Part shown: positions 1 to 64,000 of the stretch, in pieces
How positions within the stretch are numbered: position 1 is the stretch's first letter
Layout of the letters: each line of letters starts with the position of its first letter
From: Methanobrevibacter olleyae
GTDB lineage: Archaea; Methanobacteriota; Methanobacteria; Methanobacteriales; Methanobacteriaceae
Length of the DNA stretch: 64,000 nt
Reading direction: 5' to 3'
NCBI GenBank assembly: GCA_015063035.1
Contig: SUTG01000001.1
Coordinates: 62,001 to 126,000 of the forward strand
Made by a program: the position numbers and the translations under genes
Notes under the pieces: generated by a model
What the model was told of the DNA's origin: nothing
Databases searched by the model: none
What the model saw: only the letters and a program-made list of their open reading frames with translations

Positions 1-485
1 TTAAAGAAGTTTGATAAAAGCTTTTTTTTACAATTTGTTCTTTTTTTAGATTTTTTCAGCGTTTTGTTTTATTTTTCTATCTATAATAATCAATTTTTAA
101 GATTTTTCTAGCTATTTTTATACAATTTTATTAAATGTATTTTATTAATTATAAAAACAATTTAAAAAATTTTATATATTAATAATAATATATATATAAA
201 ACATAAAGTACATTGGATATTTTTTCAATTAGGCTTTATATAAGGCATGCTAAGGAATTAGGATTTATATAAATTACCCTAAAACTATATAATTAAAATT
301 TATTAAAACTATCGAACTAAATTGAGATGTTACTTATATTATTTTTCCTAAATATATGTTTCTTAAAATGGAATTTGTTTAATCGATTCTTATCTTTTAA
401 ATGTTAAAATTCTTTTTATTCATATATTTTTAACTAAAATCCTATTTTCCTTGGCTTTTTCCTTATAGCAAAATGAGGTGAAACT
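1..485. other. AT-rich intergenic region upstream of the first adhesin
   Basis: No convincing coding sequence is seen on either strand. The stretch is almost entirely A/T with long T and A runs. The only structure I can support is a pair of TATA-like boxes (listed separately) and a GAGGTG ribosome binding site at 475-480, five bases before the TTG start of the adhesin gene. Confidence 0.6.
228..273 (+). promoter_or_regulatory. Duplicated TATA-like promoter of adhesin 1
   Basis: The motif AATTAGGnTTTATATAA occurs twice about 29 bases apart, with the TTTATATAA cores at 235-243 and 264-273. This matches the archaeal box A of methanogens and lies about 215-250 bases before the TTG start, which would leave a long 5' leader. 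It could mean two start sites or a duplicated promoter. Assignment rests on the motif alone. Confidence 0.4.
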
Positions 486-3400
486 TTGAAAATGAAAAAA
501 ACTTTTCTTATTTTATTAGTGTTATTATGTGCTGCAGCAATGGCAGTGTCATCTGTATCTGCAGCAAGCGATGATATGATATCAGATGATATCGCCATCA
601 TCGATGATAATGCTATGGAAGAAGTTATCTCAATGGAAACGGATGATTCTATATCTGATTCAATTGATGAAACAATTCAAACAGATATGGATAGTTCCGA
701 TGATAAGTCTTTAGGATCCGCTCCCTTGAAGGAAGGAGAAACAAACATTTACGTTTCAAAAACAGGAGATGATTCTAATGATGGATTAAGTGAAGAGAAC
801 GCTGTAGCAACCATTGCCAAAGCATATGAACTTGCTGGTGACGGTTCTACAATAAATATTGGTGCGGGTACATATGAGCAGTCCAGTTCCATTACTTTGG
901 ATAAATCAATTACCTTTAATGGTGCTGATGGCACTACAATCACAAGAACTGGAACTGCAAATGTATTTACCTATAGTGGAGATGATGCTAAAACATTCAC
1001 ATTAAACAATTTGATTTTCACTGCTCCTACAAAGCAAAACAACCCAATTATAAACATTGGCGGTGAAGGAGTATTGTTAATGAACAACTGTAAATTGACT
1101 GATGCAGTTCCTGGAAATGGTAATGGCGCAATAAAATTGTTTTATAATGCAAAAGCAACATTAGATGGCTGTGAATTCTATGGCCTTGTTGGTACCAGCT
1201 CCAGTGCTGCACCATATTTGGCAATTTCAGGTAACTCTGTAGTGGATGTTAAGAATTCCATTTTCCATGACATCGCTATTCCAGAGGGTTCCTTTTTAAG
1301 AGCAGTCATTTATGTAAATGCAGCCACTGCAACAGGCCTTGTTTCAAATTGCAAATTCTATAATATCAGTGGAAACACAATGGGTATCATAGAGAATAAG
1401 GCAGGTGTTTTAACAGTGTCTAACTGCAGTTTTGCAGATAATGATTTAACTGCTTCAAACTGTAAAGGATTAATTTACATTTCTCAAACATCCGCTCAAG
1501 GAAACAGCATCATAACAGGAAACGCATTCCATGACAATAATGGAGCATATGCAATTTGGGTTTCAGCAGCTCCTACCACTGTAGAAAACTGTGCATTTGA
1601 TTTAGCTGAAGGCCAATGTGCAATCGGTAACAACAAGAATGCAGAAGTGACTGCAAACTACAACTTCTACGGTACCAATGACAACCCAAGCCCATTCCTA
1701 GACAATGTGACAGCATCAAATTGGGTAATCATGTCCGCTAGTGCAAGTGCAGATTCTGTAGCTACTGACGATTCAATCACAATAACTGCAGACTTCAGCA
1801 AATACACTGATGGAACCACTACCGGTGACGTGACAGGCACCATGGCAGAAGTTCCTGTAAAATTCACTAATGCAGATGATACCAAAGGCAGTTTAGCTAA
1901 TGAGATTCTATACCAAGACAACAAGGCTATTGTTACCTACACTGGTATTGCAGAAGGTGCTGACACCATAACTGTAACTGCAGCAAGCGTATCAACTACC
2001 ATTCCAATCACTGTAATCGGAGGATCTGCTCCTAGTGGAAATGTCATTTATGTAAAACCGGACGGAAATGATGAAAACGATGGATTAAGTGAATCCACTG
2101 CAGTTAAAACAATTGCAAAAGCAGTGGCTATCGTAAATGCAGCTGAAGGCACTGATTTCACTATTTTAGTCTCAAATGGCGAATATGATATATCTAAAAT
2201 TGAAAGTCCTGCCGCTAAAAATGTAAACCTTATCGGTGAAAGCAGAGATGGTGTAATCCTTCATGCTTCAGGGACATATGGTATAAATGTTTACGAAGAC
2301 GACATTAGCTGGAATATTGAAAAAGTCACTATCTGTGATTTAAACAATACTGCAGGTACTTCCGCTGCTGTTAGATTCTTAGGAAACGGTACAAGTTCCA
2401 TAAATGATTGTGTAATTAAAAACATTACAGCGAAAAACGGTGCTTTATACCTTAATACAAAAGGTACTGTAAACATTTCAAATACAATAATTGAAAATAT
2501 TTACGGAGCTACATCAAGCAGTGCATCTTCCATTTATGTTTATGATTCCGGTACTTTTAACTTTGATAATATTGAAGTGTCTGGTTGTACTTTGGATGGA
2601 ACCGTCGCAGGTACAAGCACAGCTTATTACCTTAGAGCTATTTTCTATGTAAATGATTACTATGCAAGAATCAATTTATTCAATTCCAGAATAACTGATA
2701 ACATTGGACCTATTGGATCTATTATAGAATCCAGAGCTAATTTTAATATAGTCAACACCACTATTGCAAATAACTATATTAATACTTCTACTAATGGTAA
2801 TAATGGTGGGGAATATTTAATTTGGGCATCCAATGATAATTCTGCAATCAATATAAGTAATTCCATCATTGCAAACAATACTCTTGGCAAATCTACCAGA
2901 GGAGTATTCTATGCTCAAAAAGGAACTACCAATGTAGAATATTCCGCTATTTATGATAATTTCAATGCTGATGGCAGTGCTGCTGCACCAATTAGCGGAT
3001 CTTTAATCACTGCTAATTATGACTGGTGGGGAACTAATGACAACCCATCTTCATATGTAAACAATTGGGTTATCATGAATGTAGACCCTACCAGCAAAGA
3101 AGGAATTGAAATTGGAGATACAGTAACAATAACTGTAGACTTCAAGCATTACACTGACGGCACTACAGTCAGCGAACTTGAAAACAGCATTCCTGAACTT
3201 AAAGTAACTGCTGCTGCAACCAGTGGAACTTTAGATAAGGCTGAAGCAATCACTGAAAACAATCAGGCTAGCTTTACATACACTGCTGCAGCTGGTGGCG
3301 AAGACACTGTAAACATCGCATCAGGTTCTGCAACTGCACCTATAGCTATTGTAGTAAACATGCCTATACCTGCTCATGACGTTTACGTTTCCAAAGATGG

Positions 3401-6400
3401 AAATGATGAAAACGACGGTAGTGAGGAATCTCCTGTAGCAACTATTGCAAAGGCTATTGAAATAGCTTCAAGTGATGCTGGAACCGGCAACATATTCATA
3501 AATGCTGGAACCTACACTGAAACAGGATTCACAATCGCTAAAGACTTGACAATTACCGGTGTCGGTGAAGTTATAATCGATGCAAACAATGAAACCGCAA
3601 AGATGTTCACCATTTCTGAAGGTGTAGCCAGCTTTGCACTCAACAATCTTGCAATCACAAAAGCAAACCAAAACTACGGCGCTGTATTGTACAACTACTA
3701 CACTGCTGATGTTGTATTTAACAACGTAAACATCACTGAATCCTATGCAAACGGATGGAGCGGATCTGCTCTTATTGTAAGCAAAGGAAAATTGACCATT
3801 AAGGATTCCAAGATTTCCAACAATGGCCCTATAAGCGCTTTAATCTACAACAATGGCGGAACCTTGATCATTAACAACACTGCATTTGAAAACATTGCAG
3901 CAAACACAAGCACTTCCTGCAATGGTGCAATCGAAAGCACTGGAAACGCTGTCGTAGTAATTGAAAACTCTAAGTTCACCAATATTGGAGCGGTTAGAGG
4001 AGCAGTTTACTCTGGCGCTAGCGATACTGGAAGCTTAACCATCATAGGTTCAAACTTTGAAAACTGCACTGCATTATTGGATGGAAACAACTTTGGATAT
4101 GGTGGAGCTGTACACTCTCAAGTTGCACTCACTATTGACAAGTCCACTTTCAAAAACAGCAAATCATACAGAGACGGTGCTGCTGTCTATGTAACAAAAG
4201 CTGCAACAATCACCAATTCAGTATTCATGGGCGGTGACTCTCAAGATGGAGACACTGCAGAAATCTATGCAACCGGCGACTTGACCTTAAACAACAACAT
4301 TCTTCTTAAATCAAGTGATGATAAATACCTTGTCAAAACAGGAAGCGGAACCGTAGATGCTAAAAACAACTACTGGGGAAGCAATGACCCAAGCGCTTTA
4401 GTAAGTGGATTCACTTTAGAAAACTGGGTTATCATGAATGTTGAACCTACCTCTACAGAAGGAGCTATTGGTCAAGCAGTAGAATTAAATGTTGACTTCA
4501 AGCACACTCAAAACGCTGAAGGAACCATAAGTGACTTGTCTGGAACCTTGCCGCAAGAGTTAACAGTTTACGCTGAATCAGCAAACGGTACCATAGGCGA
4601 AAGCCCAATAACCACTACTGATTTAGCTGGAAAAATCATCTTCACACCTGAATTCAGTGGAGAAAACATTGTAAACATCTACACTGATGCAAGCAATAAG
4701 GTCCCTGTAACTGTAATTGTAGCTGAACCTTACACAGGCCCTATCTATGTATCCAAAGACGGTTCTGACACTAACGACGGTTCTGAAGACGCTCCTGTAG
4801 CAAGCATTGCAAAAGCAGTTGAACTTGCACAGGCAGGATCAGGCAAAGTAATCATCAAGGAAGGAAGCTATAACGAAAACAACATTACAATAAACAGTGA
4901 AGTTCCACTTACAATCACTGGAGAAGGCAATGTTGTAATCGATGGTACAGGATTAGGAACCTCAAGCATCTTCATCATTAAAACAAGCCAAGCTGTTGTC
5001 ATTGAAAACATCAAATTCACTAACAATAAGGCTAAATACGGTGCAGCTATTGATGTTGAAGGTTCACGTAATGCCTTATTGACTGTTGATTTAACTATTG
5101 ACAATTGTGTATTCGAAAAATTAGAAGCTACCAGCCAAGGTGGTGCTGTTTACGCTACTTACCTCGATGGTAAATTGGTAATCAACAATTCAGTTTTCAC
5201 AACCAACAATGCTTCAGGTTGGGCTGGAGCATTAGCTGTTACATACTCCGCTTATGAGGATGCTCTTGATTTGGTAATCAACAACACCTCATTTGAAAAT
5301 AACTTCGGTAACAATGGTGGTGCAGGATACTTGATGGCAAACACCATCACTATTGAAAATTCCAATTTCACCCATAACGGTGCAAAATACTATCCTGGTG
5401 CATTAGTACTTTATAACTGTACAGCTACTGTCGATAACTGTATTTTCACAGACAACAATGCATCAAAACAATCCGCTGCCATTACAGTTCAAGGTGTAAG
5501 CAATCAGCCAGTAGCAACTGCAACCATCACCAACTCAGTTATAGAAAACAATGTTGGCTTAACCGAAAAGGCAGCAGCTATTTATGTAGACATTGCTACT
5601 GTGGAAATTTCATACTGTTCTATAGTAAACGAACATGCAATTGAAACTCGTACTGGAACTGGCTATGGCGGTTCATATTCCCAAGGTGTTGTAATTGCAA
5701 ACAACAACTGGTTTGGAACCAATGACCCAACAACTGTAGTAAACGGTACCAACATTACTATAGAGAAATGGGTAATAATGAATGTGGATGCAAACGCTAC
5801 AGATGTAATTCCAGGCGATGAAGTGAAATTGACTGTTGACTTCAATCACGTAATGACCTCTGCTGGTGAAATCGGAGAATTGACTGGTGGAGCAATTCCT
5901 AAAGAAGCATACACTGTTACATTTGCTGCAGAAAACGGTACTGTTACCCCTGAAACCCTAACAATCAATAATGGTGAAAGTGGAAATGCAGTATTCACTG
6001 CAAGCGATTACAATGCAAAAGTAACTGCAACATGCGCTCAAGCAAGTAAAGACATCATCTTTGTTGGAGAAATCCCTGAACCTTACACTGGAATCGTTTA
6101 TGTATCCCCTGATGGATCTGACAGAAACAACGGTTCTGAAGAAGCTCCTGTAGCAAGCATTGCAAAAGCTATTGCAATTGCCACTGCTGAAACCGGATCT
6201 GGCCAAATCTTAATTAAGGAAGGTACCTACAAAGGAACCGATTACTTAATAAGCAAAGATTTAGCTATTGTCGGTGAAGGAAATGTCGTAATCGATGGAG
6301 AAGGCCAAGGAAGACTCTTCTACATGAGCTATGGTGCTGATGTCGCTAAATTCTCACTTAGCAATCTAGTTCTCACTGGTGCAAACCATGGATATGGTGC

Positions 6401-8894
6401 AGCTGTATACTCCTTTGCAAAAGAAACAGTATTGGACAATGTAACCATAATCAACAACCCTGGTTCTGGAGATTTAATTACCACATACGGCAACTTGACC
6501 ATTAAGGACAGTGAGGTTTCCGGCCATAACGGTGGAGATGTAATCCAGACTTCCGGTGATGCAACCATTATCATAAACAACACTATATTCAAGGATAATG
6601 AAGTTACTGCATCCACTTCCGATTATGGAATCGTATATGTCTCAAGCGGAAAAGCTAACCTAATTATAGAAAATTCCAAATTCTATAACAACAAGGCAAG
6701 ACAAGGTATTGTAATAGGCAGTTCTGATGCTAACATCACTGTAAAAGGCTCCCAGTTCATCAACAACACTAACACTGTATCCTACGGTGGAGCTATTCGT
6801 GCTTCTAACAAATTGGATGTAACCGAATCAGTATTCATCAACAACAATGCATACAGGGATGGTGGAGCTATTTACATAGGATTCCGTGGAGATGCAACAA
6901 TCACAAGTTCCATGTTTGCAAACAACTCTGCTGGAACAAGTTATGATGGTGATGCAATCTACAACGGCAACAAGGCAACTGTAAACTACTGTATCTTACT
7001 CACCAACACTACCGGCAAACTCATCTTCAACGATGGTGAAGACAATGTCGTAAATGCTCAATACAACTGGTGGGGAACCAATGACAATCCTAAATCATTA
7101 ACAGGATCCGGCACCTACGAAGACGACTACTACGATGAAGTGGATTGCGCTGAAGTGGATGTATCAAATTGGATTGTCATGAATGTTGTAGCAGACACTT
7201 CCAATGTCCAAACAGGCGCTCAAGTTCCTATCACTATAGACTTCAACCACTATCTTGACAGCACTACTAGTGAAATCAAAGAGCTTGAGACCAAATTGGC
7301 ACAGGAATTAACTGTTGACTTAGCTTCCGCAACCGGCAGCCTAGACAAGACTGCTGTAGAAACCGTTGGCTTAGTGGCTCAATCCACTTACACTGCAGCA
7401 GAAGGCCAAAACAGCATCAGCGTCAAATCTTCTGATGCAATGGTAGGCATTGAATTCAATGCAGTAACTCCTAAGGACACCATTTTAGATGCTGAAGATG
7501 AAATCACTGTCAACTTTGGTGAAGGTGTCTTGAGTGTTGGATTGACCAGTGAAGGTGCTCCTGTAGCAGGAAAAACAATCACTGTAAAGGTAAATGATGA
7601 AATCAGCTTAACTGGAATCACTGATGAGTCAGGTATTGCAAGCATTGACTTAAGCTCAGTTCCTTTAGGAACCTATAATGCAGAAATCAGCTTTGCTGGA
7701 GACATTAATTATAATCCTTCAAGTGCAACTGTAAGGATAACTGTCAAGGAAGCCCCTAAAACCGCTGAAGATCTTCAAAAACTAATTGATGAAACCCCTG
7801 CTGGTGGAGTATTGAACTTAAGCAATATGGAATTTGCAGACATTTCAGGAATCAACATCACTAAAGACATTGCTATTGTTGCTGACAATGTATCAATTGC
7901 AACTGCTGGTGATGGAAACCCTGTATTCAACATTGCATCCAATGTAAGCAATGTAAGCATCAGCGGTGTTGAATTCATTGCAAACAACGGTGATGTCCTT
8001 GTAAAAGCTACAGCTACAAACGGAACTGATGACTTGTCCATTGTAAACCCAGCTATTGAGCTTACAAACAACACTGTAAGCACTGCAAATGAAAATGTCG
8101 TGCCATCTTCAATTACATTATTCGAACTTGAATCCGAAAGGGCAGTCCTTGCTCCTTCCAACCCAATAAACATCAAGGACAATAATTTGCCAGAAGGTGC
8201 AAAAGCATTTGACTTTGAAATAGCAGGATTGAACGATGGAAATGGAATCAATATCCCGCAAGGCGGAAACATCAATACCAATGGCTCAAGTGGAGGAACA
8301 ACTCCAAAGATAGCTACAAGCATTGTAGCAAAAGCTATTAAAACCACTACTGTCAATACCAAGATCAACGGTAAGAAAGCTGGTAAGAACTACTCAATTA
8401 CCTTAAAAGACAGTAAAGGAAATGTTTTAGCTGGAAAACAAGTATTGATTTCCTTCAACGGCAAGATCTACAAACGCACCACCAATGCTAAAGGTGTTGC
8501 AACCATTAAGATTGCCCTTGCTAAGAAAGGAACTTACCCAGTTGTAGTTTCATTCCTCGGTGATGAGAAATACAATGGAAGCTTTGTTGTAGCTAAAGTT
8601 AAAGTCAACCCACAAAAGGTCAAATTGACTGTAGCTAAGAAAACATACAAAAGAAGCAAGAAAACCAAATACTTGTATGCTACCCTTAAGGCTACCAACA
8701 AGAAAGCCATTAAAGGTAAAAAGCTTGTCTTCATTATCAATAAGAAGAAATACACTGCAAAAACCAACAAAAAAGGAATTGCAAAAGTGAAAGTCAAGTT
8801 ATCCAAGAGGAAAACCTACAAGTTCACTGTAAAATTCTTAGGAGACAACACCTTTAAGAAAATCACTAAAAAAGGAAAAGTCAAAATAAAATAA
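486..8894 (+). CDS. Giant secreted adhesin-like protein, beta-helix repeats (2802 aa)
   Basis: Predicted surface protein. An N-terminal signal peptide (Lys-rich start, hydrophobic core, VSSVSAA near residue 27) is followed by an acidic Ser/Asp linker. Five modules of about 430-455 aa begin with IYVSKxGxDxNDG and a PVATIAKAIEIA-like helix near residues 87, 519, 964, 1419 and 1871. Each continues as Asn-rich right-handed beta-helix (pectate-lyase/PMP-like) coils and closes with an NNYWGTNDNP and NWVIMNV segment. Ig-like domains follow from about residue 2320, with Lys-rich Big-type repeats at the end. No anchor or sortase motif is visible. The TTG start at 486 is preferred over ATG at 492 because GAGGTG lies five bases upstream and the next adhesin has the same arrangement. 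Such proteins are abundant in Methanobrevibacter; ligand and attachment are unknown. Confidence 0.9.
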   Translation: MKMKKTFLILLVLLCAAAMAVSSVSAASDDMISDDIAIIDDNAMEEVISMETDDSISDSIDETIQTDMDSSDDKSLGSAPLKEGETNIYVSKTGDDSNDGLSEENAVATIAKAYELAGDGSTINIGAGTYEQSSSITLDKSITFNGADGTTITRTGTANVFTYSGDDAKTFTLNNLIFTAPTKQNNPIINIGGEGVLLMNNCKLTDAVPGNGNGAIKLFYNAKATLDGCEFYGLVGTSSSAAPYLAISGNSVVDVKNSIFHDIAIPEGSFLRAVIYVNAATATGLVSNCKFYNISGNTMGIIENKAGVLTVSNCSFADNDLTASNCKGLIYISQTSAQGNSIITGNAFHDNNGAYAIWVSAAPTTVENCAFDLAEGQCAIGNNKNAEVTANYNFYGTNDNPSPFLDNVTASNWVIMSASASADSVATDDSITITADFSKYTDGTTTGDVTGTMAEVPVKFTNADDTKGSLANEILYQDNKAIVTYTGIAEGADTITVTAASVSTTIPITVIGGSAPSGNVIYVKPDGNDENDGLSESTAVKTIAKAVAIVNAAEGTDFTILVSNGEYDISKIESPAAKNVNLIGESRDGVILHASGTYGINVYEDDISWNIEKVTICDLNNTAGTSAAVRFLGNGTSSINDCVIKNITAKNGALYLNTKGTVNISNTIIENIYGATSSSASSIYVYDSGTFNFDNIEVSGCTLDGTVAGTSTAYYLRAIFYVNDYYARINLFNSRITDNIGPIGSIIESRANFNIVNTTIANNYINTSTNGNNGGEYLIWASNDNSAINISNSIIANNTLGKSTRGVFYAQKGTTNVEYSAIYDNFNADGSAAAPISGSLITANYDWWGTNDNPSSYVNNWVIMNVDPTSKEGIEIGDTVTITVDFKHYTDGTTVSELENSIPELKVTAAATSGTLDKAEAITENNQASFTYTAAAGGEDTVNIASGSATAPIAIVVNMPIPAHDVYVSKDGNDENDGSEESPVATIAKAIEIASSDAGTGNIFINAGTYTETGFTIAKDLTITGVGEVIIDANNETAKMFTISEGVASFALNNLAITKANQNYGAVLYNYYTADVVFNNVNITESYANGWSGSALIVSKGKLTIKDSKISNNGPISALIYNNGGTLIINNTAFENIAANTSTSCNGAIESTGNAVVVIENSKFTNIGAVRGAVYSGASDTGSLTIIGSNFENCTALLDGNNFGYGGAVHSQVALTIDKSTFKNSKSYRDGAAVYVTKAATITNSVFMGGDSQDGDTAEIYATGDLTLNNNILLKSSDDKYLVKTGSGTVDAKNNYWGSNDPSALVSGFTLENWVIMNVEPTSTEGAIGQAVELNVDFKHTQNAEGTISDLSGTLPQELTVYAESANGTIGESPITTTDLAGKIIFTPEFSGENIVNIYTDASNKVPVTVIVAEPYTGPIYVSKDGSDTNDGSEDAPVASIAKAVELAQAGSGKVIIKEGSYNENNITINSEVPLTITGEGNVVIDGTGLGTSSIFIIKTSQAVVIENIKFTNNKAKYGAAIDVEGSRNALLTVDLTIDNCVFEKLEATSQGGAVYATYLDGKLVINNSVFTTNNASGWAGALAVTYSAYEDALDLVINNTSFENNFGNNGGAGYLMANTITIENSNFTHNGAKYYPGALVLYNCTATVDNCIFTDNNASKQSAAITVQGVSNQPVATATITNSVIENNVGLTEKAAAIYVDIATVEISYCSIVNEHAIETRTGTGYGGSYSQGVVIANNNWFGTNDPTTVVNGTNITIEKWVIMNVDANATDVIPGDEVKLTVDFNHVMTSAGEIGELTGGAIPKEAYTVTFAAENGTVTPETLTINNGESGNAVFTASDYNAKVTATCAQASKDIIFVGEIPEPYTGIVYVSPDGSDRNNGSEEAPVASIAKAIAIATAETGSGQILIKEGTYKGTDYLISKDLAIVGEGNVVIDGEGQGRLFYMSYGADVAKFSLSNLVLTGANHGYGAAVYSFAKETVLDNVTIINNPGSGDLITTYGNLTIKDSEVSGHNGGDVIQTSGDATIIINNTIFKDNEVTASTSDYGIVYVSSGKANLIIENSKFYNNKARQGIVIGSSDANITVKGSQFINNTNTVSYGGAIRASNKLDVTESVFINNNAYRDGGAIYIGFRGDATITSSMFANNSAGTSYDGDAIYNGNKATVNYCILLTNTTGKLIFNDGEDNVVNAQYNWWGTNDNPKSLTGSGTYEDDYYDEVDCAEVDVSNWIVMNVVADTSNVQTGAQVPITIDFNHYLDSTTSEIKELETKLAQELTVDLASATGSLDKTAVETVGLVAQSTYTAAEGQNSISVKSSDAMVGIEFNAVTPKDTILDAEDEITVNFGEGVLSVGLTSEGAPVAGKTITVKVNDEISLTGITDESGIASIDLSSVPLGTYNAEISFAGDINYNPSSATVRITVKEAPKTAEDLQKLIDETPAGGVLNLSNMEFADISGINITKDIAIVADNVSIATAGDGNPVFNIASNVSNVSISGVEFIANNGDVLVKATATNGTDDLSIVNPAIELTNNTVSTANENVVPSSITLFELESERAVLAPSNPINIKDNNLPEGAKAFDFEIAGLNDGNGINIPQGGNINTNGSSGGTTPKIATSIVAKAIKTTTVNTKINGKKAGKNYSITLKDSKGNVLAGKQVLISFNGKIYKRTTNAKGVATIKIALAKKGTYPVVVSFLGDEKYNGSFVVAKVKVNPQKVKLTVAKKTYKRSKKTKYLYATLKATNKKAIKGKKLVFIINKKKYTAKTNKKGIAKVKVKLSKRKTYKFTVKFLGDNTFKKITKKGKVKIK

Positions 8895-8904
8895 ACAATT
8901 GAAA

Positions 8905-8944
8905 AAGAATAGATAATAGTTTTTAAGCTATTTTATCTATTCTT
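8905..8944 (+). terminator. Hairpin terminator after adhesin 1
   Basis: A perfect 12-bp inverted repeat (AAGAATAGATAA at 8905-8916, TTATCTATTCTT at 8933-8944) is followed by a T-rich run to 8960, ten bases after the stop codon. It looks like an intrinsic-type terminator; archaea mainly need the T tract. Confidence 0.6.
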
Positions 8945-8949
8945 ATATT

Positions 8950-9102
8950 TTATTTTTTTTAATAAGTAATTTTGAGGGTATGATAAGTTAATTAAATGAT
9001 TATTTTTTTTTAATATGTAATTTTGAGGGTATGATAAGTTAATTAAATGATTATTTTTTTTTAATATGTAATTTTGAGGGTATGATAAGTTAATTAAATG
9101 AT
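8950..9102. repeat. Tandem repeat, 51-nt unit, three copies
   Basis: Three nearly identical copies of a 51-nt unit containing TTTGAGGGTATGATAAGTTA, with that motif starting at 8971, 9022 and 9073. Each copy begins with a T-run. The array fills most of the 306-nt gap between the first two adhesin genes. No coding potential was found. Confidence 0.9.
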
Positions 9103-9200
9103 CAAGATTGAATTTTAAAATTTTAGTACTGAAAGATGCTTGAATTTTAAAATTTAATTAGATATGATAAATTGTTAAATTCTTAAAATGAGGTGTAAGT

Positions 9201-12110
9201 TTGAAATTAGATAAGAAATTTTTAATCCTATTATCACTTCTTTTCATGATAATGTTAGGATTCAATTCAGTCAGTGCAGCTGATTCATCAGATGTAGTTG
9301 ATGAGAGCGGCGCTGATTTGAGTTTAAGTTCCAGTTCTGATTTGGAAATGATTGACGATTCCCAATCAAGTTCTGAAATGATTAGTGATGAAAGCTTGTC
9401 TGAACCCAATTCCGTTGATGAAGTTCCAGATTCAAGCTCTAATAATGATGAATTGCTTTTGGATGATTCAGGTTTAAGTTCAAATGATGATGAATTGCTT
9501 TTGGATGATTCAGGTTTAAGTTCAAATGATGATTGGATTAAGGAGAGTTCAGATGCAATATACCTTTCCAAGGATGGAAATGATGAAAATGACGGTTCCC
9601 AAGACAATCCAGTAAATACTATAGAAAGGGCTATTCAATTGGCAACTGCTGAAAATGGGCCTCATAAGATTTCCGTTGGCGAAGGATCCTATGTTGTTTT
9701 CGGAATTGACTTGGATGACACATATCTTACCATAGAAGGTGCTGGAATCGACAAGACAATATTCGATGGTGTTGGATATACAGGCGGAATCTTCTCCATT
9801 TACAATTCCAATTTGACTATAAGAAACCTGAAAATAATTGATGGTGTCAATACAGGCTCTTCTGGAGGAGCATTCACAAACATGGGCAATTTGACAATGG
9901 AAAACATTGATGTTTCCGGATGCATTGTGAAAAATGGAAATGGTGGAGTGATTTACTCAGTTGGTAAGCTAAACATATTTAATTCAAGCTTTTCAAACAA
10001 TCAGGTCATTCCTACAGACAGTGGAGGAAACGGTGGAGTGATTTATTGTGACGGATATTATACCAGCTTATCCTATCCTCCAAGCTTGAACATTTCCGGA
10101 TGTGAATTCATAAACAATACAGCTAAAGGAAACACCTTCGGAGGTGGAGCCATCTATATGCAGTATGTTGATGGATTCAAGTCAATTGAAAACAGCATAT
10201 TCATAAACAACAAGGCATTGGCTGGTGGAGCAATCTTTATGCAAAACAGTGAGGGCAATTTCCTTATGAACAATGTAAGTTTCATAAAAAACGTAGCTAC
10301 AGGAACAGTCTCAAATTATGGTGGCGGAGCAATCAACCTCATCGGAAAAACCGATGGAAGGGTAGGAAATGTCATCATCACAAATAGCCAGTTTGTAAAC
10401 AACAGTGCAATTGGCACTCGTGGAGGGGGAGCGATTCTTGATAGAAACGTTGATTTAAACATTTCAAACTCATTCATATTCAACAACAAGGATACCGAAA
10501 AGGGCATGTCCATCTATAAGGACACAACAGTCTACTATCCAAATGGTGGAAGAATCTATTTGGAAGACAATTGGTGGGGAACAAACAATCCTCAAAAATT
10601 GGATAAGATCACCATTAACAGATGGGTAGTTGCAGACTTATCTGTAGAGCTATTGGACAATCTTGAAGACAATTTGGCAAATGACTATAATATAGCCAAT
10701 TTCGATAAGAAATTGAATTATTATGACATTAAAGTTCTCTTAAACCATTATAATGATGGAAGCTTGATTGAAAACGCTAACTATTATCCATTTGAAAGGG
10801 AATTTAAGATTGCAAGCAATAATGGAGAAATAAATCAAACCATTGGCTTATTGGAAAATAATATGGCCAGTGTCTTATTATGCTCATCCTCAAAGGAAAA
10901 TCTAATTAGTTTAAGAATAGACAACCAAAGTTTGGAATTCAATACAAATTCAATCATATCCAATATTAGTGGAGAAAAACTTCAAAGAATCATTGACAAT
11001 GCAGAAGATGGAGATGCCATCGATTTAAGCAATTGCAATTGTGAAAACATCTCAAATATAATCATCAACAAGAATTTGACAATAATTGGAAACAATGCTA
11101 CAAGCATCAAATCTGCAGGTGGAACTCCAATATTCATTGTTGATAAAAACAGTTTTGATGTGGATTCATTCAAGATTTCAAACATCAAGTTCTTAGTGGA
11201 TAATGGAGACACTATAGTTTTAGTCAATGCTAAGAATTCTACAAACCCTTTGGAAATAGAGATTCCTGCTATCAATATCAGCGGAATCACTGTCGAGAAG
11301 TTCAATGAGAGTGTTGTTGGGGAAACTGTTGATTTGCTTATGATAAATTCTGAAAGGGGAATCTTGGCAACCAGCAATCCAATCAATATTGAAAATGTCT
11401 CTTCATTTGATGGAATTAAGCAATTTAAATTCAATGTCACTTCAATTGAAGGGGAATCTGGAATCAATATTCCTCAAGGTGGAAATATCGATATTAATGG
11501 TTCTAGTGGCGGATCAACTGTTATGGTAGCTACATCCATTGTAGCTAAAGCTATGAAAACCACTACTGTAAATACCAAAATCAATGGCAAGAAAGCAGGA
11601 AAAGCATTCTCAATTACCTTAAAGGACAGTAAGGGAAATCTTTTAGCAAATAAAGAGGTTATGATCTCCTTCAACGGCAAGGTCTACAAGCGCACCACCA
11701 ATGCTAAAGGTGTTGCAACTGTAAAGATTGCACTTGCTAAGAAAGGAACTTATCCTGTAGTTGTTTCATTCCTTGGTGATGAAAAGTACAATGGAAGCTT
11801 TGCTGTAGCAAAAGTAAAGGTCAATCCACAGAAGGTCAAATTGACAGTTACTAAGAAAACATACAAGGCAAGCAAAAAGACCAAATACTTGTATGCCACC
11901 CTTAAGGCCGCAAATAAGAAAGCCATTAAAGGCAAAAAGCTCACTTTCACTGTTAATGGCAAGAAATACACTGCAAAAACCAATGCAAAAGGAATTGCAA
12001 AAGTGAAAGTCAAGCTATCCAAGAGGAAAACCTACAAGTTTACAGTTAAATTTGCAGGAGACAATACATTTAAGAAAATCAGCAAAAAAGGAAAGGTTGT
12101 AATAAAATAG
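9201..12110 (+). CDS. Secreted adhesin-like protein, beta-helix type (969 aa)
   Basis: A shorter relative of the preceding adhesin. It has a signal peptide (cleavage expected near NSVSAA, residue 27) and an acidic Ser/Asp linker that contains a 42-nt in-frame duplication (NDDELLLDDSGLSS twice, DNA about 9445-9530). One beta-helix module starts at IYLSKDGNDENDG near residue 119 and ends at NWWGTNNPQ near residue 457. A middle domain and a Lys-rich C-terminal cassette of about 210 aa follow; that cassette is almost identical to the end of the upstream adhesin. TTG start at 9201 with GAGGTG just upstream, as in the first gene. Function is inferred as cell-surface adhesion or shielding. Confidence 0.88.
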   Translation: MKLDKKFLILLSLLFMIMLGFNSVSAADSSDVVDESGADLSLSSSSDLEMIDDSQSSSEMISDESLSEPNSVDEVPDSSSNNDELLLDDSGLSSNDDELLLDDSGLSSNDDWIKESSDAIYLSKDGNDENDGSQDNPVNTIERAIQLATAENGPHKISVGEGSYVVFGIDLDDTYLTIEGAGIDKTIFDGVGYTGGIFSIYNSNLTIRNLKIIDGVNTGSSGGAFTNMGNLTMENIDVSGCIVKNGNGGVIYSVGKLNIFNSSFSNNQVIPTDSGGNGGVIYCDGYYTSLSYPPSLNISGCEFINNTAKGNTFGGGAIYMQYVDGFKSIENSIFINNKALAGGAIFMQNSEGNFLMNNVSFIKNVATGTVSNYGGGAINLIGKTDGRVGNVIITNSQFVNNSAIGTRGGGAILDRNVDLNISNSFIFNNKDTEKGMSIYKDTTVYYPNGGRIYLEDNWWGTNNPQKLDKITINRWVVADLSVELLDNLEDNLANDYNIANFDKKLNYYDIKVLLNHYNDGSLIENANYYPFEREFKIASNNGEINQTIGLLENNMASVLLCSSSKENLISLRIDNQSLEFNTNSIISNISGEKLQRIIDNAEDGDAIDLSNCNCENISNIIINKNLTIIGNNATSIKSAGGTPIFIVDKNSFDVDSFKISNIKFLVDNGDTIVLVNAKNSTNPLEIEIPAINISGITVEKFNESVVGETVDLLMINSERGILATSNPINIENVSSFDGIKQFKFNVTSIEGESGINIPQGGNIDINGSSGGSTVMVATSIVAKAMKTTTVNTKINGKKAGKAFSITLKDSKGNLLANKEVMISFNGKVYKRTTNAKGVATVKIALAKKGTYPVVVSFLGDEKYNGSFAVAKVKVNPQKVKLTVTKKTYKASKKTKYLYATLKAANKKAIKGKKLTFTVNGKKYTAKTNAKGIAKVKVKLSKRKTYKFTVKFAGDNTFKKISKKGKVVIK

Positions 12111-12267
12111 AATTTTGATATCTTTAAAATAATAAATATTTTATTTAATGGATTAATGAATTTTGATATTTTTTAAATAATAAATATTTTATTTAATGGA
12201 TTAATGAATTTTTGATATTTTTTAAATAATAAATATTTTATTTAATGGATTAATGAATTTTGATATT
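12111..12267. repeat. Tandem repeat, 48-nt unit, three copies
   Basis: Directly after the stop codon of the second adhesin a 48-nt unit (AATTTTGATAT... ending GGATTAATG) starts at 12111, 12159 and 12207, and a partial fourth copy starts at 12256. It is unrelated in sequence to the 51-nt array upstream but has the same layout and copy number. Confidence 0.9.
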
Positions 12268-12322
12268 GTGAAAAGTTTAAATTTTTAAAAAAAATCGATT
12301 AAAGAAAGATTGGGGTTAAATT

Positions 12323-15300
12323 ATGAAAATTAAGCATTGCATTTTAATTTCATTGATATTCATGATTTTATTGATGATTCCTGCAGGCTTTGCAGCTGCA
12401 GATGATTCAGTGATCCTAAATGAGAATAATGAAATTAATTACCAAACAAGCACGGAACTAAATGAGATAAATTCGGATTCAATTGATGAAACACTTCATT
12501 CGATTGAAATAGATGAAAATGATGATAGAGAAACAAATTCAGGCTCTAATTCAAATGAGAATAGTCTTGGAAGTATTGATGATGAGATTCTTGATGAAAG
12601 CGATTCACATAATCAAAGTGACATCTACACAGACTATTCAGACTACATCAACCTAAAGTCTGAAATGCTTACATATGACTTTAACATATCTGATTCAAAC
12701 ACTATTTTCGTAAACTCAAGCTATGATGGAGATGAGGAGTTGGGAACCCAATCAAACCCATTCAAAACAATTTCCAGTGCTTACAATTATTTCATAAACG
12801 ACACTAACTCCAAATCAAACATCTTTTTGGCAGACGGAACCTATACCATTTCAGGACGGATGACAATAAGCAAAAATCTTAATCTGATTGGTCAAAGCAC
12901 ATTGAATACAATCATTGATGGTGAAGGAAACAGATACAGCAATGGAATATTCTTCATCACACCTCCACTTGCCTATTATGCTGTAAGTCCCCTTGTAAAC
13001 TTTGTGAACTTGACATTTGCAAGAGGAAATTCCTACTATGGAGGGGCAGTTTACATTAATCAAAGTGCTGTAAACTTTGTATATATCCGATTTAAGAATA
13101 ACTCTGCAAAGGACTATGTCTATTACTATGAACAGAAAACATATCCTGCAAGCGGAGGAGCCATATACAACGATAAAGGATTTGTCAGAATCTATAATTC
13201 AGTCTTTGAAGGAAATGCAGCAAATGGAAGTGCTGATGCCTATGCCGGTGCAATCTTCAATGATATGGGGGAAATGACAATATTGAACTCCAATATCACA
13301 AATAATTCTGTCAATGGAAGTTACGGTAGTGGAGGGGCCATATACGATTACAGTGGAATCCTTGTTGTCTACAATACAACAATAGCAAACAATACAGTTA
13401 ATTCCAATTACTCTATGGGGGGAGGAATCTGCAATTGGGCAAGCCATAATGTTTTCATAATCAACTCTACAATAGAGGGTAACGTTATCAACGGGGATTA
13501 CACATTCGGTTCTGCAATATCAAATAAGGCCAATCTTCTTGAAATCCACAATGTCACAATCTCAAGCAATCAAGCAAATGGAATAAGCGATGAAAATGGA
13601 ACATTCTTCAATTTGAACGGTATTGCAAACATGGCAAATGTGAATTTCAATGACAATCATGTAAAAACAATGCAAGATGACTTATTGTTTTGCCTTGAAG
13701 ATCAAATAATCGTCTCAAGGGCATTTGATGAAGCTTTGCTCACTGATCTCCCATCAGCATATGACTTAAGGGATTACGGATTGGTCACTCCAGTCCGTGA
13801 CCAAGGGGGGTCAGGCTCATGTTGGGCATTTACAACAATCGCTGCCCTTGAATCCTATCTGCTGAAGTATGAAAACATTTCATATGACCTGTCTGAAAAC
13901 AATATGAAAAACCTGATGGGGCTCTATGGATTGAATGGTACCGATTGGAAAGACGGTGGAAACTATTACATGTCCCTTGCATATCTCTTGCGCTGGAGCG
14001 GGCCTGTAAATGAAAGTGAAGACCCATTCAGTGATTGGGATACAAGCTCTCCAAGCAAACTGAACCTTACAAAGCATGTGCAGGATGTTCTCCTGATACC
14101 GATACGTCTAAGCTATATGGATTTGGATCAAATCAAATATGCTATCATGACTTATGGGGCATTGTACACTTCAATGCAAGCGGATAATTCATTCCAATAT
14201 GAACCTGACTATTATCATGATGTCATTGATACATCCAACCATGCAGTAACTCTTATTGGTTGGGATGACAATTACAAAAAGGAAAATTTTGCAATAACCC
14301 CTCCAGGAGATGGAGCATTCATAATAAAGAACAGTTGGGGAACAGACCACGGATATGATGGGTACTGGTACATATCCTACTATGACAAGGCATTTGCAGG
14401 ATTCGGTCTTGATACAATCTCCGCTATGGCAATTGCAAATGTAGAGAATGCTACAAATTACAAGAACATTTACCAATACGACATTCTTGGAAATACATTT
14501 GAATCATTGGGGTTCAACGGCCATACCGCATGGCTAGCGAATCAATTCCTGGCTAAAAACAACAATCCATTGACTGCATTTGGAGTGTACACATTTGGGG
14601 ACAGTGAATATCTAGTAAACATCACTGTAAATGGAATAAGCAAATATGTTCAAGAGGGTCTCATTAAAGGTGCAGGATATCATACAATCAAATTGGATGA
14701 GTATGTAGAGCTTGCCAAAAATGACATCTTTAGGATAGCTATAAAGCTAACCACCCCCGATTCATCCTATCCAATAGCTATTGAATCAAAAAGAGAAGGA
14801 TATAGCAGTGGAGCAAGTGCAAATCCTAATGAATCATTTATCAGTATGGATGGAATAAACTGGATTGACCTTGTGGACTACAAGAATCTCTATGAAGACG
14901 GCTTGAAAGTAATCAAGTTCTATCAGTATGCTCATGACTATGACTTGAAAGAGGCTAATGTATGCCTAAAGGCCTACACTTCCGGGGTCAGTGATGTTTA
15001 CCTTCACATAAAGTCAAACAGCAGCACTTATAAAGTAGGGGATTTGATAGACCTTGTCATTACAGTATCAAATGAAGGTGACTTGGTGAATGACCTTAAC
15101 ATCAGCATGGACTTTGATGATTCCATTATCATAAGAAGCTTCCAAATCATTAAGGGTTCATTCAATCAAAATGATAAGGTATGGCATTTAGGCTCTTTAG
15201 ATGAAGGTGAGTCCAGTGTGCTAAAATTAAGCTTATCCCTTAATCAGGCAAAAGAGATTCTCCCTATTTCATTCAGTTTCGATTATGTAGGATTCAAGCC

Positions 15301-16234
15301 AAGCAACATTACAAATTCAAACATCCTGAACTTGTATTATGAAGGAAACACTAAATTCCAGGGTATTGAAAATAAGCTTGCACTGTCAAAATCCAATGAA
15401 GGAGTGATTATCACTTTGCTTGACCAAAATCTCAATCCTGTAGCTGGTAAGGAAATTACCGTTTCATTGATTGAAAGCAGCAACAATGCAAACATTTCCC
15501 CTGTTAAATTGCTTTTGGATGAAAATGGAACCGCTAAATTCATCTTTAATCTAGCGGAAGGATATTACATGTTCATGGCTTCATTCAATGGGGACAGCTA
15601 TTACAAGTCTTCCAATGAGACATTCACTGTAAATGTGACAAAAAGAAGCAGTCCTCATATCATAGTTGAAGAGACCTTGATAAAAGGTGACGAGTTTAAG
15701 GTTGTATTGATAGATGACAATTACAATCCACTTGCAAACAAGGTAATCAAATTCGTCCTTAGCCTAAACGATAAGGTTGTATTGACAAAAACTGCAACTA
15801 CAAATGCAAACGGTGAAGCCAAATTGACTGGACTTTCAAAATTGAGCAATGGAAACTACATTGTGAAGATAAGTTTTGGTGATGATTACTATAAAGACAG
15901 TTCCTTGACTAAAAAGATAACAATCAAAAGGACTGTAGCTAAAAAGATAGTTAAGAAGGCCACCAAATTATATGTTCCTAAGAAGACTTTCAAAGCCAAG
16001 AAAAAAGTCAAAAAGCTGACTGCAACTTTGAAAAATGGAAAGAAAGCCATTAAAGGCAAAAAGATCGTCTTCATAATCAATAAGAAAAAGTACACCGCAA
16101 AAACCAATAAGAAAGGTGTTGCAACAGTAAAAATAAAGCTTTCCAAAAGGAAAACATATAAAGTCACTGTAAAATTTGCAGGAGACAAGTACTATAAGGC
16201 AAGTAAAAAGACTTCCAAGGTAGTTATAAAATAA
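12323..16234 (+). CDS. Adhesin-like protein with papain-family cysteine protease domain (1303 aa)
   Basis: A secreted multidomain protein. Order: signal peptide (residues 1-28), acidic linker, beta-helix repeats (about 130-460), a C1A papain-like peptidase (about 475-715), a lectin-like region of the kind that often follows archaeal C1 peptidases, a DUF11/CARDB-like beta domain with NEGDLVNDLNISM, then Big-type Ig domains and a Lys-rich tail shared with the neighbouring adhesins. The protease looks active: Gln494 (PVRDQGGSGSC), nucleophile Cys500 followed by WAF, His640 (SNHAVTLIGWDD) and Asn670 (IKNSWG). It may trim surface proteins or cleave competitors' pseudomurein peptides or host proteins; the substrate cannot be read from the sequence. 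ATG start at 12323 after TGGGG. Confidence 0.88.
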   Translation: MKIKHCILISLIFMILLMIPAGFAAADDSVILNENNEINYQTSTELNEINSDSIDETLHSIEIDENDDRETNSGSNSNENSLGSIDDEILDESDSHNQSDIYTDYSDYINLKSEMLTYDFNISDSNTIFVNSSYDGDEELGTQSNPFKTISSAYNYFINDTNSKSNIFLADGTYTISGRMTISKNLNLIGQSTLNTIIDGEGNRYSNGIFFITPPLAYYAVSPLVNFVNLTFARGNSYYGGAVYINQSAVNFVYIRFKNNSAKDYVYYYEQKTYPASGGAIYNDKGFVRIYNSVFEGNAANGSADAYAGAIFNDMGEMTILNSNITNNSVNGSYGSGGAIYDYSGILVVYNTTIANNTVNSNYSMGGGICNWASHNVFIINSTIEGNVINGDYTFGSAISNKANLLEIHNVTISSNQANGISDENGTFFNLNGIANMANVNFNDNHVKTMQDDLLFCLEDQIIVSRAFDEALLTDLPSAYDLRDYGLVTPVRDQGGSGSCWAFTTIAALESYLLKYENISYDLSENNMKNLMGLYGLNGTDWKDGGNYYMSLAYLLRWSGPVNESEDPFSDWDTSSPSKLNLTKHVQDVLLIPIRLSYMDLDQIKYAIMTYGALYTSMQADNSFQYEPDYYHDVIDTSNHAVTLIGWDDNYKKENFAITPPGDGAFIIKNSWGTDHGYDGYWYISYYDKAFAGFGLDTISAMAIANVENATNYKNIYQYDILGNTFESLGFNGHTAWLANQFLAKNNNPLTAFGVYTFGDSEYLVNITVNGISKYVQEGLIKGAGYHTIKLDEYVELAKNDIFRIAIKLTTPDSSYPIAIESKREGYSSGASANPNESFISMDGINWIDLVDYKNLYEDGLKVIKFYQYAHDYDLKEANVCLKAYTSGVSDVYLHIKSNSSTYKVGDLIDLVITVSNEGDLVNDLNISMDFDDSIIIRSFQIIKGSFNQNDKVWHLGSLDEGESSVLKLSLSLNQAKEILPISFSFDYVGFKPSNITNSNILNLYYEGNTKFQGIENKLALSKSNEGVIITLLDQNLNPVAGKEITVSLIESSNNANISPVKLLLDENGTAKFIFNLAEGYYMFMASFNGDSYYKSSNETFTVNVTKRSSPHIIVEETLIKGDEFKVVLIDDNYNPLANKVIKFVLSLNDKVVLTKTATTNANGEAKLTGLSKLSNGNYIVKISFGDDYYKDSSLTKKITIKRTVAKKIVKKATKLYVPKKTFKAKKKVKKLTATLKNGKKAIKGKKIVFIINKKKYTAKTNKKGVATVKIKLSKRKTYKVTVKFAGDKYYKASKKTSKVVIK

Positions 16235-16260
16235 AATGGGTGGAATAAAACAATAATTAA

Positions 16261-16299
16261 AAAATAAGATAGCTAAAAGTTATCTTATTTTATTTTTTT
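16261..16299 (+). terminator. Hairpin terminator after adhesin 3
   Basis: An 11-bp perfect inverted repeat (AAAATAAGATA at 16261-16271, TATCTTATTTT at 16281-16291) runs into a T tract ending at 16299, 26 bases after the stop. It resembles the terminator after the first adhesin. Confidence 0.55.
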
Positions 16300-16473
16300 C
16301 AAATGAAAATTAATTCGTAACATATAAAATAATTCAAATAGAATTATAGATATTAATAAAATGAAAATATTTTTTTATAATATCCTATATAATAATATCA
16401 TATTACATTAAATTTTAAAAAACAAAATAAATTCAAATCAAATTATTACTCTTATTCGATGAAAGGTGTTTTA

Positions 16474-17799
16474 ATGGAAAGTCAAAACATATTAATCAAG
16501 AATGCAACCATTTTAAATCCATTGGGAAATGGAAAAACAGAAGAGAAAAATGCAGATGTATTGATTGTTGAAGATAGGATTGCCGAAATAAACGAGTCAA
16601 TCGACGAATCAAATGCAGAAAAGATCATAGATGCAAGTGACAAGATATTGATGCCAGGGCTCATCAACACTCACACTCACATTTCAATGTCACTTTTACG
16701 TGGAATAGCTGATGATATGGAATTGGACACTTGGCTTAACGATCACATCTGGCCTATGGAAGCACATCTAAGCAGGGAGTACTGCTACATAGGTGCGCTT
16801 CTTGGTGCAGCTGAAATGATCAAGAGCGGTACCACCACATTCTCAGACATGTACTTCTATATGGATGGAGTTGCCCAAGCTGTAGAGGAAATAGGCATGA
16901 GGGCAGTCCTGTCATACGGCATGATCGATTTCGGCATTGAGGAAAAGCGTGAAAACGAGTTCAAGGAAAACATATCCTTAATAAAAAATCACAACAACAC
17001 TGCCGATGGAAGAATCACTACAATGTTCGGTCCACACTCAATCTATACCACTTCAAGTGAGCTTCTAGAGAGGGTCAGAAATGAAGCTGATAAGTACCAA
17101 GTTGGTATCCACATTCATATGAACGAGACAATGAAGGAAATTAATGACTGTAAGGAAAATCATCAAAATAAAAGACCCTTCAAGTATTTAGATGACTTGG
17201 GCATATTAGGTTCTGATATTGTGGCGGCTCACTGTGTATGGTTAGACCAAAATGAGATAGATTTGATTAAAAAGTATGATGTCAAGGTTTCACACAACCC
17301 ATGCAGTAACATGAAGCTTGCATCAGGTGCAGCACCTATAGGTGAACTTTTAAGTCAAGGCATTTGTGTTGCACTTGGTACTGATGGCGCATCAAGCAAC
17401 AACAATCTTGACATGTTCGATGAGATGAAGTTTGCAGCACTTCTTCAAAAGGTGTCCACACTCAATCCTAAATTGGCAACTGCTGATGAAGTCATCAACA
17501 TGGCAACTTATAATGGTGCAAATGCATTGGGAATTGATGCGGGATCAGTTGAAGTTGGCAAGAAAGCGGATCTTATTCTTGTTGATACCAACGCTCCTAA
17601 CATGACTCCAATGAGCAATGCACTTTCATCAAACTTGGTTTACTCTGCTAATGGTTCAAATGTTGACACCACAATCTGTAACGGTAAGATATTGATGGAA
17701 AACAGAGAGCTTCTCACTGTAGATGAAGGCCATATCTTAAGTGAGGCAAAAAGAGCTATTGCAGAAATGAAAGAGCTTAGGGAAGCGGAATCAGAATAG
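16474..17799 (+). CDS. dadD: 5'-deoxyadenosine / S-adenosylhomocysteine deaminase family amidohydrolase
   Basis: A cytoplasmic amidohydrolase of the DadD/MTA-SAH deaminase family. In methanogens these enzymes deaminate 5'-deoxyadenosine, S-adenosylhomocysteine and methylthioadenosine, clearing radical SAM and methyltransfer by-products. Metal-site motifs are present in order: HTH (His67, His69), HIHMNE near 215, AHC near 252 and GTDGASSNNNLDMFDE near 304. An in-frame ATG at 16459 lies before the ribosome binding site; the AGGTG at 16464-16468 places the start at 16474 (441 aa). Ordinary family length. The exact substrate is inferred from archaeal relatives. A MarR gene follows 44 bases downstream. 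Confidence 0.85.
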   Translation: MESQNILIKNATILNPLGNGKTEEKNADVLIVEDRIAEINESIDESNAEKIIDASDKILMPGLINTHTHISMSLLRGIADDMELDTWLNDHIWPMEAHLSREYCYIGALLGAAEMIKSGTTTFSDMYFYMDGVAQAVEEIGMRAVLSYGMIDFGIEEKRENEFKENISLIKNHNNTADGRITTMFGPHSIYTTSSELLERVRNEADKYQVGIHIHMNETMKEINDCKENHQNKRPFKYLDDLGILGSDIVAAHCVWLDQNEIDLIKKYDVKVSHNPCSNMKLASGAAPIGELLSQGICVALGTDGASSNNNLDMFDEMKFAALLQKVSTLNPKLATADEVINMATYNGANALGIDAGSVEVGKKADLILVDTNAPNMTPMSNALSSNLVYSANGSNVDTTICNGKILMENRELLTVDEGHILSEAKRAIAEMKELREAESE

Positions 17800-17843
17800 A
17801 ATAATTGATGGTTTGATAATAGATAAAGACATTAGGTGAAATT

Positions 17844-18293
17844 ATGGCAGATTTGAACTTTGAAGAGGAAAGAATTTCATTCACTCCAATGATATTGTAT
17901 ATGGAATACATTAACTTGCAGTATGCCAGATATCTAAAGGAAAACTTTAAGGAAATAACATCTGGAGACGCTACCTATTTGATCAATATCTTTTATCATC
18001 AATACATATCCCAAAGGGAACTTGCCGATATGCTCTTTGTTTCAGAGTCAAATGTTACTCAAATAATTAAGAGACTGGAGAAAAAGGGCTTTGTGGAACG
18101 TAAGGTTGATGAGAAAAACAAAAGCAGAAAAAATCTCATTTTAACCAATAAGGGAAGATTGACGGTATCTTCACTAATAAAGGTCTTTTATGAAGGAGAA
18201 AGCGAGCTTTATGAAAAATATAGTGAGGAGCAAATAGAGCTATTCAAGAACATGCTTTATGATTACTCCAATTTGGCAATTAAGGATATTTGA
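17844..18293 (+). CDS. MarR-family transcriptional regulator
   Basis: A 149-aa winged-helix protein. The recognition region reads SQRELADMLFVSESNVTQ, followed by IIKRLEKKGFVERKVDEKNK, the typical MarR helix-turn-helix and wing, with flanking helices for dimerisation. Start at 17844 with AGGTG six bases upstream. It lies between the deaminase gene and the redox gene group and is a plausible regulator of the latter; no ligand can be inferred. No redox-sensing Cys is present. Confidence 0.85.
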   Translation: MADLNFEEERISFTPMILYMEYINLQYARYLKENFKEITSGDATYLINIFYHQYISQRELADMLFVSESNVTQIIKRLEKKGFVERKVDEKNKSRKNLILTNKGRLTVSSLIKVFYEGESELYEKYSEEQIELFKNMLYDYSNLAIKDI

Positions 18294-18477
18294 TTTTCTC
18301 CTTTTCTCTTTTTATTTTTTTTATCGTTTCCTCTTGTTTCGATTGCTTTTTTTTAGTATTGTAATCTTTTAGTTTTTTTTTATTTTTCCATTGATGTTTC
18401 TCGGTTTTTGCAATTTTTATTTTTCATATCTTTTGATATAGATAAATATAAATACTTTTTTTAATAAAGAGTTAATC

Positions 18478-18500
18478 AAGACTTAAGAGTCTAAAGTCTT
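18478..18500 (+). promoter_or_regulatory. Inverted repeat upstream of ferritin-like gene
   Basis: AAGACTT (18478-18484) and AAGTCTT (18494-18500) form a 7-bp inverted repeat with a 9-base spacer, 18 bases before the start codon and just downstream of a TATA-like stretch (AAATATAAATAC, about 18444-18455). The position suits a repressor operator. The binding protein is unknown; the MarR just upstream is one candidate. Confidence 0.4.
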
Positions 18501-18518
18501 TATTATTAAGGTGAAATT

Positions 18519-19001
18519 ATGGCTGATAAAGAAAAAACTATTGAAGTATTACAAGCTATTGTAACTGGCTTATCTGCAAACTCATTTGGTCACAGAATTC
18601 AATCAAAGATTTTCGCTGGATTAGGATTCCAATCCTTAGGAGACAAGTATGCAACTCATGCAACTGAAGAAATGGACTTTGTAGAACAGTTTATGGATAG
18701 AATTCTTGATTTAGGTGGAGAAATAAAACAGGAAGCACAGGAAGCAAAACCAATCTACACTGATATCATTGAATTCATTGAAGCGGACTACAAAGTTTCC
18801 GTTGAAGGAATTGCATTTTTAAATGAAGTTATGGAATCAGGCATCTTTGATGCAACCACCTATGACTTGATGAAAGTCTATCTCAAGGATGAAGAAGAGG
18901 ATATGTACTGGAGCGAACAGCAATTGGATCTTGTTAAAATGATTGGAAAGCAAAATTACTTAACCCAATTATTAATTAACGACCAAAGTGCTGCTCAATA
19001 A
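18519..19001 (+). CDS. Ferritin-like / Dps-like protein
   Basis: A 160-aa all-helical protein predicted to adopt a ferritin-like four-helix bundle. Candidate di-iron ligands lie in ATHATEEMDFVEQFMDRI (helix 2) and KDEEEDMYWSEQQLDLV (helix 4), matching bacterioferritin-type spacing. The likely role is iron storage or peroxide detoxification in the cytoplasm. ATG start at 18519 with AAGGTG upstream. It opens a group of redox and oxidative-stress genes. Exact subfamily is uncertain; no haem-ligating Met is recognised with confidence. Confidence 0.7.
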   Translation: MADKEKTIEVLQAIVTGLSANSFGHRIQSKIFAGLGFQSLGDKYATHATEEMDFVEQFMDRILDLGGEIKQEAQEAKPIYTDIIEFIEADYKVSVEGIAFLNEVMESGIFDATTYDLMKVYLKDEEEDMYWSEQQLDLVKMIGKQNYLTQLLINDQSAAQ

Positions 19002-19052
19002 ACTTAATAATTTTATAACTATTTTTTCTTTTTTTATTTTCGTTAAATTTTA

Positions 19053-19068
19053 TTTGGTATAATCCAAA
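19053..19068. promoter_or_regulatory. Palindromic site upstream of MBL-rubredoxin gene
   Basis: TTTGG-TATAAT-CCAAA is a perfect palindrome followed by CTATT, about 40 bases before the coding region. Related palindromes ending in AAACTATT occur at 21002-21022 and 23610-23632, so this may be an operator shared by the redox genes. Confidence 0.35.
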
Positions 19069-19110
19069 CTATTAATAATTTTTTATTCTTTTAATTTTTA
19101 TGGGGATGTT

Positions 19111-20073
19111 ATTATTAAAATTCAAGCTGTAAAATTCTTTGAAAAAGGTTTTTCCACTCAAAGCTTTGCTTTTGGTGGGGAGGAAGGGCCTGAGAGCTTC
19201 GATAATTCTGTTCTTTATCGTTCAAGCTTACAGAACTATGTAATTGACACTGGAGATGAGGTAATTCTTGTTGACACAGGTGTGCCTAAGGAATCACCGG
19301 AAACAGCACCGAATTATGAAATGGGAATATACACTGGAAGAAGGATTACAGATTATGTCTCCGCATTGAAGGATTTGGGATACGATCCAGAAGATGTTTC
19401 CAAAATCCTAGTTACCCATAAGCATGAAGACCATTCCGGTGAGATTCGCTCTTTCCCAAATGCAAAAGTCTATATCTCTCCAGAAGATGCTGATGCATTG
19501 GGGCTTGAAGGGGACAATATAATTCGTGTCGAATACACTGATGGGGCATACTATAATTTTGAAGCCTCTCTAAAGATAGCAGAAGGCATCCATTTCCTTC
19601 CAGCAAAGGGTCACACTCTTGGAAACAGCATAGTGATTGCTGAGGATGATGGGCTCTTTTACATGATTCATGGAGATTTGACATATACTGATGAGGCTAT
19701 GTATGAAAACAAATTGTCTGTTGTCTATGAAGACATTGGATTGGCTCGTGAAACAATGGACAAGGTAAGGGAGTTCATTAAAGACCATCCGACTGTTTAC
19801 TTGTCTACCCACACTCCTCTTGGACATGAAAACCTTGAGGCAAAAAGGGTTATGGATTTGGACAATCCTCCTGAAACAATAGCTATTGATTATGAAATCG
19901 AGGAAAAGGAATCTACTGGAAAATATGTCTGTTCCATTTGCGGTTATGTATATGATCCTGAAATTGGGGATGAGGAACATGGCATTCCTGCAGGAACTCC
20001 ATTTGAAGACTTGCCTGATGATTGGAAATGTCCAAGATGCAGACAGGATAAGGATAAGTTCAATAAGGCATAA
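19111..20073 (+). CDS. Metallo-beta-lactamase-fold protein with C-terminal rubredoxin domain; non-standard start
   Basis: An MBL-fold hydrolase/oxidoreductase domain carries THKHEDH metal ligands, a GHTLGN motif and HGDL. A complete rubredoxin domain follows (CSICGY ... CPRCRQD, the last ~50 aa). It suggests an electron-transfer or O2/NO/peroxide-detoxifying flavin-free relative of FprA. Strong MBL-type coding ([26 protein letters not shown]) continues far upstream of the first in-frame GTG at 19282. The frame stays open back to a TAA at 19060, yet that stretch holds no ATG, GTG or TTG. The best start is ATT at 19111 or 19114, just after GGGGATG (19102-19108), giving about 320 aa. Otherwise there is a frameshift or sequence error near 19100. 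Confidence 0.75.
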
Positions 20074-20086
20074 TTTATCAAAAGCT

Positions 20087-20193
20087 AATTTATCTATTTT
20101 AAAATAGATTTCTAGTTTAAGGGGTAATCTATTAATTCTAATTTAGCTATTTTAATAATAGATTCTCGTTTAAAGAATAATCTATTATTTTCT
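20087..20193. repeat. Imperfect tandem duplication, 53-nt unit
   Basis: Two diverged copies beginning AATTTA-CTATTTTAA at 20087 and 20140 lie between the MBL-rubredoxin and EFR1 genes. Each contains TCTATTTTA/TAATAGA-type inverted sequences that could form weak hairpins. Confidence 0.65.
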
Positions 20194-20210
20194 TTAAAAA
20201 AGGTTTAAAC

Positions 20211-20969
20211 ATGAAAATATTATATTTCACATCAACAGGGAATAATCTATACATTGCAAAAAACTTAGGTGGAGAGTTATTAAGCATTCCTCAATTGATA
20301 AAGGAAGGCATCTATGCTTTTGAAGATGATGCAATTGGGATTATTTTTCCGGTCTTTTATGCAAATGCTCCAAAGATTGTTAGGGAATTCATTGAAAAGG
20401 CCACCTTTAAAACAGAGTATCTGTTCCTGATTGCTTCATATGGTTCTGATGGAGATCAGAATGCATTTAGAATATTGAAAAAGGCTTTCAAGAAAAAGGG
20501 TTTGGAAGTCAATTATACAAATTCCGTATTGATGGTTGATAACTTTTTGCCAATGTTTGATATGAAAGCGGAAAAGGAAATCAAGAATCAGGCTGAAATT
20601 GACAATCAAATTGAAACAATCAGGAATGATATTGAGTCAAGAAAGGAGTTCCACCTTAAGAAAAGGTCAATTTCTGACATTCCATATATTGAAAGGGTAT
20701 TGGAAGAGGCAATGACCAAAAGATTCCATATAATTGTTGGTGAAGGATGCAGTGATTGCAAGGTATGTGCAAGGATATGCCCTAAGGGGAATGTAGATTT
20801 AAGTGGTGGAAAACCAGTTATTGGTGACGATTGTCTCTTTTGCCTTGGCTGCGTTCACCACTGCAAGGAAAATGTATTCACTATAAACGGTGAGAAAAAT
20901 AGCCAGGAAAGATATTCCAATTCTCATATTAAAGTTTCTGAAATCATTAAAAGCAATAATGTTCTTTAA
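20211..20969 (+). CDS. EFR1-family flavodoxin-ferredoxin fusion
   Basis: A 252-aa electron carrier. The N-terminal flavodoxin-like part starts MKILYFTSTGNNLYIAK, with the FMN phosphate loop STGNN. The C-terminal part has two [4Fe-4S] clusters: CSDCKVCARICPKG and CLFCLGCVHHCKE (from about residue 180). Members of this family are put down as FMN/Fe-S redox proteins of unknown partners. ATG start at 20211 with AAAGG upstream. It is followed, convergently, by a flavodoxin gene on the other strand. Probably cytoplasmic. Confidence 0.8.
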   Translation: MKILYFTSTGNNLYIAKNLGGELLSIPQLIKEGIYAFEDDAIGIIFPVFYANAPKIVREFIEKATFKTEYLFLIASYGSDGDQNAFRILKKAFKKKGLEVNYTNSVLMVDNFLPMFDMKAEKEIKNQAEIDNQIETIRNDIESRKEFHLKKRSISDIPYIERVLEEAMTKRFHIIVGEGCSDCKVCARICPKGNVDLSGGKPVIGDDCLFCLGCVHHCKENVFTINGEKNSQERYSNSHIKVSEIIKSNNVL

Positions 20970-21001
20970 TTTGCTTTTATATTTTTTTAGTCAAATTATT
21001 T

Positions 21002-21019
21002 GTTTGTATATATTCAAAC
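21002..21019. promoter_or_regulatory. Palindrome GTTTG-N8-CAAAC between convergent genes
   Basis: GTTTG TATATATT CAAAC followed by TATT resembles the palindromes at 19053 and 23610. It lies between the 3' ends of two convergent genes, so an operator role here is doubtful; it may instead be part of a terminator. Confidence 0.25.
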
Positions 21020-21055
21020 TATTGTCAAATTTAAAAATATAGGAAAATGAATTGT

Positions 21056-21520
21056 TTATTCATTTACCCAATTGATAATCTCATCGTCACTTTCTCTGCC
21101 GTATAATCTTCTTCCAGCTTTCCAATTAGCTTGCGGATAAGCGTTTTTCAAGTCGTTTTCACAACCGCTTATTCCAGTTCCGCCAGAGGTGCAGAAAGCG
21201 ATTGCAGTCTTTCCGGCAATGTCGATGCTTTCAATGAAAGTGTTGATTATTGTAGGTGCAGTGTACCACCATACCGGAAAACCGATGAGAATTGTATCAT
21301 ATTCAGCGACATCGATTGTTTCCTTGATTGGAGGCCTGAATGACTTGTCATTCATTTCAATTGTTGATCTGCTGTTTTTGTCCATATAATCCAAGTCTGC
21401 TGCGGTATATGGAGTTTCAGGAGCAATTTCAAAAATGTCTGCATCAAGTGCGTCTGCCACTTTTTCAGCCACTCTTTTGGTCACTCCGCTTGCTGAGAAA
21501 TAAGTTACTAAAGTTTTCAT
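21056..21520 (-). CDS. Flavodoxin
   Basis: A 154-aa flavodoxin-fold protein. The FMN phosphate-binding loop is TYFSASGVTKRVAE at residues 6-19, and GFPVWWYTAPTII (about 84-96) and CTSGGTGISG (about 118-127) form the isoalloxazine-binding loops. This is the variant common in anaerobes, related to YqjP/flavodoxin_4 proteins. It would shuttle electrons in the cytoplasm. Start at 21520 with AAGGTG six bases upstream. It lies immediately downstream of an aldo/keto reductase gene in the same orientation (57 bases), so co-transcription is likely. Confidence 0.85.
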   Translation of the reverse strand: MKTLVTYFSASGVTKRVAEKVADALDADIFEIAPETPYTAADLDYMDKNSRSTIEMNDKSFRPPIKETIDVAEYDTILIGFPVWWYTAPTIINTFIESIDIAGKTAIAFCTSGGTGISGCENDLKNAYPQANWKAGRRLYGRESDDEIINWVNE

Positions 21521-21577
21521 TTTTTCACCTTCTAATTCTAATCTTTTCTTAAGGTTTTTTCATTTTTTTCAATTTAT

Positions 21578-22414
21578 TTATTTAAAATTGGAAATGCTTT
21601 CTACAAATTCAGGTGTGTCAATAGAAGCTATTGGAACACCTGTTTCCAATTCCTTGATCTTTTCCATATCCTCATTTGATAATTCAAAGTCAAAAATGTT
21701 GATGTTTTCCTGAACCCTTTCATCTTTGATTGATTTTGGAAATACAATTATTCCCCTTTGTGCAATCCATCTTAAGATTACTTGAGCTGGACTTTTATTG
21801 TATTTTTCAGCTATTTCCTTTAGGATAGGATTTTGGAAGATATTGTCTCTTCCTTCTGCAAGAGGGCCCCATGCCTCTACTTTACATCCATATTTTTCAT
21901 AGAACTCCTCAATTCCATCTTGCTGATAGTAGGGGTTCACTTCAATCTGATTTACCATTGGAGAAATTTCATTATGTTTTGCCAAATTGACAAAACGACT
22001 TTTTGTAAAGTTTGACACTCCTATGGCTTTTACTTTACCTTCCTTATAGAGGTCTTCAAATGCTCTCCAAGTGGCAAACACATCCCCAATGTTTTGATGT
22101 ATGAGGTATAAGTCTATGTAATCAGTTCCAAGCTTTTTTAGGGATTCCTCACAAGCCATTTTAGCTTCTTCATAGCCATGGTCGCTATGCCAGATTTTTG
22201 TTGTAATGAACAGTTCTTCCCTTGGGATTCCACTTTCCTTGATGGCTTCACCAACTTCCTTTTCATTGTAATATGCTTGTGCAGTGTCTATGTGCCTGTA
22301 ACCGTTTTCAAGTGCAGTCAACACTGCATCTTTAGTGTTTTGTGGAGGGACTTGAAATACTCCAAATCCTAATTGAGGCACTTCTATGCCGTTTGATAAA
22401 CTAATGTATTCCAT
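21578..22414 (-). CDS. Aldo/keto reductase
   Basis: A 278-aa NADPH-dependent aldo/keto reductase of the 2,5-diketogluconate reductase-like group. The catalytic tetrad is recognisable: Asp in GYRHIDTAQAYYNE, Tyr in the same stretch, Lys in ITTKIW and His in LYLIHQN. The C-terminal part carries the VFPKSIKDERVQEN cofactor motif. Physiological substrate unknown; such enzymes reduce reactive aldehydes. AAAGGTGAT precedes the ATG at 22414. It sits between another aldo/keto reductase upstream and a flavodoxin downstream. Confidence 0.88.
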   Translation of the reverse strand: MEYISLSNGIEVPQLGFGVFQVPPQNTKDAVLTALENGYRHIDTAQAYYNEKEVGEAIKESGIPREELFITTKIWHSDHGYEEAKMACEESLKKLGTDYIDLYLIHQNIGDVFATWRAFEDLYKEGKVKAIGVSNFTKSRFVNLAKHNEISPMVNQIEVNPYYQQDGIEEFYEKYGCKVEAWGPLAEGRDNIFQNPILKEIAEKYNKSPAQVILRWIAQRGIIVFPKSIKDERVQENINIFDFELSNEDMEKIKELETGVPIASIDTPEFVESISNFK

Positions 22415-22460
22415 TCTATCACCTTTTATGTTTCATAATACTTGATAAATTTATATTTTT

Positions 22461-23570
22461 TTATTCAAAGCAATCAACAACATCCTTCAATAAATCAGGT
22501 ATATTAAGTTTTTGGGTGCAGATTGCCATACAGGATTCACATTCTGTGCATGCGGATGCCGGTGCATTTGCAGCTGCGGTTGTTCCATAGATTGCATGCA
22601 ATGAAGGAAGTGAATACATCTTTTCACTGTTGTACAATTCAAAGAAATCAGGTATAGGTATTCCTGCTGGACATTCCTTTAGGCAATATCCGCAGTAACT
22701 GCAGTCTATTGCAATGAGTTCCTTGATTTCATTTGCCATTGAAAGCACGAATTTGTTTTCCTCTTCGCTCATAGGTTCAAATGGCTTGAACACTTCGCAG
22801 TTCTCTTTCATCTGCTGGAGGTTTCCTACACCACTTAAAACCACTTTGACATTTTCATGGCTTGCTGCAAATCTTAAGGCGGCTTCAACTAAAGTCATTC
22901 CTTTATCTTGGAACTTTTCTTTTATGTTATCTGGAAGGTTGTATAATGTTCCACCTTTTATAGGTTCCATTACAATCACTTCCTTGCCGTATTTTTCACA
23001 GATTTCATAATTCTTTCTTGATTCGGTAAGTTTGCTTTCCCAATCGAGATAGTTCAATTGAAGCTGCACTACATCTATTGCATCGCCGTATTTTTCAAGG
23101 ATCTCCTCAAGCAAGTCCGCCCTATCATGGTAACTGATACCTATTTTCTTGGCTATTCCTTCCTCTTTCATTTTCTTTATGTAATTGAAGCTGTTGCAGT
23201 TTTCAGCTATTTGAAGGAATGATTCATTGATATTGTGGATAAGCAATACATCAAAGAAATCTGTTCCCAATCTTTCAAGCATGATATCTACAAATTTTTG
23301 GTTATCCTCTTCACTTGTTAAAGCCCATGTAGGTATCTTATCTGCTATCTTAAATGATTCTCTTGGATATCTTTCCACAAGTCCAATCTTTAAGGCAGCT
23401 TCTGAAGCGCCATTGTGGTATGCATAGGAGGTGTCAAAGTAGTTGAAACCTTGATCCATATAATAGTCAATCATTTCTGTAACATCATCGTAATTTATGG
23501 AACTTGGATTGTTTTCATCTTCCAAATCCAATCTCATAGCTCCAAATCCAAACATAACATCATCGCTCAT
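22461..23570 (-). CDS. Aldo/keto reductase with C-terminal 4Fe-4S ferredoxin domain
   Basis: An aldo/keto reductase barrel (FDTSYAYHNG near residue 46, LIHNI near 112) is fused to a C-terminal iron-sulfur domain with CSYCGYCLKECPAG and CTECESCMAICTQKL. The fusion implies electrons from ferredoxin-type clusters instead of, or as well as, NADPH. An upstream in-frame GTG at 23579 is part of the AGGTG ribosome binding site, so ATG at 23570 is chosen (369 aa). The gene diverges from a MarR regulator across 200 bases that hold a palindromic site. It probably forms an operon with the next aldo/keto reductase and flavodoxin. Confidence 0.85.
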   Translation of the reverse strand: MSDDVMFGFGAMRLDLEDENNPSSINYDDVTEMIDYYMDQGFNYFDTSYAYHNGASEAALKIGLVERYPRESFKIADKIPTWALTSEEDNQKFVDIMLERLGTDFFDVLLIHNINESFLQIAENCNSFNYIKKMKEEGIAKKIGISYHDRADLLEEILEKYGDAIDVVQLQLNYLDWESKLTESRKNYEICEKYGKEVIVMEPIKGGTLYNLPDNIKEKFQDKGMTLVEAALRFAASHENVKVVLSGVGNLQQMKENCEVFKPFEPMSEEENKFVLSMANEIKELIAIDCSYCGYCLKECPAGIPIPDFFELYNSEKMYSLPSLHAIYGTTAAANAPASACTECESCMAICTQKLNIPDLLKDVVDCFE

Positions 23571-23609
23571 AATTGTCACCTAATTGCATTAAATTAAATT
23601 GAATATAAT

Positions 23610-23632
23610 ATAGTTTATAATATTTAAACTAT
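23610..23632. promoter_or_regulatory. Palindromic operator candidate between divergent AKR and MarR genes
   Basis: ATAGTTTA (23610-23617) and TAAACTAT (23625-23632) form an 8-bp inverted repeat around a 7-base A/T spacer. A second half-site, ATAGTTTATAT, lies near 23720 closer to the MarR start. The location between a MarR gene and a divergent oxidoreductase operon is the classical place for a MarR autoregulatory operator. Confidence 0.5.
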
Positions 23633-23769
23633 TTTTAAAAATATTATATTTGATATAATATATAAATCTTTCTTAAGGAAACAGTTGTCTAATGAAAATA
23701 TTTAAATATATGGAAAAATATAGTTTATATAATGATAATTTTAATATATTGCTTTAAATAGGTGTAAAT

Positions 23770-24225
23770 ATGGAATTGCCTAATCAGTTTATTAATGAAG
23801 AGCCAGAAAACATCCGGATTTATCATTTTGTAGAGGAATTGGTGGGAAGCTTTAGAAATTACATTGATGAGGAATTCGTTGATGATGACATAAGCATGGT
23901 TGAGCTTCCATTCCTGCTTAGAATAAGGTTTTCAACTGAAGGAACCCAAAAGGAATTGGTGAATCTATTCAAGGTCAGTGATGGCTATACCGCTAAGCTT
24001 CTAAGGAGATTTGAAGTGGCTGGTCTTATTAATAGAATAGAAGATCCATCTAATAGACGTAGAAAATTAGTTAAATTAACTGATCAAGGCGTTAAAAGAA
24101 CTGATAAGATATTAAAATACATCGATTACTGGGAAGATACAGTGATGGATGGAATCGATGAGGATGAGAGAAAAGTCTTGAAAAAATCCTTATTGAAGCT
24201 GGTTTTAAACATTGGGAACCTTTGA
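23770..24225 (+). CDS. MarR-family transcriptional regulator
   Basis: A 151-aa winged-helix regulator. The DNA-binding region spans TQKELVNLFKVSDGYTAKLL and RRFEVAGLINRIEDPSNRR, the normal MarR helix-turn-helix and wing. Start at 23770 after AGGTG. It is transcribed away from the aldo/keto reductase operon and is expected to repress that operon and itself through the palindrome at 23610. No Cys is available for thiol-based sensing. It differs clearly from the MarR at 17844. Confidence 0.85.
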   Translation: MELPNQFINEEPENIRIYHFVEELVGSFRNYIDEEFVDDDISMVELPFLLRIRFSTEGTQKELVNLFKVSDGYTAKLLRRFEVAGLINRIEDPSNRRRKLVKLTDQGVKRTDKILKYIDYWEDTVMDGIDEDERKVLKKSLLKLVLNIGNL

Positions 24226-24290
24226 TCTAAATATATTTGTCGATATTGAAGTTGGTTTTAAACATTGGGAATCTTTGATTTAAGGATATC
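24192..24290. repeat. Tandem copy of the MarR gene 3' end (53-nt unit)
   Basis: The last bases of the MarR gene, from ATTGAAGCTGGTTTTAAACA at 24192 through its stop, are repeated at 24245 with a few substitutions. The second copy lies outside the reading frame and is noncoding, so the duplication arose at the gene end. Confidence 0.85.
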
Positions 24291-24291
24291 A

Positions 24292-24903
24292 TTATGGATG
24301 TATTTTTTCAATGGCTTCAGAAGGACAGTTTTCATAACATAAACCGCAATGCAAGCAATGGTTTTGAGCTATTTCAAATGGAGTTCCCTCTGATATTACT
24401 TGTTGCGGGCATAAGTCCTTGCATATTCCACATTCAATGCATTCTTCACTTATTTTATATCCTTTTTCTTTTGTTTTCCAATCGCCAATACTGAATTTTT
24501 CTCTATAAATTGGCTTTTGAGTCAGATCAAAGACTTCAATTTCCCCTTTTTCTATACAAAATGGCTCTAGGATATAGCGTGCATCACCAGGATAGACATT
24601 ATTCATGTATCTGTTTTCTTCAAACATTTTATCTATCCATTCCTTCTGGTTGTCTAATTTTTTAGCCATTCCAGTAATGCGTATGGATTTATTGTCCTTT
24701 AAGTTCAAATAGCTTACCTGAGGATGAGCAATAATCTCTTTATAGACGTCTTTTCCTCGTGCAGTTAGGAAATACACCGTTTCATCGTCAATAAGCATTA
24801 TGTCTATTATCCTGCTTTGGGGATTTCCATCTTCATCAACAGTGCTTAACACTCCGTCTATCACTTCTCTTACTTGCCTTAAACAATCTTTTTTACTAAT
24901 CAT
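24292..24903 (-). CDS. Pyridoxamine-phosphate-oxidase-like flavin protein fused to 2x[4Fe-4S] ferredoxin
   Basis: A 203-aa protein. The N-terminal split-barrel PNPOx-like domain (about 1-130; DGNPQSRIIDIMLIDDETVYF then TARGKDVYK) normally binds FMN or F420. Two ferredoxin clusters close the protein: CIECGICKDLCPQQ and CLHCGLCYENCPSE. It should be a small flavin/Fe-S oxidoreductase; substrate unknown. Start ATG at 24903. It ends next to the duplicated 3' tail of the MarR gene and is convergent with it. Confidence 0.8.
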   Translation of the reverse strand: MISKKDCLRQVREVIDGVLSTVDEDGNPQSRIIDIMLIDDETVYFLTARGKDVYKEIIAHPQVSYLNLKDNKSIRITGMAKKLDNQKEWIDKMFEENRYMNNVYPGDARYILEPFCIEKGEIEVFDLTQKPIYREKFSIGDWKTKEKGYKISEECIECGICKDLCPQQVISEGTPFEIAQNHCLHCGLCYENCPSEAIEKIHP

Positions 24904-24912
24904 TTTTATCAG

Positions 24913-25036
<124 letters not shown>

Positions 25037-26053
25037 TTAAGGGAGGATTGAATTTTTCTCATCCTCATTTTCCAATTTAAACACTATTTTACCTTTAGCT
25101 TCATTCGATTCCATTAATTTATGTGCATCACTCATATTTTCCAACGAATTAAACACTTTAGAAATTGCTGGCTTAATGTTGTGGTCTATGATGAATTCAA
25201 ACATTTCGTCGATTGTCTTTTGGTTAGGGTAATTGCTATAGAATCCTGTCAGATACCTTCCATTCGGAACCCCTGTTATTGGATCAAATTCTTTAATGTA
25301 ATCCTCTCCGCCAAGCAATCCTGTAACGCAGATTATTCCCCTAAATTTTAAGGCATTCATGGAATCATTCAATGCACTTGCACCAATAAAATCCAATATT
25401 TTTTCTACTCCTTCCGGAAATATTTTTAGAATCTCTGAAGAGATTTCTCCATTGTCAATTATTGCATAATCCACACCAAGATTTTCCAGTCTGCTTATTC
25501 CATCTTCATTTCTGCTTGTTGCAATAATTGTGCATCCAATTGATTTGGCTAATTGAATTGCACTTAGGCCTGCTGCACTAGTTCCCCCTCTAATCAAAAG
25601 AACGTCTTCCTTTTTCAAGTCTAGACATTCAAATAATGAACCGAATGCAGTAAAATAAGTTTCTGGAATAGCTATCAGCTCTTCAAGGCTAAGTTTTTCT
25701 AAAATGTCATCCTTTATCTTGAAAGTGTTTTTTGTTGGAATCAATGTATATTCAGCATAACTTCCATCAAAGGACCTTCCCATTCCGCCCATTAGGCAAC
25801 ATACAATATCCCCTTTTTTAAATGGGCTATTTGATGGGTCTATTATTTCCCCTACACATTCTATTCCTGGGATTCTAGGAAGCTTAATATAAGGTTCATC
25901 AGCTTCATAATCTCTTAAGATCACTTCAGAGCGATTGATGCCAAAACCATTTACCTTAACAATCACTTTGTCTTCTTCAATTTTGGGCATCGGAACATCT
26001 GTCACTTTCAGATCTTCTGCCTTACAGGTCTTTTCAAGAACTATTGCTTTCAT
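25037..26053 (-). CDS. Zinc-type / quinone-oxidoreductase-like MDR dehydrogenase
   Basis: A medium-chain dehydrogenase/reductase of 338 aa. The GroES-like N-terminal domain has the PRIPGIECVGEI motif, and the Rossmann domain has LIRGGTSAAGLSAIQLAKSIG. The usual structural-zinc Cys cluster is absent, so it is nearer the quinone oxidoreductase branch. GTG at 26062 belongs to the AGGTG ribosome binding site; ATG at 26053 is the start. It follows the radical SAM gene by 16 bases on the same strand and is probably co-transcribed with the peptide and maturase genes, so it could be a tailoring enzyme or an unrelated passenger. Confidence 0.82.
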   Translation of the reverse strand: MKAIVLEKTCKAEDLKVTDVPMPKIEEDKVIVKVNGFGINRSEVILRDYEADEPYIKLPRIPGIECVGEIIDPSNSPFKKGDIVCCLMGGMGRSFDGSYAEYTLIPTKNTFKIKDDILEKLSLEELIAIPETYFTAFGSLFECLDLKKEDVLLIRGGTSAAGLSAIQLAKSIGCTIIATSRNEDGISRLENLGVDYAIIDNGEISSEILKIFPEGVEKILDFIGASALNDSMNALKFRGIICVTGLLGGEDYIKEFDPITGVPNGRYLTGFYSNYPNQKTIDEMFEFIIDHNIKPAISKVFNSLENMSDAHKLMESNEAKGKIVFKLENEDEKNSILP

Positions 26054-26069
26054 TTTATTCACCTTTTAA

Positions 26070-27095
26070 TTAAAGTTCCTTCCAGCATTGTGGATCGGGG
26101 GAATAAGGATTATGAGTGTAGCCATAGCTTACGGATGGGCAGCCTCTGCAGAATCTTAACAATTCACATTTTGAACATTTCTCAAACTTATCATATTGCC
26201 TGTAGTAATTCATTCTTTTTCCAGTGAAAATATCATAAATGCTCTCAGATAATGCATTTCCAACTTTACTTTCCATTCTACGGCAAGCATAAACATCTCC
26301 ATTAGGCAAAATTGTTAAATGCCCTATCCCACAATTGCATCCATCATAGATGACATTTTCATCAAGATTCTTTGGAATTTTAAAGAGGCCCTCTTCATAT
26401 AGGTAAAGTGTCCATAAGTGGTCTTTTAAACTAAACTTGGTTTCGCTATTATCGTATTTTTCATATAGCTTAAAGCAGTTATCCAATAATTCCCTATATT
26501 CATTTGCTGTCATCTGCGCACTTTTTTCCAAGCTTGTAGGGCAATATCTGGCAAATGTAAATAGGTCGGCCTTATATTCTACAGCCTTTTCTATTATTCC
26601 AGGAATTTCATCGATATTTGTCTTTGAGACGGTTGTCATGATGTTTGCATGGATTCCTGCATTTTTCAATGGGGCTATTTTTTCAAGGGTTGTATAAAAT
26701 GATCCTTCTTTTCTAAAGTAATCATGAGTTTCCTTAAGTCCATCCAGTGACAATTGATAAAATCTGCAGCCGTATGATGCCAAATCCTGACAAACATCTT
26801 CATTTAGGTGAAATGGGTTGCCTAGTATTCCAAAAGGAGTTTTATTTTCCTTTAAGAATTCAAGAATTTTCCAAAAGTCTGGGTGCAATATAGGGTCTCC
26901 CCCAGTTATTGTAAAAAAAGCCTTTCTATTAGATTTTTCACACATATCATAACAATTATGGAATACTTTCATTACCTTTTCATAGCTCATTGTTATGATT
27001 GGTTTATTGTTTTCTTCTGAAAAAATGTAGCAATGCTTGCATCTTTGGTCACAGTCATCAGTTATATGAAATTGAAAAGGGAAAAATTCTGTCAT
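26070..27095 (-). CDS. Radical SAM/SPASM peptide maturase (ACGX-type system)
   Basis: A radical SAM enzyme with CDQRCKHCY (CX3CX2C) right after FQFHITDD and a GGDP motif. The C-terminal SPASM region has CNCGIGHLTILPNGDVYACRR and KCSKCELLRFCRGC, ligands for auxiliary [4Fe-4S] clusters. Such enzymes install thioether or C-C crosslinks in ribosomal peptides. The neighbouring gene encodes a Cys-repeat peptide, matching the family pairing that TIGRFAM/NCBIfam names the ACGX system (from memory). The frame also has an ATG at 27134, but that lies in the loop of a hairpin without a ribosome binding site. ATG at 27095 (341 aa) gives the family-like N-terminus MTEFFPFQFHIT. Confidence 0.85.
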   Translation of the reverse strand: MTEFFPFQFHITDDCDQRCKHCYIFSEENNKPIITMSYEKVMKVFHNCYDMCEKSNRKAFFTITGGDPILHPDFWKILEFLKENKTPFGILGNPFHLNEDVCQDLASYGCRFYQLSLDGLKETHDYFRKEGSFYTTLEKIAPLKNAGIHANIMTTVSKTNIDEIPGIIEKAVEYKADLFTFARYCPTSLEKSAQMTANEYRELLDNCFKLYEKYDNSETKFSLKDHLWTLYLYEEGLFKIPKNLDENVIYDGCNCGIGHLTILPNGDVYACRRMESKVGNALSESIYDIFTGKRMNYYRQYDKFEKCSKCELLRFCRGCPSVSYGYTHNPYSPDPQCWKEL

Positions 27096-27119
27096 TTTTA
27101 GTCCACAAAAAAATAAGAG

Positions 27120-27145
27120 ATTCCTTAATTTCATAATTAAGGAAT
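27120..27145 (-). terminator. Hairpin with T-tract between precursor peptide and maturase
   Basis: ATTCCTTAATT (27120-27130) and AATTAAGGAAT (27135-27145) form an 11-bp perfect inverted repeat with a 4-base loop. Read on the minus strand it is followed by CTCTTATTTTTTT. It sits just after the precursor stop codon and overlaps the first possible start codon of the maturase, so it would act as a partial terminator or attenuator. Confidence 0.6.
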
Positions 27146-27155
27146 GGTTTTTAAT

Positions 27156-27494
27156 CTAGTTTAAATCAGTTCCACAAGCGGTAAATACTTCTTCTCCACA
27201 TGCAGTGTTTATTCCTTCTCCGCATGCTGTTGTGAGTCTTTCTTCTCCACATGCAGTGTTTATTCCTTCTCCGCATGCTGTTGTGAGTCTTTCTTCTCCG
27301 CATGCAGTGTTTATTCCTTCTCCGCATGCTGTTGTGAGTCTTTCTTCTCCGCATGCAGTGTTTATTCCTTCCCCACAAGCGGTATTTAATTCTTCTCCGC
27401 ATGCTGTGGAAATAGAGCTTTTACCAAAGTAATTTCCTGCAATTTTGGATTTGTAATACTTGTCTTCTTTTGTCCATTCATTTAATTTATACAT
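27156..27494 (-). CDS. ACG-repeat RiPP precursor peptide
   Basis: A 112-aa peptide. The charged leader MYKLNEWTKEDKYYKSKIAG runs into NYFGKSSIS; ten TACGE-type units follow, each separated by two or three residues (LN, IN, RLT, VF), with Cys always in Ala-Cys-Gly. The regular Cys spacing alternates 8 and 9 residues. At DNA level a 51-nt unit (17 aa) is repeated almost identically. There is no signal peptide and no transporter gene adjacent. GTG at 27503 is part of AGGTGAT; ATG at 27494 is the start. The maturase gene follows. The peptide resembles precursors described as ACGX-repeat peptides; the product is unknown. Confidence 0.82.
   Translation of the reverse strand: MYKLNEWTKEDKYYKSKIAGNYFGKSSISTACGEELNTACGEGINTACGEERLTTACGEGINTACGEERLTTACGEGINTACGEERLTTACGEGINTACGEEVFTACGTDLN
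27203..27390 (-). repeat. 51-nt coding repeat in the precursor gene
   Basis: Identical or nearly identical 51-nt units begin at 27203, 27254 and 27305, with a diverged fourth at 27356; each codes for 17 aa with two ACG motifs. The near identity points to recent unequal crossing-over or gene conversion. Confidence 0.9.
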
Positions 27495-27645
27495 ATTTAT
27501 CACCTTGTTTTTAAAAAGTTTAAGATCTTTTTCTAGACTTTAAAATTATTTAATTTTCTTAAAATCTGTTTGAGGATTTACAAAAATAAAATAATTTCTT
27601 CAAACTTTTAATAATATTTTAGATAAGTATGTTAATAAATTAATA

Positions 27646-27663
27646 AGTTACCATTTGGTTACT
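27646..27663. promoter_or_regulatory. Operator-like palindrome upstream of the HxlR gene
   Basis: AGTTACCA-TT-TGGTTACT is a palindrome with one mismatched pair in eight. It lies 54 bases before the HxlR start, in the gap shared with the divergent precursor gene, and is followed by ATATG. It is a good candidate for HxlR binding. Confidence 0.5.
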
Positions 27664-27716
27664 ATATGTTTTTATAAATGAATTAATAAATTATTATAAT
27701 AGATTGAGGGATTAAA

Positions 27717-28100
27717 ATGACTGAAGAAAAAGCAAGAAAATGTCCAGTTGAATTGGCAATGGGCATGATCAATAAAAAATGGGTTATCCAGTTATTGAGA
27801 GACATGTTTTTTGGTGTGTCCCGCTTTAATGAATTTAAGGAAGGAAAACCTAACTTATCCAATAAAGTTTTATCAAATTGTCTTAAGGAAATGGAATTGA
27901 ATGGGCTTATTCAAAGGATTGTGGATTGTGAGGACTCTTCAAATATAGAATATAAATTAACTGAAAAAGGATTAGCCTTAAATAAAGTGATTTATGAACT
28001 TGCAATGTTTTCCTTGACTACAGATATTGACAATAAGTATTACTCTGAAGAGGATAAAATGGAAATTTCAGAAATTTTTGAAAAACAGCTATTTGATTAA
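27717..28100 (+). CDS. HxlR-family transcriptional regulator
   Basis: A 127-aa winged-helix protein. The family start CPVELAMGMINKKWVIQLLRD is followed by FNEFKEGKPNLSNKVLSN and the KEMELNGLIQRIV wing. HxlR proteins commonly sense thiols or aldehydes through the N-terminal Cys; here a Cys is present at residue 10. ATG at 27717. It diverges from the peptide-maturase genes across a 222-base gap with a palindrome, so it is the likely local regulator. Confidence 0.85.
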   Translation: MTEEKARKCPVELAMGMINKKWVIQLLRDMFFGVSRFNEFKEGKPNLSNKVLSNCLKEMELNGLIQRIVDCEDSSNIEYKLTEKGLALNKVIYELAMFSLTTDIDNKYYSEEDKMEISEIFEKQLFD

Positions 28101-28164
28101 TTATATTTTTTGATAATATTTATTATTCTTATTCCTACGAACTATTTTTTCCAAGATAAAAAAA

Positions 28165-28182
28165 GTGGAGATAAATCTCCAC
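28165..28182 (-). terminator. Hairpin followed by T tract on the minus strand
   Basis: GTGGAGAT-AA-ATCTCCAC is followed on the minus strand by CTTTTTTTATC. A nearly identical element (stem plus T tract) terminates tfrA at 28720. Because no long minus-strand gene precedes it, it suggests a short minus-strand transcript ending here. Confidence 0.5.
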
Positions 28183-28193
28183 TAGCAGGAAAA

Positions 28194-28216
28194 ATCAATC
28201 TCGTAGTGAGATTGAT
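28194..28216 (-). other. Strong hairpin next to the terminator
   Basis: ATCAATCTC (28194-28202) pairs with GAGATTGAT (28208-28216) around a 5-base loop. It sits 11 bases from the terminator hairpin, and its end merges with the ATACACAAACA arm that could pair with 28457-28467. It looks like part of a folded RNA. Confidence 0.45.
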
Positions 28217-28341
28217 ACACAAACACTTAATTGAATATAGTTTTTTTAAATATTTAAATATTTTTATTTTTGAAGAAAATCATTCTAGGCAAGACTAAAA
28301 TGGATTAATTTAAATTACTTGGTATTTAATGATTATTGAAA

Positions 28342-28422
28342 TCAATTAATTTTTATACAAAATGTAATGTGAATTCTATTTATTAAACTAATAGTATGTA
28401 TTAGTTTTAAAATCTCATCCAC
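28342..28422 (-). CDS. Possible 26-aa small ORF with strong ribosome binding site
   Basis: CAGGAGGTG at 28439-28431 is the best match to the archaeal anti-Shine-Dalgarno sequence in this area. GTG at 28422 follows after eight bases and opens a 26-codon frame (MDEILKLIHTISLINRIHIT and six more). The leader GGAGGTGGT-N6-7-GTGGA is shared with the small gene at 32122. I see no recognisable family. It may be a leader peptide or a decayed gene. Confidence 0.25.
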   Translation of the reverse strand: MDEILKLIHTISLINRIHITFCIKIN

Positions 28423-28433
28423 CCTAGAACCAC

Positions 28434-28454
28434 CTCCTGTTTTTTAGTCAGGAG
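28434..28454 (-). promoter_or_regulatory. Hairpin sequestering a ribosome binding site
   Basis: CTCCTG (28454-28449 read on the minus strand) pairs with CAGGAG (28439-28434) around a 9-base A-rich loop. The paired CAGGAG is the core of the AGGAGGTG ribosome binding site of the small ORF, so folding would hide it. Confidence 0.4.
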
Positions 28455-28719
28455 CATGTTTGTGTATTTTTTTCCCCTGCTTGAAAAAATTTGTAGCCCT
28501 AGATAAACTATCCAATTTTAGAATTGCCCAATATTAGTTTAAATCTAATTATTTATTAATTTAACTAATTTTTGAGTTTATTTTTTTAATTTAATGTCAA
28601 TTTACTAATATTAGGTCAATTTAACAGTTTTAATCAATTTATGTAGTTAAATTAATATAGTATATTTTTAAAAAAATAGTTAATTAAGATACGAATTAAT
28701 TTTTCTTAGATAAAAAAAG

Positions 28720-28734
28720 TGGAGAAAAACTCCA
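28720..28734 (-). terminator. Terminator after tfrA-like gene
   Basis: TGGAG-AAAAA-CTCCA, read on the minus strand, is followed by CTTTTTTTATC, 43 bases beyond the stop codon of the flavoprotein gene. The surrounding sequence repeats the element at 28151-28182. Confidence 0.55.
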
Positions 28735-28776
28735 TAAAATTATATATAAAAGATTGATAAATTTTTAAAAAATTTA

Positions 28777-30435
28777 TCAGCGTTTAGCAAATCTGATTTT
28801 ATTTGGTCCCATGACAATGCTCTTTTTCCAAAGCTCATCGTTAGTTTCTGGGAAATCCTCTCTGAAGTGTGCTCCTCTGCTTTCTCTTCTAAGAATAGCT
28901 GATTTTACTATTAGGATACAGATTTCAACCATATTGATAACTTCAAGAGCAGTAAGCAATGATTCATTGAATTGGGTTCTCTCATCAACATTAAGGTCAT
29001 TCAATTCCTCTTTCATTTCGAGAAGTCTTTCAAGGGCGGACTTTAGGTTTTGCTCATTTCTTACAATTGACACTTTCTCCCACATCAATTGCTGGATTTC
29101 CTTCTTCATAGCTATTGGATCTATTGAACCTTCCTTCATCAATGACTCGATTCTGTCCTTTTCCTCTTCCACAGCTGTGAAATTGTATTGCATGGTTGTC
29201 AAGTCACATGCAAGGGCAGCTGCAAATCCTGCTCTTTTACCGAAGACTTGAGTGTCTGCAAGTGCGTTACCGCCGAGACGGTTTGCTCCATGGACTCCTC
29301 CACAGACCTCACCGCAAGCGAACAGGTTTTCAACAGTGGATTGGCCATCCTCATTGATTCTGACTCCTCCCATGTGATGGTGTGCAGTAGGTGCAACTTC
29401 CATCGGTTCGGTTTTGATGTCCACTCCAATGTCTTCAAACTGAAGCACCATGGTTTCAAGCTTCTCATCAATCAAGTCTGGGTCGAGGTGGCTTACATCA
29501 AGGTAGACTCCGCCATGCTCTGTTCCTCTTCCTTCCATGATCTCATTGTAGATTGACCTTGCAACAACGTCACGGGTAGCAAGTTCCATACGGTCATCGT
29601 ATCTTGCCATGAACCTTTCCCCTTCGCTATTTATGAGCCTTCCGCCTTCAGCCCTTACAGCTTCAGTTACAAGAACTCCTTTTCTTGAATCAGGATAGAC
29701 CATACCTGTTGGGTGGAACTGTATCTCTTCCATATCAATCAGGTCTGCCCCTACTTTCCATGCAAGTGCAAATCCATCCCCATTCTTCTGGGTGGTGTTT
29801 GAGGTTACAGGGAACAATTGGCCGGATCCTCCAGTTGCAAGAACAACAGCTTTAGCTTGGAAATAGATGATGTCATTGTTCTTGAGGTCAAGTCCAACTG
29901 CACCAATAACTTTTGAGAGGATGTTGTTTGAGTCATCCTTGACAAGAGCTGTAACCATCACTTCATCAACGGTCTTGATGTTTCGCTTGATGATTTCTTC
30001 CTTAAGTGCAGTCATGATTTCATGGCCGGTTCTGTCTCCTTGGAAACAGGTTCTTCTATAGGTTTGACCGCCGAATGGCCTTTGGTTCAATTCACCGGAT
30101 TCCTGTCTGTCAAAGAGAGCGCCATACTCTTCCAAGTCATGGAGCCTGTCAGGTGATTCATTGATTAGAATGTCTACTAATTTAGGGTCATTAAGGTAGC
30201 TACCACCTTTTAATGTGTCTTTAATATGCGCTTCTACACTATCCTCTGGGTCTACAAGTCCAAGTGCAGCATTGTATCCGCCTTCAGCCATTCCAGTACA
30301 GCCTGATCTGAATGTCAATCCTTTTGAAACAATCAATGCTTCCTTTCCTTGATTGGATACTTCAATTGCTGCCCTACAGCCTGCACCACCAGAACCTATA
30401 ATCAATACATCAGTTGTGATAGTTTTAATCTCCAT
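28777..30435 (-). CDS. tfrA: Thiol:fumarate reductase subunit A / fumarate reductase flavoprotein
   Basis: A 552-aa FAD protein of the succinate dehydrogenase/fumarate reductase flavoprotein family. It has the FAD motif DVLIIGSGGAGCRAAIEVS near residue 9, a QGDRTGHEIM segment with the catalytic-type Arg/His, HPTG near 239, HHMGG near 349 and a C-terminal helical domain. In Methanobacteriales this subunit (TfrA) oxidises coenzyme M and coenzyme B while reducing fumarate to succinate in the reductive TCA branch; its length fits. TfrB is not adjacent. Start ATG at 30435 after GAAGGGAAATT. A generic L-aspartate oxidase or FrdA role cannot be excluded from sequence alone. Confidence 0.85.
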   Translation of the reverse strand: MEIKTITTDVLIIGSGGAGCRAAIEVSNQGKEALIVSKGLTFRSGCTGMAEGGYNAALGLVDPEDSVEAHIKDTLKGGSYLNDPKLVDILINESPDRLHDLEEYGALFDRQESGELNQRPFGGQTYRRTCFQGDRTGHEIMTALKEEIIKRNIKTVDEVMVTALVKDDSNNILSKVIGAVGLDLKNNDIIYFQAKAVVLATGGSGQLFPVTSNTTQKNGDGFALAWKVGADLIDMEEIQFHPTGMVYPDSRKGVLVTEAVRAEGGRLINSEGERFMARYDDRMELATRDVVARSIYNEIMEGRGTEHGGVYLDVSHLDPDLIDEKLETMVLQFEDIGVDIKTEPMEVAPTAHHHMGGVRINEDGQSTVENLFACGEVCGGVHGANRLGGNALADTQVFGKRAGFAAALACDLTTMQYNFTAVEEEKDRIESLMKEGSIDPIAMKKEIQQLMWEKVSIVRNEQNLKSALERLLEMKEELNDLNVDERTQFNESLLTALEVINMVEICILIVKSAILRRESRGAHFREDFPETNDELWKKSIVMGPNKIRFAKR

Positions 30436-30535
30436 AATTTCCCTTCTTTAGTTTTTTTTTAAGTAAAGATATTTTGGTCAAGGTTTTTGACGAAGTCAAA
30501 AAGCTTGTTCTCAATTTCCCTTCTTTAGTTTTTTA
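30436..30535. repeat. Direct repeat flanking a hairpin element
   Basis: AATTTCCCTTCTTTAGTTTT occurs at 30436 and again at 30513, 77 bases apart. The first copy contains the tfrA ribosome binding site. Between them lies the hairpin at 30479-30507. Confidence 0.8.
30479..30507. repeat. Dispersed hairpin element, copy 1
   Basis: CAAGGTTTTTGAC-GAA-GTCAAAAAGCTTG forms a 13-bp stem with one G-G mismatch. It is preceded by ATTTTGGT. The same frame of sequence, with a different apical stem, occurs at 39207-39241, also just downstream of a minus-strand gene, so it looks like a dispersed genomic element. Confidence 0.6.
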
Positions 30536-30591
30536 ATTTTAGCTATTTAGCTATTTTTTAGTAATTATAGCTTTATTTTTTTTAATTAATA

Positions 30592-31233
30592 TTATACGTT
30601 GTTTTCCTTACGATATTGTATAATGTCTTCAATTGTTACAACAGGCATGTCATGCTCTTTTGAGAACTCAATTACATCTGGCATTCTTGCCATGGTTCCG
30701 TTTGGCAATGTTATTTCACATAATACTCCAGCAGGATTAAGGCCAGCAAGTCTCATCAAGTCGATGGTCGCTTCAGTATGGCCATCTCTTTCAAGCACTC
30801 CACCCTCTTTAGCTCTAAGAGGGAACACATGACCTGGATGGTTTAAATCACTTGGCTTTGCATCTGGGTTTGATGCTGCCTTAACGGTTTTCACTCTGTC
30901 TGCTGCAGATACGCCAGTGGTTACTCCTTCTGCTGCTTCAATTGTTATTGTAAATCCAGTACCATAGGTACTTGTATTGTTTTCCACCATTAAAGGAAGC
31001 TCCAATTCATCGGCCTTATCAGGAGTTAGGCATAAGCATACGATTCCACTTCCTTCTCTTATGAGAAGTGCCATTTGCTCTTCTGTCAAGTGTTCTGATG
31101 AAAAGATCATATCTCCTTCGTTCTCTCTGTCTTCATCATCAGTTACAATGACTCCATTTCCTGATCTTATTGCATCCAATGCTATTTCCACTCTTTCCGC
31201 TGGACTTCCTTTTAAACTTTCTTCATGATTCAT
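30592..31233 (-). CDS. ribB: 3,4-dihydroxy-2-butanone 4-phosphate synthase
   Basis: A 213-aa monofunctional RibB: it converts ribulose 5-phosphate to dihydroxybutanone phosphate and formate for riboflavin synthesis. Signature residues lie in [19 protein letters not shown] (acidic metal/substrate loop, about 26-44) and [14 protein letters not shown] (about 151-164). Unlike most genes here it has a GGAG ribosome binding site instead of GGTG. A complete FMN riboswitch precedes it by about 170 bases, so transcription or translation should fall when FMN is abundant. The riboswitch and ribosome binding site suggest possible acquisition from bacteria. Confidence 0.9.
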
Positions 31234-31271
31234 AGTAAAGCTCCTTAGTTGTTTAAATTAAAAGTTTTCTA

Positions 31272-31290
31272 GATTCTAATTACTAGAATC
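31272..31290 (-). promoter_or_regulatory. Possible expression platform hairpin of the ribB leader
   Basis: GATTCTA and TAGAATC (31272-31278 and 31284-31290) form a 7-bp stem about 40 bases before the ribB start. A second hairpin, CTCTAT/ATAGAG, lies at 31351-31370. One of these could be the switching element controlled by the FMN aptamer; on the minus strand the first is followed by an A/T-rich stretch. Confidence 0.4.
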
Positions 31291-31400
31291 AGGGCAAAAA
31301 AAGGATATTTATTTTTAAGTAAATTAATTTCATTTAGATTTTTAGCTATTCTCTATAATCTAACATAGAGTTATCTAAGACCTATTTACTTTAAACTCAT

Positions 31401-31542
31401 ATTCTCTTCCATCCGGACTGTCACCGTCGGTTTTGGATTTTCACCAAATCAACACATTCGTGCTCGTGGACTTATCATTTTAAAATAGACTTTTACACTA
31501 ATGAATCACCACCGGTGGAGAATTTCACTCCGCCCTGAGAAT
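31401..31542 (-). promoter_or_regulatory. FMN riboswitch (RFN element)
   Basis: Read on the minus strand the leader has the conserved RFN blocks in order: CAGGGCGGAGTGAAATTCTC, CACCGGTGGT, AGTCCACGAGC, TTGATTTGGTGAAAATCCAA, ACCGACGGTGACAGTCCGGA and TGGAAGAGAA. The closing stem P1 pairs ATTCTC (31541-31536) with GAGAAT (31406-31401). It lies directly upstream of ribB, the usual target of this FMN-sensing RNA. All six core segments are intact. Confidence 0.93.
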
Positions 31543-31546
31543 TGTA

Positions 31547-32121
31547 TATTAAAATATATATTAAGTTATTAAAATACTTTTTTATATATAAAGTTAATAA
31601 TCATTATTCTTATTCTTAATCTTATTATTAATCTTATTCTTTTTCTTATTCTTTTTCTTATTCTTAATCTTATTATTAATCTTATTCTTTTCCTTATTTT
31701 TTTATTATTTTTTAATTTTTTTAAGTTATAAATTTAGATATTTTTTAGTTTTTTTTATTATTTTTTATATTTTTTTAGTATTTTCAAATTAGCTATTTTT
31801 TTAGTTTTTTTTATTATTTTTTATATTTTTTTAAGTTATAAATTTAGATATTTTTTACTTTTTTCATATTTTAAATATATTTTTAATATTTTTTTATAAT
31901 TGTCTTGAAAATTATAATTTAAAAAGCTATAAAAAAGGATTAACTATTTATTATAGATAGTAAAATTGTTAAAATTAGATATAAATAGTAAACTATACTT
32001 AAAATTAAAAAATAATTATCAATTGCTCTTTAATTAAGTATTTAAGCATTTAGAATTAAAATATATATGCAGCAATAAATGGTTTAAAGGTCATAAAAAA
32101 GCTGTGGGAGGTGGTGGGAAA
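31547..32121. other. Low-complexity T-rich intergenic region
   Basis: From 31598 to about 31700 the sequence is built of CTTATT and AATCTTATTATT repeats, and from 31730 to 31870 two near-copies of a TATAAATTTAGATATTTTTTA-type block appear. I see no coding sequence. A TATA-like AAAATATATATG at about 32058 probably serves the small gene that starts at 32122. Confidence 0.6.
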
Positions 32122-32202
32122 GTGGACATGTCTAATATTATCACTATGTTCCTACAGTTTATCAATACGATATTTGTTGTGTTGATGTATTTTAGGAAAT
32201 AG
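32122..32202 (+). CDS. 26-aa hydrophobic small protein
   Basis: A very short gene with an excellent ribosome binding site: GGAGGTGGT (32107-32115), then GTG at 32122 six bases later; an in-frame ATG lies at 32128. The product, MDMSNIITMFLQFINTIFVV plus LMYFRK, has one predicted membrane helix and a positively charged tail. This layout resembles small type I toxin or holin-like peptides, but I recognise no family. It is followed by a G/C-rich hairpin and then by a second small membrane-protein gene. Confidence 0.5.
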   Translation: MDMSNIITMFLQFINTIFVVLMYFRK

Positions 32203-32204
32203 GT

Positions 32205-32227
32205 GAGGAGGGAAATTTCCCTTCCTC
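32205..32227 (+). terminator. Hairpin after the 26-aa gene
   Basis: GAGG-A-GGGAAA and TTTCCC-TT-CCTC form an imperfect stem with almost no loop, beginning three bases after the stop codon and followed by TTT. It is unusually G/C-rich for this genome and may terminate or attenuate transcription before the next small gene. Confidence 0.45.
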
Positions 32228-32281
32228 TTTAGGTAATATTACTATGTCTTTTTATATATAAAATATTTTTGGAGGTTCAAA

Positions 32282-32443
32282 ATGAATTCAATATACTTGA
32301 TTATACAAATCATAATAATTGTCTCTACATTATTTGCACTCAATAAAAGCTATAAAATGAAAGATGGTTTTGGAAAATTCGATTATCTTGTTATAGTTTG
32401 TGAAATTTTGTTGATATTTTCTTTAATCAGATATCTTATTTAA
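32282..32443 (+). CDS. 53-aa small membrane protein
   Basis: ATG at 32282 follows a strong GGAGGT (32271-32276). The product begins MNSIYLIIQIIIIVSTLFAL, has a short charged loop KSYKMKDGFGKFD and a second helix LVIVCEILLIFSLIRYLI, so two membrane segments are predicted. Family unknown. It lies 80 bases downstream of the 26-aa gene on the same strand; the two may form one unit. Confidence 0.6.
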   Translation: MNSIYLIIQIIIIVSTLFALNKSYKMKDGFGKFDYLVIVCEILLIFSLIRYLI

Positions 32444-32451
32444 ATCATGGA

Positions 32452-32560
32452 ATTTTTAAAAATAGGAATATGTATAAAATTTGATTAAGTGATTAAAATC
32501 AGCTTTTTAAAAATAGGAATATGTATAAAATTTGCTTAAATGATTAATCAGTTATTTAAA
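32452..32560. repeat. Tandem duplication, 51-nt unit
   Basis: TTTTTAAAAATAGGAATATG and the following TATAAAATTTG occur twice, 51 bases apart (AATAGGAAT at 32461 and 32512). The array follows the 53-aa gene and faces the 3' end of the adhesin on the other strand. Confidence 0.8.
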
Positions 32561-32611
32561 AAAAAGAAAATGATGATACCTTAAAATAAGGTATCCTTTT
32601 AATTTTTGATC

Positions 32612-34132
32612 TTATTTCTTAACTTTAACAGTTCTTTTGATGCTGTTTTTAAGGTAAGTTATTTTTACTGTGTATTTTTTACCTGCCTTGAGCTTTTTAA
32701 TCACGCTTCTTTTTATTGTAACCTTTGCGATTCCTTTTGAATTGGTTCTTGCAGTGTAATTTTTACCTCTGAATCTGAAGGTCACTTTCTTGTTTTTTAG
32801 CAAGGTTTTTCCTTTTGTGAGCTTTACGTTCAATGTAAGCTTTTTAGCGGATTTTTTAACTATCCTGTTCTTTGAAGTCAATTTTATGTAGTTGTATACA
32901 CAGTTTGAACAGGTTCCACCTAAAACGTCTCTTCCAGATTTTGTTGCTTTATTTGCAGTGAAATTGCACTTGTTCACTTTCATGCGTTTCTTGTCAGAGG
33001 CATTGTTTAAGAATGAGTAAATAGCTCCTCCTTTTTTAGCCACATTTTTGCTGAAAGCGCAATTGGTGATATTTGCAGAGTAATATTTGATCTTAGGAAC
33101 CCAAGTCTTGTTTACATAGCTTCCGCTTTGCTCGTGGCATCTGAAGTAAACCGCTCCACCATTTTTAGAGACTGTATTGTTTGTGAATCTTGAATTCTTC
33201 AAGATGAGATTCTTATTTGCGAAGACAGCTCCTCCATTTTCATCTGCCTTATTGTTTTTGAAAGTGCAGGAATTAATGTTCAAGTGGGTGAATCCATAGA
33301 TTGCACCACCGCCTCTGCCCTTTGCAACATTGTTGGTGAAACTGCAGTTTTTAATGGAGTCTGAACCATATTTCAAGCTTATGCTCAATGTAGCATTGAA
33401 TACAAATTCCATTTCCCCTTCAGGGGTTCTGTCCACATAAATTTTCTTAAAGAAATCAACGGACTTGTCTATTGAAAATGTGAAGACAGCTCCAGCATCT
33501 CCTCCTGCGGAGTTCTTTGTAAACTTGGAATTCTTTAGATTCAAGTGTCCTACAGAGTTTATTGCTCCACCGCAATATTTTGCATAGTTATTTGTAAAGA
33601 CACAATTATTCACGGTCAGGTTTCCATAATTGAATATAGCTCCACCGTAAAGATCGGTTTTTCCATTGATGAACTTGATGTTGTTCAATGTCACCTTATT
33701 GTTTTCCTTAAGGCCGAAGTGTATTAAAAGGATTCTGGATGAGGACAATCCGTTTAAGGTGTGGCCGTTTCCATTGATTGTAAGGTTTTTATGGATTTGG
33801 ATTCCCCTTTGATTGAATCCTTCATCATAAGTGTAATCCTTATCCAAGCTTATTGTAGCGCCATTTTCTGCATTATCGATCTTGTTCTGCAATGCAGTGA
33901 ATGTTCCATCATCCTCCTCTGATGCAGAAGCCATTTCCTCATTGTCTTCTGCAATTATCTTTTCTTCTGATGAGCCTAACTCTTCAATTGGAGGGATATC
34001 CTCTTCCAATGCAAGCTGTGGGCTATCGTCTATTGTGATTGCTCCATCATCAATCTCATTTGCTGATGCACTTGCAATGCCGAATAGACAGATCATTAAA
34101 CAAATAATCAGAAGGCTCTTTTTGAATTTCAT
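32612..34132 (-). CDS. Secreted adhesin-like protein with PMP-type repeats (506 aa)
   Basis: A smaller adhesin-like protein. It has a signal peptide (residues 1-25, ending ASASA), an acidic linker and a beta-helix of about 300 aa made of repeats with GGAIxxxGxLxIxxSxFxNN patterns typical of Chlamydia-type PMP repeats (NYAKYCGGAINSVGHLNLKN, KGRGGGAIYGFTHLNINS). It closes with a single Lys-rich Big-like domain of about 90 aa, distinct in sequence from the tails of the three adhesins at 0.5-16 kb. Start ATG at 34132 with GAGGAAAGGTT upstream. Probably exported; anchoring is not evident. Confidence 0.85.
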   Translation of the reverse strand: MKFKKSLLIICLMICLFGIASASANEIDDGAITIDDSPQLALEEDIPPIEELGSSEEKIIAEDNEEMASASEEDDGTFTALQNKIDNAENGATISLDKDYTYDEGFNQRGIQIHKNLTINGNGHTLNGLSSSRILLIHFGLKENNKVTLNNIKFINGKTDLYGGAIFNYGNLTVNNCVFTNNYAKYCGGAINSVGHLNLKNSKFTKNSAGGDAGAVFTFSIDKSVDFFKKIYVDRTPEGEMEFVFNATLSISLKYGSDSIKNCSFTNNVAKGRGGGAIYGFTHLNINSCTFKNNKADENGGAVFANKNLILKNSRFTNNTVSKNGGAVYFRCHEQSGSYVNKTWVPKIKYYSANITNCAFSKNVAKKGGAIYSFLNNASDKKRMKVNKCNFTANKATKSGRDVLGGTCSNCVYNYIKLTSKNRIVKKSAKKLTLNVKLTKGKTLLKNKKVTFRFRGKNYTARTNSKGIAKVTIKRSVIKKLKAGKKYTVKITYLKNSIKRTVKVKK

Positions 34133-34254
34133 AACCTTTCCTCGTTTTTTAAAGCGTTTTTGTTATTTAGTAAAACTTATAATTTTTTTTACAAATAAAT
34201 GTAATATTTGTTATTTTTAATTAAAAAGTTTAAGAACTTAAAATATATTAAGTT

Positions 34255-36051
34255 CTAAAACAATCCACTTTCTTCCAATTTTTCTTCAAAGTAATGTGAA
34301 GGCTTGTCAAGCTTTTCCTTAATGATAACAGCTATGGAGACTGTCACAATTGCAAGAGCAATAAGAACAGTCAATGCAGGATAGAAGTTTGACCAGACCA
34401 CTCCAAGTTGAGCTTCACGTACCAAATTGATTCCATATGTCATAGGCATATATGGATACAATGTCCTGAAGAATTGATGCATGATTTCAATTGGATAGAC
34501 CCCTCCAGTAGCGGAAATCTGGAATACCAAAAGAATAACCGCGAGACCTTTTCCAACAGTTCCAATTGCAGAGATTATGGAATATATCAAAATCATGAAC
34601 ACCATCGATACCAATATGCATGAAGCGGTGAACAAGAGCGGATTAACTATTTGCACTCCTAATAGGTGACATCCTATAATAGTCACAATCGCTTGAAGAA
34701 TACTCATGATAATGTAAGTCAGCAATTTACCGAAGTACATTTCAAATGGGGAATATTTGGTTCCTTGGCTGGTTCCTGGATGCAACATGACACAAGTGAT
34801 TATTCCTCCAACCCACATGGACAATACAATATAGAATGGAGATACATCAGTACCATATGAATTTACAGGGAACAGTTCCTGCTTATCCAATTTTACAGGA
34901 GACAATACATAGTCTCCAAGCACATCCTCATCTATTCCAGTTAGGGACCCGAGAAGATCTGCAGTTGAACCTAATGAAGAGGATGCAGTGAATAATGCAC
35001 CTGCTGCAGAATTTCCAAGCAATTCCGCTCCAGAAGCAAGAGCCACAGACCCTTCTGCCAATTCAACTGAACCTCCTGCAAGCTGACTTGCACCGTCTGC
35101 CACTTGAGAGGTACCGTTTGCCAATTGTGATGAGCCATCTGCAAGTTCGCTTGCACCGTCTGCAAGCTGACTTGCACCGTCTGCAAGTTCAGAATTTCCT
35201 TCTGCATAATCCTTTATCGGGCCATCTGGTATTAATGATGGGTCCACTGCAGTAGACAATTCTTCTGAACCTTTTTCCACTTGCTTTGCACCATCATCTA
35301 ATTGCTTAGCCCCCTCTGCAAGTTGATTTGCGCCATCTTTTACTTGATTTGCACCGTCATTTACTTGATTTGCACCATCTTTTACTTGACTTTCACCGTC
35401 CTTCACTTGCTTAGCTCCTGAAGAGACTTGTGAAGCTCCAGCTTTAAGTTGCTGGCCTCCGCTTGCCAAATCCTTTGAACCTTTGGCAAGGCCAGCTTGC
35501 AATTCTCCAAGTTTTTGATACGCTGCAACATCAATGATCTCTACGATTTTCGCATTCAATGATGTATAAACTGTGTTTGCACCGGTATCAGTTAATTTAG
35601 CTGCTACAGGGTTTGTTTTCATATTCACAACATAGTGAAGCTTTGCTTGATGAGGATCATCGGTAGTGATTGAAACGATATTTTCACTCAAGTTCTTGGG
35701 TATCACTATTCCAGCATAATACGTTCCATTATACACCCCATTTCGCAGTTCATCTTCTGTAACAAATGTCCATTTGAATTTATCGTTGTTTTTCAATTCA
35801 TTAACCAGCTGATTTCCAACATTAATGTTTTCGCCATTAAATGATGCGCCATCGTCAAGGTTAGCTATTGCAAATTCGATATCTCCTGTCTTTCCATAAG
35901 GGTCCCAACATGCCTGTATGTTCAAGAGAGCATAGAGGGAAGGGAGAATGACAAGAGCAATGAGAACCATCACGACAATAGGATTCTTGAATGCACCCTT
36001 GAAATTATTTTTCATAATTTCAGCAATCATCATTGGGTCTTTTCTGCTCAT
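34255..36051 (-). CDS. YhgE/Pip-type ABC-2 membrane protein with long coiled-coil
   Basis: A 598-aa membrane protein of the YhgE/Pip (phage infection protein) family. Topology: one N-terminal membrane helix near residues 25-45 followed by the typical YALLNIQACWDPYGKT, an extracytoplasmic domain, a long heptad-like region (about 190-350) of repeats such as GANQVKDGANQLAEGAKQ and DGASQLADGASELADG, then five or six helices forming an ABC-2 permease-like end. In bacteria relatives act as phage receptors or secretion-related proteins, for example with type VII systems; here the role is unknown. ATG start at 36051 after CGAGGAAAAC. Confidence 0.85.
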   Translation of the reverse strand: MSRKDPMMIAEIMKNNFKGAFKNPIVVMVLIALVILPSLYALLNIQACWDPYGKTGDIEFAIANLDDGASFNGENINVGNQLVNELKNNDKFKWTFVTEDELRNGVYNGTYYAGIVIPKNLSENIVSITTDDPHQAKLHYVVNMKTNPVAAKLTDTGANTVYTSLNAKIVEIIDVAAYQKLGELQAGLAKGSKDLASGGQQLKAGASQVSSGAKQVKDGESQVKDGANQVNDGANQVKDGANQLAEGAKQLDDGAKQVEKGSEELSTAVDPSLIPDGPIKDYAEGNSELADGASQLADGASELADGSSQLANGTSQVADGASQLAGGSVELAEGSVALASGAELLGNSAAGALFTASSSLGSTADLLGSLTGIDEDVLGDYVLSPVKLDKQELFPVNSYGTDVSPFYIVLSMWVGGIITCVMLHPGTSQGTKYSPFEMYFGKLLTYIIMSILQAIVTIIGCHLLGVQIVNPLLFTASCILVSMVFMILIYSIISAIGTVGKGLAVILLVFQISATGGVYPIEIMHQFFRTLYPYMPMTYGINLVREAQLGVVWSNFYPALTVLIALAIVTVSIAVIIKEKLDKPSHYFEEKLEESGLF

Positions 36052-36204
36052 AGTTTTCCTCGTTTTCTTTTTTATAACTTATTTATTAATGTTTTCACTG
36101 ATTTATTCTTTTTTCTAAGTTTATTCATTAATGATAATGATTTTATTGTTAAGTTTATCTTTTCATTATTTTAAAACGATTTTATTAGTAAAAGTTTCTT
36201 GGAT

Positions 36205-36477
36205 TTATAATATTCCAAATGCTTCAAGCATGGACTGAATACCTAAAATAATGATGGCCACTCCACCAATGATTTCTATATAATCTGCATATTTGATGGC
36301 TATTTTTGTTCCATAGGTACCAAGCAATAACCATAATACCACAGCTATTAGGCTTAATCCACCTAATATGAATGGATTCACATGTGCAACAGCCCCTTGT
36401 GATGCAAGTATCAGGTTTTCTATGTTTCCAAAAATAAGCAATCCTGTGAAAGGAGCATAATCTTTTAAATTCACCAT
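36205..36477 (-). CDS. Small membrane protein, paralog of the upstream gene
   Basis: A protein of 90 aa from ATG at 36477, which GGAGGTG precedes by six bases; that site lies inside the last codons of the upstream gene, so the two genes are one base apart and translationally coupled. Three hydrophobic segments are seen, with the shared motif TGLLIFGNIENLILASQG. The pair may assemble like the two halves of a LysE/CadD/MntP-like transporter, but this is a guess from topology and charge pattern. I do not recognise a named family. Confidence 0.65.
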   Translation of the reverse strand: MVNLKDYAPFTGLLIFGNIENLILASQGAVAHVNPFILGGLSLIAVVLWLLLGTYGTKIAIKYADYIEIIGGVAIIILGIQSMLEAFGIL

Positions 36478-36478
36478 C

Positions 36479-36766
36479 TTATGCACCTCCTTTTTGGGCT
36501 CTGATATTCTTTACAGCATCAATAACTGCTTTTACACCTAAAATGAATATTGCAAGCCCTCCAATGAAAGTGATTATGTTGGCATATTGCATTGCTACAT
36601 CTGTAGCAACTGTACCAATAATTAGCCAGATTATAACAGCAATTATACTTAATAGTCCTAATACTTTAGGGTCCACTCCTTGGACAACCCCTTGTGATGC
36701 AAGTATAAGGTTTTCTATATTTCCAAAAATAAGTAATCCTATAAAAGGTATGTATTGTTCTAACAT
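36479..36766 (-). CDS. Small membrane protein, first of a paralogous pair
   Basis: A 95-aa protein with three predicted membrane segments. The GLLIFGNIENLILASQG motif at residues 10-26 is almost identical to its downstream neighbour, and the overall similarity is clear along the full length. Start at 36766 with CGGTGAGATA upstream. A tandem duplication of one small gene followed by divergence best explains the pair, and two related halves with conserved intramembrane Asn/Glu suggest a cation or amino-acid transporter. No function is established. Confidence 0.65.
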   Translation of the reverse strand: MLEQYIPFIGLLIFGNIENLILASQGVVQGVDPKVLGLLSIIAVIIWLIIGTVATDVAMQYANIITFIGGLAIFILGVKAVIDAVKNIRAQKGGA

Positions 36767-37152
36767 TATCTCACCGTATTATTTAAAAAAGATATATCTA
36801 AAAAAATCCTTCATCATTAACTTTATTGCTTAATTAATATATACATTACTATATAATCCTTTTTTATTAATATAAAAATTATAAGATGGTTATTGTCGGA
36901 TTCAATACCAATTATAATTAGTTTTTTTGCAATAGATTAAATGGTATTATTTTTTGTGTCTTAATTAGTTTTTTTGCAATAGATTAAATGGTATTATTTT
37001 TTGTGTCTTAATTAGTTTTTTTGCAATAGGTTTAATTTGTATTATTTTTTGTGTCTTAATTAGTTTTTTGGGCAATAGATTTAAATTGTAATTGTTTTAA
37101 AATAATATATGATTCATGCTTATTTTATAAAAAATAGATATTGTGATATATT
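36767..37152. repeat. Tandem repeat, 47-nt unit, about four copies, in a 386-nt gap
   Basis: The unit AATTAGTTTTTTTGCAATAG, with TTAAATGGTATTATTTTTTG and TGTCTT following, begins near 36917, 36964, 37011 and 37059. The rest of the gap is A/T-rich, with no coding sequence seen on either strand. It separates the small-membrane-protein pair from the divergent nitroreductase. Confidence 0.85.
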
Positions 37153-37875
37153 ATGAACCTTGAAGATACAATATACAGGAGACAATCTATTAGGTCTTAT
37201 GATAAGACGCCTCTTGATAATCAGACACTTGATGAGATAAGGGATTTTATAGCCAATGCCAAGGAATTGAATCCCAATATAAAATGGAGCTATGAAATTC
37301 TTCCTACAGAAAAAATCAGCACAATGATGCGATGGAAAGCTCCTCATTATCTTGTCTTATATTCACAGGAAAAAGAGAATTATTATCAAAATATCGGTTT
37401 CATATTTCAGCAGGTTGATTTATATCTGCAAAGCAGGGAAATTGGAACTTGCTGGATAGGAATGGCAAGTCCTAAAGGCTATAGGAATCCAGATAAAAGT
37501 CAAAAATTCATCATTGCAATTTCTCTTGGAAGACCTCAAGGGAATATCTACAGAGAAAGGGACCAATTTAATAGAAAGAGTCTTGATGAAATATCCGATA
37601 GGCTTGATGAAAGACTCATTCCAGCTCAGCTTGCACCTTCTGCCACAAATGCTCAGCCATGGTACTTCACACATAATGACGACGGCAGTTATGACTTATA
37701 TAGAGTAAATCGTGGAATGCTAAGAAACAGGCTTATGGGGAAATGGTCAAGGATTGACACGGGCATTGCTTTGGCCCATCTTTACCTATCAAATAGGGAC
37801 AGCTTCAGATTCTACATGAAAGATAATCCTAAAGAGCTCAAAGGACTTTTCTACGATGGAAGCTTTAAGATTTAA
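37153..37875 (+). CDS. Nitroreductase-family flavoprotein
   Basis: A 240-aa member of the nitroreductase fold. The start YRRQSIRSYDKTPLDNQTL gives the FMN-binding Arg/Ser motif; SATNAQPWYF near residue 170 is the second family signature. It probably binds FMN and reduces a small electrophile with NAD(P)H; the natural substrate is unknown. Start at 37153 with GTGAT upstream. It stands alone between two gaps. Confidence 0.75.
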   Translation: MNLEDTIYRRQSIRSYDKTPLDNQTLDEIRDFIANAKELNPNIKWSYEILPTEKISTMMRWKAPHYLVLYSQEKENYYQNIGFIFQQVDLYLQSREIGTCWIGMASPKGYRNPDKSQKFIIAISLGRPQGNIYRERDQFNRKSLDEISDRLDERLIPAQLAPSATNAQPWYFTHNDDGSYDLYRVNRGMLRNRLMGKWSRIDTGIALAHLYLSNRDSFRFYMKDNPKELKGLFYDGSFKI

Positions 37876-38077
37876 TAGCTATTTTTAGACATTATTTTTT
37901 TATTTTTCCCACTTTTAACATGTATAATGATCAGTTCCATATTTTTAAATTTTATTAGAGGAATGGATTATATATTTTTAAAATAAATATATCTTTAATT
38001 ATTAGAAAATTTAAATTATTTTAGCCGATTTTCATGATGTGGGAAATTGGGTTATTGAATTATTTTAACTGATTAAT

Positions 38078-39061
38078 ATGAAGTGGAAAATTGGAAATGT
38101 TGAAATAGACAATCAGATAGCTTTGGCTCCTATGGCAGGAGTGTGTGACTTCAGCTTCAGAACCATTGTAAAGTCAATGGGCTGTGGGCTGATTGAAACA
38201 GAAATGGTTTCAGACAAGGCTATCATGTATGGCAATTGGAAAACCAAGGAAATGCTGTACATGACTGACTATGAACACCCAATTTCACAGCAGATTGTTG
38301 GCTCTGATTTGGAATCCCTTACATTTGCATCAAAATACATCTGGGAAAATACGGATGTGGATATCATTGACATTAACATGGGATGTCCTGTAACTAAGGT
38401 GACAAACAGGTCTAAGGCAGGATGTGCTCTGATGAAAGACCCAGATAAGATAAAATCTATTGTAGAATCTATTGTAGACATTGTGCCTATTCCAGTGACT
38501 GTAAAGATTAGGAGCGGTTGGGATAAAAACAGCATAAATGCAGTGGAAATTGCCCAAATCGTTGAAGATGCAGGTGCATCAGCAATCACCGTTCATCCAA
38601 GAACAAAGGATCAAGGATACTCGGGAAAGGCAGATTGGTCCATCATAAAAGAAGTTAAGGAAAATGTTAAGATTCCAGTTATTGGTAATGGCGATATAAA
38701 GTCATGCTTTGATGCAAAGAGAATGCTTGATGAAACAGCTTGTGATGCAGTGATGATTGGAAGGGCATCACTTGGAAATCCATGGCTTATCAGAGATTGC
38801 GTAAACTATCTTGAGGATGGAACTCTTCCATATGAAGTTTCAATGGAAGAGAGACTGGAAACTCTCAAAAAACACATAGATTTGCTAATTGAAGTCAAGG
38901 GAGAGGAATTTGCAATTCCAAAAATGAGAACTCAAGCTGCCTATTATGTTAAGAAATTGCCAAGAACAATTGAATTAAAGCAGCAAATATTTAAAATGAA
39001 TACAAAAGAAGACCTGTTTAATCTATTGGATGATTATGTGAAATCTATGGAAAATGAGTGA
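38078..39061 (+). CDS. dus: tRNA-dihydrouridine synthase
   Basis: A 327-aa Dus-family FMN enzyme that reduces uridine in tRNA D-loops. Features: LAPMAGVCDFSFRTIV at the start of the barrel, DINMGCPVTKV with the catalytic Cys near residue 108, KIRSGWD, HPRTKDQGYSGKADW and GNGDI, then the C-terminal helical recognition domain. Length is normal. Start ATG at 38078; only a weak GAT upstream serves as a ribosome binding site. The last codons are tandemly repeated in the downstream spacer (see the repeat at 39022). Confidence 0.9.
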   Translation: MKWKIGNVEIDNQIALAPMAGVCDFSFRTIVKSMGCGLIETEMVSDKAIMYGNWKTKEMLYMTDYEHPISQQIVGSDLESLTFASKYIWENTDVDIIDINMGCPVTKVTNRSKAGCALMKDPDKIKSIVESIVDIVPIPVTVKIRSGWDKNSINAVEIAQIVEDAGASAITVHPRTKDQGYSGKADWSIIKEVKENVKIPVIGNGDIKSCFDAKRMLDETACDAVMIGRASLGNPWLIRDCVNYLEDGTLPYEVSMEERLETLKKHIDLLIEVKGEEFAIPKMRTQAAYYVKKLPRTIELKQQIFKMNTKEDLFNLLDDYVKSMENE

Positions 39062-39150
39062 TAATGATTTATTGGGTGATTATGTGAAATCTATGCATAA
39101 CGAGTGATAATGATCTATGGATGATTATGTGAAATCTATGGAATGAGTAA
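39022..39150. repeat. Tandem copies of the dus gene 3' end (46-nt unit)
   Basis: The gene end TGATTATGTGAAATCTATGG and its stop region recur at 39077 and 39122, spaced 46 and 45 bases apart. Only the first copy is coding. Confidence 0.88.
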
Positions 39151-39206
39151 TAATAAAAATAGAAAGTTAAGAGTGAATACTCCCAACTATAGGAAAAAAT
39201 TTTGGT

Positions 39207-39241
39207 CAAGGTTTTGCAGGCCGAAGGCCTGGAAAAGCTTG
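39207..39241. repeat. Dispersed hairpin element, copy 2
   Basis: CAAGGTTTTGCAGGCC-GAA-GGCCTGGAAAAGCTTG forms a 16-bp stem with two G-G mismatches and a G/C-rich top. TTTTGGT precedes it, as in the copy at 30479-30507. It ends a few bases after the stop of the marker protein 11 gene and may act as its terminator or an RNA stabiliser. Confidence 0.6.
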
Positions 39242-39243
39242 GT

Positions 39244-40182
39244 CTAATAATAAACTTTAACAGCCTCATCAACATCATCATGAAGACCTAAAGCTGCAAG
39301 TGCACCTACTTTACCTTGGTCTCCTGTAACTGCAATGAGTGGAATGTCCAATTCCTCTGCAAGCTTTTCTGCAGTTTCAACATCCATCATGCCGGTTTTT
39401 GTAGCCATTGCATATTCTCTAAGTTCAGGTGGGATTCCTATTCCTTCGAGAATGGCTATTGCAGTCTTATCGGATAATGTGTCGTGCTCAAGGATTTCAA
39501 TAAGTCTATTGATCAATCTTTCCTTATCTTCAGCCATTACAGCAAAGGTAAGTGCAATTGAAACGCAATTTTGGGTCTTGTGAGGATTATGTGGGAATAA
39601 TTGAACGATAATATGGTCAAGATACTCGAATCCTTCCTCTTTCAATTGAAGGCCAATGTTATGAGCCATAGTCCAAGTTGCCCCTGCATCTTTCACATCA
39701 GTGTCATCGATTCCAATGACCAGTTTCTCGTATTTTGGAGTTACTACAGTAGCTTTTCCTTCCTTACTGCCTCCTCCTACTTCAAGGACATCCACGTATT
39801 TGACACCTTCTCCCATTCCTCTGCACATGCCGGCACCTACACCAGCACCAGCAAGGCCTCCATGAGTAACTTTCACTTCATTTGCCTCTTCATCAATAGC
39901 CACCTCTTCAATTCCAGCTGCATTAATGCTTGCCTTAAGGTCTATTGGCTTTTTGCCTACTTTACAAAGGTAGGTGTGCTTGTTTCCATCCCTTTTAGCA
40001 TCAATGATAAGTTCACTGCTGTGTTGGTATTGATAAAGAAGCCAGTTGGAACCGCTTGGGCATGGGTGGTATTCAATAAGCTCTACCAAATCTCCATCCG
40101 CCATGGTTATTACTTTTTCATATGGAGCAATCCATGGGTCATCAAATTTTTCCTTTAACTCTTCAGGTTTTAAAATTGCCAT
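39244..40182 (-). CDS. Methanogenesis marker protein 11
   Basis: A 312-aa protein found almost only in methanogens and ANME relatives. The segment VIGIDDTDVKDAGATW, typical of the nucleotide-binding core of TiaS-like tRNA agmatinyl transferases, lies near residue 152, preceded by GLAGAGVGAGMCRGMGEG. Its biochemical role is not known. Start at 40182 with GATGAT upstream. This gene is a strong marker for a methanogenic host. Confidence 0.88.
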   Translation of the reverse strand: MAILKPEELKEKFDDPWIAPYEKVITMADGDLVELIEYHPCPSGSNWLLYQYQHSSELIIDAKRDGNKHTYLCKVGKKPIDLKASINAAGIEEVAIDEEANEVKVTHGGLAGAGVGAGMCRGMGEGVKYVDVLEVGGGSKEGKATVVTPKYEKLVIGIDDTDVKDAGATWTMAHNIGLQLKEEGFEYLDHIIVQLFPHNPHKTQNCVSIALTFAVMAEDKERLINRLIEILEHDTLSDKTAIAILEGIGIPPELREYAMATKTGMMDVETAEKLAEELDIPLIAVTGDQGKVGALAALGLHDDVDEAVKVYY

Positions 40183-40323
40183 ATTATCATCTAAACTTTT
40201 GTGATGAAAGTTTAATCAAAATTTTCTTAAATATGATTAAATCAATAAATTTTTTAAAATAGTTAAAAATAGTTTAAAAGAATTGATTGAATCAAATTCT
40301 TTTAATAAATCAAATTTTTAAAT

Positions 40324-40755
40324 TTAAATGTCTTGTAATCTGTCACACATTTTAACAGCCGCTTCAACAGCGTTTTTACCATAGCTGACTCTTCTGTGTG
40401 CATCTAATCTGGTCATGCCAGGACCGCTGATTCCAAGGGAAATTGGTTTACCCCATTCTAAGGATAAGTCAGCGATTTTACGGGATGCATGTTGAGCCAC
40501 GATTTGGTCGTGATCGGTTGCACCTTCGATTACAGTACCTAAGGTGATTATGCAGTCAAGGTCAATTTTGCCTTCTTCATCTGCTTCAGTTAATTTCTTG
40601 ATTGCAAGTGGCATGTCGAATACGCCAGGAACCATTACAATTTTTGTAATTTCACAGTCACGAACTTTAGCTTCTGCTTTAGCAAGCTCTAACATCATAT
40701 GAGTGATATCATAATTAAATTCTGCAACTACTGCACCAATATTATATTTTACCAT
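40324..40755 (-). CDS. ribH: 6,7-dimethyl-8-ribityllumazine synthase
   Basis: A 143-aa lumazine synthase catalysing the penultimate step of riboflavin synthesis, condensing dihydroxybutanone phosphate with the ribityl pyrimidine. Motifs: VAEFNYDITHMM, VPGVFDMPLAIKKL, TLGTVIEGATDHDQIVA (with the catalytic His region) and SLGISGPGMT. It is the archaeal form. Start at 40755 after GGAGAG. No FMN riboswitch precedes it, unlike ribB nine kilobases upstream. Confidence 0.92.
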   Translation of the reverse strand: MVKYNIGAVVAEFNYDITHMMLELAKAEAKVRDCEITKIVMVPGVFDMPLAIKKLTEADEEGKIDLDCIITLGTVIEGATDHDQIVAQHASRKIADLSLEWGKPISLGISGPGMTRLDAHRRVSYGKNAVEAAVKMCDRLQDI

Positions 40756-41145
40756 TTTTATCTCTCCACATCAATTTGTAATTCAATTAGATTTAAATTT
40801 TTAATTATCCTTCATCATTAATTATTTTGATTATTCAATTTATTTAAAGTACATAAGCAATGAAAGTGGCCACTGCACTGAAAACCATAATGAAAATAAT
40901 AAACAATGCTGCAATTTTTACTGCGTCCATTTTAAATCTCCTTTATTTCTAGATAATAAAATTAAATTGTAATTTTAATCTTTTAACATTTTTATATATT
41001 ATTGTAATTACTTATAAATGTTTTATATTATTTATATATTTTTTAAATTTTCCATCATAAGAATGTATTTCCACTTTCTCAAGATTTATTTTTATTTTAA
41101 ATTTTTCATTTTTCATTCATAAAAAATTATTAAATTAAAAAATCA
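40756..41145. other. Intergenic region with one tiny gene
   Basis: Apart from the 28-codon membrane-peptide gene at 40844-40930 the 390-base gap is A/T-rich and empty on both strands. Confidence 0.5.
40844..40930 (-). CDS. 28-aa single-span membrane peptide
   Basis: A tiny gene of 28 codons plus stop with AGGAG seven bases before ATG at 40930. The product, MDAVKIAALFIIFIMVFSAV followed by ATFIAYVL, is nearly all one membrane helix. It sits between ribH and a glycosyltransferase on the same strand. The clear ribosome binding site and amphipathic lysine near the start support real translation; function is unknown. Confidence 0.6.
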   Translation of the reverse strand: MDAVKIAALFIIFIMVFSAVATFIAYVL

Positions 41146-42141
41146 TCAGTATTCAGGATTTTCCTTTTTAAATTCAGAATAATTGCCATATTTCAATACG
41201 TCCAGGAAGAACTTTTTCTTTTTAGGGCCTAAATTATCCAGATAGTCTTGGTAATACTCAGTCTCTTTGATCTTTTCATAATCTTCCTTGATAAGATTGA
41301 AAAGAGGCTCCTTCGCATCTTCTGTAATGTCCATAAGTGCCATTCTTGGACCATTTATCTTGTATGCTAAAAGGTCAAACTTATAGTCTTCATAGAATCC
41401 ATTCTCTATCATTCTTCTCATAAGTTCGCGACCTGCTTCAACAGTATCCAAATAGTTTGCATCCACTACATGAGTTATTGAAAGATTATGCTTTCTTCTG
41501 TAATAGAAATGCTTTCTTATGATTGAAATCCTTTCTGCTTTCAGATAAACATAAAAGAAAAATGGCATGTCCTCAAAGTATATTCCCTCTGGGAAGCTGG
41601 CATCAATTGATTTCAAAAAGCTGTTTCTATAGATTTTTTGGCAGCTGCTTACAGATAAATCAAATAGGAAATCCTTTGTTTTCTCAGGTGAAAACACGAC
41701 ATCATCAAAGCTTTCATCAAGATTATTTAAATTGAACCAATCATTCTCATACACTCTTCCACTTTCGTCATCATAATTGAGCATCTGATACATGGTTATA
41801 TCCGTATCCTTAGCCTTTGCTTCATTGTATGCGATTTCAAAGGCATCTTCCCTAAACCAGTCATCTGCGTCAAGAAAAGTGACATATTCCCCTTGAGCTA
41901 TCTTCATCCCCTTGTTTCTGCTTGCACCAAGGCCGATGTTTTCCTGGTCAATAACAACTATCCTATTGTCCTTCTCTGCATAGCCATTGATAATCTTTAA
42001 GGTATCATCAGTTGATCCATCATTGATAATGATGATTTCAATCTCCTCAAGGGTCTGATTCACCACACTTTCAATGGCTTTTTCAATGAAGCTCTCTTCA
42101 TTATAAGCTGAGAGAATTACAGATATTTTTTGTCTGGTCAT
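41146..42141 (-). CDS. Family 2 glycosyltransferase
   Basis: A 331-aa GT-A fold enzyme. The N-terminus reads ISVILSAYNEESFIEKAIES with INDGSTDDT, and FLDADDWF near residue 93 provides the metal-binding DxD; EDMPFFFYVYLK follows. It should transfer a sugar from a nucleotide donor to a surface glycan or glycoprotein on the cytoplasmic face. Start at 42141. It ends next to a small membrane peptide gene and lies downstream of leuB, with which it shares strand but no functional link. Confidence 0.85.
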   Translation of the reverse strand: MTRQKISVILSAYNEESFIEKAIESVVNQTLEEIEIIIINDGSTDDTLKIINGYAEKDNRIVVIDQENIGLGASRNKGMKIAQGEYVTFLDADDWFREDAFEIAYNEAKAKDTDITMYQMLNYDDESGRVYENDWFNLNNLDESFDDVVFSPEKTKDFLFDLSVSSCQKIYRNSFLKSIDASFPEGIYFEDMPFFFYVYLKAERISIIRKHFYYRRKHNLSITHVVDANYLDTVEAGRELMRRMIENGFYEDYKFDLLAYKINGPRMALMDITEDAKEPLFNLIKEDYEKIKETEYYQDYLDNLGPKKKKFFLDVLKYGNYSEFKKENPEY

Positions 42142-42180
42142 TTTTTCACTTGATTAATTTTTTCCCTTTCAATTCAAAGC

Positions 42181-42245
42181 ATCGATTATGGCCTCAGCCA
42201 CTTAAGTGGTCAAAGAATCGATTATAGCCTCAGCCACTTCAGTGG
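42181..42245. repeat. 36-nt tandem duplication spanning the leuB stop codon
   Basis: ATCGATTATGGCCTCAGCCA and ATCGATTATAGCCTCAGCCA begin at 42181 and 42217. The first (downstream on the minus strand) is noncoding because CTTCAG has become CTTAAG, which places a TAA stop at the copy junction. Confidence 0.9.
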
Positions 42246-43194
42246 TGGTGGCATTTCCGCCAAGGTCTGGAGTCAGTACTTTTCCCTCATTCAAGACAGC
42301 AAGTATGGCATCATTCAATTTCTTTTCAGATTCATACTCTTCCAAGTAGTTCAGCATCATGCAGGCAGATAGAAGCATAGCCATTGGATTGGCAATTCCT
42401 TGCCCTGCGATGTCTGGTGCAGAACCGTGGACCGGTTCAAACAATGCCCCATTCTCGCCAATGTTACCAGATGGAATCATCCCTAATCCCCCTACAAGGC
42501 CTGCTCCTTCATCTGATAGGATATCTCCAAACAAGTTTGTTGTCACAATGACTTCAAAGCTTTCAGGCCTTGTAATGAGATACATTGCAGTGGCATCCAC
42601 ATAGAAGTCTTCCACTTCTATTTCTCCTTCATAGTCCTTAGCCACTTCGTATAATATTTCCTTGAACAATCCATCAGTCACTTTCAATACATTCGCCTTA
42701 TGAACTCCAGTGACTTTAGACTTGTTGTTGTTTTTAGCGTATTGGAAAGCATAATCAATAATTCTTTTCTCTGCTTTTTTAGTGATGATCCTTCTAGCTA
42801 TTGCCCCTTCTTCAGTATATTCCTCTTCCTTAGCAATATACATTCCTTCAGTGTTTTCCCTCACTATCATAAAGTCAAGATTATCAAAAAGGGCATTGGT
42901 GTTTGGATAAGATTTCACTGGCCTTAGGTTTGCAAATAGGTTCAATTCCTGCCTAAGCCTTACAATAACGTCTGCTGCAGTTTCTCCTGCCGCTCCAAAA
43001 AGGCATGCATCAGCATTTTTTGCAAGCTCTATTGTTTCATTTGGCAAAGCTTCACCATTTTTCTCAAGGCATTCGTCTCCAGCTTCACCATACTTGAAAT
43101 CAAAGTCAATATCCAATGAATCCAATACTTTTATGCATGCATCCATAACTTCTCTACCAATTCCATCTCCTGGAATTACAGCAACATTATACAT
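42202..43194 (-). CDS. leuB: 3-isopropylmalate dehydrogenase
   Basis: A 330-aa NAD-dependent beta-decarboxylating dehydrogenase. It starts MYNVAVIPGDGIGREVMDAC and has NLRPVKSYP, ENTEGMYIAKE, GVHKANVLK and GDILSDEGAGLVGGLGMIPS. It follows leuC and leuD on the same strand, making a leuCDB operon for leucine synthesis; methanogens also have an AksF homoisocitrate paralog, and the neighbouring LeuD-type loop favours leuB. Start ATG at 43194. Its stop codon lies in a recent 36-nt duplication of the gene's own end, so the C-terminus EVAEAIIDSLTT is newly formed. Confidence 0.88.
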   Translation of the reverse strand: MYNVAVIPGDGIGREVMDACIKVLDSLDIDFDFKYGEAGDECLEKNGEALPNETIELAKNADACLFGAAGETAADVIVRLRQELNLFANLRPVKSYPNTNALFDNLDFMIVRENTEGMYIAKEEEYTEEGAIARRIITKKAEKRIIDYAFQYAKNNNKSKVTGVHKANVLKVTDGLFKEILYEVAKDYEGEIEVEDFYVDATAMYLITRPESFEVIVTTNLFGDILSDEGAGLVGGLGMIPSGNIGENGALFEPVHGSAPDIAGQGIANPMAMLLSACMMLNYLEEYESEKKLNDAILAVLNEGKVLTPDLGGNATTTEVAEAIIDSLTT

Positions 43195-43260
43195 TTTTTT
43201 TTTACCTCGATGATTATAGTAAAAATAATAATTTTTTTAAATACTTATTGGTAATTTGAA

Positions 43261-43385
43261 TAGTTTTTAGATAATTTTTAGAATACTTTATTAGATAATT
43301 TTTTTTTAATAGTTTTTAGATAATTTTTAGAATACTTTATTAGATAATTTTTTTTTTAATAGTTTTTAGATAATTTTTAAGATAA
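43261..43385. repeat. Tandem repeat, 49-50 nt unit
   Basis: TAGTTTTTAGATAATTTTTA followed by GAATACTTTATTAGATAATT repeats from 43261, 43310 and 43360 (third copy partial). It fills the space between leuB and leuD. Confidence 0.88.
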
Positions 43386-43386
43386 T

Positions 43387-43872
43387 TTATTCATCCTTTT
43401 GATTTTTTAAATAATTGATCAAGCCACCGGATTCAAGGATTTCAAGCATGAATGGAGGCAATTTTTTAAATTCAATTTCCTTTCCGCTTTCAGATACGAT
43501 CAATCCCTTTTCCATATCCACTTCGATATTCTCGCCATCTCCAATAAGTTCAGACACTCCAGGGGCTTCCAGAAGGGGAACTCCTACATTTGTCGCATTT
43601 CTATAAAAGATTCTTGCAAAGGATTCGGCTATTACAGCAGATATTCCACATCCTTTAATGGCTATTGGTGCATGCTCTCTGCTTGATCCGCATCCGAAAT
43701 TGCTTCCTCCAAGAATGAAGTCTCCCTCATTTACTTTTGACTTAAAGTCAGATACCAATCCTTCCATGCAATGCTCTGATAACCTTTCCTCATCAGTGTA
43801 AATCAAGTATCTTCCTGGAAGAATAATGTCTGTATCAATGTCATTTCCAAATTTCCAAACCTTTCCTTTCAT
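43387..43872 (-). CDS. leuD: 3-isopropylmalate dehydratase small subunit
   Basis: A 161-aa aconitase-family small subunit. It begins MKGKVWKFGNDIDTDIILPG and has FGCGSSREHAP. The substrate loop reads RYLIYTDEE. In M. jannaschii the isopropylmalate enzyme has YLVY here and homoaconitase YLRT, so YLIY points to LeuD, not AksE. The frame is open up to 43929, but that part lacks a ribosome binding site; GAGGTAATAAC precedes ATG at 43872. It starts 22 bases after the leuC stop and forms one enzyme with LeuC. Confidence 0.9.
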   Translation of the reverse strand: MKGKVWKFGNDIDTDIILPGRYLIYTDEERLSEHCMEGLVSDFKSKVNEGDFILGGSNFGCGSSREHAPIAIKGCGISAVIAESFARIFYRNATNVGVPLLEAPGVSELIGDGENIEVDMEKGLIVSESGKEIEFKKLPPFMLEILESGGLINYLKNQKDE

Positions 43873-43894
43873 GTTATTACCTCTGAATATGGAT

Positions 43895-45178
43895 TTATTT
43901 CCCCCTAGGAAGAGAGATTCTTCCTTCAATAGCTGACTGTGCCGCCACTTTAGCAGAACATAGGTAGACTTTTCCTTCTGGACTTCCTTGCCTTCCCTTA
44001 AAGTTTCTGTTGGATGTTGATAGGCTTACCTCATCAGGTCCGATAAGACCTGTATGTCCTCCAAGGCATGGTCCGCAGCATGGTGCTGAAACAAGGGCTC
44101 CAGCTTCTACAAATATCTTGATTAGCCCTTCATCCAATGCCTTAATGTAAGTTTCCTTAGATGCAGGAATGACCAGCATTCTAAGGTCATTTGCTATCTT
44201 GTTTCCTTTCAATATCCTTGCGGCATCTCTCAAGTCTTCGATTCTTCCATTTGTGCATGAACCGATAAACACTTGGTCGATTTCAACATCACCAAGCTCA
44301 CTTGCAGGCTTTACATTATCCACATTATGCGGACAAGCTATTTGCGGTTCAAGCTCACTAACATCAATATCCATAATTTCAAGGCTTGGAGAATCAAGGT
44401 CACTTTTAAGATTTGATTTTTCAACAAATGCCTTAAGCCTGTTTTTATTCTCACCGCTAACGCGGTCTTTAAGGTAATCATATGTCTTTTCATCAGGCTC
44501 TATAAGCCCGGTTTTTCCTCCCATTTCAATTGCCATATTTGATAGCACCATCCTATCTGAAATGCTCATGTTGGAAATGGTTTCCCCTGCAAATTCGCAG
44601 GATTTATATGTTGCGCCATCAGCTCCAACTAGGCCGATAATGTTCAAGATCACATCCTTTGCTGATGTGTTCTCTTTAAGTTTCCCTTCCACATTGAATC
44701 TGATTGTTTCAGGCACCTTAAACCATAACTGACCAGTGGATAGGACCATTGCCATATCTGTAGAGCCAATTCCAGTTGCAAATGCACCAAGGGCCCCATA
44801 TGTGCAGGTATGTGAGTCCGCACCTACAATGACAGTTCCAGGTATCACATGTCCTTTTTCAGGCAAGACCTGATGACAAACCCCTTCCTTAACATCGTAG
44901 AAGTTTTCAATATTCTGTTCCTTTACGAATTTTCTCATCAATATATGGTTATTGGCAGAATCTAGAGAATCTGCTGGAACCTGATGGTCAAATGGAATCA
45001 CTATCTTAGAGGAATCCCAAACCTTTTCAGTTCCTATTTTTTCAAATGATTCAACTGCGAGAGGTCCAGTCAAATCATGCATCATGGCTATATCGATATC
45101 TGCCATGACAATGTCGCCAGCTTCAGCTTCTCCTTTGCCTGAAGCTCTAGCAAATATCTTTTCAGCAATTGTTGACAT
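43895..45178 (-). CDS. leuC: 3-isopropylmalate dehydratase large subunit
   Basis: A 427-aa aconitase-like large subunit binding a [4Fe-4S] cluster. The Cys ligands are in VFIGSCTNG near residue 305 and in CCGPCLGGH near 365; [19 protein letters not shown] and FDHQVPADS are the other signatures. It isomerises 2- and 3-isopropylmalate together with the small subunit encoded 22 bases downstream. Start at 45178 with GAGGTGAAAAT upstream. The large subunit alone cannot separate isopropylmalate from homoaconitate use. Confidence 0.9.
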
Positions 45179-45280
45179 ATTTTCACCTCATTTAAAAAGA
45201 GTTAATGATAGTTAGTTAGCATGAAATTAATTTTAAGAATTATTTTAAGTATTATAAAAATATTAATTCATCACTTTTTC

Positions 45281-46540
45281 TTATTTGTTGTATTTATACA
45301 GATTTCCATAATTTATCAAAGTAATGTCCTCTGGCACTTCCTTGATTATGTTTTTGGTGTCAAAGATGATTCCTGTTTTCATGTTTTCAGATAATTTTTC
45401 ATAATCCAAGTTCTTGAATTGGTCATGGTCTGTCAAAATTAAAACCAATGATGAGTCTTTAGTGGCTTCATCAAAATCAAGGTAATCCGGATTGTCAAAG
45501 TGAGGGTCATGGATAGCTATTTCGTATCCTGCCGCCTTAAGTCCAGTGATTATTTCAAATGCAGGGCTTTCCCTCGCATCATCTGTATTTCCCTTATATG
45601 CCACTCCAAACACAGAGATCTTTTCCGCATCAGCATCAAGCTTGGATAAGATTTTCCCAGTGTTTTCTATTACAAATCCAGGCATGCTGTTGTTTGTATC
45701 CCTTGCCAACTTGATTATCTTAGCGGTTTCAGGTGCCTTTGCATAAATGAAATATGGATCAATTGCCAAGCAGTGTCCACCTACTCCAGGGCCAGGGCTA
45801 TGGATATTCACTCTTGGGTGCTTGTTAGCCATTTCAATGACATCAAGTGCATTAACACCAATTTCTGCACCTATCTTTGCAAGCTCATTGGCAAGTGCAA
45901 TGTTCACATCCCTAAAGGTGTTTTCCATACATTTTGACAATTCTGCAGTTTTCGCTTCAGTTTCAATTATTTCCCCTTCAACAAAGGTTCTGTAAACGTC
46001 TGCAGCTTTGCGGCTGCACTCTTCGGTTATTCCACCTACAATCCTGTTGTTGTTAACCAATTCTTTCATGATTTGTCCAGGGAGAACTCTTTCAGGGCAA
46101 TGAGCAAGGAACAAATCTTCTCCAATTGCAAATCCTTCATTTTCAAAAATAGGTTTTATTATCTCATCAGTGGACATAGGAGCTATTGTAGATTCAATGA
46201 TGACAACATTTCCCTTGTTTAAAACAGGTAGGATTGATTGGCATGCAGAGATTACATAGCTTAAGTCACAGCTTAAGTCCTCTTTCACATAAGGTGTAGG
46301 GACTGTAATGATAAATGTGTCTGCCTCTTCCACCTTCAATGAAGCATGATAGTGCCCTTTTTCAACGGCATTCTTAATGGCTTCTGTGATTCCAGGCTCT
46401 TCAATGTGAGCAATTCCTTGGTTTAACTTATCGACAATTTCCTGATTTATATCCACTCCAAGGACTTCACAGCCATTTTTAGCGAACAATGCGGCTGTTG
46501 GCAATCCAATGTAACCTTGACCTACAATACAAATTTTCAT
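45281..46540 (-). CDS. wecC: UDP-N-acetyl-D-mannosamine dehydrogenase-like protein
   Basis: A 419-aa UDP-sugar dehydrogenase. The N-terminal Rossmann motif is MKICIVGQGYIGLPTAALFA; TVPTPY and ESTIAPMST follow; the active-site Cys lies in GVGGHCLAIDPYF. The C-terminal domain has GVAYKGNTDDARESP. It oxidises a UDP-hexose or UDP-HexNAc to the uronic acid for surface glycans; the WecC branch is chosen by overall sequence character. Start at 46540. It is divergent from the rhamnose genes that begin at 46932. Confidence 0.85.
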   Translation of the reverse strand: MKICIVGQGYIGLPTAALFAKNGCEVLGVDINQEIVDKLNQGIAHIEEPGITEAIKNAVEKGHYHASLKVEEADTFIITVPTPYVKEDLSCDLSYVISACQSILPVLNKGNVVIIESTIAPMSTDEIIKPIFENEGFAIGEDLFLAHCPERVLPGQIMKELVNNNRIVGGITEECSRKAADVYRTFVEGEIIETEAKTAELSKCMENTFRDVNIALANELAKIGAEIGVNALDVIEMANKHPRVNIHSPGPGVGGHCLAIDPYFIYAKAPETAKIIKLARDTNNSMPGFVIENTGKILSKLDADAEKISVFGVAYKGNTDDARESPAFEIITGLKAAGYEIAIHDPHFDNPDYLDFDEATKDSSLVLILTDHDQFKNLDYEKLSENMKTGIIFDTKNIIKEVPEDITLINYGNLYKYNK

Positions 46541-46931
46541 AAATATCGCCCTGATTATTTTGTTTTCTAATCGTTATAAATTATTTTTAAGATAAAACTT
46601 ATTTTAAGTATTCTAATTGTTTTAGATTATTTTTAAGATAAAACTTTTTTTAAGTATTCTAATTGTTTTAGATTATTTTTAAGATAAAACTTTTTTTAAA
46701 GCTTAATAGTTTATACGAATTAATTTATGATTTTTATTTAATATAAATATTTTATATAAACTCTATTATATTTTATAGAATATATTTATATTTTATAAAA
46801 CTAAAAATTATATTATAATGTTTTAATTGTTTTAAGCATGTCAATAATTTTAATTGTTTTAAGCATAACAATGATTTTAATTGTTTTAAGATAAAATAAT
46901 TCATTGATTTTAATTTAATTTGAGGAATTTT
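46541..46931. repeat. Two tandem arrays in the wecC/rfbD gap
   Basis: A 46-nt unit with TTATTTTTAAGATAAAACTT starts at 46581, 46627 and 46673. A second array of about 28 nt (TTTTAATTGTTTTAAGCATA-like) covers 46820-46905. Between them is A/T-rich sequence in which divergent promoters must lie; no gene is seen. Confidence 0.85.
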
Positions 46932-47792
46932 ATGAAAATAATGATAACTGGTGCCTATGGAATGTTAGGTTCTGATTTAAGAGAGGTTCTTAAAAACTTT
47001 GAATTGATTTGTACCGGTTCTAAGGATTTGGACATTAGCGATGAAGAGAAAGTGATGGACTTTATCAGTGAAAAATCACCTGATTTGGTAATTAATGCCG
47101 CCGCATATACTGCTGTTGATGATTGTGAAACCCATTATGATGAGGCATATGCAGTAAATGCATTGGGTCCTAAAAATTTAGCAATCTCTTGCAAAAGCAT
47201 TGATGTTCCTTTAGTCCATATCAGCACAGATTATGTCTTCGATGGAAGCAAAAGAACTCCTCTTGTTGAAACCGATAAGTTAGGTCCTCAAAGCGCTTAT
47301 GGAAAAACAAAATTGGAAGGAGAGAAATTCATTCAACAAAATACTGATAAGTATTTCATCCTTCGTACTGCATGGCTATATGGCCTTCATGGAAACAATT
47401 TCGTAAAGACAATGCTCGAATTGGCAGAGACTCATGATGAGATAACTGTGGTGAATGATCAAATAGGCTCTCCAACATATTCCTTGGATTTGGCTGTAGC
47501 AATCACCAATCTATTGCATAGTGACAAGTACGGCATTTACCATGTTACAAATGAGGGAGCATGTTCCTGGTATGACTTTGCAAAAATGATATTTGAATTT
47601 TCCAATGTTGATGTAAATGTCATTCCAGTAAGCACTGAAGAATTTCCAAGGCCTGCTCCAAGACCTCATTATTCAGTTTTGGATAATAAAAAGTGGAATG
47701 CATCAGGTTTTGTTGCAATGAGAGACTATAAAGAGGCTTTAGGTGCATACTTATCATTGTATAATTTCTTAAAGAGACTTAGAAAAATTTGA
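46932..47792 (+). CDS. rfbD: dTDP-4-dehydrorhamnose reductase
   Basis: A 286-aa short-chain-dehydrogenase-like enzyme, last step of dTDP-L-rhamnose synthesis. It has the NAD(P) motif ITGAYGMLGSDLREVL, STDYVFDG and the catalytic YGKTK. The TTG at 46920 lies within the GAGG ribosome binding site, so ATG at 46932 is preferred. It opens the rfbDACB cluster; the enzymes act in the cytoplasm to supply rhamnose for surface polysaccharide. Confidence 0.88.
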   Translation: MKIMITGAYGMLGSDLREVLKNFELICTGSKDLDISDEEKVMDFISEKSPDLVINAAAYTAVDDCETHYDEAYAVNALGPKNLAISCKSIDVPLVHISTDYVFDGSKRTPLVETDKLGPQSAYGKTKLEGEKFIQQNTDKYFILRTAWLYGLHGNNFVKTMLELAETHDEITVVNDQIGSPTYSLDLAVAITNLLHSDKYGIYHVTNEGACSWYDFAKMIFEFSNVDVNVIPVSTEEFPRPAPRPHYSVLDNKKWNASGFVAMRDYKEALGAYLSLYNFLKRLRKI

Positions 47793-47814
47793 TTATCCAT
47801 ATTAAAAAATTCCA

Positions 47815-47970
47815 TTTAAATTCTAAAAACATATTAAAATTTAGTTAAAAATAATTCTTAAAAATTCAATTTAAATTCTAAAGACTTATAAAAAATTTAG
47901 TTAAAAATAATTCTTAAAAATTCAATTTAAATTCTAAAGACTTATAAAAAATTTAGTTAAAAATAATTCT
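47815..47970. repeat. Tandem repeat, 56-nt unit, three copies
   Basis: TTTAGTTAAAAATAATTCTT recurs at 47840, 47896 and 47952, with AAAAATTCAATTTAAATTCT between. It occupies almost all of the rfbD-rfbA gap. Confidence 0.9.
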
Positions 47971-47988
47971 TATAAAGTGAGTGATTAT

Positions 47989-48861
47989 ATGAAAGGAATC
48001 GTATTGGCCGGTGGTGCTGGAACTAGATTGTATCCAATTACAAAGGCTGTTTCCAAACAGCTATTGCCTTTATATGATAAACCAATGATCTATTATCCTA
48101 TATCCGTTTTGATGTTAGCTAACATCAAGGATATTCTCATAATTTCAACTCCAAGAGACTTGCCTATGTATAAGGAATTGTTAGGTGATGGGTCTGATTT
48201 GGGAATGTCCTTCTCTTATGCTGAGCAGGAAAATCCTAATGGATTGGCTGAAGCATTCATCATTGGTGAAGAGTTCATAGGAGATGACAATGTTGCCCTT
48301 ATCTTAGGGGACAATGTATTCCATGGACATAGGTTTACCGAAATATTGGAAAGGGCATGCGCTCTTGAAGATGGGGCAGTGATCTTTGGATACTATACAA
48401 ACAAGCCTGAGGCATTTGGTGTTGTTGAGTTTGATAAGGAGTGGAATGTATTGTCCATTGAGGAAAAGCCTGATTATCCTAAATCCAATTATGTAGTTCC
48501 GGGACTTTATTTCTATGACAATGACGTCATTGAAATAGCGAAAAATGTCGAGCCCTCTGAAAGGGGAGAGCTTGAAATCACTTCGGTCAATGAGGAGTAT
48601 CTTAAATGCGGTAAGCTTAAGGTTGAATTGCTTGGTAGAGGAATGGCTTGGCTGGATACTGGTACTCATGACGGTTTGCTTGAAGCAAGTAACTTCATTG
48701 AAACAGTTCAAAGAAGACAAAGCTTGTACATTGCTTGTTTGGAAGAGATAGCTTACTTAAAAGGTTATATCAATAAGGAAGATTTATTGAGGCTAGCTGA
48801 TCCTCTTAAGAAAACCGAATATGGCCAATATTTAATTGAACTGGCTGAGAGAAAGCGTTAG
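47989..48861 (+). CDS. rfbA: Glucose-1-phosphate thymidylyltransferase
   Basis: A 290-aa nucleotidyltransferase making dTDP-glucose. The nucleotide-binding start is [20 protein letters not shown] with [24 protein letters not shown] and [20 protein letters not shown] follow. GTG at 47977 is within the ribosome binding site; ATG at 47989 is the start. Second gene of the cluster; the rfbC start lies 11 bases downstream of its stop. Confidence 0.92.
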
Positions 48862-48872
48862 GAGTGGAGTTA

Positions 48873-49436
48873 ATGGGTAAATTCAAAATTACAAAAAGTG
48901 AAATTGAAGGAGTCTTCACTGTTGATCCAACTGTTTTTGGTGATGAGAGAGGATACTTTATGGAAACCTACAATGAAAATGATTTCAAGGAGGAAGGAAT
49001 TGACTTGACCTTTGTCCAGGATAATCAATCCAAATCATCAAAGGGAGTTTTAAGAGGGCTTCATTTCCAATACACCCAACCTCAAGGAAAATTGGTTCGT
49101 GTAATAAGAGGCGAGGTTTTTGATGTAGCTGTTGACCTTAGGAAAAATTCAGAGACCTATGGAAAATGGGTTGGAGAGATTCTTTCCGAAGAGAATAAGA
49201 AACAGCTTTTTGTTCCAAAAGGATTTGCTCATGGATTCTTGGTTTTATCTGATGAGGCAGAATTCGTTTACAAATGCACCGATTTCTATAATGGCGAGGA
49301 TGAAGGGGGAATCATTTGGAATGATCCCGATATAGCTATTGATTGGCCATTGGAAGGAATAGGAGAGGAAAACATCATTTTATCCGATAAGGATAAGTTA
49401 TGGAAAGCAATGAAGGAAACCGAAACTGATTTCTGA
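48873..49436 (+). CDS. rfbC: dTDP-4-dehydrorhamnose 3,5-epimerase
   Basis: A 187-aa cupin-fold epimerase. FGDERGYFMETYNENDF, the active-site stretch VLRGLHFQ and VRVIRGEVFDVAVDLRKNS are diagnostic. Start ATG at 48873, placed by AGGAGTGG at 48860-48867; the in-frame GTG at 48864 falls inside it. It acts between rfbB and rfbD products. Confidence 0.92.
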   Translation: MGKFKITKSEIEGVFTVDPTVFGDERGYFMETYNENDFKEEGIDLTFVQDNQSKSSKGVLRGLHFQYTQPQGKLVRVIRGEVFDVAVDLRKNSETYGKWVGEILSEENKKQLFVPKGFAHGFLVLSDEAEFVYKCTDFYNGEDEGGIIWNDPDIAIDWPLEGIGEENIILSDKDKLWKAMKETETDF

Positions 49437-49439
49437 TTG

Positions 49440-49632
49440 AAAATTATTATCAAATTAATATTACAATTATTTTCAACAATCATTATCAATTATTCTCAAT
49501 AATTATCAATTATTATCTAATTAAAATTACAATTATTATCAATTATTATCTAATTAAAATTACAATTATTATCAATTATTCTCAATAATTTTCAATTATT
49601 ATCAAATTAAAATTATAATTATTATCAATTAT
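49440..49632. repeat. Complex A/T tandem repeats before rfbB
   Basis: Interleaved copies of AATTATTATCAATTATT, CTCAATAATTATC and CTAATTAAAATTACAATTAT are arranged tandemly through the rfbC-rfbB gap, including a clear 38-nt-type duplication. No gene is present. Confidence 0.75.
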
Positions 49633-49646
49633 TCAAATGTGATTAT

Positions 49647-50654
49647 ATGACAAAAGTTCTAATAACAGGTGGAGCAGGATTTATAGGAAGCAATTTTGTT
49701 AAGTATATGCTTGAAAAGTATCCTGATTATGAGATTATAAATTTAGATGCCCTAACATACTGTGGAAATCTTGAAAATCTGGAGGACATTGAAGACAATC
49801 CCAATTATAAATTTGTGAAAGGGGACATTCAAGATGCAGAATTGGTGGATTCCATTGTCAAGGATGTTGATTATATAGTTCATTTTGCTGCTGAAAGTCA
49901 TGTGGACCGAAGCATTGAAGACCCTCAAATCTTCATAAAAACCAATATCATAGGAACTCAAGTGCTTTTGGATTCAGCAAGGAAACACAATATTAAGAAG
50001 TTCCTACAGGTTTCTACTGATGAAGTCTATGGAAGCCTTGGCAAGGAAGGGTATTTCACAGAAGAAACTCCACTTCAGGCAAACAGCCCCTATTCAGCTT
50101 CAAAGGCAGGTGCCGATTTAATGGTCAGAGCTTATGGAGAAACATTTGGATTGCCAATCAACATTACAAGGTGCTCAAACAATTACGGCCCTTACCAATT
50201 CCCTGAAAAGCTTATTCCTTTAATGATTTCAAATGCTTTAGAGGATAAGGAATTGCCTGTTTACGGTGATGGAAAGAACGTCAGGGATTGGTTGCATGTC
50301 TATGACCATTGCACAGCCATTGACCTTGTTCTTCATAAGGGAAAATTGGGGGAGGTCTACAATATCGGAGGCCATAATGAAAAGGAAAACATTGAAATCG
50401 TTAAGCTCATTTTGAAAGAGCTTGGCAAGAGCGAATCCCTGATTAAATTCGTTAAAGACAGATTAGGCCATGACAGACGCTATGCAATCGATTCGGCTAA
50501 AATCACTGAGGAATTGGGATGGAAGCCTAAATACACCTTTGAAACTGGAATCATAGAAACAATCAATTGGTATTTGGATAATCAGGATTGGATGGAAAAG
50601 GTAAAATCCGGTGAGTATCAGGAATATTATGAGAAAATGTATTCTAAGAAATAA
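49647..50654 (+). CDS. rfbB: dTDP-glucose 4,6-dehydratase
   Basis: A 335-aa SDR-type dehydratase. NAD motif TGGAGFIGSNFVKYML, FAAESHVDRSIEDP, STDEVYGSLG and the catalytic YSASKAGADLM are present, as is the NNYGPYQFPEKLIP motif. It converts dTDP-glucose to the 4-keto-6-deoxy sugar. GTGAT before ATG at 49647. Its final codons are copied into the downstream spacer. Confidence 0.93.
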   Translation: MTKVLITGGAGFIGSNFVKYMLEKYPDYEIINLDALTYCGNLENLEDIEDNPNYKFVKGDIQDAELVDSIVKDVDYIVHFAAESHVDRSIEDPQIFIKTNIIGTQVLLDSARKHNIKKFLQVSTDEVYGSLGKEGYFTEETPLQANSPYSASKAGADLMVRAYGETFGLPINITRCSNNYGPYQFPEKLIPLMISNALEDKELPVYGDGKNVRDWLHVYDHCTAIDLVLHKGKLGEVYNIGGHNEKENIEIVKLILKELGKSESLIKFVKDRLGHDRRYAIDSAKITEELGWKPKYTFETGIIETINWYLDNQDWMEKVKSGEYQEYYEKMYSKK

Positions 50655-50720
50655 TATTTTAAGCTTATTTATCAGGAATATTATGAGAAAATGTATTCTA
50701 AGAAATAATATTTTAGGCTT
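50616..50720. repeat. Tandem copy of the rfbB 3' end (54-nt unit)
   Basis: TATCAGGAATATTATGAGAA with the following AATGTATTCTAAGAAATAAT begins at 50616 and again at 50670. The first copy is the end of rfbB; the second is noncoding. Confidence 0.9.
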
Positions 50721-50803
50721 TTTATTAATTTAAAGATTAAAATAAAAAAAATTAAAAATTGATTAAAGAAATTAAATTTAAAATTTTTGTCTAAAGTGAT
50801 CTT

Positions 50804-51787
50804 ATGAAAGTATCAGTAGTTACACCAAATTACAATGGATTGAAGTTCTTGAATAACTACTTTGAAACATTATTGATTCAAAGCAGATTCATTGAAGAGA
50901 TCATTTTAATTGACAATGCATCTACTGATGGAAGCATAGAATTCATTGAAGAGTTTATAAGGAGCTCAAACTATCCAATAGACATAGTTCTAATCAAAAA
51001 TGATGATAACTTAGGCTTTGCTCCTGCAGTCAATCAGGGAATAAAAGCGGCAAAGTGCGAGTACATATATTCCCTAAACAATGATGTCGAATTGGAATGG
51101 AACGCTTTGGAAGAGATTATCAAAGCTATGGATGAGTCAATTGATTTAGGTGAAAATCCTTTTTCAATACAGTCAAAGATGATTCAGCATTACGATAGAA
51201 AGCTGATTGATGATGCGGGAGATGAGTACACCATCCTTGCGTGGACAAAGAAGATTGGGGATGGCCAGCCTGTAGAAAGGTACAATGAGAAGAGAGAAAT
51301 ATTCTCATCCTGTGCAGGTGCCGCATTGTATAGAAAATCAGTTCTAGAGGAAATAGGGCATTTTGATGATAGTTTCTTTGCTTATGTGGAAGATATCGAC
51401 TTGGCGTATAGGTCTCAGATTTATGGATATAAGAATTATTTCTGCCCAAATTCAATCGTCTACCATTATGGAAGCGGAACAAGCGGCAGCAGATACAATG
51501 AATTCAAGATCAAATTGGCAGCCCGTAACAACATATTCCTGGTTTACAAGAACTTTCCGATTTTACAGAAAATAATCAATTTCATATTCCTATTCCTTGG
51601 ATTTTTAATCAAGTACCTTTTCTTTGCAATGAAAGGATACGGTTCCATTTACTTGGAAGGAGTCAAGGAAGGATTGGGAACTAGGAAAAAATTAACAAAG
51701 ACCCCTTTTTTAAGAAAAAACTGGAAAAATTACTTTAAAATAGAATGGAAACTTATAAAAAACACTTTTAATTACTTAAGGAAATAA
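50804..51787 (+). CDS. Family 2 glycosyltransferase (rhamnosyltransferase-like)
   Basis: A 327-aa GT2 protein. VVTPNYNGLKFLNNYFETLL, IDNASTDGS, a DxD-like NNDVELEWN and the acceptor-side FFAYVEDIDLAYRSQIYGY are seen. One or two hydrophobic segments near residues 255-285 suggest membrane association. The closest functional type is rhamnosyltransferase, consistent with the preceding dTDP-rhamnose genes. Start at 50804 with GTGAT upstream. Confidence 0.85.
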   Translation: MKVSVVTPNYNGLKFLNNYFETLLIQSRFIEEIILIDNASTDGSIEFIEEFIRSSNYPIDIVLIKNDDNLGFAPAVNQGIKAAKCEYIYSLNNDVELEWNALEEIIKAMDESIDLGENPFSIQSKMIQHYDRKLIDDAGDEYTILAWTKKIGDGQPVERYNEKREIFSSCAGAALYRKSVLEEIGHFDDSFFAYVEDIDLAYRSQIYGYKNYFCPNSIVYHYGSGTSGSRYNEFKIKLAARNNIFLVYKNFPILQKIINFIFLFLGFLIKYLFFAMKGYGSIYLEGVKEGLGTRKKLTKTPFLRKNWKNYFKIEWKLIKNTFNYLRK

Positions 51788-51872
51788 GGCTTTTATAAAA
51801 AACACTTTTAATTACTTAAGGAAATAAGGCTTTTATAAAAAACACTTTTAATTACTTAAGGAATAAGGCTTT
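51753..51872. repeat. Tandem copies of the glycosyltransferase 3' end (40-nt unit)
   Basis: TTATAAAAAACACTTTTAAT followed by TACTTAAGGAAATAAGGCTT begins at 51753, 51793 and 51833. The first copy is the gene end with its TAA; the other two are noncoding and nearly identical. Confidence 0.92.
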
Positions 51873-51888
51873 AGTTAGGTGTAAGAAA

Positions 51889-52785
51889 ATGAGAAATTTA
51901 GACTTATCAATCATCATTGTTAATTACAACACATTTAAGTTAACAAAGGAGACCATTGATTCATGTTTGGCTGAGCCGACACATTACACATATGAAATCT
52001 TTCTTGTAGACAATAAGTCAACTGATGACAGCCTGGAAAAATTGGAGGACTACTTCAAGGAGGAGATTTCAAGAGGAATCATTAAGGTTATAGCCAACTC
52101 CAGCAATGATGGATTTGCAAAGGCTAATAATTTAGCTATTGAGCAATCTGAAGGGGAATATGTCCTTCTTTTAAACTCAGATACACTTATAAAAGAGGCT
52201 ACAATCGACAAATGCATGGATTATATGACTAAAGGTACAAATGCTGATGTCGGTGCATTAGGCTGCAAGGTTTCACTTGCAGATGGCTCTCTTGACAAGG
52301 CCTGCAAACGCAGTTTTCCAAATCCTGCAAATGCTTTCTATAAGCTGTTCAATGTCAAGACAAGCAGTGGAAGGGACGATTATAATCTTGATGATTTGGA
52401 TGATGATGGAGTCTATGAAATCGACTGCTTGGTTGGAGCATTCATGCTTGTTAGAAGAACCGCAATTGATGATGTGGGACTTTTGGATGACACTTTCTTC
52501 ATGTATGGTGAGGATATTGACTGGTGTTACAGGATAAAGCAGGCAGGATGGAGAATCGTTTACTTTGGAGAAGCTGAAATAATCCACTATAAGGGAGCAA
52601 GCAGTGAGGATAAAAAGACCAAGAAGAGAAATCCAAAGCTCATTTATGAATTCTATAGGGCAATGTATATTTTCTATAGGAAGCACTATACCAAAAAGTA
52701 CAATGTGTTTGTAAACATTGCAGTTTACATTGGAATAGCTGTCTTATTGGTTTTCAATTTAATCCGTAATGCTTTAAGGTCTTGA
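51889..52785 (+). CDS. Family 2 glycosyltransferase
   Basis: A 298-aa GT2 enzyme with IIIVNYNTFKLTKETIDSCL, VDNKSTDDS, LLLNSDTLIKE and the EDIDWCYRIKQAGW acceptor motif, related to the preceding glycosyltransferase. A C-terminal hydrophobic stretch (about 272-293) may anchor it. AGGTG before ATG at 51889. Likely adds sugars to the same lipid-linked glycan. Confidence 0.85.
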   Translation: MRNLDLSIIIVNYNTFKLTKETIDSCLAEPTHYTYEIFLVDNKSTDDSLEKLEDYFKEEISRGIIKVIANSSNDGFAKANNLAIEQSEGEYVLLLNSDTLIKEATIDKCMDYMTKGTNADVGALGCKVSLADGSLDKACKRSFPNPANAFYKLFNVKTSSGRDDYNLDDLDDDGVYEIDCLVGAFMLVRRTAIDDVGLLDDTFFMYGEDIDWCYRIKQAGWRIVYFGEAEIIHYKGASSEDKKTKKRNPKLIYEFYRAMYIFYRKHYTKKYNVFVNIAVYIGIAVLLVFNLIRNALRS

Positions 52786-52966
52786 GAGGTCAAGCCTCCA
52801 AAAAATCATCATCTGGTATTCTAGCAAATATATAAATATCATCAATTTCCATCAAAATTTAGGTAATTTTATAAATAATATCTATTAAATCTAATAATGA
52901 TAGGAATATTAATTTTATATAAATTAATTTTGATTTAAAGTATGGCAAATAAGGTAGAGTGGTAAA

Positions 52967-54370
52967 ATGATTAAGGAAAATCAAAGAATATTGAATTCAT
53001 TGCTTGTTGTAATAGATGTTCTTGTAATTCTATTTTCATTGGTTCTAGCTTACTATGTTAGATTCAAAACCACTTTATTCGGTCCTTTAGGAGGATCTTT
53101 GCCTTTTATTGATTACTTCATATTCACTGTTTTTGCTATTATTCCTACTTATCTTCTTTTATACTACTTTTTCGGCTTGTACAAGCCATTCAGGAATAAG
53201 CCTTCAATACTGTCTGGTGCGGAGGACATAATCAAGGCAGACATAATGGCTTTCATCGTTTTGGTAGCTATATTGTTTGTCATCAACCAGCCTGATTTCT
53301 CAAGGATCATGATGTTCCTCTTGAGCGTATTCGGTATGGTCTTTGCCATTATAGAAAGGGCTCTTGTGGTATTTGTCTTAAGGTTCATGAGAGTCAACAA
53401 TCGCAATCTAAAGCACATGCTCATTATTGGGGACAATGATTTGGCATTCACTTTTGCACAGAAGATCAAGTCAAAAACCTATTTGGGATACAGCATTGAC
53501 GGTTTCTTAGGAAGAAAGGAACATTTAGGCAAAACCTTTGAGGGAATCAGATTCATAGGCACATTTAAGGACTTGCCGGATGTCTTGAAAACCCATAAGT
53601 TCGATAGGGTTGTCATAGCCATTCCTTTGCAATACTATTATCACTTGAATGAAATAGTGGATGCATGTGAGGAAGAGGGAATCAAGGCGGAAATCATTCC
53701 GGATTATTACAAGTACTTCCCTGCAAAGCCTTCTGTTGACATGCTTGATGATTTGCCAATCATAAATATACGTTATGTTCCTTTAGATGATGCATTCAAC
53801 AAATTCAAGAAGATCATTGAGGATTATTTTGTAGCTATTGTAGCAATCATAATCACTTCTCCAATCATGCTGATTACAGCTATTGCAATTAAATTGGAGT
53901 CTCCAGGTCCAATTATCTTCAAGCAGGAAAGAATTGGATATAACGGAAAGCCATTCATGATGTATAAGTTCAGAAGCATGAAGGTTCAAGATGAGGAGGA
54001 AGAGAAATCCCAATGGACCACTGAAGATGACCCAAGAAAAACAAGGGTTGGAACATTCATCAGAAAAATGAGCATCGACGAATTGCCTCAATTCTTCAAT
54101 GTCTTGAAAAGGGAGATGAGTGTTGTCGGCCCTCGTCCCGAAAGGCCATACTTTGTTGAGCAATTCAAGAAGACAATTCCTAAATACATGGTTAAGCATC
54201 AGGTCAGGCCAGGTCTTACAGGCCTTGCTCAAGTAAATGGTTATAGGGGCAACACTTCAATCGAAAAGCGTATCGAATACGATATTCGTTATGTAGAAAA
54301 CTGGAGTTTGGTTTTGGATGTTCAGATTATGCTCAAGACCATTTTCAATAAAGATGAGAATGCTTACTGA
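52967..54370 (+). CDS. Polyprenyl glycosylphosphotransferase (WbaP/WcaJ-like)
   Basis: A 467-aa membrane enzyme that starts lipid-linked glycan assembly by moving a sugar-1-phosphate onto a polyprenyl phosphate. N-terminal membrane segments lie near residues 11-31, 47-72 and 86-130; a CoA-binding-like domain has LKHMLIIGDNDLAF; a re-entrant helix lies near 281-306. The bacterial sugar transferase domain carries KLESPGPIIFKQERIGYNG, MYKFRSMK, KMSIDELPQFFNVLKREMS and VGPRPERPYF. It ends the surface-polysaccharide cluster. Confidence 0.88.
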   Translation: MIKENQRILNSLLVVIDVLVILFSLVLAYYVRFKTTLFGPLGGSLPFIDYFIFTVFAIIPTYLLLYYFFGLYKPFRNKPSILSGAEDIIKADIMAFIVLVAILFVINQPDFSRIMMFLLSVFGMVFAIIERALVVFVLRFMRVNNRNLKHMLIIGDNDLAFTFAQKIKSKTYLGYSIDGFLGRKEHLGKTFEGIRFIGTFKDLPDVLKTHKFDRVVIAIPLQYYYHLNEIVDACEEEGIKAEIIPDYYKYFPAKPSVDMLDDLPIINIRYVPLDDAFNKFKKIIEDYFVAIVAIIITSPIMLITAIAIKLESPGPIIFKQERIGYNGKPFMMYKFRSMKVQDEEEEKSQWTTEDDPRKTRVGTFIRKMSIDELPQFFNVLKREMSVVGPRPERPYFVEQFKKTIPKYMVKHQVRPGLTGLAQVNGYRGNTSIEKRIEYDIRYVENWSLVLDVQIMLKTIFNKDENAY

Positions 54371-55341
54371 TTAATTTTCAATCGTGAGCTAATCACTCAA
54401 TATTTATTTCACTCATTTTAAAATTGTTTTAATCTTGTTATTTTTTAATTAACTTGTTTTTTTTACTTTAAATTATTAAATTAGAGTAATTTTGAATTAT
54501 TTTAATCAAAAAAAGCATATATTTATATATTTGTTTAATTAATTGATAATTACAGACTTAATTTTTAAAAATTAGCCATATGGAATGGGAGTTTGAAATT
54601 CGAATAATTATATGCTATAAAACTTTAAGATCATAATATATGATTCATAAGATATGATAATATAAACTTTTATATGAAGCCATGTTTTAATATTTGTACT
54701 CGAATCCTTAAGCTTTCAATAGGAATTTAAATGATTTGATGATTATTGTGATTTGTTTATGTAAGAATTTTTTTAAAATTTTTGGATATTAAAAATATTA
54801 AAATATTATAGATTATAAATAATATATTATATGAATATGATGATTTGAAAAATAAGTTTTTGAAAATAAATTCTTTAAAAATAAGTTTTTGAAATAAGTT
54901 TTTGAAAATAAATGTTGATAAATTTTAGGAATTATTTATTTCACGAATGTATATTTCATAAATGCTTATTTTTTAAAGGTTTCTTTTATATTATTGTTCT
55001 CATTTCATTATTCAATTTCTTATATGGTTACATTTTTAAAAAGGCTTTGGGAATTAATGGACCTTTTTAGTTCTCAATTGATTTTTCAGTTGAAATGGTA
55101 CTATTAGTTTTCAAATGCTCTGTCTTAATTATTATATATAGCAAAAATTAAATTATAATTTAACTTGAAAAAATTGCGATAAAATAATGATCAAACTCAA
55201 TTCAATCTCAATTCCAAACTAAATTTCAGATAGATTTCAAAAAAACATTTAAGCGGGATTGCCAAAATTGTCTAAAGGGAATTATTATTTTATTTGATTA
55301 TTTTTACTAAATTTATAATTTAAAATAAACGAGGGTTTGGT
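54371..55341. other. 971-nt gene-free A/T-rich region
   Basis: No ORF with a ribosome binding site and no tRNA-like arm was found on either strand. ATAAGTTTTTGAAA-type repeats occupy about 54850-54913. The 5' region of the RPA gene lies within it; GAGGGTTTGGT directly precedes the ATG at 55342. The length is unusual for the window and the stretch may hold an unrecognised RNA. Confidence 0.5.
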
Positions 55342-57807
55342 ATGGATAAAGAATTTTTCAATGGAATGAATTTAGCTGAAGATATTAGTGAAGAAGATTT
55401 CCAATACATTAAGGATGGTTGGGAAAAAGTTCAGGACGCTTTATCAAAGGATGAATTCATTGACAAATTTAATAAATTTAAAGAAGAATACAAGGACGCT
55501 TCCTTTTTCAGTGATAAGGATTTCATTGACATGGTGGTAAATCCATTCACTGGAGAGGAAACTAAAGGCGAAACTGCAGCTGATTTTGATGTTGCCACTC
55601 CAAAAACAATTTCTGAAGTTGAACCTGGCCGTCAAGGATTCAGTGTCATTGCAAGGGTAATGTCTATCTCCAATCCAAAATCTTTCACTTCAAGAAAAGG
55701 TGAGGATGGACAGCTTGCAAATATGCAAATTGCAGATAATACCGGTGAAGTAAGACTTGTTCTTTGGTCTGAAAACATTAAGCATCTCAAGCATATCAGT
55801 GAAGGAGACATTGTTGAAATATCAGATGTTGATTGCAAGGATGGATTCAGAGGAGGTAAAGAGTTTTCATTGCGTCCTAGATCCCTGCTTAGGGCAATAG
55901 ATGAGACAAGTGAAAACTATCCGGATAACATTGCTGAATTCCCGGTTTATGAGGAAAACATCATTTCAATTGAAGATATTGTTCCTGATGAAAAGGTTAG
56001 CATTATTGGAAGATTGATTAGGGTTCCTACTCCTCATTCCTATGAAAGCAATGGCAAGAAAGGAAAAGTGAGCTCACTTGAAATTCAGGACAAGACTGGA
56101 AAGATCTCTTACACCTTATGGAATAAGGATGTTAATTTAATCAAATCCCTTGATTTGAAAGAGGGAGACATTGTCAAAATCCTTAATGAACAATCCAGAG
56201 AAAGAAATGGTGAAATCTCATTATCCCACTGGGACGGTAGAATACTTAAGATTGAAGGGGAATATGACATTCCTGAATATGAGGAAAACATTATTAAAAT
56301 CGGTGGAGCCCAAGAAATCAAGGATGTTACTTTAATAGGTATTGTTACTAAAATCCAAGACACTATCCAATTCGATAGGCAGGATGGAAGCAAAGGCTTT
56401 GTAAAGTCAATTGAAATCACTGACGATACTGGATCCATAAGGGTCACTCTCTGGGGAGATGACACTAAACTGAAAGTATCTAAAGGGGATATCCTTAAAG
56501 TCATGGGAGGTAATATCGAATATGATGATTACGCAACCAGCGGATACAGGGTAAATACCAATTGGAATACTGAATTAAGAGTCAATCCTGAAGGAAATGA
56601 AGATTTAGCTGAAACCTTGAATGAAATTGCAAGCAAATTGGGTCCAATTACCATTAGGGATGTTCAAGATCATGAAGTTGATGGAGATGAAGTTGATATC
56701 ATTGGCAGATTAATCACCCTTAATGATTCCCATTCCTTCCAAAGAGATGATGGTACCACAGGTTACGTTCGTTCTGGAGATATTGCAGACTCAACTGGAA
56801 AAGTCAGAATCTCATTCTGGGATGAGAAGGCTGAAGCTTCCTATGGCATAGGAAAAGCATATCAAGTTGAAAATGCTAGAACCAGATTAGGCATGTATGA
56901 AGTTGAACTCAATGTTGGTAAAACAACTAGAGTAATTGAGCTTTCTGATGCTGAATCATCTGCTTTGCCTTCATTTGAAGAGTTAGAAGAGCAAATCTAT
57001 GAAACCAAGAAGATTATTGATATAGATGAAGATGACATGAACATCAAAGTCGTTGCAAGAATCTTGGAAATTGAAGACACTCGTGAATTCGAAAGGCAAG
57101 ACGGCACTAAAGGTTTAGTCAGAAACATGACCATTGGTGACGATTCAGGTTTCATATCCGTAACATTATGGGATGACAAGACCAATTTGCCTTATGACAT
57201 CAATGAGGCAATCAAAATCCAAAATCCACGTGTAAACTACAATGATTTGAGCAATCGTGTAGAGTTGTCCATAGGCAATTCAACAAATATATTGCAGCCT
57301 TCTTACAATGAATTAACAGGTCTTCCAGACATTGAAGAATTGCAAAACACATTATACACTTCCAAAGACATTGAAAGCCTTGAATTGGAAGATAGAAGTG
57401 TAAAAATAAGGGGCACATTCTCAAATCCATACATAGAAAGGATTTTAATGCCAAAATGTCCTGTCTGTAACCGTACTCTTGAGGATGAGGATGAAGAGGA
57501 ATGCCCTAATTGTGGAAATTATATAGATAAGCCGAAATATCTTTTAATGCTTCCTGGTAAACTCACTGATGAGACTGGAGAGATTCAAGTAACTTTCTTC
57601 AACGAATTGGTGGAACAATTATTGGATATGAAACATGACGATATAGTTGCCCTATATGAGGAAAGTGAAGGAGATATCGGATTCTTGGAAACTAAGGCAA
57701 TGGATCTTGAAGGAAGAACCTTGGAATTGCTTGCTGATGTGACTTTTAACAATTATGATGATGAAATAAGGCTTAGACCTAAAAAGATTTTCAAAAATGA
57801 GTTTTAA
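55342..57807 (+). CDS. rpa: Replication protein A (single-stranded DNA-binding protein)
   Basis: An 821-aa euryarchaeal RPA. Six OB-fold repeats are suggested by recurrences such as IADNTGEVRLVLW, IQDKTGKISYTLW, ITDDTGSIRVTLW, IADSTGKVRISFW, IGDDSGFISVTLW and LTDETGEIQVTFF. A C-terminal zinc finger CPVCNRTL...CPNCG lies inside the last OB unit (about 705-725). It coats single-stranded DNA in replication and repair. ATG at 55342. The following gene is radA, its recombination partner, 56 bases downstream. OB-fold count is read by eye. Confidence 0.85.
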   Translation: MDKEFFNGMNLAEDISEEDFQYIKDGWEKVQDALSKDEFIDKFNKFKEEYKDASFFSDKDFIDMVVNPFTGEETKGETAADFDVATPKTISEVEPGRQGFSVIARVMSISNPKSFTSRKGEDGQLANMQIADNTGEVRLVLWSENIKHLKHISEGDIVEISDVDCKDGFRGGKEFSLRPRSLLRAIDETSENYPDNIAEFPVYEENIISIEDIVPDEKVSIIGRLIRVPTPHSYESNGKKGKVSSLEIQDKTGKISYTLWNKDVNLIKSLDLKEGDIVKILNEQSRERNGEISLSHWDGRILKIEGEYDIPEYEENIIKIGGAQEIKDVTLIGIVTKIQDTIQFDRQDGSKGFVKSIEITDDTGSIRVTLWGDDTKLKVSKGDILKVMGGNIEYDDYATSGYRVNTNWNTELRVNPEGNEDLAETLNEIASKLGPITIRDVQDHEVDGDEVDIIGRLITLNDSHSFQRDDGTTGYVRSGDIADSTGKVRISFWDEKAEASYGIGKAYQVENARTRLGMYEVELNVGKTTRVIELSDAESSALPSFEELEEQIYETKKIIDIDEDDMNIKVVARILEIEDTREFERQDGTKGLVRNMTIGDDSGFISVTLWDDKTNLPYDINEAIKIQNPRVNYNDLSNRVELSIGNSTNILQPSYNELTGLPDIEELQNTLYTSKDIESLELEDRSVKIRGTFSNPYIERILMPKCPVCNRTLEDEDEEECPNCGNYIDKPKYLLMLPGKLTDETGEIQVTFFNELVEQLLDMKHDDIVALYEESEGDIGFLETKAMDLEGRTLELLADVTFNNYDDEIRLRPKKIFKNEF

Positions 57808-57863
57808 GCCTTAATATTATAAAAATATGAACTTTAATAAATTTGTTTAATGGGTTGATAATT

Positions 57864-58799
57864 ATGGTAGAACTTGAAGACTTACCTAATGTTGGAGAAA
57901 AAACTGCTGAAAAATTAAGAGAAGCTGGGTTTGCTGATATGATGAGATTGGCTACTGCCACCGCTAAGGAATTGGCTGTAAAGGCAGAAATCGGTGAAGG
58001 AGTAGCTGAAAAAGTTATTGAAGCAGCACGTAGAGCTGAAAAAATTGATTTTGAAACAGCATTTGATGTAATGGAAAGAAGACGTGATGTTGGTCGTATA
58101 ACCACTGGAAGTAAAGGTGTCGATGAGTTAATCGGTGGTGGAATCGAAACTCAAGCAATTACTGAGGTGTTCGGTGAATTCGGATCAGGTAAAAGTCAAA
58201 TTTCTCATGAATTGGCTGTTACTGTCCAATTGCCTAAGGAAAAAGGCGGTTTAGATGGAGAATGTGTATTCATTGATACAGAAAACACTTTCAGGCCTGA
58301 AAGGGTTGAACAAATCGCAGACGCATTTGGGCTTGACCATGAAGAAGTCTTAAGAAAAATCCACATTGCAAGGGCATTCAACTCTTCCCACCAAATCTTA
58401 ATGGCTGAAAAGATCAATGAATTGATCCAAAGCGGTGTTAATGTAAGATTGGTCATTGTCGACTCTCTTATGGCACACTTCAGAGCAGAATATGTTGGAA
58501 GGGAATCCTTAGCTGTAAGACAACAAAAATTAAACCAACACTTGCACGCATTGCAGCAAGTTGCAAATACATATAATGTAGCGGTTTTCCTTACAAACCA
58601 AGTTCAAGCAAGACCTGATGCTTTCTTCGGAAGTCCAACAAAAGCTATTGGAGGACACGTATTAGGGCATGCTTCAACTTACAGGATCTGGTTGAAAAAA
58701 GGTTTAGCAGGCAAAAGAATTGCCAGATTAGTTGACAGCCCTCACTTGCCAGAAGGAGAAGCCGTATTCAAGGTAACTACTGATGGTATTGTAGACTAA
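57864..58799 (+). CDS. radA: DNA repair and recombination recombinase RadA
   Basis: A 311-aa archaeal RecA/Rad51 homolog. An N-terminal helix-hairpin-helix domain ([20 protein letters not shown]) precedes the ATPase core, with Walker [11 protein letters not shown] near residue 101, Walker B LVIVDSL near 197 and the ssDNA-binding [16 protein letters not shown]. No intein is present. In-frame TTG at 57843 precedes GGTTGAT, so ATG at 57864 is the start. It follows RPA closely. Confidence 0.94.
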
Positions 58800-58800
58800 G

Positions 58801-58872
58801 CAAACTTTTAAGAAAGTTTGATTAAAACATTTTCACTAGTTAGGAGTAATCACTCCTAATTAATTCTTTTTT
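58801..58872 (+). terminator. Double hairpin terminator after radA
   Basis: CAAACTTT-TAAG-AAAGTTTG at 58801-58820 starts right after the stop. TTAGGAGT-AATC-ACTCCTAA at 58840-58859 follows, then a TTCTTTTTTTT tract. Two stems with a T run form a strong terminator. Confidence 0.65.
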
Positions 58873-58883
58873 TTCATTTTTTC

Positions 58884-59000
58884 ATTTATTTTTTACAAAA
58901 ACTATTTTAACTAATTTATATATATTTATTTTTTACAAAAACTATTTTAACAATTTATATATATTTATTTTTTACAAAAACTATTTTAACTAATTTTTAT
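58884..59000. repeat. Tandem repeat, 40-nt unit, three copies
   Basis: TTATTTTTTACAAAAACTAT followed by TTTAACTAATTTATATATAT recurs at about 40-nt spacing from 58884. It lies between radA and the frameshifted carrier gene. Confidence 0.88.
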
Positions 59001-59057
59001 AAATTTAATTTATAACTATTTTATTTTTTTAAATTATTGAATTATTTAGTTGGTTAT

Positions 59058-59961
59058 ATGGATTATAGGATTATTATTGTTTCGATCATTGTGATGATTT
59101 TAATAGGGGCATTATCAAAAAGGATTGGTCTTCTAAAGGAGAATGATGTTGAAACTCTAAATAATATAGTAATCAATAGCTCTACCTTGCATGATTTTCA
59201 ATGCTTTATACACTGCTGACGTTTCATTACTTCCAAGATTAAGCATTTTAACAGTTCACATGTTAATAACTAGTTTAATTGTAGGAGTATTGACTTATTT
59301 GCTACTAAATCTTTTAGGCTGGGACAGGAAGAAAATCTGGAGTTTAGTCATTGTGGTTGTTTTAGGAAACACAGGCTTTTTAGGATATCCCATTACCCAA
59401 GGGATTTTTGGCAATGAAGGTATGATAAGGGCGGTCTTTTGCGATATTTCCACATCATTAATCTTTGTTGTTTTAAGTTTTATCCTGATATTGATTTTTG
59501 ATGGTGAGCTTAAAGTTGCTATTCGCAAGATCCTAACATTCCTCCCTCTATGGTCAATCATATTGGGGATAACATTCAACATTTTCTCTATTCCAATTAC
59601 CTCTGTTGGGTCTACTGTCGTGACATATTTGGCAGGAGCCACCATCCCACTTATTATGATCTCCTTAGGATTGTCATTAAAGATAGATGGTTTGAGAAAT
59701 CATTTCAAGGAGGTAGGTTTGGCATCAATTATAAAATTGATCGTTTATCCTTTAATCGCTTTAGGAGTATTGTCCTTACTTAATATTACAGGGTTTGAAC
59801 ATACTATAGGATTTATTGAAGCTGCTATGTCCTCTGCAATGCTGGGATTGGTATTGGCTATTACTTATAGATTGGATTGGGAGCTTACTTCTGATTGCAT
59901 ATTCACATCCACTGCATTCAGTCTAGTGACAATTCCTATTTTCCTTATGTTTATACTTTAA
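59058..59961 (+). pseudogene. Auxin efflux carrier (AEC) family transporter, frameshifted
   Basis: The gene starts at ATG 59058 (MDYRIIIVSIIVMILIGALS) and stays in frame to about 59177. The rest of the protein (IALPCMIFNALYTADVSLLP onward, about 260 aa, eight or nine membrane helices) is in the next frame. The junction reads GTAATCAATAGCTC, where an intact family member would need two more bases (AATATA). So either two bases were lost, giving a 40-codon truncated product, or the sequence has an error. AEC proteins export organic anions such as malate or auxin-like compounds. TTGGT serves as ribosome binding site. Confidence 0.82.
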
Positions 59962-59976
59962 GAAATTTAGGATTTT

Positions 59977-60060
59977 CATCAATTCTCATAATAATTAGTT
60001 CATTCCATCAATTCTCATAATAATTACTTCATTCCATCAATTTCTCATATAATTTTTTTA
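59977..60060. repeat. Tandem repeat, 29-nt unit, three copies
   Basis: CATCAATTCTCATAATAATT with AGTTCATTC recurs at 59977, 60006 and 60035; the third copy is diverged. Confidence 0.88.
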
Positions 60061-60551
60061 TTTTTTCCATCAATTTTTCTAATGTTTCATTAATTTTTTT
60101 AAGCAAATTTGCTTATTTTTGGTGTTGCATAAAAGGTTACACTAGTTTTTTAATTCCTTAAATTAGCTTAATCTTTGAAATAAAAATAATTAGCCTTTAT
60201 TATCTTAATAATCATATTAATTATAGTTATTTTATCTTAATATTAATTATATTCCATTTAAATTTATTTTTAGTTGATTTAAGCTCTTATCTCTGTTCGC
60301 AAATTTTTCAATTTTTAAAGCCTTTTCCACCCTTTTTTAATGTTTTCATAGAATTTTTTTTAATTTTTAGGCTTATCAAAATCTATTTTATTTTCTAAAT
60401 TATAGATTTATTATTCTTTTATTTTTAATAATACCATTAATTATATCTTATTTAATAAAAATAAAACTAAATAATCTGAATTTAATGTTTTATCCAATTC
60501 AAATCGATTTAAAATTTTCTCATATATATACTTTACTCCTACTTATTTATA

Positions 60552-60566
60552 GAAACCTTTATATAC
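60552..60566 (+). promoter_or_regulatory. hdrA promoter (BRE plus TATA box)
   Basis: GAAACC followed directly by TTTATATA is close to the archaeal BRE/TATA consensus. It lies about 105 bases before the hdrA ATG, which leaves an A/T-rich leader of roughly 75-80 bases. This is the strongest-looking promoter motif in the window, in keeping with a highly expressed gene. Confidence 0.6.
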
Positions 60567-60667
60567 TCACTTTTTAGAAAGATTAAACTATCTAATATTT
60601 TATATATATAATATATTTAAAAAATTAGATCAAATGATTAATCATTTTACTTGTACAAGGTGATTTA

Positions 60668-62650
60668 ATGGCAGAAGAAATTAATAACGAAGAAATTAGA
60701 GTGGGAGTATATGTTTGCCACTGTGGTGTAAACGTTGGTGGAGTCGTAAACTGTCCTGAAGTAGCAGAATACGCAAAAACCTTACCTAACGTAGTAGTAG
60801 CAAAAGATTACAAATACATGTGTTCTGACCCAGGTCAAAGTCTTATTCAAGATGACATCAAAGAACACAACTTAAACAGAATCGTAGTAGCAGCATGTTC
60901 TCCAAGACTTCACGAACCTACCTTCAGAAGATGTGTAGAAGAAGCTGGATTAAACAAGTTCTTATTTGAATTTGCTAACTTAAGAGAACAAGACTCTTGG
61001 GTACACATGACCCAACCTGTTGAAGCAACTGCAAAAGCAAAAGACTTAACACGTATGGCTGTTGCAAAAGCAAGATTATTAGAACCTCTCGAAGCTTCTA
61101 AAGTAGCAGTAGACAAAAAATGTCTCGTTATTGGTGGTGGAGTAGCAGGTATTCAATCTGCATTAGACTTAGCTGATATGGGATTCAAAACCTACATGGT
61201 AGAAAGAAACCCAACTATCGGTGGAAGAATGGGTCAATTAGACAAAACCTTCCCTACCTTAGACTGTTCCATGTGTATTCTCGCACCTAAGATGGTAGAC
61301 ACTTCCAAACACGAAAACATTGAATTGATTACTTACGCAGAAGTAAAAGAAGTAGACGGTTACATCGGTAACTTCACTGTAAAAGTTGAGAAAAAACCTA
61401 GATACGTTAAAGAAGAAGACTGTACTGGATGTGGACAATGTCAAGAAGTCTGTCCTATCGAAATACCTAACTACTACGACGAAGGTGTAGGTATGGTAAG
61501 AGCAGCTTACATCCCATTCCCTCAAGCAGTACCTCTCTGTGCAACTATCGACAAAAACTACTGTATCGACTGTGGTCTTTGTGAAACCGTATGTGGTCCT
61601 GAAGCAATCGACCGTAACATGGAACCAGAAGAAATCGAACTCCATGTTGGTACCATTATTGCAGCAACCGGTTACGACCCATATGACCCAACTGAAAAAT
61701 ACGAATACGGTTACGGTAGATACACTAACGTAATTACCGCAATGGAAATTGAAAGAATGATCAACGCATCCGGTCCTACTGGTGGTCACGTACAAAAACC
61801 ATCTGACGGTAAAGAACCTAAACGTGTTGCATTCATCCACTGTGTCGGTTCAAGAGATGAGCAAATCGGTAAATCCTACTGTTCAAGAGTATGTTGTATG
61901 TACTCCATGAAAAACGCTCAATTATGTATTGACCACGAACCTGACACTGAAGTAACCTGTTACTACATGGATATCCGTTCATTCGGTAAAGGATTCGAAG
62001 AGTTCTACAAAACTTCCCAAGAAAAATACGGAATTGAATTCATCAGAGGACGTCCTGCTGAAATCATCGAAAACGATGACTTAACCTTAACCGTAAGAGC
62101 AGAAGACACCTTACTCGGAAAAGTAACTGAATACACCTACGACTTAGTTGTATTATCTGTAGGATTAGAACCTCCTAAAGGATCTAACGAACTCAGACAA
62201 ACCTTAGGTTTATCCAGAACTTCCGACGGATTCTACATGGAAGCTCACCCAAAACTCAGACCTGTTGACACCTTAACTGACGGTGTTTACATTGCTGGTG
62301 TAGCACAAGGTCCTAAAGATATTCCTGACGCAGTAGCACAAGGATCTGCTGCAGCATCAAGAGCATCTATCCCAATGGCTAAAGGTGAAGTAGAAATCGA
62401 ACCTATTACTGCTGACACTGATACCACCGTTTGTGGTGCATGTGAAGTATGTGTAGAATTATGTCCATTCGGTGCTGTAAGTATTGAAGGTGAAGGCGCA
62501 GACAAACACGCAGCTATTAACGTTGCATTATGTAAAGGATGTGGTACCTGTGTAGGTGCATGTCCATCTGGTGCTATGAACCAAAACCACTTCAAAACCG
62601 AACAAATTATGGCACAAATTGCAGCAGCTCTCGAAGATGTTGCAAAATAG
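60668..62650 (+). CDS. hdrA: Heterodisulfide reductase subunit A
   Basis: A 660-aa FAD and iron-sulfur protein, core of the HdrABC complex that reduces CoM-S-S-CoB and bifurcates electrons to ferredoxin with the MvhADG hydrogenase. Features in order: an N-terminal CHCGVNVGG cluster site, FAD motif [20 protein letters not shown] near residue 155, two ferredoxin clusters near residue 255 ([12 protein letters not shown]) and 300 ([12 protein letters not shown]), and two C-terminal clusters ([24 protein letters not shown]). No in-frame TGA, so no selenocysteine. GGTGATTT before ATG at 60668. HdrBC are not in the window, as in other Methanobacteriales. Confidence 0.94.
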
Positions 62651-62653
62651 ATT

Positions 62654-62690
62654 AAGAGATTTATTCTCTTTTTCTTTTTCTTTTTTTTAA
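62654..62690 (+). terminator. hdrA terminator
   Basis: AAGAGA-N5-TCTCTT at 62654-62670, four bases after the stop codon, is followed by a T-rich run (TTTCTTTTTCTTTTTTTT) to 62688. Confidence 0.6.
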
Positions 62691-62764
62691 GCAATTTTTA
62701 TTTGTTTGTATATATACTAACTATTTTTTCCAACCAAATGCTCTCCCACTATTTTTTGATTTCC

Positions 62765-62990
62765 GAACTAAAAACAATATAAAAACAATATAATCACAAT
62801 ATAAATCAATACAAATCAATAAAAGAAAATATAAAAAACAATATAAAAAATAATATAATCACAATATAAAACAATATAAGAAAATATAAAAAACAATATA
62901 AAAAATAATATAATCATAATATATTCACAATATAAAACAATATAAAAACAATATAAAAAATAATATAATTAATATATAAATTAATAAAAA
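62765..62990. repeat. A/T-rich tandem repeats between hdrA and glyA
   Basis: ACAATATAAAA, ATCACAATATAAA and AAAATAATATAATC units recur throughout the 531-nt gap. Longer blocks of about 57-60 nt (from AAAATATAAAAAACAATATA at 62826 and 62880) are near-identical. No gene is seen in the rest of the gap. Confidence 0.8.
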
Positions 62991-63181
62991 CTTTTATTTA
63001 ATTAAAAAATTATATTATATATTAATAAGAATTTTATAAGATTATATTTTTAGAATATTTTTTATTATTTCTGATTTTTATAAACTTTTGAAATTTTTTA
63101 TAATTCTATTATTTTGCTATAAATTAAAAAATAATATTTTATATTTAATAAGTTATTTAAGAGAATATAGGTGTTATGATT

Positions 63182-64000
63182 ATGTATCAATATGAAGAAG
63201 ATATGAATAAGATTTATGACTTAATGAGAGTTCATAATGACTGGATGAGAGACAGCGTAAACCTTATTGCTAGTGAAAATACCACAAGTAATGCTGTAAC
63301 AACTGCAATGGCTTCAGATTTGGCTCATAGATATGCTGAAGGTCAAGCTTACGAAAGATTATACCAAGGATGTACCTACATTGACCAAATTGAAGACATT
63401 ACAAAACAATTGTCATGTAAAGTTTACGACTGTAGCTATGCAAACGTCCAACCAGTTTCTGGAGTGACTGCAAATCTTGCCGCTTTCTTCGGTTTCGCTA
63501 AAGCTGGAGACAAGATGATTGCTATGAACATTCCTTTCGGAGGACACATTTCCCATGCAAATGTAAGTGCAGCTGGTATTAGAGGATTAAAAACTTTAGA
63601 GCACCCTTTCAATCCAGAAGTAATGAACATTGATGTTGATGCATTGAACAAAATGATCTTAGCTGAAAAACCAAAAATCATTCTCTTTGGAGGAAGCTTA
63701 TTCCTCTTCCCACACCCTGTATCTGAAGTTGTTGATGCAGCTAATGAAGTGGGAGCAACCATTATGTACGATGGTGCTCATGTGCTTGGATTGATTGCAG
63801 GAAAACAATTCCAAGATCCTTTAAAAGAAGGAGCTGAAGTCCTTATGGGAAGTACCCACAAGACTTTCCCAGGTCCTCAAGGAGGAATCATCTTATCAGA
63901 TAAGAAAAATGAAAATTTAATTGACAATGCTGTGTTCCCTGGTGTAGTAAGTAACCACCACTTGCACCATTTAGCAGGTTTAGGTATTGCTACTGCTGAA
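63182..64000 (+). CDS. glyA: Serine hydroxymethyltransferase, 3' end outside the window
   Basis: Partial gene, 273 codons visible and open at 64000. It matches archaeal Gly[18 protein letters not shown] near residue 24, the PLP region [11 protein letters not shown] and [17 protein letters not shown] and the PLP-lysine motif [13 protein letters not shown] near residue 223. It interconverts serine and glycine using tetrahydromethanopterin or a related pterin in these methanogens. Two in-frame ATGs occur; that at 63182 lies eight bases after AGGTG, the other, 63176, only two, so 63182 is preferred. Confidence 0.92.

Follow-up and report, generated by a model that had tools for sequence, protein, structure and literature searches.

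A predicted thiol-stress regulon joining an ACGX-type ribosomal peptide cassette to SirTM/Zn-Macro genes in methanogens

The ACGX pairing of a radical SAM maturase (TIGR04340) with a repeat-bearing precursor (TIGR04341) is known only as NCBIfam family names; our literature search found no paper on the ACGX system, TIGR04340 or TIGR04341, and no published function. The nearest characterised maturase, SbtM, removes four hydrogens at cysteine to yield a thiooxazole (PMC11002830), and for one thiooxazole repeat peptide it has been proposed that the polypeptide stays whole (PMC12538549). A second group of systems is built on the class-M sirtuin SirTM and the zinc-macrodomain protein Zn-Macro, its eraser, a structurally well-studied ADP-ribosylation pair that in streptococci and staphylococci belongs to an extended operon with GcvH-L, LplA2 and OYE/LLM oxidoreductases (PMC4518038, PMC11490716). 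Zn-Macros strip Asp/Glu of ADP-ribose and have been described as the sole enzymes known to hydrolyse ADP-ribosyl-Cys, whilst the targets of stand-alone pairs, outside the GcvH-L operon, have been stated to be unknown, and the crystallised Zn-Macro of Methanobrevibacter oralis does not demodify GcvH-L (PMC11490716).

Here we describe an ACGX locus within 64,000 nucleotides of Methanobrevibacter olleyae (assembly GCA_015063035.1, contig SUTG01000001.1, positions 62,001 to 126,000), hereafter the window. We read the locus, with a probability of about 0.6, as a ribosomal peptide system of the ACGX type that operates in an intracellular response to stress. For comparison, 110 loci were collected, representing 96 distinct maturases (31 archaeal and 65 bacterial). 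Denominators vary with the flank available: 23 archaeal and 58 bacterial loci for upstream tests, 30 and 54 for downstream tests, and 43 for the long bacterial flank.

Precursor and maturase

The precursor gene (27156-27494, minus strand), recognised from its open reading frame, repeats and relatives, encodes 112 residues from the ATG (MYKLNEW...), comprising a 29-residue leader (MYKLNEWTKEDKYYKSKIAGNYFGKSSIS, MYKLNEW...SSIS) and a core of ten TACG units, nine of them TACGE and the last TACGT. At the DNA level, four near-identical 51-nt copies could be aligned across 27189-27392 (minus strand), and Tandem Repeats Finder returned 3.6 copies of 51 nt with 99% matches (score 352); each 51-nt period holds a pair of units (24 + 27 nt), with a spacing that mostly alternates between 8 and 9 residues. 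Repeat number was 10, 9, 6 and 2 in the window's genome and three near relatives, and 2 to 12 overall. Several metagenome contigs start within the array (e.g. L006, L008, L011 and L094), and counts from such assemblies may therefore be too low.

Where the upstream sequence was long enough, 76 of 81 independent loci had an ACG-repeat precursor within 400 nt upstream of the radical SAM gene (21/23 archaeal and 55/58 bacterial testable loci, counting precursors with two or more ACG motifs), so that the precursor-maturase pairing is not due to chance. Bacterial ACGX precursors matched the target_ACGX model TIGR04341 with up to 99 bits. By its defining criterion, a small protein with multiple ACG motifs encoded next to a TIGR04340 gene, the window precursor belongs with them, having ten units; the model itself (cut-off 28 bits) gave no match to the full window precursor at E<=1, or to a shortened version of it or another archaeal precursor at E<=10. 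Since the archaeal precursors tested fail the model that bacterial ones match, we regard the window precursor as a distinct, unmodelled archaeal type, marked by TACG-[ES][DE] units, an MYKLNxW leader and the 8/9-residue spacing. Of 185 archaeal cysteines, 183 stand in Cys-Gly, and an Asp or Glu lies within three residues of the ACG unit in 177 of 180 archaeal units and in about half of bacterial ones (159/324).

The radical SAM/SPASM maturase gene (26070-27097, minus strand) is open back to 27134, and relatives indicate the start at 27097 (MTEFFPFQF), 58 nt past the precursor stop. With 545.6 bits over residues 17-353 against a curated cut-off of 400, the product is by profile score a full member of TIGR04340 (rSAM_ACGX); the next-best family, SbtM (TIGR04082), scored 185 bits, under its cut-off of 350. 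The radical SAM CxxxCxxC and SPASM cysteines are intact, and among the 96 maturases the CxxxCxxC and seven C-terminal cysteines were invariant, with one further cysteine present in 93. Solved relatives (SkfB, CteB-like and SuiB-like entries) align from their residues 100-135 to maturase residues 7-12, and their extra N-terminal part is thus absent here. On the maturase tree, the 31 archaeal sequences occupy one side of a branch. TIGR04340 maturases were also seen in Methanobrevibacter-type genomes without a nearby ACG precursor and with flavodoxin/FMN-reductase-like neighbours (L014, L109 and L033, of which the first two appear to be one locus). A role in anti-phage defence was rejected, as the only PADLOC matches were viperin hits to the maturase, through its generic radical SAM core, and the precursor had no match.

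Between precursor and maturase, an 11-bp hairpin followed by a U-rich stretch (27120-27145, minus strand) is a possible attenuator, with weak statistics; for the same reason it was not accepted as a terminator. A sigma-70 promoter scan, using a model unsuited to archaea, gave hits at chance level.

These results bear out much of the original prediction, made from the sequence alone, which described a 112-residue precursor with ten repeat units on a near-identical 51-nt DNA repeat, adjacent to a radical SAM/SPASM enzyme in a RiPP-type cassette, suggested that repeat number may vary among strains and named an 'ACGX system' pairing. A frameshifted repeat gene, named there as a sign against the cassette, occurs in a single genome (L104, G070), perhaps through decay or assembly error within the repeats, and does not generalise.

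Redox partners and the divergent regulator

Starting 16 nt past the maturase stop is a gene for an MDR reductase, a PIG3-like quinone oxidoreductase (25037-26053, minus strand; profile match), which adjoins the maturase in 27 of 30 archaeal loci. The corresponding bacterial slot is filled by an MDR gene (18/54) or a nitroreductase gene (32/54), never both (hypergeometric P = 7.5e-11), with at least 8-11 exchanges between the two on the radical SAM tree; on these grounds we consider the reductase a fixed part of the ACGX system. A PNPOx/PPOX-type flavoprotein with two C-terminal 4Fe-4S motifs (PPOX-ferredoxin; 24292-24903, minus strand; profile match and motifs) starts 133 nt past the MDR stop, and its counterparts lie downstream in 25/30 archaeal and 28/54 bacterial loci. 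Judged by this conserved gene order, both the MDR reductase and the PPOX/4Fe-4S flavoprotein belong to the ACGX system. The gap between their genes contains a 30-base, nearly pure T run (24951-24980), a likely slippage site. The block is adjoined at 21578-24225 by a divergent MarR-family regulator and a pair of aldo/keto reductase genes, of which one encodes Fe-S motifs at the C-terminus; on a Thomasclavelia contig (L031), an Fe-S aldo/keto reductase of similar type is encoded 0.4 kb upstream of the ACGX maturase.

The divergent HxlR regulator (27717-28100, plus strand), assigned by its domain and by alignment, has counterparts upstream of the cassette in 19/23 archaeal loci, and an HxlR-type gene is found in 40/58 bacterial loci. 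Its closest solved relatives are HypR and YodB, and its Cys9 aligns with YodB Cys6 and with Cys14, the sensing residue of HypR. YodB Cys6 is alkylated by quinones (PMC8063818), and Cys11 of the Bacillus subtilis HxlR, at the equivalent position, reacts with formaldehyde (PMC7835342). Because Cys9 matches both, the expected signal for the window's regulator would be an electrophile or an oxidant. Across the loci compared, precursor, TIGR04340 maturase, MDR reductase and PPOX-ferredoxin thus form a conserved block that faces an HxlR gene with the predicted HypR/YodB-type sensor cysteine. Several Methanobrevibacter genomes have further HxlR paralogs downstream of the ACGX block (L010, L013, L015 and L016), and in two of these (L015 and L016) one of them is preceded by an exact copy of the operator described below.

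Across about 100 archaeal and bacterial loci, no exporter, protease or immunity gene recurred among the neighbours of the cassettes, and an MNIO (DUF692) enzyme was likewise not a recurrent neighbour of the maturase. The absence of an adjacent exporter and protease had been remarked upon in the original prediction and holds, but the family as a whole conserves this feature, and nothing is missing from the locus. The divergent HxlR gene and the MDR gene 16 bases past the maturase were both correctly placed there, and the suspicion that the MDR gene is part of the system agrees with its co-occurrence across loci. All genes then described are present, but the system is larger, gaining the PPOX-ferredoxin and, via a common operator, an unlinked Zn-Macro/SirTM pair.

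A predicted operator and the SirTM/Zn-Macro link

Motif comparison identified a predicted palindromic operator, AGTTACCATTTGGTTACT, at 27646-27663 (no strand assigned), with the pattern RGTWACYNNNNRGTWACY, and the palindrome was present in the gap between HxlR and precursor genes in all 20 archaeal ACGX loci examined. Since these gaps were the source of the pattern, it counts as independent evidence only where it occurs outside them. When up to one mismatch was allowed, the palindrome was found upstream of Zn-Macro in 29 of 38 methanogen regions, against 0.35 expected, in most cases at about 95 nt from the start, and 26 of the 38 regions also contained an HxlR paralog. In the window's genome, an exact site falls 1.8 kb before Zn-Macro, in the gap that separates a PPOX gene from an HxlR paralog, and the site directly before Zn-Macro has two mismatches. 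To see whether the palindrome merely accompanies HxlR genes in general, those of six genomes were inspected (the wrong open reading frame was taken for L210 and the last entries were left out): ACGX-linked and Zn-Macro/PPOX-linked copies had the site, and none of about a dozen other HxlR paralogs was preceded by an exact palindrome, with one-mismatch sites at two. Exact palindromes across whole genomes did not exceed a reversed-pattern control (5 versus 3 in the window's genome, G000; 2 versus 4 in G005), so that the operator argument rests on position rather than count. The predicted operator ahead of the ACGX block therefore also stands ahead of the Zn-macrodomain/SirTM pair across methanogens, and membership of both in a common regulon is a well-supported prediction. 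Two overlapping exact palindromes also occur just before a gene for a 167-aa hypothetical protein in the window's genome (L189, G000:C27:9671-9699), a possible further regulon member.

In bacteria, the association is one of gene order, the ACGX operon of gut species running on into the Zn-Macro and SirTM genes. Of 43 loci with at least 3.9 kb of downstream sequence, 27 contained a SirTM-type sirtuin and 17 a macrodomain (Zn-Macro), on the same strand, with 16 lacking a nearby SirTM. The sirtuin profile matched the SirTM structure 5a3a at 2e-86, as well as the fused fungal protein 8rsn; the zinc-loop pattern is present in the macrodomain, which matches Pfam Macro. A search of the ACGX loci by motif, by length and by eye revealed neither a GcvH-like motif nor an LplA-like gene. 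For a second sample, 200 genomes were drawn evenly from a single bacterial family around the centre genome G166, a Lachnospiraceae MAG that is included in the counts and was chosen for having both systems. Of these genomes, 25 encoded TIGR04340 and 91 SirTM. SirTM occurred in 22 of the 25 genomes with TIGR04340 and in 69 of the other 175 (P = 5e-6, relatedness ignored), and it lay within 5 kb of 15 of 26 TIGR04340 loci, the pairings being counted by eye from coordinates.

SirTM and Zn-Macro were not adjacent to ACGX in any of nine archaeal loci with long flanks. The window's genome carries them on another contig (L123, C78:34974-36669), where the Zn-Macro matches 8rsi, the M. oralis enzyme, at 2e-88 and the SirTM (5a3a, E=3e-50) reads TQGTYAKLQC, with QG replacing the catalytic His. 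A second, diverged sirtuin paralog directly follows SirTM there (L123:5982-6908), as it does in G011 (L125). A second Zn-Macro/SirTM pair in the same genome (L124, G000:C61:6851-8402) has the same contig coordinates as one in another genus (G155:C3) and nearly equal scores, suggesting cross-contamination of one assembly. Genome-wide co-occurrence of ACGX and SirTM in methanogens is confounded by ancestry; SirTM was detected in 45 of 119 TIGR04340-negative genomes, and since many methanogens have SirTM without ACGX, the ACGX peptide cannot be the only SirTM target.

Interpretation and comparison with known systems

The best reading of the locus is a redox- or electrophile-responsive intracellular peptide with predicted cysteine-centred radical SAM modifications, not an exported antibiotic. 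Electrophiles or oxidants would modify the HxlR cysteine and thereby change transcription at the ACGX and Zn-Macro/SirTM operons, and the maturase would modify the cysteine of each Cys-Gly unit, most likely to an SbtM-like oxidative ring and less likely to a thioether. The original prediction had favoured thioethers and a loss of 2 Da for each, which is not the best-supported chemistry; ring formation is rated higher because SbtM, the nearest characterised relative, makes a thiooxazole. The modified polypeptide, probably whole in the cell given the lack of any recurrent exporter or protease, could buffer redox state, electrophiles or metals at its many sulfur sites, with the reductase and the flavoprotein as supporting enzymes.

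ADP-ribosylation probably controls the ACGX system, with SirTM and Zn-Macro probably joining the same response through reversible modification, possibly of the peptide itself, by analogy with lipoyl-GcvH-L in streptococci and staphylococci. The archaeal unit, as read from its sequence, would supply both kinds of acceptor, Cys and Asp/Glu. We offer as a tentative proposal, more doubtful than the stress response itself, that the radical SAM-modified ACGX peptide is a missing substrate of stand-alone SirTM/Zn-Macro pairs, its modified Cys and, in archaea, neighbouring Asp/Glu being reversibly ADP-ribosylated; it would then be a ribosomal, multi-copy counterpart of lipoyl-GcvH-L in gut bacteria and methanogens.

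Other explanations fit parts of this evidence. A thiooxazole-type metal (copper) buffer, in which the Cys-Gly units become metal ligands for cytoplasmic sequestration and the redox genes and SirTM/Zn-Macro are merely co-regulated neighbours, would accord with SbtM as nearest characterised maturase and with bufferin, bulbicupramide and EGKCG peptides, which are tandem Cys-Gly, copper-binding and in several cases without a protease (PMC12538549, PMC12668002). We nevertheless judge it unlikely, as the regulator is of the HypR/YodB thiol-sensor rather than the metal-sensor type, and the cassettes have no recurrent neighbour that is a metal transporter, DoxX or a chaperone. An exported RiPP appears improbable, whether an antimicrobial or a signal of sactipeptide- or ranthipeptide-like type, with proteases and transporters encoded elsewhere in the genome: the lack of any recurrent export, protease or immunity gene in about 100 loci and the constant company of redox enzymes and HxlR oppose it, despite the usual RiPP design of a radical SAM/SPASM enzyme with a leader-core precursor and the presence of the sactisynthase SkfB among the solved relatives of the maturase. 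The fixed yet interchangeable MDR and nitroreductase partners could also point to repeats that serve as scaffolds for a small electron carrier of these enzymes, comparable to PQQ or mycofactocin; with no protease, an ordinary PIG3-like MDR protein and a repeat number free to range from 2 to 12, unusual for a cofactor precursor, such a peptide-derived cofactor seems quite improbable. An unmodified sacrificial peptide, whose plain cysteines scavenge electrophiles whilst the maturase acts elsewhere, would suit Cys-rich, acidic repeats beside thiol-sensor regulators but is very improbable given the tight linkage of precursor and maturase (76/81) and the near-universal placement of archaeal cysteines in Cys-Gly (183/185), as expected of an enzyme motif.

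The intracellular stress response read here departs from described systems in its wider context: we found no account in the literature of the thiol-sensor-type HxlR, the exchangeable reductase, the PPOX-ferredoxin and the SirTM/Zn-Macro pair, joined by operon or operator, and consider this context new. The locus resembles the NCBIfam ACGX system in its maturase, which is over the cut-off, and in the adjoining multi-ACG precursor, and differs from it in an archaeal precursor type outside TIGR04341. SbtM/SbtA (TIGR04082) is similar in that it is the second-best maturase family and SbtM acts on Cys/Sec in a peptide; the window maturase nevertheless falls below its cut-off, and the SbtM model has about 195 extra N-terminal positions. 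Bufferins, bulbicupramide and fontiphorin share tandem Cys-Gly units, and the bulbicupramide cluster has no dedicated protease, so that its polypeptide may stay whole, but these are MNIO-made thiooxazole peptides with different regulators and neighbours. HypR and YodB, DUF24/HxlR-family thiol sensors, have the sensing Cys aligned with that of the window HxlR, but they are Bacillus proteins with other targets, and sensing by the window HxlR is predicted from alignment.

The extended SirTM operon offers a parallel to the wider context, as it likewise combines SirTM and Zn-Macro with oxidoreductases and a small sulfur-bearing carrier in a redox setting. It differs in that ACGX loci, by motif and by eye, are without GcvH-L/LplA, the candidate carrier being a repeat peptide with its own radical SAM maturase, and in that the ACGX and SirTM/Zn-Macro halves are unlinked in methanogens. 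A common operon in bacteria and a common operator in methanogens nonetheless join the ACGX family and the stand-alone SirTM/Zn-Macro pairs, each of which gains a concrete candidate partner, and the regulon gives the so far unstudied ACGX peptides a testable function. If the reading is true, a radical SAM RiPP would serve gut and rumen microbes as an internal redox device and, beside the lipoyl-GcvH-L of streptococci and staphylococci, represent a new class of ADP-ribosylation substrate.
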